In this document: piece after piece, positions 1 through 64,000 of the stretch | Layout of the letters: the number at the start of each line of letters is the position of its first letter | Position numbering within the stretch: position 1 is the first letter of the stretch | Assembly (NCBI GenBank): GCA_902786265.1 | Contig: CADACE010000028.1 | Location: 1-64,000 of the forward strand | Source of the DNA: an uncultured Chloroflexota bacterium | GTDB lineage: Bacteria; Chloroflexota; Anaerolineae; Anaerolineales; Anaerolineaceae | Length of the DNA: 64,000 nucleotides | Direction of reading: 5' to 3' | Notes under the pieces: generated by a model | The model's database searches: none | Told to the model about the DNA's origin: nothing | The model's input: the letters and a program-made list of their open reading frames with translations, nothing else | Program-made: the position numbers and the translations under genes

Positions 1-343
1 CGATTGGATTCGGAGCGGGAGCTCCGCCCTCCCGCATCGCAGGATGAGCGCTTAATTTGGTCCACAGCGGGAGATTTGATGCAATATCTTCAGAGAACAA
101 GCGCCGATACTTTGATCAGCAGCGGGACACAGGCACCTGATACTGGCCTGCACCGTAAGGAACAGGCTGCGCCTATTGATTCGGTGCAGGAGCTTCGCCT
201 GCTGCGGTACACATTGTATCAGGTGCCGACGTCCCTTTGAACCTTATTGAGGCTCCTGCCCGGATGAAGCTCCAATCGGAACAGGAGGCTTCCGCTTTTA
301 TGGGTATTTTGTTTGATCAGGGGAATAGTTCCGCTGACGCGTA
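1..343 (+). pseudogene. decayed fragment with two degenerate ~170-bp repeats
   Basis: No intact gene is visible here. Two stretches, near 7 and near 178, share the core GATTCGGNGCNGGAGCTNCG and encode similar peptides in the third forward frame (FGAGAPP and FGAGASP, later ALNL and PLNL, later FDQ). The first copy is broken by stop codons and the second runs on to a TAA at about 343. A 78-codon reading frame also crosses the region in frame 1, but it has no recognisable start context or family. I read this as the 3' end of a repeat-bearing gene that has decayed or is cut by the window edge. Its function is unknown. Confidence 0.35.
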
Positions 344-374
344 ACCGTCCCCGTTTCTGCGTATCCGTCCCCGT
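339..374. repeat. tandem 20-bp direct repeat with CCGTCCCCGT core
   Basis: The 16-mer GCGTAACCGTCCCCGT at 339 recurs at 359 as GCGTATCCGTCCCCGT, one mismatch away, with a period of 20 bp. Such CGTCCCCGT motifs often flank REP/RAYT-type or IS200/IS605-like elements in other genomes. No transposase is visible nearby, so a mobile origin is only inferred. Confidence 0.45.
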
Positions 375-402
375 GATTCACTCACTTTTTTGGGGCTGAC
401 TC

Positions 403-431
403 TTGCGGCATTGGTCATAGACAGTTATAAT
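403..431 (+). promoter_or_regulatory. candidate sigma-70 promoter of the opp operon
   Basis: A perfect -10 box TATAAT lies at 426-431, preceded at exactly 17 bp by TTGCGG at 403-408. It is the only good promoter-like pair between the decayed fragment and the first permease gene at 554, which leaves a leader of roughly 115 nt. Confidence 0.5.
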
Positions 432-442
432 AGGAATTTGTT

Positions 443-479
443 GTTTACTTGCGTGCTTTATCATGATAAAGTAAATAAC
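443..479. promoter_or_regulatory. extended palindrome in the opp leader, operator candidate
   Basis: CTTTATCATGATAAAG at 456-471 is a perfect 16-bp palindrome. It is flanked by further dyad sequence (GTTTACTT at 443-450 against AAGTAAAT to the right). It lies just downstream of the candidate promoter, where a repressor could block transcription. In RNA it could also form a stem. The cognate regulator is not in the window. Confidence 0.45.
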
Positions 480-553
480 ATTATCAAACAATTCATGATG
501 AACCGGTATCTGGTTTTGATAATTTACAAAAATACGCGGAAAGGGAAAGGAAG

Positions 554-1471
554 ATGGCTAAGTTTCTGGCAAAACGCATAGCGATGTCGCTCATCACGCT
601 GTTTCTTATCACCCTGCTGACCTTTATCCTGATGCACGCGGTACCGGGCGGCCCCTTCACCGGAGAAAAACAGGTTTCCAAAGCGGTTCTGGATGCTTTG
701 AACGAAAAATATAAACTCAACGACCCGCTCTGGAAGCAATTCATTGATTATGTGGGCGGGCTCCTGCGCTTCGACCTGGGTCCTTCCTTTAAATATCAGG
801 GAAAGACGGTAAACGACTTTATCGAAAACGGTTTTCCCTACTCTGCAAAGCTCGGCGGAATCACACTGATCTTCGTCCTTTTAGCCAGCATTCCGATGGG
901 CATCATTTCCGCGCTCAAAAACGGAAAATGGCAGGATATGCTGCTGATGGCGCTGGCAACCATCGGGGTTACGATCCCTTCATTCGTGATCGCGACCGCC
1001 CTGATCTATGTTTTTTCCTTTAAACTGCAATGGACACCGGTTTACGGTGTTGATACATGGAAAGGCTTCATTCTGCCGGTCATCGCGATGGGCGGTTATT
1101 CCGTATCTTTCCTTGCCCGTCTGATGCGTTCCTCCCTGCTGGACGTCATGGGGCAGGATTACATCCGCACCGCCCGGGCAAAGGGCATCAGTGAGACCCG
1201 CGTGATCGTAAAACACGCGCTGCGCAACGCCCTGATCCCGGTGGTCACCGTCCTCGGTCCGACTGTCGCCAATCTGCTCACCGGTTCCTTCGTCATTGAA
1301 AAGATTTTCGCGATCCCGGGAATGGGCGGATATTTCGTCAACAGTGTCACACAGCGTGATTACACAACGATCGTCGGCATGACCGTATTTTACGCGGCAT
1401 TTTTGATCGCGATGGTCTTTATCGTCGATCTTTTCTATTGTCTGATCGATCCGAGGATCAGGTATGACTAA
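554..1471 (+). CDS. oppB: oligopeptide/dipeptide ABC transporter permease, OppB/DppB type
   Basis: This 305-residue inner-membrane permease forms half of the translocation channel of a peptide importer. It has the usual N-terminal membrane helix, the RFDLG motif after the first periplasmic stretch, five further hydrophobic segments and the EAA loop around residues 196-226 (DYIRTARAKG, then HALRNALIP) that docks on the ATPases. Its length is normal for DppB/OppB. The ATG at 554 sits behind a purine-rich AAGGGAAAGGAAG. It is the first gene of a five-gene operon and the next gene starts within a few bases of its stop. The substrate is probably peptides; nickel or other ligands cannot be excluded from sequence. 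Confidence 0.93.
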   Translation: MAKFLAKRIAMSLITLFLITLLTFILMHAVPGGPFTGEKQVSKAVLDALNEKYKLNDPLWKQFIDYVGGLLRFDLGPSFKYQGKTVNDFIENGFPYSAKLGGITLIFVLLASIPMGIISALKNGKWQDMLLMALATIGVTIPSFVIATALIYVFSFKLQWTPVYGVDTWKGFILPVIAMGGYSVSFLARLMRSSLLDVMGQDYIRTARAKGISETRVIVKHALRNALIPVVTVLGPTVANLLTGSFVIEKIFAIPGMGGYFVNSVTQRDYTTIVGMTVFYAAFLIAMVFIVDLFYCLIDPRIRYD

Positions 1472-1492
1472 GTGTCAGGTATCAGGGAGATA

Positions 1493-2659
1493 ATGACAGG
1501 TATGATACAGACGGAAAACAAATGGGAACGGATAACTCTGGAAGGGGAAGCGGACCGGCTTTACTCCAAACCGCGCTCCTTTGCTGAGGACGTCTGGTTC
1601 CGCTTCCGCCACAAACCGACCGCTCTGCTGGGCCTGGTCATCATCGTCATTCTGCTTTTCTTCGCGATCGCGGGCCCTTATCTCACCCCCTACGGATATG
1701 ACGACCAAAACACAAAAATGGCAAATATACCCCCGGTCATGGAGGTTTTCCCCGCTCCGGATGGTGAATACCTTTACATCACCAAAGCGCTGAAACTCAT
1801 CGAAGTGGACAAAGACGGGAATCTGGTCCGCTCACTCAAAAAAGGGAAGGACAATTCCAAGGAAAAAATCACCGTTTTTCCCTATAAAGATGATATGACG
1901 GTCACGCTGGATTACACCGTTATGCCTGCGACCGTCCGTGATTCAGACGGGAACCGCATCGAAAAAGGGAAAAAGATCTGGAATCATACCTATCTGTTAG
2001 GAACAGATCATCTTGGCCGTGACATCCTGAGCCGTCTGATGTACGGAACACGCATATCGCTTTTGGTTGCCTTCATTGCGGCAGCGGTCAACATGGTCAT
2101 CGGTATTTTCTACGGCGGTATCTCCGGGTATCTGGGCGGACAGACAGACGCGGTCATGATGCGCATTGTGGATATCATTTCCACCATCCCGCTGACACTT
2201 TATGTGATCCTGATCAAGGTCTGCCTGGATGACGGTTTTCTTTCCATCGTCATCGCACTTTCCAGTGTGTACTGGGTCGATATGGCACGGGTCGTCCGCG
2301 GTCAGGTGCTCAGCCTCAAAAATCAGGAATTTGTCATGGCAGCAAGGACGATCGGCTCTTCCACGCTTGCCATCCTGACAAACCATTTGATCCCGAACGC
2401 GATGGGACCGATCCTGGTCACCGTGACCATGCTGATCCCGAGCGCAATTTTCATGGAAGCGTTCATGAGCTTCATCGGTATCGGGATCGCGCCGCCATTG
2501 GCTTCGCTGGGCACGATGTGCAACGACGCCACCGAAGCGCTGCGCACGAACCCCTATCAGCTGTTCCTGCCCGCGCTGGTGATCTGCCTCATCATGTTCG
2601 CGTTCAATTTTGTCGGCGACGGCCTGCGCGACGCGCTGGACCCGAAGCTGAAGAAGTAG
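1493..2659 (+). CDS. oppC: oligopeptide/dipeptide ABC transporter permease, OppC/DppC type
   Basis: This is the second permease, about 388 residues. It has a soluble N-terminal tail, one membrane helix, a periplasmic insert of about 90 residues, the LGTDHLGRDILSRL motif, and five more helices with an EAA loop near residue 278 (QEFVMAARTIG). The insert makes it longer than the E. coli protein; similar inserts occur in Gram-positive OppC. A GTG directly after the oppB stop (1472) is in frame, but the ATG at 1493 follows AGGGAG and is preferred; the ATG at 1502 is also possible. It pairs with OppB and is driven by OppD and OppF encoded downstream. Confidence 0.92.
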   Translation: MTGMIQTENKWERITLEGEADRLYSKPRSFAEDVWFRFRHKPTALLGLVIIVILLFFAIAGPYLTPYGYDDQNTKMANIPPVMEVFPAPDGEYLYITKALKLIEVDKDGNLVRSLKKGKDNSKEKITVFPYKDDMTVTLDYTVMPATVRDSDGNRIEKGKKIWNHTYLLGTDHLGRDILSRLMYGTRISLLVAFIAAAVNMVIGIFYGGISGYLGGQTDAVMMRIVDIISTIPLTLYVILIKVCLDDGFLSIVIALSSVYWVDMARVVRGQVLSLKNQEFVMAARTIGSSTLAILTNHLIPNAMGPILVTVTMLIPSAIFMEAFMSFIGIGIAPPLASLGTMCNDATEALRTNPYQLFLPALVICLIMFAFNFVGDGLRDALDPKLKK

Positions 2660-2790
2660 GATTTTAGGGATTAGGATATAGTGGATATAGGGTTCAGGAT
2701 TTAGGATTTAGGGAATAGGCGATAGGCCATAGGTTATAGGGATTAGGATATAGGGGATAGACGCTTGACGATTGGTCTCCAGCCCCTGGC
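2660..2790 (+). repeat. low-complexity TTAGGATATAGGG-like spacer between oppC and oppD
   Basis: The oppC stop codon opens a tract of degenerate short units (TTAGGGATTAGGATATAG, CATAGGTTATAGGG and variants), followed by CCAGCCCCTGGCCCC and CACCTGACCAC. The 15-mer AGGATATAGTGGATA at 2673-2687 is repeated exactly, in opposite orientation, at 62101-62115 between proC and mtaB. No open frame is supported. oppD, which follows, has no clear ribosome-binding site. Confidence 0.6.
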
Positions 2791-2817
2791 CCCTGACACC
2801 TGACCACTTTAAAGATT

Positions 2818-3837
2818 ATGGAAACGATTTTACAGGTTCGCGATTTACACACTTCTTTCCTGACCTCCAATGGGGAGGTACAGGCTGTCCGCGGCGTGTC
2901 CTTTGACGTCGAGAAAGGGAAAACTCTCGGGATCGTCGGCGAAAGCGGCAGCGGAAAAAGTGTTACCAGCCTCTCCATTCTCAACCTGCTTGGCACGACC
3001 GGAAAAATCAATTCCGGTTCGATCAAACTGGACGGAGAAGAACTCACCTCGAAAAACAAGAAAGAGATGAGAGCCATCCGCGGCGGGCGGATCGCCATGA
3101 TCTTCCAGGATCCCATGACCAGCCTGAACCCATTGCTTCCCCTGGGCGACCAGGTCGGTGAAATGCTCTGGGAGCATAAGAAAGAGATGTCCAAAGCTGA
3201 ACGTGATCAAAAGGTCGTCGAGCTATTCCGTATGGTCCGCATTCCGGAACCGGAAAAACGGCTCAAATCCTATCCGCATGAGTTTTCCGGCGGGATGCGT
3301 CAGCGGGCGATGATCGCCATGGCACTGGCCTGCCGTCCGGAACTGCTGATCGCGGATGAACCGACAACAGCCCTGGACGTTTCCATTCAGGACCAGATCC
3401 TGAAACTGATGCGTTCTCTCCAGCAGGAAATGGGAATGAGCATCATGTTCATCACCCATGACCTCGGTGTGGTCGCGGAACTGGCGGACCGGGTGGCAGT
3501 GATGTACGGCGGGCTGATCATGGAAGAAGCTGATATTTTCGACATCTTCCGCAGTCCGAAACATCCCTACACCATGGGGCTGCTGGCCTCCATCCCGGAT
3601 ATGAACCAGGACAAGAGCAAAAAACTGCAGCCGATTCCCGGTTCACCGCCGGATATGATCCATCCACCGAAAGGCTGTCCTTTCGCGCCGCGCTGCGCTT
3701 ACGCGATGCGCATCTGTGCGGAAGAAATGCCGCCATACGTGAAAACCGGTGAAAACCGCCGCTCCATGTGCTGGCTGCTGGATCCGGAAGCACCGGAAAA
3801 TGAAGTAAGGGACCGGGTACCGGGAATCAGGAATTAA
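2818..3837 (+). CDS. oppD: peptide ABC transporter ATP-binding protein, OppD/DppD type
   Basis: This 339-residue ATPase energises the importer. Walker A GESGSGKS is at residues 41-48, the signature FSGGMRQR at 156-163 and Walker B with D180 and E181 (LLIADEPT), followed by the switch histidine in FITHDLG. The C-terminal OppD/F extension carries the cysteine-rich CPFAPRC segment and two further cysteines. The last codons (after PEAPENE) read through sequence resembling the intergenic spacers, so the tail may have been replaced. There is no good Shine-Dalgarno before the ATG, only AAAG. It is followed four bases later by oppF. Confidence 0.93.
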   Translation: METILQVRDLHTSFLTSNGEVQAVRGVSFDVEKGKTLGIVGESGSGKSVTSLSILNLLGTTGKINSGSIKLDGEELTSKNKKEMRAIRGGRIAMIFQDPMTSLNPLLPLGDQVGEMLWEHKKEMSKAERDQKVVELFRMVRIPEPEKRLKSYPHEFSGGMRQRAMIAMALACRPELLIADEPTTALDVSIQDQILKLMRSLQQEMGMSIMFITHDLGVVAELADRVAVMYGGLIMEEADIFDIFRSPKHPYTMGLLASIPDMNQDKSKKLQPIPGSPPDMIHPPKGCPFAPRCAYAMRICAEEMPPYVKTGENRRSMCWLLDPEAPENEVRDRVPGIRN

Positions 3838-3841
3838 AGAT

Positions 3842-4825
3842 ATGAATAAAGAAGCAGCGTCATCAGCAGTATTACTCGAAGTGAAAAATCTGACCAAGCA
3901 TTTTCCCGTTTCAGGCGGGAAGGTCGTGCATGCTGTTGATGATGTCAGTTTTACGATCACCAAAGGGAAAACGCTGGGACTGGTCGGCGAAAGCGGATGC
4001 GGAAAAAGCAGCTGTGCCCGGACAGTGATCCGCATTTACGACCCTACCCGGGGGAAGATCATTCTCGACGGGACAGATATCACGAACCTTTCTCAAAAGC
4101 AGCTGCTGCCCCACCGCCGCAAAATGCAGATGATCTTCCAGGATCCCTATGCCTCGCTCAACGCGCGGATGACGGTCCAGGATATCATCGCCGAACCGCT
4201 GCGTGCCCATAAGATCTGCAAAAACAAAGCCGAAGAACGGGAAATGGTAGCGGAAATGCTGCATCAGGTCGGGCTCAGCCAGGAACATGCGGGACGTTAC
4301 GCCCATGAGTTTTCCGGCGGGCAGCGGCAGCGTGTGGGAATCGCGCGAGCTTTGATCCTGCATCCGCAGCTGGTGATATGCGACGAACCGATTTCCGCGC
4401 TGGATGTCTCCATTCAGGCACAGGTCGTCAATATGCTGCGCACTTTTCAGGAGGAACAGGGGCTGACCTATCTGTTCATCGCGCACGACCTTTCCATGGT
4501 CCGCTATGTCTCCGACGATGTCGGCGTGATGTACCTCGGCCAGCTGGTGGAGAAATGTGAGACGGATGAGATTTACGCCCATCCGCTGCATCCCTATACA
4601 CAGGGGCTGCTTTCATCTGTTCCGATCCCGGACCCGGAGCTGGCAAGGAAGAAGGAAAATGCCGGGATCGCGGGAGATATCCCCAGCCCGATTGCACCGC
4701 CTGCCGGATGCCGGTTCCATACCCGCTGTCCTTACGCGGAAAAACGCTGCAGCGAAGAGACCCCCGCGTTCGTTGAAGCGGCACCGGGACATTTTGTGGC
4801 ATGCCACAGAGTAAATAAGAAGTAA
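3842..4825 (+). CDS. oppF: peptide ABC transporter ATP-binding protein, OppF/DppF type
   Basis: This is the second ATPase of the importer, 327 residues. Walker A GESGCGKS is at 49-56. It has the Q-loop FQDPYASLN typical of OppF, the signature FSGGQRQRVGIARAL, Walker B VICDEP and the C-terminal cysteine motif CRFHTRCPYAEKRC. Such motifs ligate an iron-sulfur cluster in some DppD/F proteins; that is family knowledge, not shown here. CAGGA, 9 nt before the ATG, is the likely ribosome-binding site. It acts as a heterodimer with OppD on the cytoplasmic face of OppBC. Confidence 0.93.
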   Translation: MNKEAASSAVLLEVKNLTKHFPVSGGKVVHAVDDVSFTITKGKTLGLVGESGCGKSSCARTVIRIYDPTRGKIILDGTDITNLSQKQLLPHRRKMQMIFQDPYASLNARMTVQDIIAEPLRAHKICKNKAEEREMVAEMLHQVGLSQEHAGRYAHEFSGGQRQRVGIARALILHPQLVICDEPISALDVSIQAQVVNMLRTFQEEQGLTYLFIAHDLSMVRYVSDDVGVMYLGQLVEKCETDEIYAHPLHPYTQGLLSSVPIPDPELARKKENAGIAGDIPSPIAPPAGCRFHTRCPYAEKRCSEETPAFVEAAPGHFVACHRVNKK

Positions 4826-4867
4826 GAAGTAAGAAATACAAACCGCTGACTATTGACTGCTGATAAT

Positions 4868-4886
4868 AAACGGAGAAGTTCCGTTT
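4868..4886 (+). promoter_or_regulatory. small stem-loop just upstream of the oppA ribosome-binding site
   Basis: AAACGGA and TCCGTTT form a perfect 7-bp stem around a 5-nt loop, ending 9 nt before GGAGG. There is no U-tract, so it is more likely an mRNA processing or stabilising structure than a terminator. This would suit the usual excess of binding protein over permease. Confidence 0.4.
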
Positions 4887-4905
4887 AAAATTTTTGGAGG
4901 AAAAA

Positions 4906-6504
4906 ATGAAGAAATTTTTATTGTTGATGCTGTGCCTGATCATGGCCGCCGCCGTTCTTCCGACGTCTGCCGCTGTTCAGGAAATCACCTACGCGCTGGC
5001 CAATGAGCCGGACGGTATTGATCCGGGAATTACGAACAATTCCTTCGCGTCCCCGATCCTCAACAACGTTTTTGAAGGTCTGGTTGCCTATTCTTCTGAA
5101 GACGGCTCCCTGATCCCGGGCGAAGCTGAAAGCTGGACGATTTCCGATGACGGTACCGTCTACACCTTCACCCTGCGCGACGGCCTGAAATGGTCCGACG
5201 GCAGCGATCACACCGCTCAGGATTATGTCTACGCCATGCAGCGTATTCTGGATCCCAACACCGGTGCCCGCTACGTTGATTTCCTGCTCGGTTATGTTGC
5301 CGGTGCAGCGGAATATTATGAAGATAACTCCCTCGGTTTCGATACCGTCGGTGTCAAAGCCCTGGACGACAAGACCCTGGAATTGACCCTGATCGCCCCG
5401 GCTCCCTACTGGCTTGACATTCTGACCATGTGGACCTTCAGCCCTGTTCAGGAAGCTACTGTTGCCGCCAACGGCGAACGCTGGACCGCTTCCGCCGACA
5501 CCTATGTCACCAACGGACCATTCAAGATGTCCGAAATCAACCTCGGCGAAAGCTTCGTCCTGGTCAAGAACCCGTACTACTATGATGCTGACAAGGTCAA
5601 TCTGGAAAAGATCACCTTCCGCTTCATTGCTGATCTGGGCACCAGCCTGATGGCTTATGAAAACGGCGATATCAATGGTATGTCCACTGTTCCTTCCGCC
5701 GATATGGCCCGCCTGAAGGCTGAAGGCGCCGGTGTGGTAATGTCCCCGTCCTACGGTACCGTCTGGTATGACTTCAACTGCGCCAAAGCCCCGTTCGACA
5801 ACGTTCTGGTCCGCAAGGCCTTCAGCATGGCTGTCGACCGCACTGCCATCATCGAAGATGTTGTCCAGACTGAAGCTGATCCTGCTTATTCCTTCATGTC
5901 CCCCGGCTACGTTGTCGACGGTGAGGAATTCATGGATGCCGCCAGCGACAATGATCTTTCTGAAGAAGCCGATATCGAAGGTGCTCAGGAAGCTCTGGCT
6001 GAAGCCGGTTACCCGAATGGTGAAGGCTTCCCGGAAATCACCCTCAGCTACTATTCCAATGAAACCGTCGGTAAGGTCGTGGAAGCTCTTGCCCGCCAGC
6101 TGCAGGATGCCCTGAACATCAAGATCAAGATCAGCAACGCCGACTGGGCTGTTTACTACGATGAACATGTTGCCGGTAACTATGATATCGGCGCCATGGG
6201 CTGGTCCGGTGACTATGTCCACCCGATGACCTTCCTGCAGATCTTCACCACCGGCGACGCGAACAACAATGTCTTCTATTCCAACGCGGAATATGATGCC
6301 TTGGTGAAGCAGGCTTCCAATATGACCGACGCGAAAGAAGCTTTTGAAGTGATGCGCCAGGCTGAAGCCATCGCCGCTGCCGAATATCCGGTGCTGCCGA
6401 TGTACTACAAGGCCAATACCATGCTGATGCATGACAACGTTCAGGGTTACTTCGTGACTCCGTCCAACGCGCTTCTGCTCAAGACAGCTTACGTGACCGA
6501 CTGA
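4906..6504 (+). CDS. oppA: peptide ABC transporter substrate-binding protein, OppA/DppA family (SBP_bac_5)
   Basis: This 532-residue extracytoplasmic binding protein delivers substrate to OppBC. An N-terminal signal peptide (MKKFLLLMLC, then MAAAVLPTSA) is followed by the family pattern: ITYALANEPDGIDPG, the WSDG motif (GLKWSDGSDHTAQDYVYA), FNC/RKAFSMAVDR in the middle and GWSGDYVHPMTFL near the C-terminus. The ATG at 4906 is chosen because GGAGG lies 5 nt upstream; a TTG 12 nt earlier is in frame but overlaps that site. Unusually for a Gram-positive-type OppA, no lipobox cysteine is present, so it appears to be cleaved by signal peptidase I. It is the last gene of the operon, followed by a strong terminator. 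Confidence 0.93.
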   Translation: MKKFLLLMLCLIMAAAVLPTSAAVQEITYALANEPDGIDPGITNNSFASPILNNVFEGLVAYSSEDGSLIPGEAESWTISDDGTVYTFTLRDGLKWSDGSDHTAQDYVYAMQRILDPNTGARYVDFLLGYVAGAAEYYEDNSLGFDTVGVKALDDKTLELTLIAPAPYWLDILTMWTFSPVQEATVAANGERWTASADTYVTNGPFKMSEINLGESFVLVKNPYYYDADKVNLEKITFRFIADLGTSLMAYENGDINGMSTVPSADMARLKAEGAGVVMSPSYGTVWYDFNCAKAPFDNVLVRKAFSMAVDRTAIIEDVVQTEADPAYSFMSPGYVVDGEEFMDAASDNDLSEEADIEGAQEALAEAGYPNGEGFPEITLSYYSNETVGKVVEALARQLQDALNIKIKISNADWAVYYDEHVAGNYDIGAMGWSGDYVHPMTFLQIFTTGDANNNVFYSNAEYDALVKQASNMTDAKEAFEVMRQAEAIAAAEYPVLPMYYKANTMLMHDNVQGYFVTPSNALLLKTAYVTD

Positions 6505-6536
6505 TTCGTTTCGTTCAACAACTGATTCTTTACAGG

Positions 6537-6585
6537 AACGGTTTTGTGAGATGCTTCGGCACCTCACAAACCGTTCACTGTTTTT
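6537..6585 (+). terminator. intrinsic terminator of the opp operon
   Basis: A long stem (AACGG.TTTGTGAG with CTCACAAACCGTT) is capped by TGC-TTCG-GCA, a stable UUCG tetraloop, and followed by CACTGTTTTT. It begins 33 bases after the oppA stop. Confidence 0.85.
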
Positions 6586-6617
6586 CCGTGATACACCCCG
6601 GCAGGGAAACACGTCAG

Positions 6618-6648
6618 TTGATTCTGTGATAGAATGATAAGGTATACT
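6618..6648 (+). promoter_or_regulatory. possible promoter of the three-gene HD/nucleotidyltransferase operon
   Basis: TTGATT at 6618-6623 and TATACT at 6643-6648 are the best hexamers between the opp terminator and the gene start at 6679. Their 19-bp spacing is longer than ideal, so this assignment is weak. Confidence 0.3.
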
Positions 6649-6678
6649 TTTTCTTCCAAATACGCAGGAGGAACAGCG

Positions 6679-9600
6679 ATGAGCCGGAAAGCAGTCCGCG
6701 AACTGACTAAACAATTGATAACCGCGTTTGAAACACGGGATATGGTTTCTGACCGGAAAGAAGCAGCTGCCAGAGCAGCAGCGATCGTACAATGTCTGGA
6801 ACCAATGCTCCCGCTGCAAAACCGTGTTTCTCCGGGCGCTGTGGCTGATGCCTGTATGCCTCTGCTGGGTGATACGCCGGACAAAGGGTGGTGCGCACTT
6901 TGTTATGAGGTTCTGAGAGCCCGTATGTTTCCTCAAATTCATCCGTTCCCCAATACTGATAGATTTGAGGAAGGGTTACGGACGTATCTGCTTATTCTCC
7001 AGACACTGCTGGATTATGAACGCAGTGTTTTTCCTTTTGATCCGGCATGGGATTTCCGTTTTCTGGAACCCGAAGAATATGAGAAATGCGACCGGGCAGA
7101 TGAGTACCGCCGTTTTTTGGATGCTTTCCGTGAGGAATACGTCTATGAATTGATGCGAGTCGGCAGCGAAGTCACACCTTTCTGCACGCTCAGCCACATC
7201 GCGGGAGTGCATCACGTTGCCCTTACCGTTGCCCGGGCAATCGATGCCGTTGGAGAAAACATCGATCTGTCTCTGGTTTCCGCGGCAGCAGCCGCCCATG
7301 ATATCGGAAAGTACGGATGCCGGCCGGGGGAGAATGTCCCTCACCTGCATTATTACTATACCGGGCTCTGGCTGGAAAACCGCGGCATGGCGGCCATCAG
7401 CCACATTGCCTCCAACCACTCCACCTGGGACCTGGAACTGGATGCCCTGTCCGCCGAATCTCTCTGCCTGATCTATGCTGACATGCGCTGCAAATCACGT
7501 TTTGAGAACGGCCGGGAAACCACGGTGATTTTTTCGCTGCATGACGCTTTTGACGTTATTCTTCAAAAGCTGGAAAATGTGGACGCGGCCAAGCAGCGCC
7601 GTTATGAACTGGTCTACCGCCGTCTGCAGGATTTCGAAAGTTATCTGATTTCTCTCGGCGCAGATGTGGACCTGAGCGGCGAAATAACAACGCCGCCGGA
7701 AGCTGTAGACCCTGTCCTGCTTCAGGCTGATGAGGCTGTCGTCCGTCTCACAAACCTTTCCATGGAACACCACCTGCGCCTGATGCACCAGCTTTCCAGT
7801 GAACGTAGGTTCGGGAACATCATTGAAGCCGCTCATGCCTCCCGCAGCTGGAAACAATTGCGGGTGTACCTGAATATCATTGATGAATACTGCACCTACC
7901 TTTCCGCAAGGCAAAAGATGCAGGCCCTTTCCTTTCTGTATGAATTGCTGAGCCATCGTGAAGGCGACATCCGCCGGCAGGCAGCCCTGCTGCTCGGGAA
8001 AGTCATCGCCCGTTTCCACCTGGTTTACCGCAAAAGTATCCCCGCGGATGCTCCGTCGGACCCGGCAGAGGAAGTTCCCTTCCAGCTTTGGAATGAATAT
8101 CTGGAAAAGATCATCCGCCCGGATCATAAAATCACTTCCCAGCAGCGTTCCCAAATCGGGTTTACGCTTCATATCGTCATCGACGCGCTCCTGCGGAATT
8201 GTCTCGCTGAGTCACAAGCCCGGTTTATCAGCGCGCTGCTCGCGCACTACAAAGACCCGGAGACACTTGATGACGACACGGCATTCACCCTGCTGGACGC
8301 GATCCGCAGTCTTTCTCCGCAATATTACGACGAAGACAAGCGGTCACAGCTTATCGACTTTTCCGCTTTTTTTGCCGAACATGGAGATACCCGTCTGCAG
8401 ACCGCGGCACTGCTCTTCCTGCGTGAAGCCCAGCGTCCGCTGCCGCAGGCTTCCGACCAAATGCGGCGGATCGCAGCTGTCGCTAACAACATCACAGATG
8501 AGAGTCTCACCCTGCGCTACCTGAAAGCTTCTATCCTGCAGCGGGCCGGAGACCGCAGCGCAGAGGATATTACCCTCTTTTACAGGCAGGAAGTCGCCGA
8601 TGATATCTTCCTGGACAATCTGAAAACCGCTACTCCGTGGGTCAGCAAAATTGTCAGCATTGAGATTCTGAAAGCACAAGCAAAACAGGGGCATGTTGAC
8701 AATATGCTGCATATCTGCACCCATTTTTCCAATCTCGTCAAAGTATCCGAACGGGTCGTGGTCCGTCATGCGGCAGGGGAAGCACTTCTCACCGTTCTGC
8801 CGCTGCTCCGGCGTGAACAGCGTAATGAAGTGGTTGTGGAACTGGGAAAGGGAATCGAACTTGGACAGACGGAGATTTCCAAATATATTCCCGACTATCT
8901 TGGCCGGGCAGCCCTGCTGCTGCATCCCAGCGAACTCAACGAACAGGTTATCTGGCTGCGCACGCTCCTCGGTTCCCCGGCAGATTCAACCGTGCACGGT
9001 GCTTTGCGGACCATCGGAGTTCTGCTGCAATATTACGGCACCTACCGCGGCCGTTTTTCAGAACCGATCGAACAATACAATGAACGGCGGTATGAACTTC
9101 TCGGTCTGTTGTTCCAGGGACTTGCCCATTACCGTGAAGCGATCCGCCAGGAGGCACTGATTGTCATCGCGCAGCTGTTTGACGGAGAGATCCTGACCCT
9201 TGGAGAACGGGTAGATCTCTTCACGCTTTGCTGCCGCAAGCTGCTGTTCCTGCTGGAAAAAGCACCGGATCAGGACAGTCTCACTTTCTTTTATCGCGCT
9301 TCCGCGCTTGCCCATATCGAACGATTTCTGGCTTTGTTCCGTATTGACCACAGGTCTTTTCCCTTTGAACATCCGACCAAAGCCGCTTTCTTCCCGGGAA
9401 CTTTTGACCCGTTTACACTTTCTCATAAAGGCATCGTCCGAAAGATCCGGGAACTCGGTTTTGAGGTTTATCTGGCTGTGGATGAGTTTTCCTGGTCAAA
9501 GAAACCGCAGCCTCATCTGATCCGCAGGCAGATCATCAATATGTCCGTCGCGGGCGATTTTCATGTACATCTGTTCCCGGATGAGATCCCTGTCAATATT

Positions 9601-11412
9601 GCCAACCCCCATGACCTGAAGCGTCTGCGGAATTTATTCAGTAACATGGAGCTTTATATTGTCGCCGGTGCCGATGTGATCGTGAATGCATCTGCTTATA
9701 AAAAAGCACCTGAGCCATGGTCCATCCATTCCATGAACCATGTGATTTTCCTGCGTCCCGATCAGCCTGCCCTGCCTCCAAAAGAAACGCTGCAGATGAC
9801 CGGTGACATCATTGAACTGCGTCTGCCCCCGGAATTGGAGGATATCAGCTCAACCCGTATCCGCGATAATGTCGATCAAAACCGTGATATTTCACATTTC
9901 ATTGATCCTGCGATCCAGGACTTCATTTATCAAAACGGGCTCTATCTGCGCGACCGCCAGGATAAACCGCTTTTGACGGCATCGGAAATTTCCTTTGACT
10001 GGCTCACTCCGCCTTACAATGCGGCTTTCCGTCTTCCGGATGAAATCGGGAAACTTGCCGCAGAAGCCAAACGCGACGGTGATAAACTGCTCCTTATGAG
10101 GCGCAGTGCAAGCTGTGTCGGAGCCCTTTCCTGGCGATATCTCGGTACTTCCGATCTTTTTGGGGCCGTCAAGGATGCGGCGCTTGCGGATCGGATTCGT
10201 TTGCGCGCCTCAGGGAAAATTCTGTTCATTACCGGCATCTCCGCTCACAGCGAAGATGCCCAGCTTCTGCTGAGTGAAGTCATAGCCCGTTCGCTTGAGG
10301 ATGAATGCGTTTATGCTGTTTGCCATCCGCGAAGCGGAATTACGGAAGAGCTGGAAGATCTGCTGAACCGGCAGGGATTTAAACGTTATGAAGGGTCGGC
10401 GCCCTACCTGGAAGTGGATATGCACACGCCGCTGGTCCTGATCCGCAATCTTGAAACAACGATCCAGGAACCTCTTTCCGGAGATATCCGTATCCGGGAG
10501 GTCATCTCCCGCTGCCATGCGCGCTTACAGCATGCGCTTTCCGGACTGTATCCGGGATCCCTTGTTCTTACGCTTTCATCCGATGTGATCCACCAGCGTC
10601 TGCTGGAACAGATCACCGCCTTCAACCATGTACCCAGTGTTCCGGTAACGCCGCGTATACTGGGGGAATGCATGTGCGTTCCTTTCGGCAAGATGCTTCG
10701 GGGTAAAATTCTGCCCAATACGGTCACCAAAACCATTCACACCGACAAGGTTTATACTCCCGACCTGCGTACACGTACGATTGAAGCATTTCCTTACTAT
10801 CCGCCGATCCCTCACCAGATCCGGAATATCAAGTCCTTCGACCGGCCTGTGATCCTTGTGGATGACATTATGCATCCGGGACACCGCATCCGGGCGCTTG
10901 ACCCGTTGTTCAAGCAGGAAAATATCGATATCCGTCTGGTACTTGTCGGAGTTCTTTCCGGTCATGGGAAGGACCTGATGAAAGAACGGAACCTGCCGGT
11001 TGACGGAGCATATTACCTGCCGACCTTGCGCCAATATCTGGTAGAATCCACCTTGTATCCCTTCATCGGCGGTGACACGGTATTGCGCGACAATGAACCG
11101 GTTCCGGGGCTGCTGCCGGGGATCAATTTCATCCAGCCTTATGCTGAGCCTGAATTCGGTCCGGATTGCTCCAGAGACGCGGTATTTGAGGTTTCACGCT
11201 GCTGCATCGAATCCGCACATGATGTGATGCTGATGCTGGAACAGGTCTACCGTGAACATTATGCCCGTAACCTGACGCTCAGCAGGCTCAGCGAAGCGGT
11301 CATTTTGCCGCTGTGCCCCGATAAAGGCGCCTGCCTCCATTATGATCCAAACCTGGCCGCTTCGGTTTACCTGGAAAATGACCTTGAACAGTTGATGCGG
11401 GGTGTGCGATGA
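6679..11412 (+). CDS. giant multidomain protein: HD / helical repeats / NadD-like nucleotidyltransferase / GNAT-like / phosphoribosyltransferase
   Basis: This 1577-residue protein carries several nucleotide-related modules. An HD-type phosphohydrolase domain has H178, H179, H207-D208 (AAHDIGK), two later histidines in SHIASNHS and an Asp in YADMR. Residues of about 350-880 are helical and HEAT-like. From about 905 there is a nucleotidyltransferase of the NadD/CoaD superfamily: GTFDPFTLSHKG at 907-918 and ISSTRIRD at 1056-1063. A GNAT-like region follows (about 1110-1260). Last comes a phosphoribosyltransferase-like region with the PRPP-loop-like VILVDDIMHPGHR at 1391-1403. The ATG at 6679 follows AGGAGGA by 6 nt. 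The stop overlaps the next start by 4 nt (ATGA). No signal peptide or membrane segment is visible, so it should be cytoplasmic. NAD or other nucleotide-cofactor metabolism is plausible but the reaction is unknown. Confidence 0.75.
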   Translation: MSRKAVRELTKQLITAFETRDMVSDRKEAAARAAAIVQCLEPMLPLQNRVSPGAVADACMPLLGDTPDKGWCALCYEVLRARMFPQIHPFPNTDRFEEGLRTYLLILQTLLDYERSVFPFDPAWDFRFLEPEEYEKCDRADEYRRFLDAFREEYVYELMRVGSEVTPFCTLSHIAGVHHVALTVARAIDAVGENIDLSLVSAAAAAHDIGKYGCRPGENVPHLHYYYTGLWLENRGMAAISHIASNHSTWDLELDALSAESLCLIYADMRCKSRFENGRETTVIFSLHDAFDVILQKLENVDAAKQRRYELVYRRLQDFESYLISLGADVDLSGEITTPPEAVDPVLLQADEAVVRLTNLSMEHHLRLMHQLSSERRFGNIIEAAHASRSWKQLRVYLNIIDEYCTYLSARQKMQALSFLYELLSHREGDIRRQAALLLGKVIARFHLVYRKSIPADAPSDPAEEVPFQLWNEYLEKIIRPDHKITSQQRSQIGFTLHIVIDALLRNCLAESQARFISALLAHYKDPETLDDDTAFTLLDAIRSLSPQYYDEDKRSQLIDFSAFFAEHGDTRLQTAALLFLREAQRPLPQASDQMRRIAAVANNITDESLTLRYLKASILQRAGDRSAEDITLFYRQEVADDIFLDNLKTATPWVSKIVSIEILKAQAKQGHVDNMLHICTHFSNLVKVSERVVVRHAAGEALLTVLPLLRREQRNEVVVELGKGIELGQTEISKYIPDYLGRAALLLHPSELNEQVIWLRTLLGSPADSTVHGALRTIGVLLQYYGTYRGRFSEPIEQYNERRYELLGLLFQGLAHYREAIRQEALIVIAQLFDGEILTLGERVDLFTLCCRKLLFLLEKAPDQDSLTFFYRASALAHIERFLALFRIDHRSFPFEHPTKAAFFPGTFDPFTLSHKGIVRKIRELGFEVYLAVDEFSWSKKPQPHLIRRQIINMSVAGDFHVHLFPDEIPVNIANPHDLKRLRNLFSNMELYIVAGADVIVNASAYKKAPEPWSIHSMNHVIFLRPDQPALPPKETLQMTGDIIELRLPPELEDISSTRIRDNVDQNRDISHFIDPAIQDFIYQNGLYLRDRQDKPLLTASEISFDWLTPPYNAAFRLPDEIGKLAAEAKRDGDKLLLMRRSASCVGALSWRYLGTSDLFGAVKDAALADRIRLRASGKILFITGISAHSEDAQLLLSEVIARSLEDECVYAVCHPRSGITEELEDLLNRQGFKRYEGSAPYLEVDMHTPLVLIRNLETTIQEPLSGDIRIREVISRCHARLQHALSGLYPGSLVLTLSSDVIHQRLLEQITAFNHVPSVPVTPRILGECMCVPFGKMLRGKILPNTVTKTIHTDKVYTPDLRTRTIEAFPYYPPIPHQIRNIKSFDRPVILVDDIMHPGHRIRALDPLFKQENIDIRLVLVGVLSGHGKDLMKERNLPVDGAYYLPTLRQYLVESTLYPFIGGDTVLRDNEPVPGLLPGINFIQPYAEPEFGPDCSRDAVFEVSRCCIESAHDVMLMLEQVYREHYARNLTLSRLSEAVILPLCPDKGACLHYDPNLAASVYLENDLEQLMRGVR

Positions 11413-12647
11413 GCTTTTTCTATTATGAATTGAATGGCCGGCTGCTGGCAAGTGCCGTGGAACGCCCCGATTTGAAAGTTGCTGCACCTCGAAAAGGAGA
11501 ACATATTTTTTACCTCAGAGACGGAGACCCGGCCACAGGACGCGGAAGTTTCCGTGCTGCGCATCCGGGACAGCTGGCCGCTCCGGATGGATTGACAGTG
11601 CTGGATGCCTCGCGGCTTCCAAACTTTCCATTGGATGAAACCTTATCCGATACGCTGAAAGCAGGGAAATTAACTGTCGTTAATTGTGGTAAAATCGGTT
11701 GGGAACAGATGCTGGAAGCGCCTTCCTTCGGAAAAAAACGGGTCAATATCCTCGCTATCGGTGATGTCGGAGCGACTTTGATGATGGGACTCAAACTTTT
11801 GGGAGGGGATGTGATCTCACGCATCGGCATCTGCGACATTGCGGAGAAGCTCACTGCCCGCTGGGAATTTGAGATGGGGCAGGTAGCCCTTCCCTGGGAT
11901 TACGATGCCTTTCCGGAAGTCGTTGTAGTTCAGCCGGAAGATCTATTCGACTGTGATGTACTGGTGTTCGTCGCTTCGAAAGGCATTCCGCCGGTCGGTT
12001 CACAAGTGCAGGATGTCCGTATGGCACAATTCGGGGCCAATGCCGCTTTGGTATGTTCGTATGCCCGGAAAGCCCGGCTGCAGGGGTTCAAAGGATTATG
12101 GGCTGCCGTTTCCGATCCGGTCGATCCGTTGGCAAAAACAGCTTATCTGGATAGTAACCTGGATGATGAAGGAAACTGGGACGGGCTGGGGTTTCTGCCG
12201 GAACAGGTACAGGGATACGGGCTGGGCGTCATGAATGCCCGCGCGGCATATTACGCGAAAAAGGATGAGCGGTTCGCTTCATTTCTGAAAGAAGGCCGCG
12301 CATTCGGTCCGCATGGAGAGGGTTTATGGATCGCAGATTCCCCGTCTGATTACCATGAGGAACTTTCCCGTGAGCTGACAGAACTTGCAAAGACCGCCAA
12401 TATGAAAATGCGTGACCTTGGGTTTAAACCTTATGCGGCACCGGCGCTCTCTTCGGGTGCTTTATCCCTGCTGCTGACACTGCGCGGGGAGTGGCATTAT
12501 GGTTCTGTATTTTTGGATGGGGTCTATATGGGATGCAGAAATCGATATACACCCTATGGAATCGAAACTGAACTGATTCCTTCCATTCCCGATCCGCTTT
12601 ATGCACATCTGCAGGATGCAGTCAATGCACTGAAAATGATTATTTGA
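11409..12647 (+). CDS. lactate/malate dehydrogenase-like NAD-binding protein
   Basis: A protein of 412 residues with an extra N-terminal region of about 110 residues, then a Rossmann fold (ILAIGDVGATLMMG around 113-126, acidic residue in GICD). Further landmarks match the LDH/MDH family: the segment DCDVLVFVASKGIPPVG, SDPVD at 235-239 (the family usually has NPVD), an arginine in GVMNARAAYY (R278) and the proton-relay-type histidine in FGPHGEG (H302). R278 and H302 align by eye with the catalytic Arg and His. The substrate is unknown and the Asn-to-Asp change argues against ordinary lactate or malate chemistry. It is translationally coupled to the giant gene (4-nt overlap) and followed 15 nt later by a flavodoxin-fold reductase. 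Confidence 0.65.
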   Translation: MSFFYYELNGRLLASAVERPDLKVAAPRKGEHIFYLRDGDPATGRGSFRAAHPGQLAAPDGLTVLDASRLPNFPLDETLSDTLKAGKLTVVNCGKIGWEQMLEAPSFGKKRVNILAIGDVGATLMMGLKLLGGDVISRIGICDIAEKLTARWEFEMGQVALPWDYDAFPEVVVVQPEDLFDCDVLVFVASKGIPPVGSQVQDVRMAQFGANAALVCSYARKARLQGFKGLWAAVSDPVDPLAKTAYLDSNLDDEGNWDGLGFLPEQVQGYGLGVMNARAAYYAKKDERFASFLKEGRAFGPHGEGLWIADSPSDYHEELSRELTELAKTANMKMRDLGFKPYAAPALSSGALSLLLTLRGEWHYGSVFLDGVYMGCRNRYTPYGIETELIPSIPDPLYAHLQDAVNALKMII

Positions 12648-12662
12648 AAGAGAGGTTTATCC

Positions 12663-13727
12663 ATGGCTCTGTATATTATTAAGATTTACACAGAAAATTC
12701 TGAAGACAACACCCGAATTGACAGTGTATTGACTTCCGCCTTGAGAGATTTTAAATACACTACCATAAATAGTGTGGATGAAATAGATCCTGCGCAGATC
12801 GAAGGTGCGCGGATGTTATTCGCTGTTTCTTTGGGAAAATACGGTGTAAACAGCACTTATACTCGGCTGCTTTTCAAACTGCGTTCGGAGACTGATTTTC
12901 TGAAAGGCTGTATATCCGCCATCCTGATTGACGGGGATAGTGAGCTTTATACGAAATCAACCGGAACAGAACTCGCTTTTGCTCTGAATGCTGCCGGTTC
13001 CGCGATTATCGGAAGGCCTCTCGTTGAAGGAACCGGATCGCTTTACAATTACCGTGTCCAGGCCAAAGTACTTGGCGTCAACAATCGCGGCGCTTATCTT
13101 GCGGCTGTACGGGATCTGATAGACCGCCTGGTCAAAATGAAATTGCCCAAACACGAAAAACCGAACCTGCTGGTTTTGCATGCATCATCTCATCGTACAT
13201 CCAATACCCTGCAGCTTTGGGAACAGGTTTCCAAACGGCTGGAAGACAGTTGTGAAATCAATGAAATCGGACTGCGGAACGGCACGATTTCAGATTGTTC
13301 CGGCTGCCCTTATACGATGTGCATCCACTTCGGTGAAAAAGGACGATGCTTTTACGGCGGACTGATGCAGGAAGAAATTTGGCCGGCGGTTCTGCAAGCT
13401 GATGCACTGATAATGCTCTGTCCGAATTATAATGACGCACTATCAGCGAATCTGACAGCTTTTATCAACCGGCTGACCGGTCTTTTCCGGCAGAAACGCT
13501 TTTATGACAAAGCCGTATTCTCCATTATCGTTTCCGGTTACTCCGGAGGGGATATCCTCGCGCGTCAGCTGATTTCCGCATTGAACATGAACAAATCTTT
13601 TTACCTGCCGCCGCATTTCGCTCTGTTGGAAACAGCAAACGATCCCGGTGAAGCGCTCGCTCTGCCCGGGATCGACGGAAAACTTGACATTTTTGCGGAA
13701 AATATCCGGAATACGCTCATATCCTGA
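12663..13727 (+). CDS. flavodoxin-fold NAD(P)H-dependent FMN reductase-like protein with N-terminal extension
   Basis: A 354-residue protein. The C-terminal half, from about residue 168 (LLVLHASSHRTSNT), resembles NADPH-dependent FMN reductases of the iron-sulfur flavoprotein type. It has four cysteines (C212, C215, C220, C229 in DCSGCPYTMC and GEKGRC), then ADALIMLCPNYNDALSANL and a PPHFALLETA stretch. In related proteins such cysteines bind an Fe-S cluster; the spacing here is not identical, so that is inferred. The N-terminal 160 residues look like a second, more degenerate alpha/beta domain. AGAGAGG precedes the ATG. It is the third gene of the operon, and its stop codon lies inside a hairpin. 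Confidence 0.65.
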   Translation: MALYIIKIYTENSEDNTRIDSVLTSALRDFKYTTINSVDEIDPAQIEGARMLFAVSLGKYGVNSTYTRLLFKLRSETDFLKGCISAILIDGDSELYTKSTGTELAFALNAAGSAIIGRPLVEGTGSLYNYRVQAKVLGVNNRGAYLAAVRDLIDRLVKMKLPKHEKPNLLVLHASSHRTSNTLQLWEQVSKRLEDSCEINEIGLRNGTISDCSGCPYTMCIHFGEKGRCFYGGLMQEEIWPAVLQADALIMLCPNYNDALSANLTAFINRLTGLFRQKRFYDKAVFSIIVSGYSGGDILARQLISALNMNKSFYLPPHFALLETANDPGEALALPGIDGKLDIFAENIRNTLIS

Positions 13728-13735
13728 GCGTATTC
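13709..13735. terminator. 11-bp perfect hairpin between convergent genes
   Basis: GAATACGCTCA and TGAGCGTATTC form a perfect 11-bp stem with a TATCC loop. The stop codon of the reductase gene (13725-13727) lies within the right arm. It separates two convergent operons, but neither side has a U-run, so termination efficiency is uncertain. Confidence 0.5.
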
Positions 13736-13742
13736 TGACCGC

Positions 13743-14033
13743 TTAATCGTGATCGAAAATTGCCTTTTTCTCAAGGATATCTGCGTATTGGTCTTTCCAT
13801 TGCTGATGCCACACGGAATGGTCATAAACATCCAGTGATTCCCGTTCCATATCGATTTCGATCAGAAGGTCGTAACGGTTATCACGCTCCACCACATTCG
13901 GATAAAGCTTCACGGCATGGATACCGGGAAGCTCTGTAGTATGATCAAAGAGCGCCTGGATCTCCGGAATCAATTCCGCTTTCCGGGCTTTGGAGATTTC
14001 CGGCTTATATTTGATAAGGATATCGTGTTTCAT
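13743..14033 (-). CDS. stress-responsive A/B-barrel (Dabb) domain protein
   Basis: A 96-residue single-domain protein of the Dabb family (dimeric ferredoxin-like barrel). It starts MKHDILIKYK, and has the conserved LPGIHAVKLYPN and ERDNRYDLLIEIDME stretches with a C-terminal VWHQQWKDQYADIL. Length and pattern fit the family. The family is linked to stress or to small-molecule binding, and no specific reaction can be assigned. It lies 9 bases downstream of the alpha/beta hydrolase gene, and its GAGGTG ribosome-binding site overlaps that gene's stop codon, which points to co-transcription. Confidence 0.8.
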   Translation of the reverse strand: MKHDILIKYKPEISKARKAELIPEIQALFDHTTELPGIHAVKLYPNVVERDNRYDLLIEIDMERESLDVYDHSVWHQQWKDQYADILEKKAIFDHD

Positions 14034-14042
14034 TGCGGCACC

Positions 14043-14876
14043 TCATACTGAAAGAGTTCTGTCGATCCATTCGGAAATTGCATCGAAGAGTTCCTGTTTC
14101 TGCGGTTCGTTATGGAGTTCATGGTAACCGCCCTCAAAGCATTTATATGTCACATTTCCTTTAAGGTTGATTGCGAAGTTTTCAGCGGCGACCGGATCGA
14201 CCAGTTTGTCTTCCGTGCCTTGTGCCACAAAAAGGGGAACCGGATATTCCTTTTTGTAGGATGAAAGAAAGTCGCCCCAGTCCATCAGGTCTAATCCCAG
14301 TGTTACGGATACTTTATCGTGAACCAGGGGATCATTCAGATATTGATTCACAACATTCTTATCGTGGGAAATTCCATCCGCCGGCAGACCGTTTGAAACG
14401 GTAAGGTTTGGCGCTATTTTCTTTAAGGTTCGCAGTATTTTCACAACTGCCGGTTTCATCGGGTTTGCCATGCCGACCGCCGGACTGGTCGCGATGATCC
14501 CGGTCACCCCTTCCGGATACTGTGTGCCGTATGCAAGCACCACTCCACCGCCCATTGAATGTCCGTAAATGATCACGGGGATATCAGGCGATTGTTCCAG
14601 CAGTTCCGCTTTCAGGCTGCTGATGATGGAAAAGGCGTCCTCATACTTCATACAGCCGCGCTTTCCCTCACTTTTTCCATGACCGATATGGTCGAATCCG
14701 TATACACCGCATCCGATCCCGGTCAGAAACTCCGCGACATGCTGATACCGCTCACAGTATTCACCGATCCCGTGAACCAGGATAATATTCACCCGCGGCG
14801 TCTTATCCGGCAGCCATGTTTTTGTGTAAATTTTTTTCCCGTCATTGGTTAACCGGGTTCCGTTTTGTTCCTTCAT
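14043..14876 (-). CDS. alpha/beta hydrolase, monoacylglycerol lipase / lysophospholipase type
   Basis: A 277-residue cytoplasmic serine hydrolase of the Hydrolase_4 (monoacylglycerol lipase-like) family. It has the oxyanion HGIGEYCERY motif, GFDHIGHGKSEG, the nucleophile elbow GHSMGG with Ser107, the acid in GTEDKLVDP and the histidine region GGYHELHNEP. It probably cleaves monoacylglycerols or lysophospholipids. The ATG at 14876 is preferred over an in-frame GTG at 14882 because GGAGG lies 5 nt before it. It is first of a two-gene operon with the Dabb gene and diverges from murJ. Confidence 0.85.
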   Translation of the reverse strand: MKEQNGTRLTNDGKKIYTKTWLPDKTPRVNIILVHGIGEYCERYQHVAEFLTGIGCGVYGFDHIGHGKSEGKRGCMKYEDAFSIISSLKAELLEQSPDIPVIIYGHSMGGGVVLAYGTQYPEGVTGIIATSPAVGMANPMKPAVVKILRTLKKIAPNLTVSNGLPADGISHDKNVVNQYLNDPLVHDKVSVTLGLDLMDWGDFLSSYKKEYPVPLFVAQGTEDKLVDPVAAENFAINLKGNVTYKCFEGGYHELHNEPQKQELFDAISEWIDRTLSV

Positions 14877-15107
14877 AATCACCTCCGATTTTTTTAAGGA
14901 AGCGCAGAATTTTATATAAATACATCAGGTAAAATCTCTGATAAGTTTAAGTGCAAATCAGGAAAGTTCACCAAAATGTATCAGACAGCATTCCGTATTT
15001 CTTTAAGTATATACCCAATCCATTGTTTTTTACAGAGAGGAAATCATACACTTTCAGGAGTATAATAACTTTAATATATAGCAGCTCATTGATTTGTGGA
15101 GAATAAT

Positions 15108-16685
15108 ATGGAAGAAAACCAAAACAACGGAAAAAATATAAATGGGGTCGCACGCTCAGCTCTGATCCTGGGCTGTGCCATGATTTTTTCACAAATCTGC
15201 GGGTTGCTTTCAAAATCGATACTCGGCTCAACATTCGGAGCCTCGTCGGATGTTGATGCTTACCTGGCTTCAAACCGTCTGACAGAGCTGATCTTCAACC
15301 TGATGGCAGGAGGTGCGCTTGCCAGCGCGTTTGTCCCGACTTTCAGCGCCATGCTTGACAAGGAAAACGAAAAAGAAAAAGCATGGCTGTTAGCCTCCCG
15401 GATCGGAAACTGTCTGTTCCTGGTTTTACTGTTTCTGTGCGTTGTGGGATTCATTTTCGCCGAACAGGTAGTCAAATACATACTCGTACCGGGCTTTTCC
15501 CTGCACGATCCGGAATTGCAGGTACTGACCGTCAGACTTCTGCGCATCCAGCTGCCATCCGTACTGGTTTTCGGCATCAGCGGACTGATCATGGGAATAT
15601 TGAATACCAACGGGAATTTCCTCTTCCCCGGACTGGCTCCCGCGATGTACCAGGTGGGCATTATGATCGGGGTCACGGTACTCTCCAAACCGCTGGGAAT
15701 TGTCGGGGTGGCACTGGGTGCTGTATTAGGATCTGTCCTGCATTTCCTGATCCAGTTTCCGCACCTGCTGCGCATCAAAGGAGCACATTACTATCCATCC
15801 CTCGGGCTGAAAGATCCCAACGTGAGGGAAATCGTTAAATTGATGATCCCTCGGCAGATCGGCGCTTCGGCTGTCCAGCTGAATTTCCTTGTGGATAACT
15901 ATCTGGCATCCTTCCTTGCTCCCGGATCGATCTCCGCTCTGAGCTGGGGACTGTCACTGATGCTGATGCCGCAGGCTGCCATTGCCCAATCCGTCGCAAC
16001 GGTCTCGCTGCCGATGTTCTCCGTGCAGGTTGCCCGCGGGGAAACCAAAGAGATGCGCTCCTCACTGGCATCCGCGCTCCGTCTGGTGCTGATGCTGGCA
16101 ATACCTGCGACTGCCGGTCTGGTGATCCTGAGCACGCCCATCGTACGTCTTGTTTTTGAGCGGCGTTCCTTTACGCCTGAAATGACGGATATGGTGGCCT
16201 GTTCCCTGATCTGGTACGGCGTCGGGCTCATCGGACACAGCGTTGTGGAAGTCGTATCCCGTGCCTTCTACGCGATGCATGACACAAAGACCCCGGTGAT
16301 GATACTGTTTGCATCCATGGTTCTGAACATGCTGCTGAACATCGTGCTTTCCAGATTATTCGGCGCTTTGGGAACCTATCCGCACGGCGGCCTGGCATTG
16401 GCAAATTCAATTGCTACCGCTCTGGAAATGTGCGCGCTGCTGTATTTTATGAATAAAAAGCTTGTCGGGCTGGAAGGCAGACGCATCTGGGACGGAGTTT
16501 TGCGATGCACTGCCGCGGCGGTTGTCATGAGCATCGGGCTGCTCATCTGGCAGCATTTCGTACACGCGGGAGCGCTGCTGACCGTGGCTGGCGGGCTTGT
16601 GATCGGTATCGGGCTCTATTTCCTCGTATGCGTCCTGCTGAAGGTGGATGAACTGAAGATGCTGAAATCACTCATCAAGCGGTAA
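15108..16685 (+). CDS. murJ: lipid II flippase MurJ/MviN
   Basis: A 525-residue polytopic membrane protein with about 14 hydrophobic segments. It shows the family landmarks SQICGLLSKSILGSTFGAS in the first helix, DAYLASNRL, LASAFVPTFSAM and a second-half repeat with SRAFYAMHDTKTPV. MurJ flips the lipid-linked peptidoglycan precursor to the outer face of the membrane. The ATG at 15108 has GGAGA 5 nt upstream; an earlier in-frame alternative start lacks such a site. A -10-like TATAAT lies at 15061-15066. It stands alone, ahead of the tRNA-Leu, so a polysaccharide-specific role is less likely. Confidence 0.92.
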   Translation: MEENQNNGKNINGVARSALILGCAMIFSQICGLLSKSILGSTFGASSDVDAYLASNRLTELIFNLMAGGALASAFVPTFSAMLDKENEKEKAWLLASRIGNCLFLVLLFLCVVGFIFAEQVVKYILVPGFSLHDPELQVLTVRLLRIQLPSVLVFGISGLIMGILNTNGNFLFPGLAPAMYQVGIMIGVTVLSKPLGIVGVALGAVLGSVLHFLIQFPHLLRIKGAHYYPSLGLKDPNVREIVKLMIPRQIGASAVQLNFLVDNYLASFLAPGSISALSWGLSLMLMPQAAIAQSVATVSLPMFSVQVARGETKEMRSSLASALRLVLMLAIPATAGLVILSTPIVRLVFERRSFTPEMTDMVACSLIWYGVGLIGHSVVEVVSRAFYAMHDTKTPVMILFASMVLNMLLNIVLSRLFGALGTYPHGGLALANSIATALEMCALLYFMNKKLVGLEGRRIWDGVLRCTAAAVVMSIGLLIWQHFVHAGALLTVAGGLVIGIGLYFLVCVLLKVDELKMLKSLIKR

Positions 16686-16724
16686 TACAAAGATATTTTC
16701 CGGCTTTACAGAGGAAAACTTAAA

Positions 16725-16753
16725 TAAAAAATCGGAAGCGAGCACTCCCGATT
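16725..16753 (-). terminator. intrinsic terminator of tRNA-Leu
   Basis: Read on the minus strand, AATCGGGAG and CTTCCGATT pair with one G-T wobble around TGCTCG and are followed by a T-run. It begins two bases after the tRNA 3' end. Confidence 0.8.
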
Positions 16754-16754
16754 G

Positions 16755-16836
16755 TGCGCTGGGGGGGAATCGAACCCCCACGGCTTGCGCCACATGGCCC
16801 TCAACCATGCCTGTCTGCCAGTTCCAGCACCAGCGC
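16755..16836 (-). tRNA. tRNA-Leu (GAG anticodon)
   Basis: The minus strand folds as a class II tRNA: acceptor GCGCTGG with CCAGCGC and discriminator A; U8-G9; D-arm with AACTGGCAGA; anticodon stem CATGG/CCATG with loop TTGAGGG (anticodon GAG, reading CUC); a long variable arm; and T-arm GGGGG-TTCGATT-CCCCC. The 3' CCA is not encoded. It is 82 nt long, with its own consensus promoter and terminator. Confidence 0.95.
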
Positions 16837-16847
16837 ATACAAGAATT

Positions 16848-16875
16848 ATTATATACTTTCGGCCTGTCTTGTCAA
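16848..16875 (-). promoter_or_regulatory. consensus sigma-70 promoter of tRNA-Leu
   Basis: On the minus strand TTGACA (16875-16870) and TATAAT (16853-16848) are both perfect consensus boxes 16 bp apart, and the tRNA begins 12 bases downstream of the -10 box. Confidence 0.85.
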
Positions 16876-17003
16876 GAATATCAGTTTTTTTCATTACATT
16901 CTCACCTGTACATTCCGGCAGATTTCAGACATACACTGAATACGGCCTTTGTTCACCTGAGCAGGGAAACGATGCTATAATACACCTGAAGGGAATCCGA
17001 AAA

Positions 17004-17738
17004 ATGGGGAATGAATCAGGTCAATGGATCATGTACGGATTGCCCGATGATGATCCGGAATGCGTCCATAATTTTGATGAAATGACCACCCTGGTCGAAA
17101 GGGTCGGATTCCTTCCTCTTTTCCGTAATGAAATCGAAGGGTTCTCCGTTGAAGAACATGCGAATCCGCACTACTGGTGGACCGGTGACAGCGAGCGGGA
17201 TCCATGGGAATGGCGTAAATATGCCGCACGGAGCCGAGAAATGGCGTACGGAAAATTCTTTGGCGGCAAAGCGGGGATGATTTCCCGGGAATGGCTCCCT
17301 CTCTTCCTCTCCTTCCGCCGGAACGGCTATGATTTTGAGGATTACTGGTATACCGGCCGCGCCCAATTCCGTCAAAAGAAGATCATGGACTGCCTGACCG
17401 GTATCCCGGAAATGCCCGGATGGCAGCTGAAACGCGAGGCTGGATTCGGGAAAACGGGAGAAAAGAACTTCGACGGAACGATCACTGCACTGCAGCACAT
17501 GCTTTACGTCGTGGTCTCAGACTTCCGCCCGAGGAAAAACAAATACGGCTTTGACTACGGCTGGGAGGTCTCCGTATATGCCCGGCCTGAGGAGATATGG
17601 AGGCCCGGACTCACCGAAGAATCATACCGCCTTACACCCGGTCAATCATACCGAGAACTATACGCATTAATGAGAGATCTGTATTCCTCGGCAGGCGACA
17701 CCCAAATCGATTCTCTCATAGGCAAACGACCGGAATAA
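17004..17738 (+). CDS. AlkZ-related protein
   Basis: A 244-residue protein resembling the small AlkZ-related proteins of Clostridia and relatives. It has MTTLVERVGFLPLFRN near the start, a WWTGDSERDPWEW signature, YGKFFGGKAGMISREWLPLF and a winged-helix-like middle part (LKREAGFG, then FDGTITALQHMLYVVVSDF). Full AlkZ proteins are DNA glycosylases that unhook cross-links; this short relative lacks a demonstrated activity. The reading frame stays open upstream through the antisense of the tRNA, but the ATG at 17004 with AAGGGA about 9 nt upstream is the credible start. A TATAAT at 16976 may belong to its promoter. The gene is monocistronic. Confidence 0.7.
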   Translation: MGNESGQWIMYGLPDDDPECVHNFDEMTTLVERVGFLPLFRNEIEGFSVEEHANPHYWWTGDSERDPWEWRKYAARSREMAYGKFFGGKAGMISREWLPLFLSFRRNGYDFEDYWYTGRAQFRQKKIMDCLTGIPEMPGWQLKREAGFGKTGEKNFDGTITALQHMLYVVVSDFRPRKNKYGFDYGWEVSVYARPEEIWRPGLTEESYRLTPGQSYRELYALMRDLYSSAGDTQIDSLIGKRPE

Positions 17739-17767
17739 ACAAAGCCTGTATCCCGAAAAAACTCATC

Positions 17768-17796
17768 TTGCGATTTTCCGATATTCCTGATAAAAT
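17768..17796 (+). promoter_or_regulatory. candidate promoter of the secreted lectin-like gene
   Basis: TTGCGA (17768-17773) and TAAAAT (17791-17796) are separated by exactly 17 bp and lie 36 bp upstream of the start codon at 17833. Confidence 0.5.
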
Positions 17797-17832
17797 TGGA
17801 TCATAAATAAAACACCTGACAGGGGGCAGAAC

Positions 17833-18501
17833 ATGATCCATACATCAGTTTCACACAAAGTATTGTTTGCAGTTCTTGCTGCGGTTTGTCTGATCACCTC
17901 CTTTGCCATGATCCATCCGGTCCATGCGCAGGATGTCCCGGAAGAGGCGGATAAGGCTTTTCAATCCATGCTCCAAAAGCTGAATAAAGACGGAATCATT
18001 TCCACTACCAACGGCGATTCCACCTACTGGGGAGACTACACGGACGAGTGGGCTCAGATCGGCTGGTACCAGTGGATCACCTTCGAACATTCGAACCGTT
18101 TTGTCTTTTCCGCGAATGTTTCCTGGGATTCTGCTTCCCAGACCCCGAACAATTTCGAATCCGGATGCGGGCTGATGTTCAACATCGGGAACGGGAATTC
18201 CAACCACCTGCTGGCTTCGATCCGCATGGATGGCATGATCTATTTCACCGGTTTCCGGAACAGCAGTTACCTTTCCTATGGCACCTACCGTTACGGGAAA
18301 AACTCGATAAAAGGGTCCGCTGATTTTGTGGTCGCTGTCGACAATGACAAAGCGACGGTTTATATCAACGGGGAACGTGTGGTCCGCAAAGCCGAATTGC
18401 CGATCATGGGCGACGGCGTAGGGCTGAGCACGCTTTCCGGGACGAACAAGGACTTCGGTACCCGCTGCACATGGAAGGATATTTTCTTCTATACCTGGTA
18501 A
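17833..18501 (+). CDS. secreted concanavalin-like (LamG/DUF1080-type) protein
   Basis: A 222-residue exported protein. It has a hydrophobic signal segment (VLFAVLAAVCLITSFAMI) with a likely cleavage after HPVHAQ. The mature part resembles a beta-sandwich of the 3-keto-disaccharide hydrolase/LamG type: FVFSANVSWDS, GCGLMFNIGNGNSNHLLASI, an FVVAVDNDKATVYINGERV core and a final W-K-D-I-F motif. This is a fold-level impression; no catalytic residues are assigned. AGGGGGC precedes the ATG. It is monocistronic, with its own promoter and terminator, so it is probably regulated independently. A sugar-binding role on the cell surface is possible. Confidence 0.6.
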   Translation: MIHTSVSHKVLFAVLAAVCLITSFAMIHPVHAQDVPEEADKAFQSMLQKLNKDGIISTTNGDSTYWGDYTDEWAQIGWYQWITFEHSNRFVFSANVSWDSASQTPNNFESGCGLMFNIGNGNSNHLLASIRMDGMIYFTGFRNSSYLSYGTYRYGKNSIKGSADFVVAVDNDKATVYINGERVVRKAELPIMGDGVGLSTLSGTNKDFGTRCTWKDIFFYTW

Positions 18502-18526
18502 ACAATCCTGAGAGGGAAGAATCACG

Positions 18527-18562
18527 GAGCGGCTCATTCCGACATGACGCCGCTCTTTTTTT
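18527..18562 (+). terminator. intrinsic terminator after the lectin-like gene
   Basis: GAGCGGC and GCCGCTC form a 7-bp GC-rich stem with a 15-nt loop, followed directly by seven Ts. Confidence 0.85.
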
Positions 18563-18638
18563 GCGTGCGGAACGGACCGCGCGGACGTCAGCCGGTGATG
18601 AAAAGAACGCTCCTGAATACGGAAAAGCAGACCGCCGC

Positions 18639-19742
18639 TCACTTCCGTTTCTTCCTCTTTTTCTTTATTGGAATATTCTGTATATTATTCTTCCGCCGCG
18701 CGTCTTCCTGCCGGTACCGCCGCCAGCGGTCGTGCAGCTTTTCGGGCGGATCCCCGATGATCTGCATGATCTCGGAATCTTCTCCCCGCTCCTTTGCTTT
18801 TTCGATCAGCGCCTTTCTCAGTTCCGGCAGGCTCATGTTTTCGGCGGTGCTTTGGTTCTTCTTATCCGGGGCTTCAGCGGATTTCTCATTTTTCCGGGAA
18901 TCGGAAGGCGCCGCGGAACCGCCGGAAGCGGCCTTGTTTTCCGCTTTCTGCTTTCCTGCTTCTTCCTTCACCATTTCCCGCTGCTGTTCTTCCTGCATGC
19001 GGAGGATCTTGTCACTATAATACCGCACGCGGGCTTCATGATTCCGTTCCCGCTTGATCTGGCGGGCGTAGCTGTCCAGCAGCGGCAGGGCTCTGTTCCA
19101 CACCTTCAGCACTCTGGGTTGACTGACCGGCTTGCTGGGACCGGCGCTGTTTTTCCCACTGCACTGCCGCTCCCGTTCCAGGAGCGTTTCGATTTTGATC
19201 TTGCCCTCGCGGATCTTCCGGCACTTATCTTCTGTCGCCTTGATCCGCTGACCCAGCGCGAACCAGCGCAGCTCCCAGTTATGCATCGGGATGCTGATGA
19301 GCCCGGCTTTATCATATATTTCATCGAAGGCTTTGCCGCATTTGCGGAAATAGTAGCTGGTCAGCCCGTAGAGGGCAGGTAGGTTCATGGTCTTGAGCTT
19401 GGGGAACTCGGCGCCGCCGGCTTCAAGCACGGTTTTGGTGAGGCAGAAGCTCCCTGCGACGCGGATGATCTTCTCCAGCTGCCTGCAGGCGACCGGGAAC
19501 CAGTCGGACTGCCGGTTGAAAGTGCCGGCATGGTTATGCAGGATGGTCAGATGGTTCCAGATCTGTTCCGCGGCTTCCTCAAATTCCAGCCCGTCATAGG
19601 AGAATTCTTCCAGCGTTTCATCCGGAAGCCGGTTCGGATCCAGCTTCTTTTCGGATTCGGGCAGCTCGGACATGCCGAAGAGCTCTTTCAGCTCTTCCGG
19701 CGTCATGCTGCTCATCGGGATAACGCTGTGGATCGGGTACAT
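18639..19742 (-). CDS. hypothetical protein with charged coiled-coil C-terminus and Lys/Arg tail
   Basis: A 367-residue soluble protein that I do not recognise. The first 30 residues are acidic. Residues of about 45-240 are helical, with W, L and R positions typical of a folded domain (IWNHLTILHNHAG, FPVACRQLEKIIRV, YYFRKCGKAFDEIYDK). From about 250 it becomes Lys/Glu-rich and low in complexity (REMVKEEAGKQKAENKAA) and it ends in KKKRKKRK. AGGAGAG lies 4-5 nt before the ATG, so this is a translated gene rather than a shadow. A nucleic-acid or ribosome-binding tail is possible but unproven. It has no operon partners; a convergent terminator precedes it. Confidence 0.6.
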   Translation of the reverse strand: MYPIHSVIPMSSMTPEELKELFGMSELPESEKKLDPNRLPDETLEEFSYDGLEFEEAAEQIWNHLTILHNHAGTFNRQSDWFPVACRQLEKIIRVAGSFCLTKTVLEAGGAEFPKLKTMNLPALYGLTSYYFRKCGKAFDEIYDKAGLISIPMHNWELRWFALGQRIKATEDKCRKIREGKIKIETLLERERQCSGKNSAGPSKPVSQPRVLKVWNRALPLLDSYARQIKRERNHEARVRYYSDKILRMQEEQQREMVKEEAGKQKAENKAASGGSAAPSDSRKNEKSAEAPDKKNQSTAENMSLPELRKALIEKAKERGEDSEIMQIIGDPPEKLHDRWRRYRQEDARRKNNIQNIPIKKKRKKRK

Positions 19743-20138
19743 CTCTCTCCTGCTTGGCGGGTGATCATCTGTCAGCAGTCAGCCAATAGTGGGGAAACAT
19801 CAGTCACCAACAACCGGACACCAGCCACGATATATAGTATCTATTTTCTATATTTTATATCATTATATCGCCATTCTCTGATCTGTCAACAGATTTTCTA
19901 TGAATTTTCTAAAATAGTGACAAACATCATCCTTCTGAAAGATGATATGAACACATCAAAACAGGGACAGCCCCATAAAGAGACTGTCCCTTCTGATGTT
20001 TGCTTCGCTAATCCGGCAGATCATGCGGAAAATGAAGCTGAGGAAGCTCCCCGCATGAATTGTCCGGCGCGGATACCGGTGCTGCTGGCTGTCGGTGATC
20101 AACGTAATACCTTCCCGCGCTGCCGGTTTTTAAAGAAA
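19743..20138. other. non-coding interval with a REP-like imperfect hairpin
   Basis: No credible gene is seen between the two minus-strand genes. The left part (19760-19850) has low-complexity CAGTCAGCC/ACCAGCCAC text resembling the spacers at opp and mtaB, then AT-rich sequence. At 19953-19999 a two-part inverted repeat (ACATCA with TGATGT; GGGACAG with CTGTCCC) forms a long imperfect hairpin like REP elements. A 92-codon frame from about 19948 has no ribosome-binding site or recognisable family and is not called. Confidence 0.5.
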
Positions 20139-20169
20139 TACGGAAGAAGGTATGAAGCCTTCTTCCGTA
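20139..20169. terminator. 12-bp perfect hairpin downstream of the papain-family gene
   Basis: TACGGAAGAAGG and CCTTCTTCCGTA form a perfect 12-bp stem around TATGAAG, 38 bp beyond the minus-strand protease stop. On the minus strand it is followed by the moderately T-rich TTTCTTTA. It most likely ends the protease transcript. Confidence 0.65.
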
Positions 20170-20207
20170 TTGTTGTTGCTGATAAAATGAATTTACTTTA
20201 TCAGAGG

Positions 20208-23200
20208 TTACTTGTTATTGAATGACGGAGCGCCATAATACGGTTCCGTATCGCTGCCAAAGGTATAGAAATCGATACCGTCAGACTCTTCGACAGCAGA
20301 TTCTTCGCCAACAGGTTCAGCGGTGGTGGCAATACCCTTCTGCTCGGGGTTATTCAATTCGAAGCCATCCTCCGAAGTTCCATCAACCGGGACATCGATA
20401 AAATCATCTTCGGTTGGTTCGAAGTCATCGAAGCCTTCCGATGCCATCATAAAATCTTCAGGCATTTCATCGAATTCCTCTTCTGGTTCTTCTAATTCAT
20501 TTTCAGGGATATCCGGATATTCTGCCGTCTCTTCCGCTTCAAGCAGTTCAAAGGCTTCCTGTTCCAACAGATCTTCCTCTGTCAGGTAATCTTCCAGTAC
20601 TGTATAGAATTCATCGGTATTCACAATCTCATTTGATTGTACAAATTCTGTTGCCAGGTCACTGCCATCAATGGATTTCGTACCATACAGGTTCTTCACC
20701 GTTATACCCGGAGAATAGACTTTCTTTCCGTTGACTGTTTTGTACTGCATAATATAGAAAGTATATAGTTGGTCTTTTGTCAGGTCTTTCGTGCAGCTTA
20801 CACCCTCTTTTTCACAGCACTGTTGGAAGTTTCCTTCATTAATACGGTATAACACCGAAATACCTTTAGCGTCAGATGACTTTGTTATCGTAAAGGTCCA
20901 GGTCGGATCTCCCGCATGGATCTTGGCATCAGCAGGTCTTGACATTGCGGAAACTGTTGGCGCCGTGTATTGTACCGCTACTCCGGAACCGTAATGCCTG
21001 ACGTTGTTGATGATGTTATAATGCATCACATAAAATTCATAGTTCTTTGCCTGGGACAGATTCCCAATAGAACAATAATTATCTGCTTTCAAACAGCCAT
21101 TCTTCACGCTGCCGCCGACTTCCCGATATAGAACCCGAATTCCTCTCGGAGTGGATTTCTCTTTCGTTGAGATAACTGCTGTGGTCGCATCTGTAAACTG
21201 TACTGTCACTTCACTTGGTATTGCAACCGGTACAAAATATACGGGCTTTCCTTTTCCGCCCAAAACCGTCTTGTTGTTATATATCCGATAGGGTCTCGCA
21301 TATACATAATAAAGCTTGGCATTTTCCAACCCTGAATAATTTAAAACCGTCTTATTCCCACTTAATGTCTCTTTCGCCACACGGCTCCCTGTTGATGCGT
21401 CAATTATGTAATAACTTACGCCATCCATACCGCTCATATATTGGGAATTCAGCTTTACACCCAATGAAACCGGCTGCGCTGTCAGTTTCGATATTGTACC
21501 ACTCGGCATTCCGTACACTGTTACTGTATTGCTCTTGTTGCCTGCTGAATCATATTTGTAAATTGTCAGCTTGTACACATGTCCATTGACCATGCCGCTT
21601 CCGCTAATATCTATCGTTGTTGTAGAAGAAGACTGAGTAGCCTTAATTGTGGGACTTACGGTTTTCTTTGCGTCTATATCATAGACAGTTATTTTATAGC
21701 CGCTGGCTGCATTGTCCCTTGCTGTTTTTAGAGTAATACCGGCATTCGTTCCAAGTACATTTCCTTGGGATATCGATAGTGTACTCATCGAACCACCAGA
21801 TGCCTTATTTGTGAAAAGTTTGACCTTCCCGTCACGGCCGATATTGGAGCCATTGACAATCATACCATCGCTGCCTGTTGCCGCGGTGAAAGTATAAGAA
21901 CCACTTGTTGATCCATTTTCATAATAAGCATATAAGTATCCGCTGGTAATGGTACATGAAACAGTAACCTTCGTCCTGCTTGAAACCGTCAACGGTGTTG
22001 ACAGCGGAATCAGATAATACCCCGGCGCGCCCGTGGTAAAGCTCTTCGTTACCGAATTACTTCCGGCACTCACGGTAAATTTAAGACCTAAATCCGATTC
22101 TTCCGTGAAATATCCGATGGCCTGTATCGACTCGCCGCCATCCACATAAAATGACTGTGACAGTCCATTGGAGGCATTCGTCCAGTAATAAGCTGGGCTG
22201 TTATCGTAAGCGTAAATATGGTCATAGCGCCCCGGCTTCGCGTCATATGCATACGCGTATTGATCCAGACTCTTATCATAATAAGAAAGCCAGAAGTAGC
22301 TGTACATGCTGTAGCCGCTCCCGCCCCAGCTGTTCCTGACGAGCCAGGCACCATTGCCTTCCGGCGTTCCGGAACTGAATTTACTTTTGGAGAAACTATC
22401 ATCCCAGCCAACAATCGTAACTTCATGATCCGTACCGCTTTCAGTAGGGACATAAAAAGAATTATTGATGGCATCGTAATAATTTTGGCTCGAATAGTAA
22501 GCAATTACTACCGCGCCATGATCCATAATGGCTTGTTTGACAGCATTTCTGTCACTTAAGATATCATAATAATAAATCCCGGTGATCGTATAATCTCCGT
22601 TACGGCCTGTGGAAGCAGCCGGCGCATAGCTGGCGGCACTGCTGTAAGGAGCAGCGGATTCCTTGACCGGACCAAGCATATTAAAAAGCGTGTCTGCAAC
22701 TCTATTGGCAAGACCGCCATGGTTGAGGTAATCGGTTCCGGAGGGAACGCCGGAGATGGTATCACCGGTATTTAATCCCTTTTCATCAGTAAACTGATGA
22801 TAGGAAAAATAAGCCAGATGAAGCTCGGAAAGGTCAATGCTGGTGGTGGCATTGCCATCATGAATCAGGTCTGCCTCAATAGCTGCAATCGCGGCATGCG
22901 CCCAGCAGGTGCCATAAGGATACTGACCGCGGATCGCGGGCAGGACGCCTTTTGTATATCCGTTATAGCTCGACGGAAGCGCTGTATTCTCTTCAAGTTC
23001 ATTTCCTTCAAGTTCATTCCCCTCAAGTCCTTTGTCCTTTACCACAATGGGGTGGTTCTCTTGTTCAGAGATAGGATTCCGCGGAGGAATGGGAAGTGTA
23101 TCGAGAACATTAACGATGATCTCCGGAAGCTCCAATCCGGAAGCTAACTTATATTCTCCGAAATTCGGGAAGAAATGAAAGACTTCCAATTTTTCATTGT

Positions 23201-23528
23201 AGTCTTCCCGGCAAATCCAGGTGACATCGACAGTCTGTGTGACATAACCGCTTACACTCGTGAGGATGCGGGAACCTCCCGGATTCTCCTCATAGATAGC
23301 CTCTCCACCCAGCCATACGGTAAGCTGTGAGGGGAACTCTTTTTCAAGTTCAATCATCGCGTACTTGTATTCCGTATCGATCGTTGTTTCATAATCCGCG
23401 CGTTCGAAACCTGTTATGACACTGCTGTCATAAAACTGAACACTTTCCGCGAACGCTGAAGCTGACAATATCATGATCCCCGCAAGGACCATTAAAAACA
23501 AAACTTGCATTTTACGTAAATAACCCAT
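20208..23528 (-). CDS. secreted papain-family (C1A) cysteine protease with lectin-like and fibronectin-like domains
   Basis: A 1106-residue exported protein. It has a signal peptide (VLFLMVLAGIMILSASAFA) and an N-terminal region of about 140 residues. A short repeat (EGNELEGNELEEN) is followed by a C1A peptidase domain with catalytic Cys208 (GTCWAHAA), His368 (TDHEVTIVGWDD) and Asn399 (RNSWGG). After it come a lectin-like domain around the GLSQSFYVDGG segment, several beta-rich fibronectin-like modules and a very acidic tail. The ATG at 23528 has AAGGAG upstream; an earlier in-frame codon at 23543 falls before that site. It is probably surface-associated or secreted and degrades proteins. No LPXTG or membrane anchor is visible. 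It is monocistronic. Confidence 0.85.
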   Translation of the reverse strand: MGYLRKMQVLFLMVLAGIMILSASAFAESVQFYDSSVITGFERADYETTIDTEYKYAMIELEKEFPSQLTVWLGGEAIYEENPGGSRILTSVSGYVTQTVDVTWICREDYNEKLEVFHFFPNFGEYKLASGLELPEIIVNVLDTLPIPPRNPISEQENHPIVVKDKGLEGNELEGNELEENTALPSSYNGYTKGVLPAIRGQYPYGTCWAHAAIAAIEADLIHDGNATTSIDLSELHLAYFSYHQFTDEKGLNTGDTISGVPSGTDYLNHGGLANRVADTLFNMLGPVKESAAPYSSAASYAPAASTGRNGDYTITGIYYYDILSDRNAVKQAIMDHGAVVIAYYSSQNYYDAINNSFYVPTESGTDHEVTIVGWDDSFSKSKFSSGTPEGNGAWLVRNSWGGSGYSMYSYFWLSYYDKSLDQYAYAYDAKPGRYDHIYAYDNSPAYYWTNASNGLSQSFYVDGGESIQAIGYFTEESDLGLKFTVSAGSNSVTKSFTTGAPGYYLIPLSTPLTVSSRTKVTVSCTITSGYLYAYYENGSTSGSYTFTAATGSDGMIVNGSNIGRDGKVKLFTNKASGGSMSTLSISQGNVLGTNAGITLKTARDNAASGYKITVYDIDAKKTVSPTIKATQSSSTTTIDISGSGMVNGHVYKLTIYKYDSAGNKSNTVTVYGMPSGTISKLTAQPVSLGVKLNSQYMSGMDGVSYYIIDASTGSRVAKETLSGNKTVLNYSGLENAKLYYVYARPYRIYNNKTVLGGKGKPVYFVPVAIPSEVTVQFTDATTAVISTKEKSTPRGIRVLYREVGGSVKNGCLKADNYCSIGNLSQAKNYEFYVMHYNIINNVRHYGSGVAVQYTAPTVSAMSRPADAKIHAGDPTWTFTITKSSDAKGISVLYRINEGNFQQCCEKEGVSCTKDLTKDQLYTFYIMQYKTVNGKKVYSPGITVKNLYGTKSIDGSDLATEFVQSNEIVNTDEFYTVLEDYLTEEDLLEQEAFELLEAEETAEYPDIPENELEEPEEEFDEMPEDFMMASEGFDDFEPTEDDFIDVPVDGTSEDGFELNNPEQKGIATTAEPVGEESAVEESDGIDFYTFGSDTEPYYGAPSFNNK

Positions 23529-23780
23529 AATACTCTCCTTCAAAGGGTTTTGATTACCAAAACTCTAAATACAGTTATTACAAAAAATGCAAGTTTTATA
23601 CCAACTACGAATTTTTACGATATTATATATTTAATATAGTATTATTTATTTTAAATTCTTATCGAAATAACAAATCAACATTTTATATAATAAAATAAGG
23701 GAAGGGAAAATTATTAAGAAACAGTGAGAAAAAAGAGATTGCAAAGAATAGTCTTTTTATGCTCTTCTATTTGCCTGATG

Positions 23781-24965
23781 TTAATCGCGGCGAAAAATGT
23801 CCCGAGAATAGATTTTTTCTTTCACATCCGATAATTCTCCTGTGATCCGGTTAGCGGCTATTATATCAGATCTGTTTTTGAATGACTCAAAATCATTGAC
23901 GATCTCAAATCCTTCATAATCCGGTTTGTTCCAGGTAGGTTCAAAAATAATAACTTTCGTACCTGAAGCAGCAATATTCCTCATTACATAAAGCGTGCTG
24001 CTTTCACGGTAATTATCTGAGCCGGATTTCATGGTCAGCCGATAAATCCCGACGCACTTCGGATTTTTAGAAAGAATTTGATCGGTTATGAATTTTTTTC
24101 GAATGTCATTAGATTCTACAATCGCGCTGATCAAGCTTTGGGGTGTATCCGCATACTCTGCCAAAAGCTGTTTTGTATCCTTCGGTAGGCAATACCCACC
24201 ATACCCAAAGGAGGGATTATTATAAAAGTCGCAAATACGGCTGTCCAGACAAACACCGCGGATGATTTCATCGGTATTCAATCCTCGAGTCTCTGCGAAA
24301 TTGTCCAACTCATTGAAATATGCCGCCCGCATAGCCAGATAGGTGTTGGAGAAGAGCTTCACAGCTTCGGCTTCAGTAGAGTGCATGAACAAAACAGGTA
24401 TGTTCTGTTTTACTGCACCTTCCTGCAATAAGGAAGCGAAAATCTTTGCCTTTTCAAGCAAAGATTCATCTTCCAAACGCGCTCCGATGATTATTCTCCC
24501 GGGATAAAGATTATCATATAACGCATGACCTTCCCGCAAAAATTCGGGAGAAAAGAATAGGTTTTTATCCGGAAGTTCATGCCGCATCCTGCGGGTAAAA
24601 CCGATAGGAATCGTTGATTTAATAACAATCGTTCCTTGTTTGTTATATTTTCGTATCGTATGGATGGCAGTTTCAACAGAGGATGTATCAAATTTCTTAG
24701 AATCAACATCATAATTGGTAGGAGTTGCTACAATAATAAAATCAGCATCTGAATAAGCAATCTCAGGATTTAATGTTGCATGGAGATCTAGTCGCTTTTC
24801 TTTCAGAAACTGCTCAATTTCCGCATCCCGTATCGGTGATATACCTTGATTAATCTTTTCAACCTTATCAGGAAGAATATCCACCGCATAAACACAGTGA
24901 TGCTGCGCCAATAAAACGGACAAAGAGAGTCCGACATACCCTGTCCCCGCTACGGCAATTTTCAT
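23781..24965 (-). CDS. ugd: UDP-glucose 6-dehydrogenase
   Basis: A 394-residue enzyme oxidising UDP-glucose to UDP-glucuronate with two NAD+. It has the Rossmann motif GTGYVG at 7-12, the active-site region NNPSFGYGGYCLPKDT with catalytic Cys259, and SPEFLREGHALYD in the middle domain. The ATG at 24965 begins four bases after the stop of the upstream epimerase gene; an upstream in-frame start would overlap that gene. It is the last gene of the polysaccharide operon and supplies the uronate donor that the preceding epimerase can convert to UDP-galacturonate. No clear terminator follows; the downstream 250 bp is AT-rich. Confidence 0.93.
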   Translation of the reverse strand: MKIAVAGTGYVGLSLSVLLAQHHCVYAVDILPDKVEKINQGISPIRDAEIEQFLKEKRLDLHATLNPEIAYSDADFIIVATPTNYDVDSKKFDTSSVETAIHTIRKYNKQGTIVIKSTIPIGFTRRMRHELPDKNLFFSPEFLREGHALYDNLYPGRIIIGARLEDESLLEKAKIFASLLQEGAVKQNIPVLFMHSTEAEAVKLFSNTYLAMRAAYFNELDNFAETRGLNTDEIIRGVCLDSRICDFYNNPSFGYGGYCLPKDTKQLLAEYADTPQSLISAIVESNDIRKKFITDQILSKNPKCVGIYRLTMKSGSDNYRESSTLYVMRNIAASGTKVIIFEPTWNKPDYEGFEIVNDFESFKNRSDIIAANRITGELSDVKEKIYSRDIFRRD

Positions 24966-24969
24966 AAGT

Positions 24970-26058
24970 TCATTTTGCCTTTCTTTTTTCAGATTGAGAA
25001 TATTCTTTATACCATTCCACAAATTTCCGTAAACCTTCCCGAATATTTACCTTTGGGGTAAAACCAAAATCCCGTTCCAATGGTCCGGAATCAGCGTAGG
25101 TTACAGGAACATCACCTGGCTGCATAGGAACCAGCTCACGATGTGCTTCAAAATCGTAATCTGCCGGAAGCAATCCTGCCCGTACCAATTCTTTTTGGAG
25201 AATATCTACAAAATCAAGCAGGTTTTCCGGATTTCCGCCGCCGATATTATAAACCTTGAAAGGAGCCACAGGAAGCCCGTCAGGACCATTTTTTTTCTCG
25301 GGCGGGCAATTCATCACCCGGGCAATACCTTCTACAATATCATCGATATACGTAAAATCCCGTTTGCAATTTCCGTAATTGAAAATTTTAATGGTCTCAC
25401 CTCTTAGGAGCTTCTCTGTTGCGGAATAATAAAACATATCCGGACGTCCTTCCGGCCCATAAACGGTAAAAAACCGCAGCCCGGTGCAGGGAATATTGTA
25501 AAGTTTTGCATAGGCATGTGCCAGTAATTCATTGGATTTTTTTGTTGCCGCATAGAGATTATATGGGGTATCAGTTTTGTCATCCGTAGAATAAGGAACC
25601 TTTTGGTTACCGCCGTAAACAGAACTGCTGGAAGCAAAGACAAGATGTTCCACCGGATGGTGCCGGCAGGCTTCGAGAATGTTATAGAATCCAATAATAT
25701 TAGACTCGATATAGGAATCAGGATGGTCAATACAATACCTTACTCCAGCTTGAGCTGCAAGATTCACAACAATATCCGGGTGATATTTCTCAAATACATC
25801 CTTGATCTCACTTTTCTCCGCAAGATTACCCTGAATAAATATATGTTTACATGTGGATTTTTCGGTGGTACTTTCAATTTGGTGTAGGCGGTACTCTTTC
25901 AAACGCGGATCATAGTAATCATTCATTGAATCAAAAGAAATAACTGTTCCGCTATCCATTTTGGATAACAAACGCCGTACAAGGTGAGATCCGATAAACC
26001 CTGGAGAGCCAGTAACAAGAATATTTTTTTCATTAATATTATTTAGTAATCCAGACAT
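24970..26058 (-). CDS. UDP-glucuronate 4-epimerase-like NAD-dependent epimerase
   Basis: A 362-residue extended short-chain dehydrogenase. It has an NAD-binding GSPGFIGSH at 17-25, the SSSSVYGG serine segment, the Y169-x-x-x-K173 catalytic pair (YAATK) and TGLRFFTVYGPEGRPDM, typical of the LspL/Cap1J UDP-glucuronate 4-epimerases. It would make UDP-galacturonate from the product of the neighbouring ugd. The start at 26058 has a GGGAAG-type site; an in-frame ATG at 26100 has none. The gene is separated from its upstream neighbour by about 220 bp of AT-rich DNA. Confidence 0.88.
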   Translation of the reverse strand: MSGLLNNINEKNILVTGSPGFIGSHLVRRLLSKMDSGTVISFDSMNDYYDPRLKEYRLHQIESTTEKSTCKHIFIQGNLAEKSEIKDVFEKYHPDIVVNLAAQAGVRYCIDHPDSYIESNIIGFYNILEACRHHPVEHLVFASSSSVYGGNQKVPYSTDDKTDTPYNLYAATKKSNELLAHAYAKLYNIPCTGLRFFTVYGPEGRPDMFYYSATEKLLRGETIKIFNYGNCKRDFTYIDDIVEGIARVMNCPPEKKNGPDGLPVAPFKVYNIGGGNPENLLDFVDILQKELVRAGLLPADYDFEAHRELVPMQPGDVPVTYADSGPLERDFGFTPKVNIREGLRKFVEWYKEYSQSEKRKAK

Positions 26059-26276
26059 AAAAATTTGCTTCCCTGTATATTGATTTCTGATCACATTCAT
26101 GTCTGTATGAGCAAAACAGAAAACAATAAGTTCTTTTAGTTGATGTTTTATATTTTTTTCTGTCCTCTACAACAAAAAAACCAGTTTCTTATAAAATCGA
26201 TATTATCCATATTTATAAAAATGATTCAACTCGGTTTTTCCGATATATCTTTAATTATTAACAAACCGTAAGAAAA

Positions 26277-27446
26277 TTAATTTTCTTTCCCCTTCGTAGA
26301 TTTCAGGTTTAATACGAATCTTTTGATTTGTCTCTTTATTCTTACTTTAATTTTTTCAGTTAGATATTTTTTTGTCAGCTGTTCCCATGTCAGCATATTC
26401 ATATCATCAAAGAAACAATTTCTCTCATTCGGACGAGTTACAGATTTGAAATATGCGGAATTATGGGAAACAGCCTGAGTTGTATCCACCGAAACACTTT
26501 TTATAAATGGCTGGATTTTTTCGAATAAGCTTTTTCCTTTATTTGTATGAATGATAACAAGAGAAACTCCTAAATCATCCGCTATTTCTCGAGCAACAGT
26601 CTCAACACCCCAGAAATCACCAATCGTAATATCAGATTGATAACCGCTGTTCTTTATTTCGCATTGATAACAGGACTCTCTCAAACAATAATTCTTTAGG
26701 AACATCCGAATATAAGGATCGTCTCTCATGTTTCGGTAATATCGAATTTTCTCTTTTTCAAGATCAAACCCAAATTCTTTCCACCCTTTTTCTTTATGGC
26801 GAAAATTGACAGAAACGATTTTTCCAACATGTTTTTTTTCAATATAATCCAGATACTTCTGCCATAATGCAGCCGGAGGTGTTCCATGGCAGATTACATC
26901 AACACAAAAAAGATTTTCATAGTCTTTACGAAGGAAAGATTTCAAACCTGCAACCTGGCACGGAGTTCCTGTAAATAAAACTTTTTGTCTGTTTTCAAGA
27001 TGATTCTTTATTTCCGAAAAACAAATGCCGGTATCACTTTGAATATATTTTGATCCTCGTAGTTTATATAATTCTTTTGATTCTGTTACAGCTACATGTC
27101 CTATTGAACGGAATTTATTGGTAAAGGCAGCACCGTAAACTACCCCATCTCTGGTAAGAATCTGTTCCGAAAGTAAGCTGAATATTCCGCCAGAAGAACT
27201 TTCATAACGTAACTGATATTCAATTGCCTTTGCGCCCCAAGCTTCTTCTATTAAATTGATTTCACCGTAGCTGTGATTAAGAATTGGACAGACTTTTTCG
27301 CAAAGGTTACACCGAGTACAACAATTATAATTTATTTCTGGATACAAAAATCCTTCGGTATTTACTACAAAATTAATACTTTTCTTAGGACATATATTTT
27401 TACATGCACCACAACCACAACACTTTTTACCAACAATTTCTATCAT
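26277..27446 (-). CDS. coenzyme F420 hydrogenase/dehydrogenase beta-subunit-like Fe-S protein
   Basis: A 389-residue protein with two N-terminal [4Fe-4S] ferredoxin motifs (C9, C12, C15, C19 and C43, C46, C49, C53). A FrhB-type domain follows: LRYESSSGGIFSLL, VLFTGTPCQVAGLKSFL, DVICHGTPP and a C-terminal SDITIGDFWGVE. Such proteins are common in polysaccharide loci, often next to polysaccharide pyruvyl transferases, as here three genes upstream. The electron acceptor and reaction in these loci are not established; F420 itself need not be the cofactor. It may reduce or ketalise a sugar-linked pyruvate. The ribosome-binding site is weak. Confidence 0.82.
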   Translation of the reverse strand: MIEIVGKKCCGCGACKNICPKKSINFVVNTEGFLYPEINYNCCTRCNLCEKVCPILNHSYGEINLIEEAWGAKAIEYQLRYESSSGGIFSLLSEQILTRDGVVYGAAFTNKFRSIGHVAVTESKELYKLRGSKYIQSDTGICFSEIKNHLENRQKVLFTGTPCQVAGLKSFLRKDYENLFCVDVICHGTPPAALWQKYLDYIEKKHVGKIVSVNFRHKEKGWKEFGFDLEKEKIRYYRNMRDDPYIRMFLKNYCLRESCYQCEIKNSGYQSDITIGDFWGVETVAREIADDLGVSLVIIHTNKGKSLFEKIQPFIKSVSVDTTQAVSHNSAYFKSVTRPNERNCFFDDMNMLTWEQLTKKYLTEKIKVRIKRQIKRFVLNLKSTKGKEN

Positions 27447-27468
27447 TTTTATAATCCCAACAAGTTTA

Positions 27469-28545
27469 TTAATTAGAATTCATAAAATTATCAAGAATAA
27501 CAGATAAAGATAGAAATACTTTATCAATATGTAGATTTTTAGTTAGCATATGAGTTATGTACCCAATTATTGAAAAAAGAAAATACAAAACATAAATAAA
27601 ACCTAACCAGCACACTATAAAAGAAGGAATTGTTTTGATCCAATTAAATCTTCCACCAAAAATATTATCTAAAATTAATGGATGACAATGCAAAATATAA
27701 ACATCAAAAGAATATGCGGATAAAAATGTAATCAGATCAGCAAATTTTTTATTGTGAATTCTTATTGTAAATGTATTAAACAACATAAAGATACCAATCG
27801 ATTCTATAATAATAAAGGGGCCTGTATATTTCAACAGATAATTTGAACTCTTATGAAAGAAATAAAAAAAAATAATTTTAATAATTAGCTGAATTGTTCC
27901 CCCACATATTATCAATAATATTGCTGATTTAATTCTCAATTTGATATCAGATCTGTGAAAATAGTGACCTATTGCATAACAAACTGCAAGCCAAAGAAAC
28001 GAATAACCATTGTTTATATCAAAAAAATCAACTTTCAACAAGGCCGGAATAACTCCTAGTAAAGTCGAAAAAATTATGCACAAGTTCCTTTCTTGTTTTA
28101 CTGATAAAGACCAAAGCATTTTGTTAAAATAAGGTTGAAATAAAAATAGTGGAACATAACAAGTTATATACCATAATCTCCCTTTTAGAGGAGGAAAAAT
28201 GGAAATAATAATATCTTTTATTCCCGTAAAAACAGAAGGATCAATAACAATATAAATAATTGTTATAATAATGCAATAAATCAAAACAAATGACAATAAT
28301 TCGATTATCCGAAAACTTTTTTGTTCATCTTTTTTATATCCAAGATAACCAGAAATTATTGCAAATATATTGACCGAGCTAAAAGCGATAATTTCCAGAA
28401 TTGTAGAAAACCAATATACAGAACTTCCTTTTTCAGCTGTTTTAAGAATTCCAGTCCGATTAAAATGAAGTGTTAGAAATCCCAACATTGAAAAAATACG
28501 ACATAAATCTATATTGTATAAACGTGTTTTTTCTACAGTGGACAT
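27469..28545 (-). CDS. membrane O-acyltransferase (acyltransferase family 3)
   Basis: A 358-residue protein with about ten hydrophobic helices. Its start is typical of acyltransferase-3 proteins: YNIDLCRIFSMLGFLTLHFN, with the histidine in the first helix, then an FAIISGYLGYKK segment and a late FDVYILHCHPLI motif. These enzymes transfer acetyl or other acyl groups to exported glycans. It lies 18 bp after the flippase gene and is very AT-rich, like its neighbours. It probably O-acetylates the polysaccharide repeat unit. AAGAGA is the likely ribosome-binding site. Confidence 0.82.
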   Translation of the reverse strand: MSTVEKTRLYNIDLCRIFSMLGFLTLHFNRTGILKTAEKGSSVYWFSTILEIIAFSSVNIFAIISGYLGYKKDEQKSFRIIELLSFVLIYCIIITIIYIVIDPSVFTGIKDIIISIFPPLKGRLWYITCYVPLFLFQPYFNKMLWSLSVKQERNLCIIFSTLLGVIPALLKVDFFDINNGYSFLWLAVCYAIGHYFHRSDIKLRIKSAILLIICGGTIQLIIKIIFFYFFHKSSNYLLKYTGPFIIIESIGIFMLFNTFTIRIHNKKFADLITFLSAYSFDVYILHCHPLILDNIFGGRFNWIKTIPSFIVCWLGFIYVLYFLFSIIGYITHMLTKNLHIDKVFLSLSVILDNFMNSN

Positions 28546-28563
28546 ATAATAATCTCTTTTAAA

Positions 28564-30081
28564 CTATTTGCTTAATCTGTTTTCTATCTTTCTGATAGAG
28601 CCTAATAACAATCCTTTTTCTGATTCATTCATACCCCATAACCACATTGATACAGTATAAACGACAGCATACAGGACAGCAAATAACACCAAAGAAAGAA
28701 GATTTTTAATTGCTATAAATTTCATAATCAAAAAACCTATGACAGCCGGAAGTATCAGTGAAGGGACAAAAGATATGATATTCTTCCAGAAACGAACAAT
28801 TTCCAAACCGATCCGCTTATCATAGTACCAATTCATAAATAGAATATTACCAACAAATAATGATATGGCAGTTCCCCAGGCCGCACCAATACCTCCCATT
28901 GTCTGAATTAGAAAGTAGGAAAGTATAACGTTACCGATCGCAATAAAGAAATAAACGACAGAACGGGTTTTATGCATATTTTTTGCACGCTGTATTTCGA
29001 CACCGATATTCTGAATTAAAGGCACAGTTACGGGAATAATCAGCAGCAAAGCGATATAATATGAATCTTCATATCCATTTCCGCCCCAGAAATACATAAA
29101 AGGTTTTCCAAAGAATATAAACCCGCTCAAAACCAGCCACAGAATAATAAACTGGACCCTACCGACTTTGATAAATACATTTGAAAGCTCATGATTATCA
29201 TTATTTTTAGCAACGATGCCGTTCACCTGCGGAACAAAAACAGAGGAAATCGACGTAGAAAACTGTTTATACATGGTATTTATTTGACTACCCAACCCAT
29301 ATATTGCTACCGCTGCCGTTCCTAAATAACGACCTAACATAAATTTATCAACAGACCAGTTTAACTGATCTATGATTTGGTTTAGGAAAATAAAGAAAGT
29401 AAATCCCCATATATCTTTAAACAAGCTTAATTTGAAATGAGAAAAAATAAATTTTTCATGCATCTTATGAAACACATAATAAACATTAGCGATCACCTTT
29501 GCAATAGTGAGGACAGTCGTAACCGCTACCATTCCAACAGACCCATATCCCATTAATAAAATAGGAAGCGTCAAAAATGGATTGAGAAGATTTTGAAGAA
29601 CCGTCAGCATCCTCTGAAAGAAAAATTGCTCATGAGCCCCTGTGATACAGGTAAAAACACTGTTCGGAAATGTTAATGCGAGATTAAATATCATTAAGGC
29701 CATCAGGATTCTTGCTTTTCCGTATTCCTCAACTGTTAGGCCGCTGCTGAAAATGCCTTCGATATTGTTTATCATCACCGCACCGCATATGACCGCAATC
29801 AAAGCAATAATGGAAAAAATGGTCAAAAACATCCCATTCAGACGTGATATCTCTTCTTCATTGTCTTCAGCTTTAAATCGGGAATAATATCTTACATATG
29901 CAGCTGTGAACCCCAAACTGAGTAAACTGAGATAAGAAACAACTGAATGAACTAACTGATATAACCCATACTCACTTTGACCCAAAAGACGAAGCATAAT
30001 GGGTGTGTATAACAAAGAAGATAAAATTTTTATCGCTTCGGAGAGATAAGATAAAATTATACCTGCTTTTTTTTGATTCAT
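28564..30081 (-). CDS. wzx: polysaccharide flippase, Wzx/MATE-like (oligosaccharide flippase family)
   Basis: A 505-residue membrane protein with 12-14 predicted helices. It opens with AGIILSYLSEAIKILSSLLYTPIMLRLLGQSEYG, cut here by a typical Wzx helix-loop pattern: GxxEYGLYQL in loop 1, FPNSVFTCITGAHEQFF and a C-terminal IGAAWGTAISLFVGN. It would flip the lipid-linked repeat unit across the membrane for polymerisation by the Wzy-like protein encoded at 34-35 kb. It differs from MurJ in this window by sequence and context. Confidence 0.87.
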   Translation of the reverse strand: MNQKKAGIILSYLSEAIKILSSLLYTPIMLRLLGQSEYGLYQLVHSVVSYLSLLSLGFTAAYVRYYSRFKAEDNEEEISRLNGMFLTIFSIIALIAVICGAVMINNIEGIFSSGLTVEEYGKARILMALMIFNLALTFPNSVFTCITGAHEQFFFQRMLTVLQNLLNPFLTLPILLMGYGSVGMVAVTTVLTIAKVIANVYYVFHKMHEKFIFSHFKLSLFKDIWGFTFFIFLNQIIDQLNWSVDKFMLGRYLGTAAVAIYGLGSQINTMYKQFSTSISSVFVPQVNGIVAKNNDNHELSNVFIKVGRVQFIILWLVLSGFIFFGKPFMYFWGGNGYEDSYYIALLLIIPVTVPLIQNIGVEIQRAKNMHKTRSVVYFFIAIGNVILSYFLIQTMGGIGAAWGTAISLFVGNILFMNWYYDKRIGLEIVRFWKNIISFVPSLILPAVIGFLIMKFIAIKNLLSLVLFAVLYAVVYTVSMWLWGMNESEKGLLLGSIRKIENRLSK

Positions 30082-30109
30082 ATGACAAGGTATCTTTCAA
30101 AAATTTTTA

Positions 30110-31285
30110 TTATTCTGATAAAGCATTTTTCAGGTATTCTTTAGAATTATTTATAGCAGTTGCCATGTTCCTGTTTACCTGACTCCAATTAATTGACTCA
30201 TCATTCTTTGAATATAAATCATCTGCTTTAATATAACGATCCTTTGTTCCCAGCAATTCGACAATGTTTTCCAAGCGAGTATTGAGGGAATTTACATGTT
30301 GAGACTTATTCCTCGGAAATGCCCAATATTTAACATTAAAAATCGAAGAAAAAACAATTCCGTGAAATGAATCAGTAAAGAATATATCAGCATTTCTAAT
30401 TAAATTCAAAAAAGCAATCGGGTCTGCATTTAATATTTGTTGATCTCCAAAGGAAAAATCCATTGATCGAAAACGATTAATTCCATAAGGAATTGTAATT
30501 AGTTTCAAGTTAGCCTTCTTACAATAAGAAGTAATTGATTTTCGGTTTTGAGGTATTTCACCCAACAAATACGCAAAAGCATAATGCTGTTTCTTTTCAA
30601 AATAATCACCATGACTACATAGCTGCAACCAATCATCTTTCGAAATCAATAATGTTGGGTCAAGAACAAGTTTTGAATCGAGACCTAATTCAGCAAGAAT
30701 TTTTTTCCCGGATTCTTCACGCACAGACAAAGCATCAAATCTTGAGAGCAATTCCCGGGTTCTTGAATAATTTTCTTTGGGAATGAAGTTTTTTCCAAAA
30801 CTCGGAGCATAAGCTATCTTCCTCTTTTCATTTTCCACAAAGCCCAGATAATAAATATCCTTGATCATACCCGGGTTATTCTGCTGCCATATAACATCAC
30901 TTCCGCAGATAAATGAATCAAACAGTTCATTCGTTTCATTGATGTTAGAAATTGAGTACACTTTTTCTGTATGAGGAATATTGTATTCATAAAAGGAGTT
31001 AAATTTTGATCCTCTTTTATTTCCATCTAATAAATGATAATAAACATATTTAGAGAATCTTTTTTTTAATCCTGTTTTCTTTTTAATAAAACGAGTAAAT
31101 AAGTCTTTTTCTTTTGAATTTTTTAGTTGCTCCGTCGTTTTTGAAAATTCAATTGAAATTTGTTTTGCGTCATATCCTAATTTTTGACAAGCTTTAGCGA
31201 GAGCATATCCCTGAAGAATTCCACCATAATTGTTTGATCCGTAAACAAGCGAAACTATTCCAATTTTTTTACTTGATATATTCAT
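30110..31285 (-). CDS. polysaccharide pyruvyl transferase family protein
   Basis: A 391-residue soluble enzyme with the family's N-terminal GSNNYGGILQGYALAKA motif, DSFICGSDVIWQQN in the middle and a C-terminal FFTDSFHGIVFSSIF with the DSFHG signature. These enzymes transfer pyruvate from phosphoenolpyruvate to a sugar, adding an acidic ketal. Its ATG overlaps the stop of the upstream GT2 gene by 4 nt. The Fe-S F420-dehydrogenase-like protein often associated with this family is encoded three genes downstream. Confidence 0.87.
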   Translation of the reverse strand: MNISSKKIGIVSLVYGSNNYGGILQGYALAKACQKLGYDAKQISIEFSKTTEQLKNSKEKDLFTRFIKKKTGLKKRFSKYVYYHLLDGNKRGSKFNSFYEYNIPHTEKVYSISNINETNELFDSFICGSDVIWQQNNPGMIKDIYYLGFVENEKRKIAYAPSFGKNFIPKENYSRTRELLSRFDALSVREESGKKILAELGLDSKLVLDPTLLISKDDWLQLCSHGDYFEKKQHYAFAYLLGEIPQNRKSITSYCKKANLKLITIPYGINRFRSMDFSFGDQQILNADPIAFLNLIRNADIFFTDSFHGIVFSSIFNVKYWAFPRNKSQHVNSLNTRLENIVELLGTKDRYIKADDLYSKNDESINWSQVNRNMATAINNSKEYLKNALSE

Positions 31286-32307
31286 TTAGAAAGCTTCCTT
31301 ACCTGTTTTTTCACAGATGATAATTTTCTTCTTACTTTTCCAAGGAGAATCAATTCGTTATCTCTTCTATCACGCAGAAGAGTACATAACATATGTTTCA
31401 TATCTGAACCACAAAGGAAATCCTTGTAATAATTACTTGCTCTAATTTTTTCAAACAACTCGCACTTTTTCTTGTCATCGAAAGAACTTCCTGAAATTTC
31501 TGCCAATTGTCGATTAAGTGATGAGAGACAAATATTTCGGTACTCAGAATAATCCTGCTCGGAAAAAACATTCTCCTCTTGCAGAAAAACCAAAACCTTT
31601 TCCCGAACCAAATAATCTGTCTGCGCTTCAATTCTTTTATTATTTAAGTTCATCATGCTGTTAGGATTCATAACATATACATATAAAATATCTGGTATTA
31701 CAGTAATACTTTTACATCTCTTATATACATCTATGCTTTGAATCAAATCTTCCGCGTATTTTATTTTATAATATTCGTTATATGGTAAACCCTTCAATAT
31801 ATCTGCCCGAACAGCTTTACGCCCCATGCTGTTATATCCGTGATTTTGAAACACCTTTTTATAGAATTCTTTTTTCTTGGATTCTGTATAAGTTACCTCT
31901 TCCCGTTCGATCGTTTTCCCATATGTCGTATTATTATAATATCTTTCATAACCATAGATAATACAATCACTCTTCGTTCTTTGGATAGCGTTATAAATTA
32001 CAGTCAGCGCATTGTCTTTTAGTAAATCATCTGAATCTAAATAAATGAAATAATCACCATTCGTTTGATTCCCTGCATATTGCCGCGCAGAAATCTGGCC
32101 TTCATTTTTTTTATGATAACTTTTTATACGCTTATCAAGCAAAGAATAACGATCACATATAATTCCGCTATTATCTGTAGAGCCGTCATCTACAAGAATC
32201 AGTTCCCAATGATTGTATGTTTGCCGCATAACTGAATCAATACATCGTTCTATGTATTTTTCAGTATTATATACAGGGACAAGAATACTAAATAAAATAT
32301 TATCCAT
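31282..32307 (-). CDS. family 2 glycosyltransferase
   Basis: A 341-residue enzyme with a GT-A fold: FSILVPVYNTEKYIERCIDSV at the start, LVDDGSTDNSG and the metal-binding-type YLDSDDLL (DSDD) motif near residue 95, then a C-terminal helical region. It would transfer a sugar from a nucleotide donor to the growing lipid-linked oligosaccharide. Donor and acceptor cannot be read from sequence. It ends in a coupled ATGA junction with the pyruvyl transferase gene. Confidence 0.88.
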   Translation of the reverse strand: MDNILFSILVPVYNTEKYIERCIDSVMRQTYNHWELILVDDGSTDNSGIICDRYSLLDKRIKSYHKKNEGQISARQYAGNQTNGDYFIYLDSDDLLKDNALTVIYNAIQRTKSDCIIYGYERYYNNTTYGKTIEREEVTYTESKKKEFYKKVFQNHGYNSMGRKAVRADILKGLPYNEYYKIKYAEDLIQSIDVYKRCKSITVIPDILYVYVMNPNSMMNLNNKRIEAQTDYLVREKVLVFLQEENVFSEQDYSEYRNICLSSLNRQLAEISGSSFDDKKKCELFEKIRASNYYKDFLCGSDMKHMLCTLLRDRRDNELILLGKVRRKLSSVKKQVRKLSK

Positions 32308-32345
32308 AATAACTCACTAAAAGCTAACACATGTGATAGAGCTAT

Positions 32346-32867
32346 TTAGCTTCTATTTTCTATTTTTCTTATCTCCAAATTTCTATCATTTGTTATCAGG
32401 GAATGTGGCGGTATTTTGCCTTTTACGACGGAACCAGCCCCTATAACAGATCCTTCTCCAATTTCGGTATCCTTCAGAATAATACTGCCTGCACCAATCC
32501 AGCAATTGTCTCCTATCACGATTTTTCCAGTTTTTAATTCATTGTATACTCCATCTGAATCAAAGAGATGATCATGATCATAAACACAAACATTTGGACC
32601 AAACCTCGTATTTGAGCCAATATAAGTTTTTCCTCTGGCAATAACTATACAATTTCTATTAAAAAAAACATTATCATTGATTTGTAAAAAACCGCCAGAT
32701 ACCGATACCAAATGGACATTAGATTCTATCTTTAAATGTTTTCCGATAACTAATTTCCCGTTATTACATCTAACCTCGCATCCCCATTTCATTGAAAAAG
32801 GCTCATCGATATGAATATTTCTATTTATGTACGTAAATAATCCTCTGATTCTATCAATAAGAAACAT
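32346..32867 (-). CDS. left-handed beta-helix acyltransferase (WbbJ/hexapeptide family)
   Basis: A 173-residue protein made of hexapeptide repeats (LVIGKHLKIESNVHL, IGSNTRFGPNVCVYDHDH, IVIGDNCWIGAGSIIL, IGEGSVIGAGSVV). The YDHDH segment probably holds the catalytic histidine of maltose/colanic-acid-type O-acetyltransferases. It likely acetylates a sugar in the repeat unit using acetyl-CoA. The gene starts a few bases after the CapA stop, with AAAGG upstream. Confidence 0.85.
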   Translation of the reverse strand: MFLIDRIRGLFTYINRNIHIDEPFSMKWGCEVRCNNGKLVIGKHLKIESNVHLVSVSGGFLQINDNVFFNRNCIVIARGKTYIGSNTRFGPNVCVYDHDHLFDSDGVYNELKTGKIVIGDNCWIGAGSIILKDTEIGEGSVIGAGSVVKGKIPPHSLITNDRNLEIRKIENRS

Positions 32868-32873
32868 AATACA

Positions 32874-34016
32874 TCATTGCCTTTGCATATTATTTTTATT
32901 TTTTATACATTGCAGAATACATTCTCTGTGTGGTTCACAATCAATGTAATTTTCAAAACGCAATCTCTTTATTAAGTCTAAATAATTATCAATAATAAAA
33001 CGATTTAGTCTACCTTTTGTCATTTTTCTCATTACACGATATAGAAACAAATCTCTTATTCCACTCAGATTTTCTACATAATCATAATAGTGTTGATCTA
33101 CTAATTTACTAAATTCATTTTCAACAAATCCAGGCATTATAATTTTTTCAGATCTTTCATAAAAGCCGAACATTATTGCATCTGCTTCATCATCGGTAGC
33201 TTTTCGCACACAGCAACCTGACTTACAAATCGGGATATAGTTTATTTGATTATCTGTTATTTCGATAAGTAATCCTGTTTTCCAGGTCTCCTTTTCACTG
33301 TGATCAAACAAAAAGTTTCCCTGCCCATATACGATCGTCCCATTCATATATTTTTCTTCGCAGCCGATGCAGTGACTGTGCTGACAGATAACCAGATGCG
33401 CGCCTTTTTGGACAAATTTTCGGCAGCGCTTTTGCAGCATAGGTGTTGGATATCGATAATTCTCTTTTCCTCCATGATACAAAACAATTGTAAAATTGCA
33501 TTGTCTGCTTATTTCGGTTACGGCATCAAAAGATTCAAGCGGATCATAAGGATTTGCACCGGGATGAGTTTCATCCGCAATTGAAAATTCATGTTCCGCA
33601 CAGGCATATATGCCAACTTTTGCCCCATTAATATCTAAGATGAAAGGTTTTTCAGCATCATGAATATTCTTTCCGGCACCAACATATGAGATCCCTTGTT
33701 CTTCCAACTTTTTTATTGTTGAATATAAACCTTCTTCACCCTGATCCATAATATGATTATTGGCAAGCGTCAGCAGATCGGCTTTCGCGGCCAGATAGCC
33801 CCGGATACATTTTGTTGGTGCTGAAAGATTTGGACCGCATTTTTTTATTGGAAACAACGAATCTGTAAGCGGCGTTTCCAGATTGAAGATGCGGTAATCG
33901 GCTTTATCTAGGATATCACAAATTTCATTACCGAATAATTTTTCGGCATTACCCTCTTCAAAATCGGGAGTGTTCGATTCTGTCGGTACGAAATCAGCTC
34001 CAATAATGATTTTCAT
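32874..34016 (-). CDS. CapA/PgsA family metallophosphatase-like capsule protein
   Basis: A 380-residue protein of the PGA_cap (CapA) family, a calcineurin-like fold: MKIIIGADFVP, YRIFNLETPLTD, ADLLTLANNHIMDQGE, VLYHGGKENYRYP, VICQHSHCIGCEE and VYGQGNFLFDH. The Asp/Asn/His residues in these blocks are the usual metal ligands. There is no signal peptide, unlike CapA of poly-glutamate capsules, so it probably acts in the cytoplasm. In polysaccharide loci its role is undefined. AGGGTGA precedes the ATG. It sits between the Wzy-like polymerase and the acetyltransferase. Confidence 0.82.
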   Translation of the reverse strand: MKIIIGADFVPTESNTPDFEEGNAEKLFGNEICDILDKADYRIFNLETPLTDSLFPIKKCGPNLSAPTKCIRGYLAAKADLLTLANNHIMDQGEEGLYSTIKKLEEQGISYVGAGKNIHDAEKPFILDINGAKVGIYACAEHEFSIADETHPGANPYDPLESFDAVTEISRQCNFTIVLYHGGKENYRYPTPMLQKRCRKFVQKGAHLVICQHSHCIGCEEKYMNGTIVYGQGNFLFDHSEKETWKTGLLIEITDNQINYIPICKSGCCVRKATDDEADAIMFGFYERSEKIIMPGFVENEFSKLVDQHYYDYVENLSGIRDLFLYRVMRKMTKGRLNRFIIDNYLDLIKRLRFENYIDCEPHRECILQCIKNKNNMQRQ

Positions 34017-34030
34017 TTTTCACCCTGAAT

Positions 34031-35215
34031 CTATAGTTTTAATGTTTCTATGCCCCGGTTCGAAAAGACACCGGGGAGGATGGAGACGATCACAAAAAAA
34101 ATATACATATAATCTTCAATAAATGTCGTTGTCGGAATACCCATAATAACGATAGCAATATTACCAGCGATAAGAATCGACCTTATTCTTTGATCAGTAA
34201 TTTTGCCGATTACTTTAAACTGATTATACATCAGGTAAATATATGCGGCCAAACCCAAAAAACCGAAATAATATAAGATGTTCAAATACTGACTGTGCGC
34301 AGTATTTACGCTGAATGTTGAGCCTAAGGTGAAATAAGTACTTCTCATTCCGTTACCGAGCAACCAATGCCATCCATTCATTCCATTGATCGCCTGTTCC
34401 CATAAATATGTCCGCCCGCTAAAAGTAAGACTCTCGTCAAGAAATCCGTTGATAAACCAGGCATATAATTCGGAATTGACCGAAACAAAATAAAAAAGGA
34501 TCGCTAAAACAAGAACAAAAGTCGAAATATTACGCCATACTTTTGCGCTTCTTATGATCCTTGTAGCGATCAGAACTGTCACAAAAATGATCACAGTGGC
34601 AATTGCCGTCGATACAGCCAAAGAAATTATGAAATACAGACCTGCCAAAATTCCGGTGAAAGCAAGAACCTTATATTTTAAAGAATTGTCCAGAGCTATG
34701 ATCAATGACAAAATAAAAGAAAAAATAAATATGTTATTTATATGAACACGCGTTCCAATAAAATAATAAAATTTATATGTTGTGATTCCCAAATTATTCG
34801 TAGCTGGCTTGAGGGTACCTCCGAAAATTTCTGTGATCGTGTTAATGATTATGATCAAAACAAATAATATGCTTATATTTTCGATTCCATGAAAACCCCG
34901 CAATTTGATATAAAAAAAAGTTATGACAACGCTCGAAAATGTTGTAATGAATAATTGAATATAAACGCTGTATGCATTTGCATTTACAATCGTCGCCAAA
35001 CCGCCCGCACACAGAAAAAGCCATACAGGCAACAGAATTTTGTTTTTTATCAGACCGCATGTTAAAAAAACAAGAATTGCCCAAAGGAAACTGATAAAAT
35101 ATTTGTATCTAACAAAAAAAAGATTAGTGATCCTGCTTGGAAAATAAGAGGTTGGAAATATAAGAATAACCAACATAATAAAACTTATTATTGCATTTTT
35201 TGTTTTTATACTCAT
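34031..35215 (-). CDS. wzy: O-antigen ligase/polymerase-like membrane protein (Wzy/WaaL type)
   Basis: A 394-residue protein with about eleven hydrophobic segments and one large external loop with SFSGRTYLWEQAINGM, then HWLLGNGM and TAHSQYLNILYYFG, matching the Wzy_C/O-antigen-ligase pattern (arginine in the loop, histidine in the H-s-q-y-L motif). It probably polymerises the repeat units flipped by Wzx. Wzy proteins diverge strongly, so ligase function remains possible. The ATG at 35215, behind GAGGGTGG, is preferred over a TTG one codon earlier. Confidence 0.8.
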   Translation of the reverse strand: MSIKTKNAIISFIMLVILIFPTSYFPSRITNLFFVRYKYFISFLWAILVFLTCGLIKNKILLPVWLFLCAGGLATIVNANAYSVYIQLFITTFSSVVITFFYIKLRGFHGIENISILFVLIIIINTITEIFGGTLKPATNNLGITTYKFYYFIGTRVHINNIFIFSFILSLIIALDNSLKYKVLAFTGILAGLYFIISLAVSTAIATVIIFVTVLIATRIIRSAKVWRNISTFVLVLAILFYFVSVNSELYAWFINGFLDESLTFSGRTYLWEQAINGMNGWHWLLGNGMRSTYFTLGSTFSVNTAHSQYLNILYYFGFLGLAAYIYLMYNQFKVIGKITDQRIRSILIAGNIAIVIMGIPTTTFIEDYMYIFFVIVSILPGVFSNRGIETLKL

Positions 35216-35497
35216 CAACCACCCTCAATAAACCGTAACGAACTCATATCATGAAAGAAAATGCCGAATGAAAACTGAAAAATCTGAATGCTACTATTCA
35301 GCACTCTGCGGCGCCAGTCCTTCTGTTCCGGCTTTACTATGACATCATACCCGGTTCGTTCTTAGCAGATACATCTGAATATTCTTTTTAAATATAATCC
35401 GGGCTTTTTAAATACACCTGATTTGTAAGACTGCAGAATTATTTTTTCCCAGATAATAAAATATTCGAAAAACGAAACAAAAGTACAAATTGAATAT
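35216..35497. other. non-coding interval with a possible short gene remnant
   Basis: There is no intact gene between the TupA-like ATP-grasp gene and wzy. On the minus strand about 45 codons ending next to the wzy ribosome-binding site read as plausible protein (GYDVIVKPEQKDWRRR, then FSFGIFF). This bit has no start codon and is cut by stops upstream. Around 35300-35380 the base composition is visibly less AT-rich than its surroundings. It may be the tail of a lost gene. Confidence 0.3.
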
Positions 35498-36430
35498 TTA
35501 CCGGTCCTTTATATTCATCATTTTTCCCAACTCCAAATCAAATGATTCGGGAATGAATGGTTTGATACCGCTTGCGGGAAAAAATGTAAACTCACCAAAC
35601 ATGATCTTTTTTCTGATTATATAAAAATCAACTCGTAAAAATGGGATGTCCTTCGAAAAAATTTCCGCAATTTCAAGCATTCGATCCAATTCGGCAGGCC
35701 TTTCTAATGGAGTAAGACATTGTCTCGCGTTGGGACGCCTGACATCAAGATGCTTCCAGCTTAAATCAAAAAAGTCCTCTGATAAACCTTCTTTCCCGAA
35801 ACGATCTTTACAGACTAAAATTATCTTCGGAACGCCATTAAAACAATGGATCTTATAATCTGTCAATCCATCCGATGATTCTTCCGCTATATATTCTTCA
35901 GCAATAACTCTTGGAGGAACATTTTTATAAGGCCATTCACGCCATTTCAAATAATAATTCGTTTTCAAGCATTTATCGATTTTATGCTTTGCAGTTTCAA
36001 TATCCAGTTTTTTTTTCTCTTTACAGATTACAATTCCGCCGGAATCATGTGTACATTTGAGGACAAACTTTTCCGGCAGTTTGCTAAATTCAATATCGTC
36101 GAAAGAATCCCATACACCCAGTGTCGGAATAATATACTCCTCCCCAATGATATCCCCAACATAGTTCTTTACTTCGTACTTATCCGCCATGGTTGTATAC
36201 AAAGGATTATGGTCATGAAGTTTGAGCCACTGCAGTTTTTCGTTGAACGTCTGCGGGGTTTCAAGATCCAGATCATAACCTGTTTTGGCATGGTACATCC
36301 GCTTCAGATATTCCTCGTCGGGCATAGTATCATAAAAGCCTCTTATCGCAAGCCAGAGAAATCTGTAATCAGGATCACTCATTAGACGAAATAATTTGGA
36401 AGGCATATTTGTTTTTATAAATTTTTGCAT
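35498..36430 (-). CDS. TupA-like ATP-grasp protein
   Basis: A 310-residue member of the TupA-like ATP-grasp family, often annotated as glycosyltransferase in capsule loci. Landmarks: TPQTFNEKLQWLKL, MADKYEVKNYV, EKFVLKCTHDSGG in the ATP-binding lobe, PRVIAEEYI, LTDYKIHCFNGVPK and FLRVDFYII with GEFTFFPASG near the end. Family members linked to teichuronopeptide synthesis attach amino acids such as glutamate to uronic-acid residues, which would suit this uronate-making locus. The substrate here is inferred. AAAGG precedes the ATG. Confidence 0.82.
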   Translation of the reverse strand: MQKFIKTNMPSKLFRLMSDPDYRFLWLAIRGFYDTMPDEEYLKRMYHAKTGYDLDLETPQTFNEKLQWLKLHDHNPLYTTMADKYEVKNYVGDIIGEEYIIPTLGVWDSFDDIEFSKLPEKFVLKCTHDSGGIVICKEKKKLDIETAKHKIDKCLKTNYYLKWREWPYKNVPPRVIAEEYIAEESSDGLTDYKIHCFNGVPKIILVCKDRFGKEGLSEDFFDLSWKHLDVRRPNARQCLTPLERPAELDRMLEIAEIFSKDIPFLRVDFYIIRKKIMFGEFTFFPASGIKPFIPESFDLELGKMMNIKDR

Positions 36431-36573
36431 ATACCTTTTTCTCTCAATTATTTTAGTATATTCCCGGTAATCATGTTCATATTGTTTTCTGTTTCGAATT
36501 TATTTTATTCCCCAAAATAAGGCTGATTTAATTTCAAAAATCATTCCGGAACAGATAGCTCTTTCGAATACAA

Positions 36574-37632
36574 TCACATTACATCAATCCATTGCTGGGC
36601 AATTTTTTCAATTGGATATTTCTCTCTTATTTTTTGACCATTGCTGCCAAGTGTCTCAGCGAACGCCGGATCACCGGCGACCCTGCACATTGCATCAGCC
36701 AAAGCATCCACATCTCCGACAGGAACAAGAATACCATTCACATTATTTTCAATCATTGCCCTTGCACCGCCCACAGGACAATCTGTACAAATCGTTGGTG
36801 TTCCGATTGCCAAAGCTTCCAACATTGAATTTGAGATTCCCTCATAATTAGAACTCATCACAAACATTGAAGCTCCAGCAATAATAGGAAATATATCATC
36901 ACAAAAATCGTAAAGTATTATTTTTTCAGATAATCCTAATTGATTTATGAGTTCTAATAAATCATCTTTTAATGGACCATTGCCATAAATTTCCAATGTA
37001 TAATTATCAAAATATTGGCAAAATTTTGCAAAAGACTTTATTAGCAAAGGGAAATTCTTTTGCAATCTTAATCTTCCTGTTGAGACAATTTTCTTTTCCC
37101 TTCTTATATTGTTGAATACCGGAATTGTATCATTTACAGGATTGGGAATTATTACACCTTTTTTTTGAACGTTTCTTGAAAAATACTCCTTTGCTTCTTC
37201 AGTTTGAAATATGCATACATCAGCAAAAGTAAAGCAAATATTACGAAATTTTCTATATAGCCGGGATTCCGGATAATGAGAAGGAGAATTTCTTTCAGAT
37301 ATTACAACTTTGTTCTTTATAAATAAAGACAGAATCGAAGCAAAACAGCCGGCAGGCAGATTCAATGCAACTACTGTTGCATCCTGATGATGAGCCAATA
37401 ATTTTCGCAGCCTTATCATCCTGCGAAATAATCTGAGAAATAATAAATTGGATTCATTTTGTCTGGGCAGAATTTCAACACTATTAAAACTATCATGAAT
37501 GATTAATCCGCGGGAAGTAATCTTACTTATCGTACAATCCCGCTTTTCCCATTCTTTGATTAGGAGATTTTCTATCCGATATACTCCTGATTGTGTGAAC
37601 TCAGATGAAACTAAGATAATATCTTTATTCAT
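36574..37632 (-). CDS. family 4 glycosyltransferase (GT-B fold)
   Basis: A 352-residue retaining transferase. The C-terminal Rossmann half is typical: VSTGRLRLQKNFPLLIKSF, a nucleotide-sugar segment LEIYGNGPLKDDL and the EX7E-type motif in SSNYEGISNSMLEALAIGTP. A C-terminal GILVPVGDVDALADAM completes the family pattern. The N-terminal part carries the acceptor domain. The final stretch is less AT-rich than the rest. It would add an internal sugar to the repeat unit. The spacing between its weak GAGG and the ATG is long (about 14 nt). Confidence 0.88.
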   Translation of the reverse strand: MNKDIILVSSEFTQSGVYRIENLLIKEWEKRDCTISKITSRGLIIHDSFNSVEILPRQNESNLLFLRLFRRMIRLRKLLAHHQDATVVALNLPAGCFASILSLFIKNKVVISERNSPSHYPESRLYRKFRNICFTFADVCIFQTEEAKEYFSRNVQKKGVIIPNPVNDTIPVFNNIRREKKIVSTGRLRLQKNFPLLIKSFAKFCQYFDNYTLEIYGNGPLKDDLLELINQLGLSEKIILYDFCDDIFPIIAGASMFVMSSNYEGISNSMLEALAIGTPTICTDCPVGGARAMIENNVNGILVPVGDVDALADAMCRVAGDPAFAETLGSNGQKIREKYPIEKIAQQWIDVM

Positions 37633-37708
37633 AATATAAACTTAAACCTCAGAAAACACAATAAAATACTGGTCTTAAAAAATAATAAAGTATTAATAAT
37701 AAAAGATT

Positions 37709-38719
37709 TTAAAATTCCATCTTTTCAAATTTTGATTTTTTAAAAAGAATATTTTCAAATGCTAATTTGAAACGATCCACAGATTTTTGAAAATCAAATT
37801 CTGTTATTGTATCGTTGATACAAATGACTTTTCCTTTTTGATTTTCAATATAGTCCAGTGCTGCAAGTTCTTTGTCAGGAATGTTAAAATATTTTCCAAA
37901 TTTTGAATTTCTGGGTTCAAAATTTCCACTGCAAAGATTCCAGTATCGCATTACCCAATGATTAACATCATTATATTGTCTGAATTTATTGAAACATGTT
38001 CGATCAAGTTCAAAAAATTCTTTTTCCCAAACAACGTCAAATGTACTTTTTAAATGAGCTTGGGAAAGGTGTGGATTTAAAAATCCGGGAAAACCATTCC
38101 ATTGAGAACAAAGGAATGTACGAATTAAACCACTTCTATATTTCAAATTATAAATTTTAAAAATATTTTTTTTGAAAATTTTTTTCTTATCAAAATATTT
38201 ATTGATAATTCTTGTATTATTCACAATAGTATGAGGAATTATTGGCATATCTGGTTTAGGCACTATAGGATTTAGCACAAACTGATCTACCGGTTTTCCA
38301 TTCAGAAAAAAATCTTCCGGAACAGTCTTTCTTATCAAAAAAACATCATCATTAAACAAGACAAAATGTTCTGAAAGCTGGTCTATTCTGTGAAGATTCA
38401 ATTCAATAGTATTGGAATTGAAAGTAGGCAGATATTTTTCAGGAACAAAATCTATGTGATTAATTATTTTTAATTTTGGATGATTTGTATTAAGCCATTT
38501 TGGCAGATGTCCCCAAGTGATAAAAAAAATATTATTGACCCAGGGAGCGAATTTTTCAACTCCTCTAAACCAATATTGGAGATTATCCCAATCGCGATAG
38601 CGGCTCACAGAAGATGTGACAGTCACATCAACTTTAGTTTCTGAATAATTATTCTTTTCCTTAAGCCATGCAGGATCGGAACCATCGACCCAGAGAATAA
38701 CAAAATCTATTTTATCCAC
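37709..38719 (-). CDS. Stealth family hexose-phosphate transferase
   Basis: A 336-residue protein with the Stealth CR1 motif DFVILWVDGSDPAW at residues 4-17, CR2 (YRDWDNLQYWFRGVEKFAPW, FFITWGHLPKWL), CR3 around HLRI-type LNLHRIDQLSEHFVLFNDDV, and a CR4-like C-terminus with VICINDT. Stealth enzymes transfer a sugar 1-phosphate, so the polysaccharide may contain phosphodiester links. The start is a GTG with AAGGA 8 nt upstream. It lies between two ATP-grasp or transferase genes in the same operon. Confidence 0.87.
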   Translation of the reverse strand: MDKIDFVILWVDGSDPAWLKEKNNYSETKVDVTVTSSVSRYRDWDNLQYWFRGVEKFAPWVNNIFFITWGHLPKWLNTNHPKLKIINHIDFVPEKYLPTFNSNTIELNLHRIDQLSEHFVLFNDDVFLIRKTVPEDFFLNGKPVDQFVLNPIVPKPDMPIIPHTIVNNTRIINKYFDKKKIFKKNIFKIYNLKYRSGLIRTFLCSQWNGFPGFLNPHLSQAHLKSTFDVVWEKEFFELDRTCFNKFRQYNDVNHWVMRYWNLCSGNFEPRNSKFGKYFNIPDKELAALDYIENQKGKVICINDTITEFDFQKSVDRFKLAFENILFKKSKFEKMEF

Positions 38720-38730
38720 AAAGTTTATCC

Positions 38731-39909
38731 TTAAAATGATATATTCCTATCTGCAATATATTGATCTATTTCAGACTTACAGCCACACTCGTACACAATT
38801 TGTGACAGAAATTGTCCTGCTGCATTACCTTCAACCAAAATCCAACCATTAGATGAATAAACCAAATCCCATCCTACATAACCGACTTTCGGGATCTGAG
38901 CAGCCAGTTCTTTTGCTAATGAAACGCATTTATTCCATTCCGGCAGTTGAAATCCAAGAAATTTGATGCCTGAATCCGGATGCTCAATGTATTGATGCAG
39001 ATATTCATCCCAACCATTACTATTTAAAATACCTGTTTTTCTGTCTATTCCAATAAATATTCCACCTGAACCGCCATTGTCTACAACAGAGCCATTTCGG
39101 CCAGTTCTTAAAAAACTCGGACCAATAACAATTCCATTTTTTGTATTGAAAGTTGTAATCCTGACGGTATTTATGGATGTTTCATTGAACTTTTTCAATA
39201 TATCAGGTTGAGTGATTCTTTCCTCAATAACGCATTTACCTCTTCTCAAAATGCTGTCAAATTGTTGCTGAAGATGTTCTTTCTCAGACTTTTCAATCCA
39301 TACACCTTTTCCACAAGATGAATTGACTTGTTTGATAACTAAATCGTTATGCGTTTTTGCGAATTCAACAAATTGTTCAAAATCCGAATTATTTTCGACA
39401 CAAATTACATCCCGCTTAAAATATTTACAAAATTTTTCATATGTTACAAATTTATCGAACAGATATAGCAAATCTTTGAAATCACTCATGATATATTGTA
39501 ATTCATAACGCATGAGATCAGTAACATAAGTCTTTTTATCTTCAGGAGTTCGCTCTTTCAATCTATAATACTCATATTCATCAGGAGAAAAGCCATATGC
39601 TAGACAATTAAAAAGCATTTGGATTTGATTCTCATAAAATTCTTCAGCGGAATATCTGATTTCTGCTTTTTGTAAATAATTTTCATATATTTTTTTTAAT
39701 TCTGTGGTTTGTCTTGGTCGCTTTTGTTCAAATTCACAAACAATATACGGAATCAAAGAAGCATCAGTTTCTGCTTTTTTGATATATGAGTCCGGAATCA
39801 ACTTTTTTCTTAATTGCCTTAATTTCAATTTTGAAATTTGATCATGAAGCCATTGGTTTTCTGGCATATTGGTCCGAATAAAATAAACTAATCTCCTGTT
39901 CATAATCAT
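38731..39909 (-). CDS. sugar-transfer-associated ATP-grasp protein
   Basis: A 392-residue protein of the ATP-grasp family found with exopolysaccharide loci. The C-terminal ATP-grasp shows LVIKQVNSSCGKGVWI, CVIEERITQPDILKKF, SINTVRITTFN, VVDNGGSGGIFIGID and GWDLVYSSNGWILVEGNAAGQF. The N-terminal 140 residues are helical and lineage-specific. It should ligate a carboxylate to an amine or similar using ATP, presumably modifying a sugar or an amino-acid substituent; no substrate is known to me. AGAGG lies 8 nt before the ATG. Confidence 0.8.
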   Translation of the reverse strand: MIMNRRLVYFIRTNMPENQWLHDQISKLKLRQLRKKLIPDSYIKKAETDASLIPYIVCEFEQKRPRQTTELKKIYENYLQKAEIRYSAEEFYENQIQMLFNCLAYGFSPDEYEYYRLKERTPEDKKTYVTDLMRYELQYIMSDFKDLLYLFDKFVTYEKFCKYFKRDVICVENNSDFEQFVEFAKTHNDLVIKQVNSSCGKGVWIEKSEKEHLQQQFDSILRRGKCVIEERITQPDILKKFNETSINTVRITTFNTKNGIVIGPSFLRTGRNGSVVDNGGSGGIFIGIDRKTGILNSNGWDEYLHQYIEHPDSGIKFLGFQLPEWNKCVSLAKELAAQIPKVGYVGWDLVYSSNGWILVEGNAAGQFLSQIVYECGCKSEIDQYIADRNISF

Positions 39910-39925
39910 TTTTCGTTCCTCTAAT

Positions 39926-40825
39926 TTATCTTGTTATTATTTTTTGTTTAGAATCAAAAATCCATTGAAGAGTAGCAGATAATGGATATGTTGAACTCCA
40001 TTGAAATGTTTCCATGAATTTTCTACATACGATAGAAGAATTAAATACTTTTTCGTTGGTTTCAGTAGAAAAGAAAAGAGGTTTTTCAAAATAAGTATTA
40101 TATATAACACATATTTCTTCCATAATTTCATACAGATTATAAGAATTGTTTGTACCAAGATTATATATTTCATCCCATTGAAATGGATTATTTTCACACA
40201 TTTTCACAATTGCATCTGCGGCATCACGAACATCAAGAAATCCGTAATGTTGGTTACCTGTCATAATATGCAAAACATTTCCGGAAAGAGCCTGATCTAT
40301 CAGTTTGTTCGTGATACGTTGATCAAATCCGACACCAATCAAACTTGCCAAACGCAGGTTCGTATGCGGAATATCGGCACATATTATGTTCGTCAAAAGT
40401 TCTGATGCATATTTTCCCACCGCATATTTCGATTCCAAATTCAACGATGTTTCTTCAGTTGCCGGTTCGGTTCTTTGCTGACTGTAAACACTTTGGGATG
40501 AAATGTTAATAACCGCACCGACACCACCATCCGCTGCAGCTTTTAGAAGCCCGGCAATAAAATGCAATCCTTCCGCCATTTTGGTCCCATCCTCATTTCG
40601 GGGAAAGGCACAATTCACAAGTACATCAACTTCTCTATAGGACAATGAAGAATATTCTTCAGAAGAAACAATTGAAAGGCGATCATTAAATGATGGAAAC
40701 AAAGCATGCAGCTTTTCGGCTTGCGAAGTAAGCGCAATAACCCTGTGTTCTGTCATATTTAATAAATCTTCAATTAAATGCCTTCCTAAAAATCCGGAAG
40801 CACCTGTTATCATAACGGTTTTCAC
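39926..40825 (-). CDS. NAD(P)-dependent sugar epimerase/dehydratase (extended SDR)
   Basis: A 299-residue SDR protein with the cofactor motif TGASGFLGRHLIEDLL at 7-22, a serine block VINISSQSVYSQQ and the Y-x-x-x-K pair in KYAVGKYASE. After that LRLASLIGVG and FLDVRDAADAI follow, as in NDP-sugar epimerases and reductases. It probably makes or reduces one of the nucleotide sugars; substrate unresolved. The start is GTG with AAAGG 10 nt upstream. It sits 14 bp downstream of an ATP-grasp gene. Confidence 0.82.
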   Translation of the reverse strand: MKTVMITGASGFLGRHLIEDLLNMTEHRVIALTSQAEKLHALFPSFNDRLSIVSSEEYSSLSYREVDVLVNCAFPRNEDGTKMAEGLHFIAGLLKAAADGGVGAVINISSQSVYSQQRTEPATEETSLNLESKYAVGKYASELLTNIICADIPHTNLRLASLIGVGFDQRITNKLIDQALSGNVLHIMTGNQHYGFLDVRDAADAIVKMCENNPFQWDEIYNLGTNNSYNLYEIMEEICVIYNTYFEKPLFFSTETNEKVFNSSIVCRKFMETFQWSSTYPLSATLQWIFDSKQKIITR

Positions 40826-40839
40826 AAAAGCATTACCTT

Positions 40840-42138
40840 TTATTTCAAATCCAAAATACGTGCTGGATCAATCCTTACAACCATTTTATTTTCTTCAATA
40901 TCATATACATTGATATGCTCATTAATATAAGAAATATCTTTTACCATTTCTTTCCTGTTTTCGCAGATCATAATGAAACGCAGCATCAACTGACGCAAAG
41001 TATTACCGTCCGGAGTTATGGTTCCGACAGGATAGCGATTTTCAAATTGTATAATGGAAGGAACTTTCAATATAGTCTCTTCCAAGCCTTCGATTCGTCC
41101 AACTTCACCGCCTACTGTCGCAAAAGATATAATGCCGGCAGTTTTTCCATAAAGTTCAGGAGACTCTTTTTTCAAATCATAATCACTGGATCCGGTAAGA
41201 ATAAAATCCACAAGCATATGAATATGATTCTGGCCTGTAATTCTTTCAAGAAAACGGCAGGGACACTCCGCGGCGCTTCGGAGTCCTGCCTCAAAAATTG
41301 AAAAAGAATCTTTTTCCGGGTTATAAAATCCCTGCGCGAACAGGATCCCGTATTCAATTCCCAAACTCTCACATAATTTGATCATCTGCGGATCAACTTC
41401 TGATTTATATTTATCGAGAAACAGCGAAGGATAAACTCTGGCTAACGGAATAGTTGTAACATTGCCTTCATGAATCTTGACCGGATACCGGTTATCGATA
41501 CAGGACAAAGCTGCTTTCCCCTTGCAAATCGTATAATGAACCGTAAATTCATATCCGATAACATATTCTTCGATGATAATATGATGAGACTTTGAAAGTT
41601 TTTCAGCTTCAGAAATCGCTGTTTTACATTGAGAACTGTCATAACAAAAAGCAACACCGGTTGATGCTGAACAGTCGACCGGTTTTACAACAACCGGATA
41701 ATTATAATTTTCAAATTCTTTCTCGTTTAACTCAATAGCTGAACCGGAAAAAAAATTTTTGGGACAGGGAACGTTCCACATTTCACAGAGACTGCGAAAT
41801 TTATCTTTTTTTTCTATTTGTTCCCATTGCTCAATATCGCAGTAAAAACGCAGCCCCAACTCTTTACTCAATCTCATTGAGGAAAGGAGATTGAACTCAT
41901 GAATACCGCTAAAAATACCATCTACTTTTTTTTCTAAGCAATATTTCTTCAGTATATCAATATCCGCGGTGCTTATATCAGCATATTCATCCGCATGTTG
42001 TTTAGCTTCTGACCTTTCCGGCGGATAATAATCGGTAACAATAACATGAGCTCCGTTTGCCCGTGCGTAATCAACAATTTGCGGAGCATAAATATTCGTA
42101 CCTAAAACGAGCAGTGTTTTTCCGCTGAACTTAGCCAT
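40840..42138 (-). CDS. ATP-grasp carboxylate-amine ligase-like protein
   Basis: A 432-residue enzyme with the pre-ATP-grasp Rossmann part (TLLVLGTNIYAPQIVDYARANG), then YPVVVKPVDCSASTGVAF, IIIEEYVIGYEFTVHYTI and a late SIFEAGLRSAAE metal-binding-like segment. It resembles biotin-carboxylase/carbamoyl-phosphate-synthase-type ligases in nucleotide-sugar and surface-glycan clusters. It probably forms an amide on an amino sugar or an acyl-phosphate intermediate. Its first 8 bases overlap the end of the sugar transferase gene, so translation is likely coupled. Confidence 0.8.
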   Translation of the reverse strand: MAKFSGKTLLVLGTNIYAPQIVDYARANGAHVIVTDYYPPERSEAKQHADEYADISTADIDILKKYCLEKKVDGIFSGIHEFNLLSSMRLSKELGLRFYCDIEQWEQIEKKDKFRSLCEMWNVPCPKNFFSGSAIELNEKEFENYNYPVVVKPVDCSASTGVAFCYDSSQCKTAISEAEKLSKSHHIIIEEYVIGYEFTVHYTICKGKAALSCIDNRYPVKIHEGNVTTIPLARVYPSLFLDKYKSEVDPQMIKLCESLGIEYGILFAQGFYNPEKDSFSIFEAGLRSAAECPCRFLERITGQNHIHMLVDFILTGSSDYDLKKESPELYGKTAGIISFATVGGEVGRIEGLEETILKVPSIIQFENRYPVGTITPDGNTLRQLMLRFIMICENRKEMVKDISYINEHINVYDIEENKMVVRIDPARILDLK

Positions 42139-42943
42139 TATTTTCCTTACTTATAATAAAATGCTTTTCACATTCATCTATATAGCATTGAGGAACATCA
42201 TCCAATGTGATTGCTTCACCACTTTCAGAATAACCGAAAAAAGTGCCCCGGCTTGTATTAGCCCGTGCTGCATTGCTTTTTCTGTCTAAAGTAAAGCGAA
42301 GCAACATCCACAACATTTTAATATCCGTCAAAAAACTTACATTTTCAACATACCAGATATCATTTTCAAACTGTTCCTGCCAGGTCCATACATGCCCATA
42401 ATTTTTCCGCGGAGGACATTCCAACCCGGGACGGACAGCCATTCGCATTTTATGACGCTTGTTATACCTGCCGTAATATTCAGGAACAAGGGGACGAGGA
42501 CCGATAATGGACATATCGCCTTTCAAAATTGACCAAAAATTCAACAATTCGTCAAGCGATGTTTTACGCATAAGCCTTCCGAATTTTGTGATCCGCTGCG
42601 ATGGCGGAAGTAATTCACCTCTGGAATCCCGGGTATTTTTCATGTTGCGGAATTTCACAATATGAATGATTTTTCCATTCTGTCCCAAACGCTCCTGGTG
42701 AAACAAAAGCGGCATCCCCACATCAAGAAACGTACCAATTGCAATAAACAAATTAATTGGGACGGTAAAAAGTAAAGCCACCGCAGATATTACAACATCA
42801 AGGATCCTTTTCCCGTTCTCAGAATAAAATGTTTTTTTGGGATATACTTCATCCAAATGGCTGTTGATATCAGGAAGTCTGTCTTCTGCAAGACGATCTG
42901 CAACATACCAACGCATTTGTTTTGTCAAGTCTGATCGTTCCAA
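42131..42943 (-). CDS. priming sugar transferase (undecaprenyl-phosphate phosphoglycosyltransferase)
   Basis: A 270-residue monotopic phosphoglycosyltransferase (bacterial sugar transferase family). It has a short N-terminal part, the single re-entrant helix RILDVVISAVALLFTVPINL, then LFHQERLGQNGKIIHIVKFRNM, KTSLDELLNFWSILKGDMS and IGPRPLVPEYY with the family Asp-Glu pair. It transfers a sugar phosphate from a UDP-sugar to undecaprenyl phosphate, the first step of repeat-unit synthesis. A C-terminal extension of about 60 residues goes beyond the core. The start appears to be TTG at 42943; the next in-frame ATG lacks a ribosome-binding site. Confidence 0.88.
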   Translation of the reverse strand: MERSDLTKQMRWYVADRLAEDRLPDINSHLDEVYPKKTFYSENGKRILDVVISAVALLFTVPINLFIAIGTFLDVGMPLLFHQERLGQNGKIIHIVKFRNMKNTRDSRGELLPPSQRITKFGRLMRKTSLDELLNFWSILKGDMSIIGPRPLVPEYYGRYNKRHKMRMAVRPGLECPPRKNYGHVWTWQEQFENDIWYVENVSFLTDIKMLWMLLRFTLDRKSNAARANTSRGTFFGYSESGEAITLDDVPQCYIDECEKHFIISKENNG

Positions 42944-42972
42944 TGTTATCTTCTCTTTATATTGTCTTTTCT

Positions 42973-44157
42973 TTATTTGTTTTCAATTATATTTACATGA
43001 ATATGCTGATTTATATTATCAATGAAATCATGCATCACTTTTTGATTTTGAAATTTGAAAAAAACTATTCCTATAGCATCAGATGCATTATTGAAATAAT
43101 GAACAGGATCACCCGTTTTTTTATATATATTCTTACGAACAATAAATGGCTCAATTTCCGGACTGAACCAAACATTTAAAAATTCTCCATCCTTATCCGT
43201 ATGCAGATTATGTGTAGCATAACAATATTCATTTTGTGCTAAATTATCCCCCATAGCCGCGCGAATCGTCATTTCAATGATATCAATATTGAAAATATAT
43301 CCCAACAAATCCGGTATCATATTTCCGCCATTTCTGGGACCAATATCGATCAGCCAGCATCGATGGTTTCTATCAATAACAAGTTCAACATTCATAGCAC
43401 CTGTTTGAAACCCTGATCTGGTAACCATTTGCTGAAGTGTCAGTTTCGCAAGCAGTTCATCATCCATAGAAAGATTCAGCGGATAACTTTTCCCTACAGG
43501 TACAAGCGGATTTACAGTATCATCTCTGTGACAATTCAAAAGACCCCATAGTGTTACTTTTCCGTCAATAACGAAAATATCACCACCAATCAAATAAGGG
43601 TGGGATTTTTCAATGAACTCTTCTATTATGACACGATGCGACCGGGTATAGGAAAAAGCAAATTCAACAGCTGCTGTTAACTCTGATAAATCATAAATTA
43701 CAGTTACGCCTTTACTGCCACTCGAATCAACAGGTTTCACGATAACCGGAAGACTCATTTCGGATATATCTATTGAATCATCATCTGAAAAGCCTTTGGA
43801 TTTAGGTACATTAAAACCATTTTCAGCCAAAAATTTTCGAAAAAGATCTTTATGACAAAATGTATTTACCGTCTTGTAAGGATTCCCGGGTAACACCATC
43901 TTTTCCGCAACATAAGCCGCAGTTGGAGCCGCAGGATCGGATGCATATGCAACGATGCCATCAATTTTTTCATTGATGGCTACCTGTAAAACTGCATCTT
44001 TATCGGTTGTACTAACCTGATAAAAAACATCAGCAAAAAATTGCCCGGGATTATCCGGCAGATAATCACATAAAACTGTAAAATAGCCGAGACGTTTCGC
44101 AGTTTCAATTGCGACAACCTGCTGTGCAGACCCTCCCAATAATAAAATTTTTTTCAC
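42973..44157 (-). CDS. ATP-grasp ligase, second carboxylate-amine ligase-like protein
   Basis: A 394-residue ATP-grasp protein. N-terminal KKILLLGGSAQQVVAIETAK, then VIVKPVDSSGSKGVTVIYDL, RVIIEEFIEKSHPYLIGGDI, GAMNVELVIDRNHRCWLIDIGPRNGG with the usual E and N metal ligands. It differs from the neighbour at 40840-42138 and is not a simple duplicate. With an aminotransferase directly upstream it may couple a carboxylic acid to an amino sugar. Start GTG with AAGGTGA 9 nt upstream, immediately after the aminotransferase stop. Confidence 0.82.
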   Translation of the reverse strand: MKKILLLGGSAQQVVAIETAKRLGYFTVLCDYLPDNPGQFFADVFYQVSTTDKDAVLQVAINEKIDGIVAYASDPAAPTAAYVAEKMVLPGNPYKTVNTFCHKDLFRKFLAENGFNVPKSKGFSDDDSIDISEMSLPVIVKPVDSSGSKGVTVIYDLSELTAAVEFAFSYTRSHRVIIEEFIEKSHPYLIGGDIFVIDGKVTLWGLLNCHRDDTVNPLVPVGKSYPLNLSMDDELLAKLTLQQMVTRSGFQTGAMNVELVIDRNHRCWLIDIGPRNGGNMIPDLLGYIFNIDIIEMTIRAAMGDNLAQNEYCYATHNLHTDKDGEFLNVWFSPEIEPFIVRKNIYKKTGDPVHYFNNASDAIGIVFFKFQNQKVMHDFIDNINQHIHVNIIENK

Positions 44158-44163
44158 TTAAAT

Positions 44164-45279
44164 TCATTCACCTTGTAATACGATATCACATATCTCATCT
44201 ACAATATGTTGTGTAAGATCGGAAAACATGGGAAGTGTGAGAACATTTTGAGAAACTTCCCGGGCTACGGGGAGATCAGCAGCGCCGTACTGCTCCACAT
44301 AACAGTTCGCCGTATTGGTCAGCGGGTAGAAGTATTTGCGGGCATAAATGCCGTGTTCCGCTAAACGCTCCTTGATAACATCGCGGTTGAATCGCACCCC
44401 GTCAAAGACAACGGGGAAGTAGATGCAGTTCCATTCCGTATCCCCGTCCGGACGGGGCAGATGGATGCCCTCGATATTTCCAAGCCGCTCGCAGTAGCGG
44501 GCGTCGGCAGCTCTGCGCAGGGCGATCATCTCATCCAGATGGCGCAGATTGCAGACCCCCATGGCAGCGGCGAACTCATTCATCTTGGCATTCGGGCCGA
44601 CATATGATATATCATCCTCAGTGACGTTGCCGAAATTGCTGATCTGCCGGATGCGGCGCAGCTCCGCGGCATGCTCCGGTTTGCAGGTGACCAGCCCGCC
44701 CTCGATGGTGTGAAACACCTTGGTCGCGTGGCAGGAGAACATAGAATAATCCCCGAAATTCCCGATCCCCACACCTTTGTATTTCACATTAAAAGCGTGT
44801 GCCGCGTCATAGACCACAACCAGCCCATGACGCTCTGCGATTTGCTCGATCCGTTCCACATCACAGGGGAAGCCATAGACATGGGTGGCGACGATAGCTG
44901 CCGTTTTCTCCGTGATCGCTTCCTCGATCCGATCGGGATCCAGCGTATAATGAACCGGTTCGATATCCGCAAAGACCGGAATCAACCCATTGCGGGTAAT
45001 GGCATGAGTCGTGGAGATGTGCGTATACGGTGTCGTGATAACTTCCGCACCGCGAGGCAGAGAAAGGCTTTGGATCAAAACTTCCAGTGCCATATGTCCG
45101 TTGACAAAAGTGCAAATATCCGCAACACCCAGTCTTTCTTTCAATTCCGCTTCCAGTTTTTGCGCAATTGCGCCATGATTGGAAAGCCAGCGGCTCTCCC
45201 AAAGCGGTTTGATTTCCTCTACATATTCCTCCAGCGGAGGCATGGAAGACCGTGTCACATTGATTTTGAACTCATCCAT
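44164..45279 (-). CDS. DegT/DnrJ/EryC1/StrS family PLP-dependent sugar aminotransferase
   Basis: A 371-residue aminotransferase making an amino sugar from a keto-NDP-sugar. It has FVNGHMALEVLIQSL (phosphate-binding), ITTPYTHISTTHAI, VVVYDAAHAFNVKYKG with the Asp that pairs with PLP nitrogen, the Schiff-base lysine K187 in FSCHATKVFH, and ISNFGN afterwards. Most of the gene has the balanced base composition of the housekeeping regions, while its last 100 bp or so turn AT-rich like the rest of the capsule locus. This suggests a recombination joint. It is the first biosynthetic gene after loaP. Confidence 0.9.
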   Translation of the reverse strand: MDEFKINVTRSSMPPLEEYVEEIKPLWESRWLSNHGAIAQKLEAELKERLGVADICTFVNGHMALEVLIQSLSLPRGAEVITTPYTHISTTHAITRNGLIPVFADIEPVHYTLDPDRIEEAITEKTAAIVATHVYGFPCDVERIEQIAERHGLVVVYDAAHAFNVKYKGVGIGNFGDYSMFSCHATKVFHTIEGGLVTCKPEHAAELRRIRQISNFGNVTEDDISYVGPNAKMNEFAAAMGVCNLRHLDEMIALRRAADARYCERLGNIEGIHLPRPDGDTEWNCIYFPVVFDGVRFNRDVIKERLAEHGIYARKYFYPLTNTANCYVEQYGAADLPVAREVSQNVLTLPMFSDLTQHIVDEICDIVLQGE

Positions 45280-45388
45280 ACGGGGTACTTCTCCAATTGA
45301 TTGTATATAGACAATATCAGATTATCGATTTCAGTCTGCAGAAGACAGGATCAGGATGAAGATAAAAGAGTAAGTGCATTCCCAGCCC

Positions 45389-45907
45389 CTATCGACTGCT
45401 TTTGCTATCCCGGATCAACTCCAAGCCGAGAGAAACCTCTGTCGTCCGGTTGAAAATGTTCATTTCGATCACAGCCACGCCCTGGCGGGGTTTGACCCGC
45501 TTGATGATGCCTTCCTGACCGAGGAGCGGACCGGAAGTGATATAAACCTGATCGCCTTCCATATAGCCTTCGGAAATATCGATCACTTCCGAATCCTTCA
45601 TCAGGTTCATCAGCAGCTGTTCTTCGTGTTTGTAGATCGGGCAGTAGAGGTCATCCGTATGAAGGACAACGTTGAAGCCCGGGAACCATTTGATGTTGTC
45701 GGCAAATTCTTTGATGGTATCTGTTTCGATGAAGACATAAGAGGAGAAGAGGATGAGCTTCGCGATGTGGCTTTTTCCTTTGAAGTAATGCCGCTTGAGC
45801 CGGTAAGGGATCGCGCAGCGCGAATACAAAGCAGAATCCGCGTAGTCATAGATCTTCTGCCGGATGTTTTCTTCCCTTCCGGTGCTGGTCCAAAGTACGT
45901 ACCACAT
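45389..45907 (-). CDS. loaP: NusG-like processive antiterminator, LoaP family
   Basis: A 172-residue specialised NusG paralogue. The N-terminal NGN domain opens MWYVLWTSTGREENIRQKI and includes LILFSSYVFIETDTI. The C-terminal KOW domain runs GDQVYITSGPLLGQEGIIKRV, ending VIEMNIFNRTTEVSLGLEL. LoaP proteins bind an RNA hairpin in the leader and let RNA polymerase read through terminators in long exopolysaccharide or antibiotic operons. Here it heads a minus-strand operon of about 22 kb. AAGGAG lies 11 nt before the ATG, a rather long spacing. A remnant of a second copy lies upstream. Confidence 0.87.
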   Translation of the reverse strand: MWYVLWTSTGREENIRQKIYDYADSALYSRCAIPYRLKRHYFKGKSHIAKLILFSSYVFIETDTIKEFADNIKWFPGFNVVLHTDDLYCPIYKHEEQLLMNLMKDSEVIDISEGYMEGDQVYITSGPLLGQEGIIKRVKPRQGVAVIEMNIFNRTTEVSLGLELIRDSKSSR

Positions 45908-46262
45908 CTGCCGCTTCGCTCCTTATCAGGGTTCAGGAATCAGGGATCAGAGATATAAGGACACCGCTTCGCGGTATTCATAATTTTCTGATCACCAAAC
46001 ACTAACCACTTTTCTGCTTTTCCCGAAAAACAGGCATGGCTCCGCCATCCGCGGGGCTTTCAGTCCGCCTGCTTTTCACGAATTTCCCACACCGACTGCC
46101 GCGGGTTCCGCCCAACGAAAGCAATGTGGGAGCTTCGCTCCTCTCTCCGCCATCAGCACGTGCCGTAGAGTATCAGCAACGGCATTCCGCTTTTGGTTTC
46201 ATGTCTTCCCTCCCCGGGACAGGCCTCAGCCGCCGGGGAAAACTTATGCAATCAACACATTT
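45908..46262 (-). other. structured leader upstream of loaP
   Basis: No gene is seen. The interval contains low-complexity CAGGAATCAGGGATCAGAG text (45928-45955) like the spacers elsewhere, and several compact GC-rich hairpins: ACCG/CGGT near 45964, ATGGC/GCCAT near 46034 and GGAGC/GCTCC at 46129-46141. The word GGAGCGAAGC on the minus strand occurs both in the hairpin at 46129-46141 and again over the loaP ribosome-binding site. A weak NusG-N-terminal-like peptide (FVGRNPRQSVWEIREK) is readable near 46060-46118. Confidence 0.45.
46211..46239 (-). promoter_or_regulatory. nested GC-rich hairpin, candidate antitermination target
   Basis: On the minus strand TCCCCGG pairs with CCGGGGA, and the enclosed GGC-TGAG-GCC forms an inner 3-bp stem. 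There is no T-run. Its place in the leader of a LoaP-headed operon makes it a candidate recognition hairpin. The match to the known LoaP target was not tested. Confidence 0.35.
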
Positions 46263-46510
46263 TCAGCCCGCAAACACAGCGTTTCCGGGCATGCTGTTAC
46301 GTTCGGTGAACGTCCGGATCATCCGATGAAGAGAGATTTTTCCGGAATGACTAAGCCATTCCGCCGGAAGTCCGGAAACCGCATGGATCCGATCACCATC
46401 CATAAAACCTTCCGACAGATCGATGTCAACCCTTTTGCTGATCACCTCTGTCAGAAATACTCTTCTCTGTAAACCGGGCAGATCACACCATCCGTCCGCA
46501 ACATCATAAA
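46263..46510 (-). pseudogene. remnant of a second NusG/LoaP-type antiterminator (C-terminal part)
   Basis: In the minus-strand frame the stretch WCDLPGLQRRVFL, then VDIDLSEGFMDGDRIHAVSG aligns along its length with residues of about 85-150 of the intact LoaP next door (LYCPIYKHEEQLL, then VIDISEGYMEGDQVYITSG). The NGN half is missing, the frame ends early at 46263 and the KOW domain is eroded. It is therefore a decayed paralogue or relic of an earlier operon head, lying about 360 bp upstream of loaP. Confidence 0.6.
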
Positions 46511-46618
46511 CGGGCTGAGACAGTCCGCTAATGCTACCATATTGTATCACAAAATTTTCGGATAATCTGATTTCATATGTTTTTCGTACAAACCAGAATC
46601 CCAAAATTTTCCATATTT

Positions 46619-46646
46619 ATAATAAATATTGCATTATTTAAGCCAA
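46619..46646 (-). promoter_or_regulatory. possible promoter of the capsule operon leader
   Basis: On the minus strand TTGGCT (46646-46641) and TATTAT (46624-46619) are 16 bp apart in very AT-rich DNA. The -10 region overlaps an inverted repeat (ATATTTA-TAA-TAAATAT, 46613-46629) that could be an operator. Several other AT-rich -10-like boxes are nearby, so the exact site is uncertain. Confidence 0.35.
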
Positions 46647-46949
46647 AATATTATTGTCATATTCTGACTTTAAATATATACCACCAAAAATAATTGTTAC
46701 AAATTTTTATATGCTCAAAAGATTAAACCTGTATTTTTGCTTGTGCACCCATAAAAAAATCTTTCCCAGGATAGTTATCATATCTGTACAACAAAACCCA
46801 TACGCAGCATTCAGCAGCCGCATGAATTGGCGAGCTGCGTCATTATTCCTCTGTACGGACACGAGACGCTATCCCGGTTTCACGCAGGAGGACATCGGTG
46901 GAGCCTGCATGAATATAAAGCTCTGTCACCCTCCTGGCGGCTGCGGAAT
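46647..46949. other. non-coding interval between capsule leader and tRNA-Gln
   Basis: I see no gene in this stretch. The left half is AT-rich. The right half (46800-46945) has balanced composition and includes a GCAGC/GCTGC inverted repeat near 46812-46846. Frames that cross it run into the antisense of the tRNA and have no family resemblance. Confidence 0.5.
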
Positions 46950-46977
46950 AAAAAAACTTCCGCTTTTCCACGGAAGT
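46950..46977 (-). terminator. intrinsic terminator of tRNA-Gln
   Basis: On the minus strand ACTTCCG and CGGAAGT form a 7-bp stem with loop TGGAAAAG, followed by a run of Ts, 12 bases past the tRNA end. Confidence 0.8.
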
Positions 46978-46989
46978 CTGTTGTCAAGG

Positions 46990-47060
46990 CTGGGATACGT
47001 GGATTCGAACCACGATGGACGGATTCAAAGTCCGTTGCTCTGCCATTGAACTATATCCCA
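46990..47060 (-). tRNA. tRNA-Gln (TTG anticodon)
   Basis: The minus strand folds as a normal tRNA: acceptor TGGGATA/TATCCCA with discriminator G, D-arm with TTCAATGGCAGA, anticodon stem ACGGA/TCCGT with loop CTTTGAA (anticodon TTG), and T-arm CGTGG-TTCGAAT-CCACG. It is 71 nt, without encoded CCA. Confidence 0.95.
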
Positions 47061-47072
47061 ACAGTAATAGCT

Positions 47073-47102
47073 ATTGTAACACAGTTTTTAAAGAAGAGAC
47101 AA
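47073..47102 (-). promoter_or_regulatory. likely promoter of tRNA-Gln
   Basis: On the minus strand TTGTCT (47102-47097) and TACAAT (47078-47073) are 18 bp apart and end 12 bp before the tRNA. Confidence 0.55.
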
Positions 47103-47152
47103 AAATCGGAAGAAGAATTATTCCTTTCGACAAAATAAAAGCGTCCGCGTGC

Positions 47153-47836
47153 TTATGCAAGAACTCCGCTCAACTCAGAAAGCGCATGTATCTCAAAATC
47201 AGGCACCGCATCACCGCGGGGCGGCAATCCACCCGGATTGAACCAGCAGGCTGGGATCCCCGCGCGGTTCGCGCCAAGGATATCCGCAGAAAGGGAATCC
47301 CCGATCAGCAGAACCTCTTTCTTATCGCAGGGACCGATATGCGCCAGGACATGGTCAAAATAAGCCTGCTGCGGTTTTTGTGCGCCAACCTCTTCCGAAA
47401 TAAAGATGTCATCCACATAGCGGTCCAGCCCGGTAAGAGCGATCCGCCTGCGCTGGGTGGAAGCCACACCATTGGTCACGATATAGATCTCATACGCTGG
47501 ACGCAGCTTCAGCAGCAAATCTTCCGCGCCATCCATCCAGATCGGATGTTCCTCCAATCCCTGCCGGAATTCATTTTCGAAAGCGGCCGCATCTTCATGA
47601 ATGCCAAGTTCATCAAATAATATCTCAAAACGCTCCACAAGCACCCGATCCCGTGCGATCTCACCCCGTTCGTAGCGTTCCCACAGCCCGTTGTTGATCA
47701 CATCATAGCGTTCAAATACGTGATCGGAATAGGAAAGTCCACGGCGCTTAAAGCCTTCTACGATCGAAATTCGGGCAGATGCGTTGAAATCCCATAAGGT
47801 ACCATCCGCGTCAAAAAGCAGTTTCCTGAATTTCAT
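47153..47836 (-). CDS. HAD-family noncanonical pyrimidine nucleotidase, YjjG type
   Basis: A 227-residue cytoplasmic phosphatase with HAD motif I LLFDADGTLWDF (D9 nucleophile, D11 acid/base), motif II in IVTNGVASTQ, the lysine in SEEVGAQKPQ and motif III/IV LLIGDSLSADILGA. The TLWDF start and the overall pattern match YjjG, which dephosphorylates noncanonical pyrimidine nucleotides; other small phosphates are possible. The ATG at 47836 follows GAGAGGTG; the in-frame extension upstream overlaps the neighbouring gene. It is the last gene after the two CAP-LysM genes. Confidence 0.82.
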   Translation of the reverse strand: MKFRKLLFDADGTLWDFNASARISIVEGFKRRGLSYSDHVFERYDVINNGLWERYERGEIARDRVLVERFEILFDELGIHEDAAAFENEFRQGLEEHPIWMDGAEDLLLKLRPAYEIYIVTNGVASTQRRRIALTGLDRYVDDIFISEEVGAQKPQQAYFDHVLAHIGPCDKKEVLLIGDSLSADILGANRAGIPACWFNPGGLPPRGDAVPDFEIHALSELSGVLA

Positions 47837-47907
47837 ATTTACACCTCTCTTTTTAGCTGCCATCAGCATATTCTGACCAGAAACGTCGGCTGCATAAGCC
47901 TGCCGTA

Positions 47908-48909
47908 TTATTTTTTCCGGAAAGAGAAAAACAGCCCCGGAATACAGACACCGACCAGGATCCACCCGACAGTACGCTTCCAGGATGCCGTACGATCCAG
48001 CAGCCGGCTGAAATCCGGAGCCGGAAGTTTTCCGCCCGCTGTCGGCAGAGGATTGATGACGATATTCGGATCTGCCGTAAAAGTAGGTCGGGGCGTTGAC
48101 GTCGGCGGAACCGGTGTTTTTGTCGGTGTCGGCGTCGGTGTAAGCGTAAAAGTCGGCTCAATGACCAAAACCTGTCCTTCCATGATCACAACGGGAGTCG
48201 TATCGCTCAGTTTTATATTATTGCGGATGGAAAGCGTATACCAGTCCAATCCATATGCCAGCGCGATTTCCGAAAAAGTCTCCCCTTCCTGAACGACATG
48301 ATAAACGCCGCCGTCGGGGTTTGCTGTCGATGTCATAAACGGCACAGGGGAAGGAGTCACGGAAATGGTCGGTTTCGGCGTCCGGTAATCATAGGTAGGC
48401 CGCGTCATCGAATAATCCAGCGAACCGTCATCCAAACCCGCTATTGTCAAAACGATATAGCGATGCTTATCCGGCGCGTCCCCGATCCCGATACCGATCT
48501 GCCGCAGCGCCGGGTCAAAAATCACCCGGACAGATGCCTGCGACGGACGCAAAACGTTTTCGATCAGGTAATCAATATCCGTATCCACCCAGACCATCGC
48601 ATTTGTCTCGCGAATTGAAAAAGCCTTGTCACCGCCATATCCGGCGTCAACAGCCCGTTCGCGAACTGTCTCACCTGCCGGACCGCCGCTTTGCAGCATG
48701 CCAATTTCGGCAAGAAATTCCGCCTGATGCTGCGCAGCTGTTTCCAGATGATCGTCAAATACCAGTGTCCCGCAGCCATAATGCTTACGCAGGACGTTCA
48801 ATTGTTCCAAAAGACCTTCGCGGAAACTGTCATTCTCATCCGCAAAAACCACCGTGCAGGCGGTCAGCAAAGCAGCGAAAATGAGGAAAAAGAGGATCAG
48901 CCGACGCAT
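47908..48909 (-). CDS. CAP-domain protein with LysM, Thr/Pro linker and C-terminal membrane anchor (possible lipoprotein)
   Basis: A 333-residue exported protein. The signal segment LILFFLIFAALLTACTVV has a lipobox-like LTAC. Residues of about 30-170 form a CAP/SCP-like domain (LLEQLNVLRKHYGCGTLVF, FLAEIGMLQSGG). A LysM domain follows (YHVVQEGETFSEIALAYGLDW). Then come a TPTPTPTKTPVPPTSTP linker and a final helix, WILVGVCIPGLFFSF, with a basic RKK end. LysM binds peptidoglycan-type glycans, so the protein should sit on the wall side. The start at 48909 is preferred; earlier in-frame codons overlap the upstream gene. It probably forms an operon with the paralogue at 48930. Confidence 0.82.
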   Translation of the reverse strand: MRRLILFFLIFAALLTACTVVFADENDSFREGLLEQLNVLRKHYGCGTLVFDDHLETAAQHQAEFLAEIGMLQSGGPAGETVRERAVDAGYGGDKAFSIRETNAMVWVDTDIDYLIENVLRPSQASVRVIFDPALRQIGIGIGDAPDKHRYIVLTIAGLDDGSLDYSMTRPTYDYRTPKPTISVTPSPVPFMTSTANPDGGVYHVVQEGETFSEIALAYGLDWYTLSIRNNIKLSDTTPVVIMEGQVLVIEPTFTLTPTPTPTKTPVPPTSTPRPTFTADPNIVINPLPTAGGKLPAPDFSRLLDRTASWKRTVGWILVGVCIPGLFFSFRKK

Positions 48910-48929
48910 TTTATGCCTAACGATGCCTG

Positions 48930-49880
48930 CTATTTCTTCCGGATAAAGCCAAAATAGAGGGTGCCAAGCAATCCTAGACCGCATACGATCACCAAAACCA
49001 GCCCAAGCGTCCGCGCACCCGGTGTATCAAAAAACCGGATGTGAGGGATCAGCGGCTCAGGTGTCGGCGTATTTGTCGGAGTAGGCGTCAGCGTCGGAAG
49101 CGGGATCGGTGTATTCGTCGCCGTAGATGTCGGTTTCGGCGTATTTGTCGCAGGCAGCGGTGTTATGGTCGGAGTGAAAGTCGGTTCTACCGTGTTTCCG
49201 ACATACAGGATCAGGATCCTCTGTCCGATCGAAACAGATGTATCGTCTTCCTCCATACCGTTCAGCGCCTGGATCTCCGCAACCGTCATGTTGTAGGTGA
49301 GCGCGATCGACCAGAGCGTTTCATTGGAGCGCACCGTATGATAGATCGATCCATCAGGCATGGGCGTCGCGGTTGAGATCTCATCAGGCCGCACCAGGGC
49401 TGAATCCGGGTCTATGGGTCTCTGATATTCGTTGACCGTATTCAAAGAGATCAATCCGGTTTCCGCGCCGGTACTATTCACCATCAACGTATAATAGGAA
49501 TTCCCCTCAGACTGAGCATACCCTGCGCCGATTGTCCCATCGGCCAAACCTATCATCGTAAACCGATGCAGATCGTCCGTCCACATGGAATTCACGCAGT
49601 ATGAAGCATTGACGCCGATACCGCCGCAGACATTTTCCGTCCGCGCGGATGTACCGGAACCATCCGGCCGATCATGGGTCGTCATATGCACAGAGGCTTG
49701 ATAATCCGATTGCTGCTGGGCCAGGCTCATCAGCGTTCCATCCACCGTATAAGGGGAAAGCCCATAGGAGGCACGCAGCGAATTCACTTCATTAATCAGC
49801 GCTTCCGCAGACTGCGCGGATACACGCAATGGGAGAAACAGAAAAACAAACAGGATCGCGAGACGAAAATAATGCTTCAT
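48930..49880 (-). CDS. CAP-domain protein with LysM, Thr/Pro linker and C-terminal membrane anchor
   Basis: A 316-residue paralogue of the next gene. It has signal peptide LAILFVFLFLPLRVSA, a CAP domain (ALINEVNSLRASYGLSPY, LAQQQSDYQASVHMTTHDRP with a His as in SCP proteins, ENVCGG), LysM (YHTVRSNETLWSIALTYNM), a long TPTPTNTPTP linker and a C-terminal helix with RKK. The Thr/Pro linkers are characteristic of Anaerolineae surface proteins. It lacks the lipobox of its neighbour. A TATAAT on the minus strand (49894-49889) is only 8 bases before the ATG, so the transcript may be nearly leaderless. Confidence 0.83.
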   Translation of the reverse strand: MKHYFRLAILFVFLFLPLRVSAQSAEALINEVNSLRASYGLSPYTVDGTLMSLAQQQSDYQASVHMTTHDRPDGSGTSARTENVCGGIGVNASYCVNSMWTDDLHRFTMIGLADGTIGAGYAQSEGNSYYTLMVNSTGAETGLISLNTVNEYQRPIDPDSALVRPDEISTATPMPDGSIYHTVRSNETLWSIALTYNMTVAEIQALNGMEEDDTSVSIGQRILILYVGNTVEPTFTPTITPLPATNTPKPTSTATNTPIPLPTLTPTPTNTPTPEPLIPHIRFFDTPGARTLGLVLVIVCGLGLLGTLYFGFIRKK

Positions 49881-49996
49881 AGCTCTGGATTATAATGCAA
49901 AACACAGCAATCATGGGTTAATAATGAAGAATGTTCTTTATTTCAGCTGTCAGTTATAAACCTGCATACTTTCAGGAAAAATTGCCGAAAACACTC

Positions 49997-50025
49997 TTCT
50001 CCAATTCCGTCTTAACCGTTATAAT
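49997..50025 (+). promoter_or_regulatory. candidate promoter of galM
   Basis: TATAAT at 50020-50025 is preceded by TTCTCC with 17-bp spacing and lies 32 bp before the galM start. The -35 box is poor. Confidence 0.4.
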
Positions 50026-50057
50026 TATATAAAACGCCATAAACAAGGGAGTAATAC

Positions 50058-51089
50058 ATGATAACAGAGCGTATTTTTGGAGAAATCAAAGGAATTTCCA
50101 TTCCCGAAGTAACGATCCATAATAAAGCCGGGATGGAGGTCTCCATTCTTTCTTACGGAGCGACTATCCGTTCCGTCATCGTACCGACCGCGGACGGAAA
50201 AAAGATCGATGTTTGTCTGGGATATGACACCATTGAAGAATACATGACAAACGGCGGCTTTTTCGGCGCATCCGTCGGCCGTTTCGCGAACCGCATCAAG
50301 GGAGCAGCTTTCGACCTTGACGGAAAACATTACACACTGGCAGCCAACGAAGCACCGAACCATCTTCATGGAGGAATCCAGGGCTGGAGTAAAAAAATAT
50401 GGAACTACACCACAGACCCGGATCACAACAGTGTCACCTTTGTTGTCAAATCCGCTGACATGGAAGAAGGATATCCCGGCGAAGTCACTGCCAGCGCGAA
50501 GTTCACTGTGACAGAAGATAACCGCATGGTCATTGAATACAGTGCCGTCACCGACAAAGCCACCCCGATCAACATGACCAATCACTGGTACATCAATCTG
50601 AACGGCCATGCCTCCGGCGATATTATGGACCATACCCTGCAGCTCAATGCAGAAGGGATTACAGAAACCGATGACAAACTGATCCCGACAGGAAAGATCC
50701 TTCCTGTGGAAGGGACACCCTATGATTTCCGCACGCCGAAAGCGATCCGCACCGACTTTGATGCCGTTCGTGTGCTTCCCACATCCGGATATGACAACAA
50801 CTTCGCCCTCGGCAACCCGGGTGAATTCAAACAGGCTGCCGTTCTCAAAGGGGACAAGAGCGGACTGACCATGACAGCTTATACCAATATGGAAGGAATG
50901 CAGCTTTACACCGGCAATCACATCAACGACCGCAAAGGGAAAGCCAATGCCGAATATCATAATATGAGCGGTCTGTGCATGGAACCGCATCATTACCCCG
51001 ATTGTGTCCATAAACCGGAATTCCCGAGCGCCATCGTGCGTCCCGGAGAGACCTATTACCACCACACCGAATTCAAATTCGAAGGCTGA
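50058..51089 (+). CDS. galM: aldose 1-epimerase (galactose mutarotase)
   Basis: A 343-residue enzyme interconverting alpha and beta anomers of hexoses. It shows the family blocks SYGATIRSVIVP, GASVGRFANRIKGAAF, NHLHGG (catalytic-type His), NMTNHWYINLNG with a second histidine, GYDNNFAL and MQLYTGNHI, and a C-terminal CMEPHHYPD. AAGGGAG precedes the ATG. It is monocistronic, flanked by its own promoter and a bidirectional terminator. No galactose genes are adjacent. Confidence 0.93.
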   Translation: MITERIFGEIKGISIPEVTIHNKAGMEVSILSYGATIRSVIVPTADGKKIDVCLGYDTIEEYMTNGGFFGASVGRFANRIKGAAFDLDGKHYTLAANEAPNHLHGGIQGWSKKIWNYTTDPDHNSVTFVVKSADMEEGYPGEVTASAKFTVTEDNRMVIEYSAVTDKATPINMTNHWYINLNGHASGDIMDHTLQLNAEGITETDDKLIPTGKILPVEGTPYDFRTPKAIRTDFDAVRVLPTSGYDNNFALGNPGEFKQAAVLKGDKSGLTMTAYTNMEGMQLYTGNHINDRKGKANAEYHNMSGLCMEPHHYPDCVHKPEFPSAIVRPGETYYHHTEFKFEG

Positions 51090-51110
51090 TCTCAGCTAAC
51101 CTTAAAGAAA

Positions 51111-51139
51111 AACTGCCGCAGAAATCCGCGGCAGTTTTT
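51111..51139. terminator. bidirectional intrinsic terminator
   Basis: ACTGCCGC and GCGGCAGT form an 8-bp GC-rich stem with an 8-nt loop, with A-runs on the left and T-runs on the right. It can end galM on the plus strand and the convergent M24 gene on the minus strand. Confidence 0.85.
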
Positions 51140-51155
51140 TAAATACCAAATTATC

Positions 51156-52337
51156 TCAGAATGTATAAGCAGCTGTATACGGATAGTCCCAGTTTTCGTA
51201 CCAGCCCACAATTTTACAGCCGTCTTCCGTAATAAACAGGGTATCCTTGGTAATATACATCTCACTGACACCGGTATGATACCGGGCGGCAAGCGAGAGG
51301 ACAACCACCATATTCTTTTCCAGAACCGTATCGTCCGCGGCGGAAATAAAAGGCGGCTCAAAAGGTGTAACGCCGATACCATGTCCAAAGCCATACTCTT
51401 CGGCGATATGTACACCCATTTCAATTGCTTTCTGATTGATGGCGGCGAAAATCTCTTTCGCGGCAACGCCGGGGCGAATCTGGGAACAGGCGAATTTCCT
51501 CAGCTCGGTCATTTTTCCCGCAAAGAATTTTTGGTTGGAATTCATCGCACTTTTGACCATCATGCGGGAATCATTTGCCCAATAGCCATCCAATTGCGCG
51601 CACATTTCCAAACGGATAAATTTTCCTTCAAAGAAATTGCCGTCGCGTCCGACCGCGTAATAAGGGGCATGAGGCCAGAGAACTGCCGCATCATCTTCAG
51701 AAACGGCCTGAGCCACGGCACGGTAGCCGTGGACCGGGACGCCCCGCTCCAGTGTATGAAAACGGATCGATTCCGTCAGGCTCTTTTCACTGGAAACACC
51801 GTTGCGGGAAATATGGTGGATCGCCGCGGCAATGCCGTGATCCGTGCGGGAAGCAGCATCTTCCAGGATCCTCATTTCAACCGGACTTTTCACCTGACGC
51901 AGCCGGCTGAATTCATCCGAAATATCAGCGAAAGAAAAACCGGGAAGCTGCTTCATCAGTTTTTCAAAAAACCGCTGCGTCATTTCATCCCCGATATAGC
52001 CAAGCGTTCCGTGAACACCTTCGAATAATTCGGAAATAAAAGCTGCCGAGATCTTTACCGCAGCCAATTCCGTATCGATACTGTTGGCGTAAGTAATAAT
52101 GCTGTCATGCCAACCGGCATTCTGATAAGCTGAAGCAAGCACTTTCGGGCAGGCGATGAAGCGTTTCTCAGCGCTGAAAAAAGCGATGACACAAAGGTGC
52201 CTCACACTCGCGAGTCTCTGAAAATTCAAACCGGTCACATAAGCAAGGTTTGCCGGATCAGTGATCACAACGCCGTCTATTTCAGGCAAAGCGTTGATAA
52301 ACTGATTGATTTTTGTAATATTACCCTTTGAAGACAT
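51156..52337 (-). CDS. M24 (pita-bread) family protein with degenerate metal site, copy B
   Basis: A 393-residue homologue of Xaa-Pro peptidase/creatinase, with an N-terminal creatinase-like domain (GVVITDPANLAYVTGLNF) and a C-terminal pita-bread fold. The histidine in GFGHGIG is kept, but of the five usual metal ligands the others read E, N, S and K: LEMCAQLDGYWANDSR in place of DxG...DxTR, VVVLSLAAR where an E is expected, and TKDTLFITEDG where an ED pair is expected. It is therefore unlikely to be a normal dimetal peptidase. A non-metal hydrolase like creatinase, or a binding protein, is possible. AAGGTGG precedes the ATG. It is the second gene of the pair. Confidence 0.8.
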   Translation of the reverse strand: MSSKGNITKINQFINALPEIDGVVITDPANLAYVTGLNFQRLASVRHLCVIAFFSAEKRFIACPKVLASAYQNAGWHDSIITYANSIDTELAAVKISAAFISELFEGVHGTLGYIGDEMTQRFFEKLMKQLPGFSFADISDEFSRLRQVKSPVEMRILEDAASRTDHGIAAAIHHISRNGVSSEKSLTESIRFHTLERGVPVHGYRAVAQAVSEDDAAVLWPHAPYYAVGRDGNFFEGKFIRLEMCAQLDGYWANDSRMMVKSAMNSNQKFFAGKMTELRKFACSQIRPGVAAKEIFAAINQKAIEMGVHIAEEYGFGHGIGVTPFEPPFISAADDTVLEKNMVVVLSLAARYHTGVSEMYITKDTLFITEDGCKIVGWYENWDYPYTAAYTF

Positions 52338-52347
52338 AATTCCACCT

Positions 52348-53511
52348 TTAATGTACCGATTGTATGCCGTTGATCAAATACATCGTATCCCAGCTGCGAA
52401 AATCGCTGAGGTTCCGGTTTCCTTCCGGAGTCAAACTGTAAATATCGATTGAATGAATGATCTCATCCTTGCTTCCGATCGTTTTGACATCCAGCGCGAC
52501 CACCATACCGGCCTGCAGAATTTCTTCATTATCCCGGCAAAGGATCGGCATTTCATATTCGGATGTACCGATACCATGGCCAAAACCTTCATCATAAAGC
52601 AGGTCAATTTCTTCCTCTTCCGCTTTCAGCCGCATTGCCTCGCAAAAATCGCAGACACGGATCCCGGGTTTCAGAATGGAAACAGCGAATTTTTTGAGCA
52701 GCACATTTTTGGCATAAGCATCGAGCGTTTTTTGATCCGGTTTTCCCGCAAAAAACATCCGGCTGCATTTTGTCCAATATGATTTATAAGTCAGCGTGTA
52801 ATCAATACGGACACTTTTTCCTTCCTTGGCAAAGGATAAATCATAAATCGGTGTATACCACGAACGTCCCTTGCGCCCCTGACAAATATTCAGATAACCG
52901 ATCCAATTCGCACCGAATTCTATCGCATTCGCCCTTACACGTTCCAAAAATTCCGAAAGTGTGCATTTACCGAGTCCGATCGTACCTTCAACATGATTTA
53001 ATGCACCGATAAGACCGCGGTCCGCGATTTGAGCTGCGGCATGGATACACTCGATCTCATCCTCTGTTTTGATTTCACGGATCTTGTCAATTACCGGATC
53101 CAGATCCATGATCGCCATCATCGGGCAGTTTTCTTTCAAAAAGGATAATTCAGCTACTGTCCATACGGAATAATCAACAGCTGCCTTTTTCCCGCAAATC
53201 TCAGTTTTTTCTATTACATCGCAAAGGGCTTTGCAAAATGCCTCATGGGGAGAGCCCTCATTGAGCGTATAAACCTTTGTTTTCCCTTTCCATGAAAAAG
53301 ACTTAGGGATGCTTTCCCATTCCGCGGGAACGATCAGCGTATAGTACGGATTATCCCTGCTGCCCACCAGAGCTGCGGAAAACGGAGACTGGTCCGGGAA
53401 AGGGAATGTGATCCCAATGAGATACGCAATATTTGCAGGAGATTTTATTATGAAAGCATCGAAATCATTATTCGTGCTTATGAGGGTTTCTACACGATTT
53501 TTTCTTCTCAT
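52348..53511 (-). CDS. M24 (pita-bread) family protein with degenerate metal site, copy A
   Basis: A 387-residue M24 homologue in tandem with the next gene, 10 bp apart. It has the N-terminal domain (DAFIIKSPANIAYLIGI) and the pita-bread half with GFGHGIG. Metal-ligand positions read D (VRIDYTLTY), K (WTKCSR), H (GHGIG), D (VVALDVKTIG) and I (IDIYSLTPEG), so at least two essential ligands are missing. Both copies also lost the second histidine near H-E-x-P (YEMP and FEPP here). The two proteins may form a heterodimer. AGGA lies upstream of the ATG. The 170 bp upstream is AT-rich. Confidence 0.8.
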   Translation of the reverse strand: MRRKNRVETLISTNNDFDAFIIKSPANIAYLIGITFPFPDQSPFSAALVGSRDNPYYTLIVPAEWESIPKSFSWKGKTKVYTLNEGSPHEAFCKALCDVIEKTEICGKKAAVDYSVWTVAELSFLKENCPMMAIMDLDPVIDKIREIKTEDEIECIHAAAQIADRGLIGALNHVEGTIGLGKCTLSEFLERVRANAIEFGANWIGYLNICQGRKGRSWYTPIYDLSFAKEGKSVRIDYTLTYKSYWTKCSRMFFAGKPDQKTLDAYAKNVLLKKFAVSILKPGIRVCDFCEAMRLKAEEEEIDLLYDEGFGHGIGTSEYEMPILCRDNEEILQAGMVVALDVKTIGSKDEIIHSIDIYSLTPEGNRNLSDFRSWDTMYLINGIQSVH

Positions 53512-53687
53512 ACAGGGTCCTATTAATCAACAAACCGACTGCACCTGGCCATTCCGAAATTGCATGGCTTCAAAATAAATAAAAAAAACGACTTATAAAG
53601 CCCGTATTTTTCTCTGTTTATTATATCAGTTGAAATTATTTTCTCCGGTTAAGTATGAATTAAGTATTATCCTTTCAATTAAATCGG

Positions 53688-54524
53688 TCAAAAATTGACA
53701 GCTTCAGGCTCATCTTCTGAGAATGATTCAGGAGAGAATAACCCCGCCTGCCAGATATCCTCCGATAACTCCGGAGGTTCTTCCTGCGGTATTTCCTCTT
53801 CCTGAAAAGAAACATCCGGCTCAGTGAAACAAAACGTACGGTAAGCACAAAACCGGCAGTGACGTGTGTTCTGTGTCCGCGGATAATCCGATTCATCAAC
53901 GGAGGACATTTCCCGCGCTCTTGTTTTGATCCAGGTCATATCACGCTGATACTCTTCCTCCGAATACGGCAGCCGGATCTCCCGGTCCGGATATTCCGGA
54001 AACCAGTAAACCATTTCGATATTTTCAGCCGGGACAGCATGCAGCCCTGCACCGATCAAACGGGAAGCACAGGATCGTGCCAGAAAACGATAAAGTTTCG
54101 TCTGGGGAGCGTTCTGATATTTTTCCTTCTCAGGGCGGGCAGATCCTGTTTTCCAGTCATAAATCGTCAGCCGGTCATCATTCACCGTCAAGGCATCAAA
54201 TTTTCCCAGCCATAAAATATCGGAAAAAAGAACGGAAACCTCTTTTTCCGCGAATACCTGCTCCGGACTGCCCAACGGCTGCACGGAACAATAAACATCA
54301 AGCCAGCGCCTGACATTTTCATCTTTTTCGGGAACGATCAGGGATCCCACCGGAAAACCAAGGATCAGCTGCCTGACAAGCAGGTGAAAATCATCACCCT
54401 GACGGACATTTTTGCTTTCGCCCGCTTCGATCGGCCAGACCAGCTTCCGCACATTCCGCAGGTAATAAAAATACCTGCAGCGTTCATACGCGGAAATTTG
54501 AGTTTGGGTCAATATCTTCATCAT
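53688..54524 (-). CDS. PD-(D/E)XK nuclease of the RecB/Cas4-like family with Fe-S cysteines
   Basis: A 278-residue nuclease. The active-site run is DFHLLVRQL, then KFDALTVNDDRLTIYDWKTG (D and D-x-K) and QTKLYRFL. One N-terminal cysteine (C16, YERCRYF) and three at the C-terminus (HCRFCAYRTFC) match the four cysteines that hold a [4Fe-4S] cluster in AddB and Cas4-type nucleases. An acidic tail follows. The gene starts one base after the stop of the UvrD-like helicase gene and completes a helicase-helicase-nuclease operon. No CRISPR array or cas genes are in the window, so a role in end processing is favoured over adaptation. Confidence 0.85.
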   Translation of the reverse strand: MMKILTQTQISAYERCRYFYYLRNVRKLVWPIEAGESKNVRQGDDFHLLVRQLILGFPVGSLIVPEKDENVRRWLDVYCSVQPLGSPEQVFAEKEVSVLFSDILWLGKFDALTVNDDRLTIYDWKTGSARPEKEKYQNAPQTKLYRFLARSCASRLIGAGLHAVPAENIEMVYWFPEYPDREIRLPYSEEEYQRDMTWIKTRAREMSSVDESDYPRTQNTRHCRFCAYRTFCFTEPDVSFQEEEIPQEEPPELSEDIWQAGLFSPESFSEDEPEAVNF

Positions 54525-54525
54525 T

Positions 54526-56784
54526 TTAATGATTCCATGTCTGCCGCAGTTTCATCACGACATTTGCTTCCGTGGTATTTCCATAACGGCCGCTGTTGCA
54601 GGAAACATACAGGCCTCTTTTAGCCCGCGTGATCCCGACATAAAGCAGGCGCAGACGTTCTTTGACACTGTCCAGCCAGGCTTCCCGGCTTCCTTCCCCG
54701 CGATGATACTGCAGACCCGAATCCGGCAGGGAAACCACTTTCAGCGCCTGCAGAATTTCCGCCTGCAGGTCCAGATTATCACGTACATAACGCGGCTTAT
54801 AGCGGCGGTTGTTATATTGAGCCTCGCTGCCGTCCGGAAAATCATAAGCGTTGCAGCTTGTCAGAAACACCTGATCCCATTCGAGCCCTTTTGATTTATG
54901 GTACGTCGTAACAACGATCTTTCCCGGATAATCATTCGGGTCAAATTGAGAATCCGAACCGCGCAGCCCCGCATAAAGGTTGGCATTCGACGCAATTTTC
55001 CGCACCTCCGCTGCCATGGAACTGAGGTTCAGTTCCGGATTCAGCCGTACGATCTGCGCCAGGAGAATGCCGATCTGACCGGCACAGCAAAGATCTTCCG
55101 ATGTGGTAAACAGATCCTGCCCGATAAGAAGGATGAGCTGGTCGATCGGCAGAAACCGCCCCTCCAGCCAGCGTTTGAGAAAATAACGGAAGCGGAACAA
55201 TGTTTCCTTCAGAATTTCATCCGCCTCGAAGCTGTCCAGCACCTTCTGCAGACCGTCATCAGTCATCGGATAAAACAGATCCTCCGGATGCTCCAGATTC
55301 TCCAAAAAGGCAATGGTTTTCGCCTGGTCGGCTTCCGTCAGATAGAATTCACCCTTTTCCCTTTCATTGTAAAGGATCCGGAACAGGGAGACGCAATACT
55401 TGCGGTTCAGCGGAACGGAAAGCCAGTCAAGGACCGCCGCGATCACATCGGCAGACGCTCGCGCCTTTTTCGTACTTTTGAGCACTTCGACCACTTCCAC
55501 CGGAAAATCTTCCAGCCGGGTCACAAATTCTTTCCCGTAATCATTGCCGGGGGTAAGAATAGCGACCGTCTCATTCGGATGAGCCTGCACGTGTTTGACT
55601 GCCAGCCGGCTGACGGTATCGATCTCTTCACGCGTCGAATAGATCTGCGGATCATAGATGATACGGGAAGGGTCATCGGGCGGGTTTCCCTGTTTGTCAT
55701 CAGGACGGGTGAGACGGACATAAGTCGGTGCCAGTCCATTGCGGCAGGCAGGATTGGGATGAGAAGCGACGACATAATTCACCAGACGGTTAGCCTGCGC
55801 CAGGATGCTGCGCTGCGACCTGCCGGCTGTTTCCATCGGGACGTTCATATCCGCTTTTTCAATAAAATCCCGCAGATATTTCGGATTGGCGGTGGTAAAA
55901 GTCTCGTTGATTGCCTGGTTCGGATCTCCCACCCGCACCCAGTTGCCGCTTTTGGCTGTCAGCAGCCGCAAAACCTGTTCCTGGATCAGGGAGCTGTCCT
56001 GTGCTTCATCCTCAAGAATATACGGCCAGCGGTTCTGCAGATAAGCCAGGTAACCGGGATCTGAGGCTAATAACCTGTAGGCATAAAACATCAGGTCGGC
56101 AAAATCCATGGCAGGGTAATTACGCAGCTGAGTCTGATAGAACCCGTAAATTTCACAGACCATCTCCAGCAAAGGGCGAACAAAACGGTCATCCGTCAAT
56201 TCCAGGTTTTTCCGCAGTTCTTCCGGCGTAATATGATAATCCTTTGCCTGTGAGATCACATTGCGGACGATATCCGTCACATCATCCCGCCATCTGTCAC
56301 GGTAAAACTCATCCTGTTTTTCCGGCCTGTAGCCGGGATTGATCACCAGGTCAAAAATGTTCCGCCCATCCTCCATAAGCCAAAGATCGACTGCCCGCTG
56401 AAGCAGGACCTCAGAACCGGTTTCATCCAGGACCACAAAATCATCCTCGATCCCCAGCTGCTGGGTATGGCCGCGGATAATATCCAAAGCCATGCTGTGA
56501 AGTGTGCAGACCTTATAACCGATCCCCGGGAGCAAACCCCGTTCTGCCAGAAAACCCGCGATGCGGGCGGAAAAATTCAATGCGGCGGCATTGGAAAAAG
56601 TCACGATCAGGATCTCCTGATCCGGCTCCGGTGTTGCGGAATTGCGGACAAGCTTTTCGATCAGGTCCGCGGCCAGCGCGGAAAGCGTAAATGTTTTTCC
56701 GCTTCCCGGTACAGCCGAAATTCCCATCGTCCCGCCGGTGTAGGAAAGCACCTTCTGCTGTTCTTCACGCGGAGTGAAAGGCAT
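54526..56784 (-). CDS. UvrD/PcrA-type superfamily 1 helicase
   Basis: A 752-residue ATP-dependent 3'-5' helicase. It has a Q motif and Walker A (FTPREEQQKVL, GSGKT at 27-31), motif Ia VTFSNAAALNFS, motif II ILEDEAQDSS, motif III WVRVGDPNQAI, motif V TTYHKSKGLEWDQVF and motif VI LLYVGITRAKRG. All catalytic motifs look intact. Unlike AddA it carries no nuclease domain; the nuclease is the next gene. The start overlaps the previous stop by one base (TGATG). Its partner is the degenerate helicase upstream. Confidence 0.9.
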   Translation of the reverse strand: MPFTPREEQQKVLSYTGGTMGISAVPGSGKTFTLSALAADLIEKLVRNSATPEPDQEILIVTFSNAAALNFSARIAGFLAERGLLPGIGYKVCTLHSMALDIIRGHTQQLGIEDDFVVLDETGSEVLLQRAVDLWLMEDGRNIFDLVINPGYRPEKQDEFYRDRWRDDVTDIVRNVISQAKDYHITPEELRKNLELTDDRFVRPLLEMVCEIYGFYQTQLRNYPAMDFADLMFYAYRLLASDPGYLAYLQNRWPYILEDEAQDSSLIQEQVLRLLTAKSGNWVRVGDPNQAINETFTTANPKYLRDFIEKADMNVPMETAGRSQRSILAQANRLVNYVVASHPNPACRNGLAPTYVRLTRPDDKQGNPPDDPSRIIYDPQIYSTREEIDTVSRLAVKHVQAHPNETVAILTPGNDYGKEFVTRLEDFPVEVVEVLKSTKKARASADVIAAVLDWLSVPLNRKYCVSLFRILYNEREKGEFYLTEADQAKTIAFLENLEHPEDLFYPMTDDGLQKVLDSFEADEILKETLFRFRYFLKRWLEGRFLPIDQLILLIGQDLFTTSEDLCCAGQIGILLAQIVRLNPELNLSSMAAEVRKIASNANLYAGLRGSDSQFDPNDYPGKIVVTTYHKSKGLEWDQVFLTSCNAYDFPDGSEAQYNNRRYKPRYVRDNLDLQAEILQALKVVSLPDSGLQYHRGEGSREAWLDSVKERLRLLYVGITRAKRGLYVSCNSGRYGNTTEANVVMKLRQTWNH

Positions 56785-59045
56785 CAGTCACCTCCTTCCG
56801 GTTCAATAGGAATAACCGCGCCGGAGTCCCGAAGCAGTTTTTCGATTGGAGGCGCGTCCGTGACACCCGGATAGACCGCTTCCTCCTCCCGGAGTTCCTG
56901 AATAAATTCAACATCCGGATATGGTTCGGTGGGTTTGTCAAACTTGAACCGCCGCGTAAGGGTTGAGAAAAGATAGAGCAATTTTGATTTCTGCTCCATA
57001 CCAGCTTCACTCAGCTCACTCGCGTAAGCCCTGACCTGAACGCGGCAGCGCCGCAAAAGGCCCCGGATCTGCCGTGTCATATGTGAATCATTATAGGCCG
57101 AGGCCGTCAGCGCGTCCCATTTTTTCTCAGGCGGCCAGAAACGGCTCAGCACGGCGTCATTCGTCAGTTCACCGTAAAACCGTTCCCACCAGCGCGGAGC
57201 GCCGACATTCAGCCAGATTTGGTAATCCACGGGACGATCCATGGAAAGGTAAGCGGAGGTAAGGGAAATCAGGACCGTATTTTCCGGCTGGGCGTAAAGC
57301 TCTTCATAATATTTAGCATTGATCATCCCGAGACCGACCAGTTCAAAATAATCCGACCAGTCCGGACGGAAACCGGATCTGCACTTATTTTCGTCCAGAT
57401 AGTCCAGCACAGCCTTGTACTTTACCATGGAATCCACGACCTTGCGGATCCCGAGATTGGTTTCCGGATCGGTAATAAACCCTTCATGGATCAGCACATC
57501 GGTAAAAAACTCGGAGATGATACGATCCGGTGAAAGGGCTTTGTTCTTCCGCTGGTGCTCGATCCAGTTCCGCAGGATCTCAAACCGTGCAGCGATCTCA
57601 GCCGGAATGCGGCTCTTTTTCTCTTCGGAAAGCGAAGCGAAAGGCCGGATATCATACTCGATCGGGTTGGGATCATCATGCTTCCGTTCACGGAACATCC
57701 CGCCCACGATCAGCTGCCCGCGGATGGGATCCAGTCCTTCAATAAAGCACTGTGCCATCTGCACGATATCCAGCAGACGCACCTGCGTTCCCGGGATAGG
57801 TTTGACGAGCTGACACAATATCAGCAGGGAGCGCGTGACCCGCTCGTTCAGCAGCGGACGGGACGGCCGGTGCAGATAAACTTTGATTCCCTGTTCCCAC
57901 AAACCGCGCTCCATTTCCGTGTAGAGGACATCCGAAACCAGCGGCGCGAGGATGACGATATCCTTCGGAGCCACACCCTGTGTCCAGACCAGGTTTGCCA
58001 CATCGTTCACAGCCTTTTTGATCATCTCCGGGTAATTATGCCCGGACGCGAAACTGAAAGCGGAACGCGGGCTGACCGGCAGATCCCGGTTGGAAAGGGA
58101 AGGATCACTGATGACCTGCTCCATCGCCTGAATGGCGGGGCTGCTGACAAAAGACTGCTCAAATTCCATCTGCGCCGGGCAGAGATCGTGAAGCGTTTCC
58201 GCCGATAAGGGATCACAGCCCATAAAGCTGCGGAATCCGCCGTTCCGGTCTGTGATGAGCAGCATGGAACGGCAAAGCGGAGCGATCTCGCGGACAAAAT
58301 GGTGAGCGGCGGGAACCTCTTCCTCCAAGTTGTCAAAAACAAAATGGAGTTTTCTGTTTTCCAGCCAGCTGCGGAAAACAGGATGGGGAAGCAGATATTT
58401 CGTAAAGATTTCCAGCTGGAGGGAATAATCCAGCAGGTTATTCTCAAAACAGACCTTACGGTACAGCATACCGCATTCCTGTGCCTGGTCAAAAATGGGC
58501 AGAAGAGCCCCGTCACCGACCCAGCTTTCCTGCATCAAACCGGCATATTGTTCAAAAGGAATCTCGGCAGCGGCACATTTATGCATTGCCAGCATCACCT
58601 GGTTGAATACGCGGGAGGGAGAGGCTGTCAGCCCGTTGAAGTACCCGTCTTCCCGCCTGGAGCGGATCAGTTTCGCCATGATGATCTGAGCGGCTTCAAT
58701 GGTCAGGAACATGGGATAAGAATTTTTATTTTCAAAGTCCGTGTTCCCGGTGATCAGCGGCCAGAACAGCTTCAGGCTGCTTTGCACAAAGCTGTTATAG
58801 GTGGTGAGCTGCGGACGGATCCCCTCCCGGGAAAGCAGCTCCTGATAGGGTGTGTTATAGCTGCGGCCTGGTGTGAAAATAAGGATCTGCGGCCAGGCAT
58901 CGCTTTGTTCCATCAGGAAGCGCACCCGTTCTGCTGCCGCTGTACTTTTGCCGCATCCCGCGGGCCCTGTCAGCCATATCCTGCTGAAGGGATCCGCTTC
59001 GATCAGGTTTTTCTGCTGTCCCGAGAGTACGATACGCTCCGCCAC
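56784..59045 (-). CDS. AddB/SF1-like helicase subunit with only Walker A intact
   Basis: A 753-residue protein with a Walker A motif (WLTGPAGCGKST, 25-35). Motif II is eroded (FVFDNLEEEVPAAHHF), as in structural AddB-type subunits, and a motif-V-like ENTVLISLTSAYLSMDR lacks the GLE triad. No Fe-S nuclease domain is present; that function appears to be encoded separately two genes on. The start is a GTG directly after the uridine kinase stop, with GGAG upstream. With the active helicase and the nuclease it likely forms an AddAB/RecBCD-like break-processing machine. Confidence 0.75.
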   Translation of the reverse strand: MAERIVLSGQQKNLIEADPFSRIWLTGPAGCGKSTAAAERVRFLMEQSDAWPQILIFTPGRSYNTPYQELLSREGIRPQLTTYNSFVQSSLKLFWPLITGNTDFENKNSYPMFLTIEAAQIIMAKLIRSRREDGYFNGLTASPSRVFNQVMLAMHKCAAAEIPFEQYAGLMQESWVGDGALLPIFDQAQECGMLYRKVCFENNLLDYSLQLEIFTKYLLPHPVFRSWLENRKLHFVFDNLEEEVPAAHHFVREIAPLCRSMLLITDRNGGFRSFMGCDPLSAETLHDLCPAQMEFEQSFVSSPAIQAMEQVISDPSLSNRDLPVSPRSAFSFASGHNYPEMIKKAVNDVANLVWTQGVAPKDIVILAPLVSDVLYTEMERGLWEQGIKVYLHRPSRPLLNERVTRSLLILCQLVKPIPGTQVRLLDIVQMAQCFIEGLDPIRGQLIVGGMFRERKHDDPNPIEYDIRPFASLSEEKKSRIPAEIAARFEILRNWIEHQRKNKALSPDRIISEFFTDVLIHEGFITDPETNLGIRKVVDSMVKYKAVLDYLDENKCRSGFRPDWSDYFELVGLGMINAKYYEELYAQPENTVLISLTSAYLSMDRPVDYQIWLNVGAPRWWERFYGELTNDAVLSRFWPPEKKWDALTASAYNDSHMTRQIRGLLRRCRVQVRAYASELSEAGMEQKSKLLYLFSTLTRRFKFDKPTEPYPDVEFIQELREEEAVYPGVTDAPPIEKLLRDSGAVIPIEPEGGD

Positions 59046-60755
59046 TCAGCTTCTCCATGAAATAAAATCTTTAAGGTTGGAGCCGCCGACGAATTCCGCC
59101 AGGATCGAATTATCCGGGATCAGTTCGCGGTCCAGCGGTTCCACCCATTCCAGGAAAGAAAGCAGACGCTTCGCCTCAATATACTCAGGATCACCGAAGG
59201 GCACCATACGCAGCGCGATATCCGCGAGCTCTTTCAGCGCGGACACCTCATACACCAGGGAGGTGTTAATAAACACATCCGCCAGGTTCTGATACGGGCT
59301 GATATTTTTCTGTTCCCCCGCCCGCACGGATTTCCAGCGTTTGATCGTTTCCTGAGCGCTGTAACCGCGGTCACGGAAATCACGGACGATCCGCCGCAGA
59401 AGGCGGACATCCAGTGTGGAGACCCGGTTATACCGATCCATATTGACCTGCGTCATCGGGGAGACAAAGATACGGAAAATGTTTTCAACCGGCAGATGCT
59501 CCTGAAGGACAGGGTTCAGCCCATGGATGCCCTCCACGATAAGGATCTGGTTCTCCTGCAGCTGCAATGTCTCTCCGGGAAGAGACTTACCCGTAACAAA
59601 GTCAAATTTCGGCAGCTGAACGGTTTCACCCTTTATCAGCCTTCCCATACATTCCCGGAACAGGTCAATATTGAGCGCATAGACTGTTTCAAAATCATAA
59701 TCACCGTTTTCGTCCCGCGGTGTAAGCTCACGGTCCAGGAAAAAATTATCCATTTCAATCGGGATCGGGGAAATGCCGCGAGCGAGCAGTTCGATCGAAA
59801 GACGTTTGGATGAGGTCGTTTTTCCGGAAGAGGAAGGCCCGGCGATCATAACGATCTTGATCGGCTCTTTGTGAGAGACGATTGCCTCTGCCGCTTTCAT
59901 AAACTGACGGTCCTGGAGCGATTCGGAAACAAGGATCAAATCGCTGATACGGTTTTCTTCGATAGCCCGGTTGATGGAGCTCAGCATGTGAACATTCAGA
60001 TTTTTCTGCCAGGTACTGTATTCATCAAAAATCGGACGCATGCGTTTGTATTTTTCCAAAGCACCGATCCGCAGGTCATCGCCGCTGTCCGGATGGCGCA
60101 GCAGGAACTGATTTTTCCTCCCGGCATCTTCCAGACGGAAATGCTTCAAATATCCGGTTGACGGAACCATATACCCGTAAAAATAATCCTGAAAATCATC
60201 CAGAATATACGTGGTCAGGTACGACTTTTTGCGGTACTTCAGCAGGTCATATTTATCAGCCTGGTGTTTCTTTTCAAAAAGCTGATAGGCTTCTTCCATC
60301 GGGATCTCTTTCCGGATGATTTCCCGGTCTTGCGCGGCGAGTTTGCGCATCTGCCTTTCCAGCTTCTGACGATCTTTAGCTGTAAAATCCCTTGGTCCTT
60401 CCACATTGCAAAGGATACCGCCGCCTTTGATAGAGTGTTTTACCTCCAGATCGAAATCCGGGAAGAGCTTTTCAAAACAAGCCGCCATCATATAGACCAG
60501 GGAACGTTTATAAATAATCAGCCCGCTCGAATCAGACATTGTAAACGGGGTCACAATCGCATTGTAATTCAGCGGATACCGCAGCTCCCGCAGTTCACCG
60601 TTGACAACCGCGGCAACCAGTTCCGATTTCAATTCCGGTTTCAGGATATTCAAAAAGTCTTCCAGCGTACTGCCGCGGGGCCCTTCGATCAGGCGTCCGT
60701 CAGGCAGTTCGATCTGGATCGTCGCAGAAGGTTCAGCAAACTTAAACTCGCTCAT
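59046..60755 (-). CDS. uridine kinase-like nucleoside kinase with TGS and tRNA-synthetase-like N-terminus
   Basis: A 569-residue protein. The N-terminal 60 residues form a TGS-like domain (IQIELPDGRLIEGPRGSTLEDF, split by its beta strands). A threonyl-tRNA-synthetase second-additional-domain-like part includes EVKHSIKGGGI, and a C-terminal phosphoribulokinase/uridine kinase domain has Walker A GPSSSGKT at 306-313, EMDNFFLDR and a late VEGIHGLNP. This fusion is widespread in Clostridia and Thermotoga-like bacteria and phosphorylates nucleosides. AGGAG lies 6 nt before the ATG. It sits 12 bp downstream of mtaB and runs directly into the helicase genes. Confidence 0.88.
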   Translation of the reverse strand: MSEFKFAEPSATIQIELPDGRLIEGPRGSTLEDFLNILKPELKSELVAAVVNGELRELRYPLNYNAIVTPFTMSDSSGLIIYKRSLVYMMAACFEKLFPDFDLEVKHSIKGGGILCNVEGPRDFTAKDRQKLERQMRKLAAQDREIIRKEIPMEEAYQLFEKKHQADKYDLLKYRKKSYLTTYILDDFQDYFYGYMVPSTGYLKHFRLEDAGRKNQFLLRHPDSGDDLRIGALEKYKRMRPIFDEYSTWQKNLNVHMLSSINRAIEENRISDLILVSESLQDRQFMKAAEAIVSHKEPIKIVMIAGPSSSGKTTSSKRLSIELLARGISPIPIEMDNFFLDRELTPRDENGDYDFETVYALNIDLFRECMGRLIKGETVQLPKFDFVTGKSLPGETLQLQENQILIVEGIHGLNPVLQEHLPVENIFRIFVSPMTQVNMDRYNRVSTLDVRLLRRIVRDFRDRGYSAQETIKRWKSVRAGEQKNISPYQNLADVFINTSLVYEVSALKELADIALRMVPFGDPEYIEAKRLLSFLEWVEPLDRELIPDNSILAEFVGGSNLKDFISWRS

Positions 60756-60767
60756 CTTACACTCCTA

Positions 60768-62048
60768 TCAGGAAGCCGGAAGGACTTCCCCCATCAGTTT
60801 CCCATTCTCCCGGCTCTTTATAAGAACCCGATCGATACGGTTCCGCACCGGAGCGGAGAAAGAGGTTGTTACGGTCAGATAATTTCCGGAAAGGCCATGC
60901 GTCTCCCAACGGCCATCTTCCGTTTTTTGTGAAGATTCCCAAAGGATCTCCTGTACCGACCCGACAAAGGATCGTTCAAACTGTTCGGTCTTTTTCTCAA
61001 ACAAATCGCGAAGCTGTTTCGCCCGTTCCTTTTGGAGAGCTTTCGGGACCTGCTCTTTCATCCGCGCGGCAGCCGTTCCGGGACGCGGCGAATACGGGAA
61101 CACATGACCGCCCGCGAACGGAATAGATTCAATAAAAGCCATTGTCTCCGCGTGTTCCTCATCGGTCTCCCCGGGGAAACCCGCGATAACATCCGTAGTG
61201 ATGGCAAAATCCGAATTAATGGAACGGGCCGTTTCCACCAGACGCCGGAATTCAGCTAATGTCGTCCGGCGCGCCATGCGTTTCAGGACGGAATTGGAAC
61301 CGGACTGCAGCGGCAGATGGAAATGCGCGCACATTCTCGGATTTTCCCAGAGATGCAGAAAACGGTCCGAAACATTCCATGACTCCAGCGAGGAAAGGCG
61401 GATGCGGGGGATGTCTGTCTCCCGCAAAAGGAATTCGGTCAGGTCTGCCAGCTCTTCCGCAGGGTCCAGGTCCAGCCCCCAGGCACCCAGGTTGACTCCG
61501 GTAAATACGATCTCTTTTCCGCCGGCATTTATCGCTGCCTGCACATCGTGCAGGATCCGTTCTTTGGAAACACTGCGGGACTTTCCCCGCACCAGGTGCG
61601 TCACGCAGAACGTGCAGTGATTATCGCAGCCGTCCTGGACTTTGATAAACGCCCGGGTACGCGCGTGGATCCCCGGCAGGACGATCCGCTTCAGCGGTTC
61701 CCTGTCAAAATCCTCTTCAGCCGGACCAAGGACCGCGGCGGGAAGTGAATCCTTTTCTGCATTGGGGATCACCCGGGTCACGCCGTCCATCGCGGCAGCA
61801 ATTTCCGGCTCCATTGTGCTCCAGCACCCGGTCACGACCACACGGGCACCGCCTTTAGCAGCGTTCCGTATCTTCCCGCGGGAATCGGAGGCAGCCGCAG
61901 CCGTCACCGAACAGGTGTTGACAACCACCATATCCGCATTTTCCGCGTCAGGGACCAATTCATGTCCCCGCGCCGCAAACTGCGCCGCGTACCGCTCAAT
62001 TTCGGCCTGGTTCAGCCGGCATCCGATCGTATCAAAAAAAACTTTCAT
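60768..62048 (-). CDS. mtaB: tRNA (t6A37) methylthiotransferase MtaB
   Basis: A 426-residue radical SAM enzyme that converts t6A37 to ms2t6A in tRNAs reading ANN codons. The N-terminal UPF0004 domain has cysteines C10, C46 and C75 for one cluster. The radical SAM motif CDNHCTFC is at C141, C145 and C148, with GAWGLDLDP and DVIAGFPGETDEEH following, and a TRAM-like C-terminus ends at the stop. The region before the ATG is a low-complexity spacer without a clear ribosome-binding site. It is the first gene of a run with the kinase and helicase/nuclease genes. Confidence 0.9.
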   Translation of the reverse strand: MKVFFDTIGCRLNQAEIERYAAQFAARGHELVPDAENADMVVVNTCSVTAAAASDSRGKIRNAAKGGARVVVTGCWSTMEPEIAAAMDGVTRVIPNAEKDSLPAAVLGPAEEDFDREPLKRIVLPGIHARTRAFIKVQDGCDNHCTFCVTHLVRGKSRSVSKERILHDVQAAINAGGKEIVFTGVNLGAWGLDLDPAEELADLTEFLLRETDIPRIRLSSLESWNVSDRFLHLWENPRMCAHFHLPLQSGSNSVLKRMARRTTLAEFRRLVETARSINSDFAITTDVIAGFPGETDEEHAETMAFIESIPFAGGHVFPYSPRPGTAAARMKEQVPKALQKERAKQLRDLFEKKTEQFERSFVGSVQEILWESSQKTEDGRWETHGLSGNYLTVTTSFSAPVRNRIDRVLIKSRENGKLMGEVLPAS

Positions 62049-62127
62049 AATTCAGTGGTGGCTGGTGGCTGGCAGTCAGTGTCGGCTGAGCCTTAACCAC
62101 TATCCACTATATCCTATTTCCTGATCC
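62049..62127 (-). repeat. low-complexity spacer between proC and mtaB
   Basis: Read on the minus strand it starts at the proC TAG stop with AGGGATCAGGAAATAGG and AGGATATAGTGGATA, and ends with repeated CAGCCACC units before the mtaB ATG. It shares an exact 15-mer and the same order of units with the oppC-oppD spacer at 2660-2817, 59 kb away. Confidence 0.6.
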
Positions 62128-62934
62128 CTATTTCTTCCCCAATTCTATCGTTTTCTTCAGACAGGCCAGCATACCTTCCGTAACAGCTGTGCGCAGGCCT
62201 TCCTTTTCCATCGCGGCAAGTGCAGCGGCGGTCGTACCGCCGGGGGAAGTGACTTCATTTTTCAGGATCACCGGATGCTTCCCGGCATGCTTCATATAAA
62301 CAGAGGATCCGTATACCGTCTGGAGAACGATCTTTTCCGCCAGCGGCCGGGCGATCCCGATCTGGACCGCGGCATCCACCATGGATTCAATAAAGAGGTA
62401 AACATAAGCAGGGCCTGAACCGGAAACCGCGGTCACCAGATCCAGATCCGATTCCCGTTTTACTTCAAACTGCGTTCCCAGCGCGGAAAGGATCCGCACC
62501 GCCAGGTCCTTCTGTTTCGAAGTAACCGCGTCTGTCGCAAACCAGGCGCAGACGCCCTCACCGACCTGTGCCGGCGTATTCGGCATAACACGCACAACAC
62601 AGTCCGTGTCCAGTTCATCCAGATAACGCTTGACCGGCACACCGGCAACGATCGTCATCACCAGCGCGTCACCCGGCAGCGTATCCTTGATAGTCCTGAA
62701 CGCGCTTTCCAAAAACTGCGGTTTCACAGCGATGAGTACCGCATCCGCTGCCTTCACCGCATCCGTATTGGACGCGGCAACATTTGTACCGAGCTGTTCA
62801 TGCAGCCTGTTTGTTTTTTCGCTGTCCGGATCACTGATAAAAATCTCTCCGGGTTCCAAAACCTGGTTTTTTATGATCCCTGTCACAATAGCGCTGCCCA
62901 TCATTCCGGCGCCGATCACTGCAAATTTTGCCAT
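62128..62934 (-). CDS. proC: pyrroline-5-carboxylate reductase
   Basis: A 268-residue NAD(P)H enzyme for the last step of proline synthesis. The N-terminal Rossmann motif AVIGAGMMGSAIVTG, AVKPQFLESAF, VVRVMPNTPAQVGEGVCAW and the C-terminal signature VTSPGGTTAAALAAMEKEG are all present. GGGAGGTG precedes the ATG. It lies 15 bp after the DUF6056 gene and shares that operon; its stop opens the low-complexity spacer. Confidence 0.94.
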   Translation of the reverse strand: MAKFAVIGAGMMGSAIVTGIIKNQVLEPGEIFISDPDSEKTNRLHEQLGTNVAASNTDAVKAADAVLIAVKPQFLESAFRTIKDTLPGDALVMTIVAGVPVKRYLDELDTDCVVRVMPNTPAQVGEGVCAWFATDAVTSKQKDLAVRILSALGTQFEVKRESDLDLVTAVSGSGPAYVYLFIESMVDAAVQIGIARPLAEKIVLQTVYGSSVYMKHAGKHPVILKNEVTSPGGTTAAALAAMEKEGLRTAVTEGMLACLKKTIELGKK

Positions 62935-62949
62935 AATACACCTCCCGCT

Positions 62950-64000
62950 TTATTGGATAATTACCGAATCCTTTCCATACCATTCAGCGATCATGGAATT
63001 TTCCTTTGGATATTCCGATAACTCCTGATAAAACAAAACATAAGGCCGGTAGGGGAAACGCTTCAGCACCGCGTCCTTAACCTCCGGATCCTTTAAAATT
63101 TCAAGACGAAGCTTATAAACATGCCAGTAGTTTCCCATTTCGCCGCTGCGGTACGTGCGAAAGGCACTGATGGCGGTCGTGTCAAACCACTTGATGCGGG
63201 TCATACCGAAACCGAAAACCAGCAGCACAACAGCCAGGTAAACCAGGCTGTACTTTCCTCTCCCGGCGCAGGGAAACAGTCGTTCGGGAAGCATGCCCTT
63301 TTGGACAAGCCAGCCGATCCAGTAAAACAGGTTGAAAATCACCAGAAACAACACGCCGAAAAAGATGATATTGGTAATGCGGCCCAGGCTCTTCAGGCTG
63401 CCTTCTCCCATCGCGTAAATCGGCGGGAAAAACATCACCCCGCTCAGACAAACGGAATAAAGGCTCACCAGACCAGGCAAAACAAAACGTCTCCCGGTTT
63501 TGGAAGCGGCACGCCACAGGACCGGGATCAGCAGCACCGTCAGCGCAATCACCGGCAGCGTAAACCATTCAAGAAAATAATGCAGAGACACCCGGAAGGA
63601 ACCCGTCACCGATTCAAACATCCCCGGCTGGATAAAATAGCCCTGGCGTTTCCCGTTGCCCGGTGCCGCGACATTGATCCCAAAGGAGACAGCGAAGCAG
63701 AGAACCGGGATCAGCAGCGGCTTCCAGTCGGACTTTTTCAGCAGTATCAGCAGCAGCTCCATGGTAATGAGCAGAACTGTCATTGTCAAACCGCTCACCA
63801 GATTTCCGCCGCCGATAAAAAACAGCAGGAGTCCGGCTGCGACCAGTTTCCCGATCCCGCGGTCGCTTTCTTTACGAAGAATAAAGCGCAGAAGGAGTGC
63901 GCAGGCAGCAAGGGAAAGACCGAAGAAAAAGGTATAATAAACAGCCCCGGTATACCAGTAAATTCCCTGGCTTGCCCGCGGCAGGAACTGCGTACACAGC
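62950..64000 (-). CDS. DUF6056-like polytopic membrane protein, truncated by the window edge
   Basis: The reading frame is open from its stop at 62950 to the end of the window, so the N-terminus lies outside. It has at least seven hydrophobic segments and the pattern SQGIYWYTGAVYYTFFFG near the edge, then NVAAPGNGKRQG, RVSLHYFLEWF and a C-terminal soluble tail with RFPYRPYVLFYQELSEYP. This matches DUF6056 membrane proteins, which look like GT-C glycosyltransferases, but no activity is established. A GTG or ATG inside the frame near 63798 is not the true start. It lies upstream of proC. Confidence 0.7.
   Translation of the reverse strand, partial: LCTQFLPRASQGIYWYTGAVYYTFFFGLSLAACALLLRFILRKESDRGIGKLVAAGLLLFFIGGGNLVSGLTMTVLLITMELLLILLKKSDWKPLLIPVLCFAVSFGINVAAPGNGKRQGYFIQPGMFESVTGSFRVSLHYFLEWFTLPVIALTVLLIPVLWRAASKTGRRFVLPGLVSLYSVCLSGVMFFPPIYAMGEGSLKSLGRITNIIFFGVLFLVIFNLFYWIGWLVQKGMLPERLFPCAGRGKYSLVYLAVVLLVFGFGMTRIKWFDTTAISAFRTYRSGEMGNYWHVYKLRLEILKDPEVKDAVLKRFPYRPYVLFYQELSEYPKENSMIAEWYGKDSVIIQ

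Follow-up and report, generated by a model that had tools for sequence, protein, structure and literature searches.

A conserved tandem pair of M24-fold proteins without the canonical metal-ligand set in Anaerolineae

Described M24-fold proteins

In prolidase and aminopeptidase P of the M24B group (1PV9, 1WY2, and 4ZNG), the five metal-ligand positions, referred to here as columns 1 to 5, are occupied by D, D, H, E, and E. The fold is also used without this set. The ectoine hydrolase EutD/DoeA (TIGR02993; 6TWJ, 6TWK, and 6YO9) has the two-domain M24B fold with the ligands replaced, and the Sinorhizobium meliloti pSymB EutD, which scores 838.7 bits against the 613-bit cut-off, has E, P, Y, M, T in columns 1 to 5. 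We take the column-1 Glu to be catalytic in EutD. Since EutD has no ligand set and is still a hydrolase, it provides a precedent for a metal-ligand-free M24 hydrolase.

Creatinase (1CHM, 1KP0, and 7YTO) is a homodimer encoded by one gene, not by a gene pair. The Spt16 N-terminal domain and EBP1/PA2G4 are M24-fold pseudoenzymes in which the peptidase function has been lost; both are eukaryotic, have protein-binding roles and are without catabolic gene context. Creatinase, which shares the fold of the proteins described below, shows little metal dependence, as one creatinase kept >80% of its activity with EDTA (PMC7568399). For a PA2G4 homologue, see PMC3888471. Moreover, putative ectoine clusters of Thermodesulfobacteriota usually carry two eutD homologues (PMC13188858).

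The gene pair and its ligand columns

The window, i.e., the whole 64,000-nucleotide stretch of DNA analyzed here, carries two complete ORFs on the same strand, with A transcribed upstream of B (Table 1). Both proteins match Creatinase_N and Peptidase_M24 above the Pfam gathering scores, in keeping with an earlier sequence-only reading that had described tandem M24 genes separated by 10 bp, and the closest solved relatives of both by sequence are Pyrococcus prolidases. A perfect inverted repeat 3′ of B, AAAAACTGCCGC-GGATTTCT-GCGGCAGTTTTT, is a probable bidirectional terminator; it was read directly from the sequence and is absent from the output of the motif scan. The gap upstream of A probably contains its own promoter region. 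A galM-like gene adjoins the pair in the window and in two other genomes (G006 and G013; by eye), and probably also in G007. Other features in the window are included in Table 1.

Table 1. Features of the window (positions in the 64,000-nucleotide stretch)
Feature	Position	Strand	Remarks
Copy B	51156..52337	(-)	393 aa, ATG start, M24-fold protein, columns E,N,H,S,K
Copy A	52348..53511	(-)	387 aa, ATG start, M24-fold protein, columns D,K,H,D,I
A-B junction	52338..52347	(-)	10 bp
Inverted repeat	51108..51139	(-)	perfect; 3′ of B, before convergent galM; read from sequence
Gap upstream of A	53512..53687	(-)	176 bp; weak sigma-70-like match
B codon 244, GAA, Glu	51606..51608	(-)	ligand column 1; Glu also in the aligned EutD column
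B codon 255, Asn	51573..51575	(-)	ligand column 2
B codon 319, His	51381..51383	(-)	ligand column 3, within GHGIG
B codon 364, Lys	51246..51248	(-)	ligand column 5; invariant in 12/12 B proteins
A codon 312, His	52576..52578	(-)	ligand column 3; sole invariant ligand column of A
Three ORFs upstream of A	53688-59045	(-)	AddAB-type helicase-nuclease set by eye
Two adjacent ORFs	47908-49880	(-)	similarly built, each with a signal-like start, a linker rich in repeats and a hydrophobic stretch at the C terminus; resemble CAP/LysM surface proteins by eye
tRNA-Gln(ttg)	46988-47060	(-)	
tRNA-Leu(gag)	16754-16836	(-)	

The canonical M24 protein of the same genome (contig C1), which reads D, D, H, E, E, served as the reference for the five ligand columns. 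Aligned to this protein, B reads E244, N255, H319, S348, K364 and A reads D237, K248, H312, D341, I355. These are the letters given by the sequence-only reading, and identical columns were obtained in PDB alignments anchored on GHGxG, the GYW..SR stretch, the M-V strand and DT...T..G; for A and B the columns were assigned by sequence alignment, not from superposed side chains. The GHGIG motif is kept in both copies, as had been noted. That an alignment would restore the full ligand set is rejected, as the profile alignments of A and B show no such set. The aligned position of a candidate proton-shuttle His in B shifted between alignment runs.

Conservation at these columns differs between the two proteins. 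In the Flexilinea B proteins, E244, N255, H319, and K364 (columns 1, 2, 3, and 5) are all invariant, while column 4 varies (S, W, Q, and K). With the proteins of the distant Anaerolineae genome G326 added, giving 12 B proteins, H319 and K364 are still invariant and E244 is nearly so. Other conserved polar residues include E189, R192, and E197 in B, and E190, R193, and E198 in A. In G326, one pair reads D,D,H,D,K (52A) and E,D,H,D,K (52B), the other D,V,H,D,V (21A) and A,D,H,D,K (21B).

Column 5 is K, V, I, S, or T, but never Glu, across all A and B proteins, and by parsimony the loss of this Glu presumably preceded or closely followed the divergence of A and B. The replacement of the column-5 Glu in every member bears on whether a mononuclear metal site, with weak Xaa-Pro peptidase activity, survives in one of the proteins. 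The 52A protein still has D, D, H, D and could bind one metal, and A of the window retains D, H, D; however, B of the window has no canonical residue at columns 1, 2, and 4 either, and we consider this explanation very improbable. A ligand site that is broken across the whole clade, distant relatives included, supports the non-peptidase function that had been proposed for the pair. The routine annotation of M24 proteins is Xaa-Pro peptidase, a name that would be wrong for this conserved pair.

Other M24 proteins with altered columns were seen. Three proteins reading x,E,H,E,S (L090, G013:C211, 2976-4154; L087, G017:C86, 5922-7121; L153, 1015+) look, from their columns, like another non-canonical M24 group. 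At L087 (5922-8351), a D,D,H,E,E protein and a Y,E,H,E,S protein are encoded in tandem, next to luciferase-like and cysteine-synthase-like genes (by eye). An M24 protein on a Shinella plasmid (L133, 4417-5589) reads E,G,H,E,K, with columns 1 and 5 as in B.

Distribution, selection, and gene context

The genus sample comprised 14 Flexilinea genomes (F. flocculi TC1 belongs to this genus). The A-B pair is present in nine and absent from five, with identities to the window proteins within the genus of 39-81% for A and 45-87% for B. The genome of the window has a second pair on contig C14 (A 64% and B 71% identical), and G326 also has two pairs. With the score limit applied, a comparable match was found in no genome besides G326 in a class sample of 396 genomes, and only the window's own genome matched in a phylum sample of 400 genomes, where relatives outside the A/B clade nearly all read D,D,H,E,E. 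Phyla beyond Chloroflexota were covered by one pattern-based genome-contig scan and by a plasmid search. On plasmids the pair is rejected: the best tblastn matches there were generic M24 proteins, with at most about 28% identity over most of the query.

The order is A then B in every pair, and the spacing is 9-13 bp where measured, with a 4-bp overlap in one G326 pair. A and B form sister clades with support of 99/95 and 100/99, respectively; the stem that they share is 0.77 long and has 100/100 support. Their distance matrices correlate with r = 0.98, a value that linked inheritance alone would give likewise. The tree and the distribution reject a recent chance duplication in one genome. Collectively, the genetics argues well for a heteromer of A and B: their order and spacing are fixed, two genomes have two pairs each, the two genes are present or missing together, and the sister clades mirror each other. 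The heterodimer of the sequence-only reading gains from this, while the complex itself stays inferred.

Both genes are under strong purifying selection: wherever dS allowed an estimate, omega (dN/dS) lies at 0.035-0.082, and saturation affects several of the dS values. Loss of ligands in both proteins, and an A gene read in two frames in G012, where A and B lie on different contigs, could suggest decaying, functionless prolidase paralogues. The omega values already contradict this, the remaining copies have no internal stops and the pair has been retained over the long term, so that decay is hardly credible; pseudogenes were rejected on dN/dS together with the intact frames. The presence in 9 of the 14 genomes, the strong purifying selection and the invariance of B at four of five columns indicate that the pair is more than a product of chance.

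Some pairs lie in a catabolic gene cluster. On C14 it includes genes for a family-5 solute-binding protein, a MocR-type regulator, a PCC-domain protein, RidA and PhzF, then A and B, and then IorA, IorB, an Asp/Glu/hydantoin racemase, an aminotransferase, a CoA ligase with 4-hydroxybutyrate- and acetate-CoA ligases as relatives, and a glyoxalase-like protein; a carbamate kinase gene is at the edge of this stretch. That a second pair sits inside such a cluster, and that only B keeps a conserved set, goes beyond what had been read from the window. The PCC-RidA-PhzF start is common to the pairs of G009, G010, G011, and G012, and in the first three of these genomes B is followed by a Dpp/Nik-type importer (the G009 solute-binding protein and one permease were checked, the others assigned by eye). 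Most of the C14 content recurs around one distant G326 pair, which is followed by a Dpp/Nik-type importer, IorAB, a racemase, a glyoxalase-like protein, a CoA ligase, a molybdenum hydroxylase, and an aminotransferase. The racemase gene (G326:C52:15394-16107) is 66% identical to that of C14 and has one in-frame TGA.

EnuR, which regulates ectoine genes and is of the MocR type, responds to the EutD product (PMC8739950); by analogy only, the MocR-type neighbor of the C14 pair gives a hint of an inducer that resembles an amino acid. No eutE-like gene was recognized near the window pair or the operon-borne pairs by eye and family scan.

The pairs of the window, G005, G006, G007, and G013 are outside any such cluster. 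In the latter four genomes the PCC protein and the racemase have no match, and PhzF has weak matches only, in three of the four. Since these four genomes have no PCC protein, close PhzF, or racemase, the cluster does not define the role of the stand-alone pairs.

This context can also be read as two separate homodimeric metal-free enzymes that catalyze consecutive steps on one compound and are adjacent through co-expression. Canonical-ligand M24 pairs in other Anaerolineae, sometimes split by transporter genes (G345, L127), would fit, as would the usual two eutD homologues of the Thermodesulfobacteriota clusters (PMC13188858). However, A and B are without exception immediate neighbors and reappear together as a unit, and A is invariant only at the His among the ligand columns, though it has other conserved polar residues. 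We regard two homodimers as an unlikely but serious alternative to the heteromer.

Canonical-ligand M24 genes, some in tandem, also lie beside Dpp-type importers at L126, L129, L130 (G158), and L127 (G345), with threonine-dehydratase-like and ornithine-cyclodeaminase-like neighbors by eye. These loci recall the putative ectoine clusters with two eutD genes (PMC13188858).

Predicted fold, possible role, and comparison with known systems

The AlphaFold models, built from small alignments, are moderate (pLDDT 67.5 for B and 63.1 for A, and <50 in the His loop) and weakest around the pocket, but suffice for assignment of the predicted fold. The B model matches creatinases with Z scores of 32.5-32.8 (7YTO_B: Z 32.8, 364 residues, 3.4 Å), EutD with 31.1, prolidases with about 28-31, and Spt16 N-terminal domains with about 27-29. 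Foldseek likewise places creatinase, EutD and prolidase nearest to A and B. The comparison with creatinase made from the sequence was hence a reasonable one, with creatinases at the head of the list, yet EutD and the prolidases follow within about 2 Z; on such a model, gaps of 1-2 Z do not choose between the matched families. Judged from the aligned columns, the column-1 Glu of B would point at least as much to EutD as to an amidinohydrolase.

The presence of Spt16 among the structural matches, the broken ligand sets in both proteins, and the persistence of stand-alone pairs without pathway genes raise the possibility of a non-catalytic pseudoenzyme pair with a binding role, toward a small ligand or a partner protein, on the fold that Spt16 and EBP1 also use. 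The invariant polar set in the pocket columns of B, as expected of a catalyst, and the location of the operon-borne pairs among catabolic enzymes and importers argue against it, and a purely binding role also appears unlikely.

The explanation that we tentatively prefer, at just short of an even chance, is that A and B form a metal-independent two-subunit protein of the M24 fold, with B as the likely catalyst and A as the likely pseudo-subunit. In this scenario, the dinuclear metal center would no longer be used, and B would act on a small, imported, amino-acid-derived compound (an amidine, guanidino, ureido, or cyclic imide compound) by acid-base or covalent catalysis through Glu244, His319, and Lys364 in the old metal pocket. 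Glu244 would parallel the EutD Glu, and the charge of Lys364 may replace the lost metal. A would pair with B as in the M24B "embracing" dimer and shape the pocket. Where the pathway genes are present, we infer that the product would undergo racemization, transamination, ferredoxin-dependent oxidation of the 2-oxoacid (IorAB) and conversion by the ADP-forming acyl-CoA ligase. Against this explanation count the variable column 4 of B, the D at columns 2 and 4 in the G326 B proteins, and the Ala at column 1 in one of these copies. A fuller form of it, an obligate hetero-oligomeric metal-free M24 enzyme that combines a catalytic with a pseudo-subunit and turns over an undescribed substrate within a conserved Anaerolineae cluster with IorAB and an ADP-forming acyl-CoA ligase at its end, is put forward with slightly more reserve. 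The pair offers a testable case in which a fold would have exchanged its metals for a different mechanism and at the same time split into two subunits. Moreover, the linked cluster may mark a so far unrecognized nutrient pathway of Chloroflexota from rumen and digesters, the cultured Flexilinea flocculi among them.

Compared with the known systems, A and B are closest by sequence to prolidase and aminopeptidase P (profile E 1e-21 to 1e-31), with which they have the domain order in common, but neither has the full D,D,H,E,E set. EutD resembles them in its replaced ligands, in E249, which is in the same column as E244 of B (A has Asp there), and in the MocR-type regulator that is also found beside operon-borne pairs. 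However, EutD is only about 19% identical to the B model and has neither the GHG His nor the Lys present in B, and against the two EutD NCBIfam models (cut-offs 613 and 575 bits) B scores 18.6 and 33.5 and A 32.0 and 25.5, far below both. Creatinases, the best structural matches for B, are about 15-17% identical and are likened to it by fold, not by active-site columns.

With respect to gene context, the two-eutD clusters of Thermodesulfobacteriota and Bacillota likewise combine two M24 homologues, a transporter and an aminotransferase in one catabolic cluster (PMC13188858); their homologues are filed as EutD, whereas A and B are far below the EutD models, and the clusters are likened by description only. 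In the limited literature covered, which makes this weak evidence, neither a heterodimeric M24 pseudoenzyme nor an account of this catabolic cluster was found. Two eutD homologues per cluster have already been published (PMC13188858), so that a tandem of M24 genes is no novelty in itself; apparently undescribed is a conserved pair with both sites broken and a conserved replacement set in only one member.
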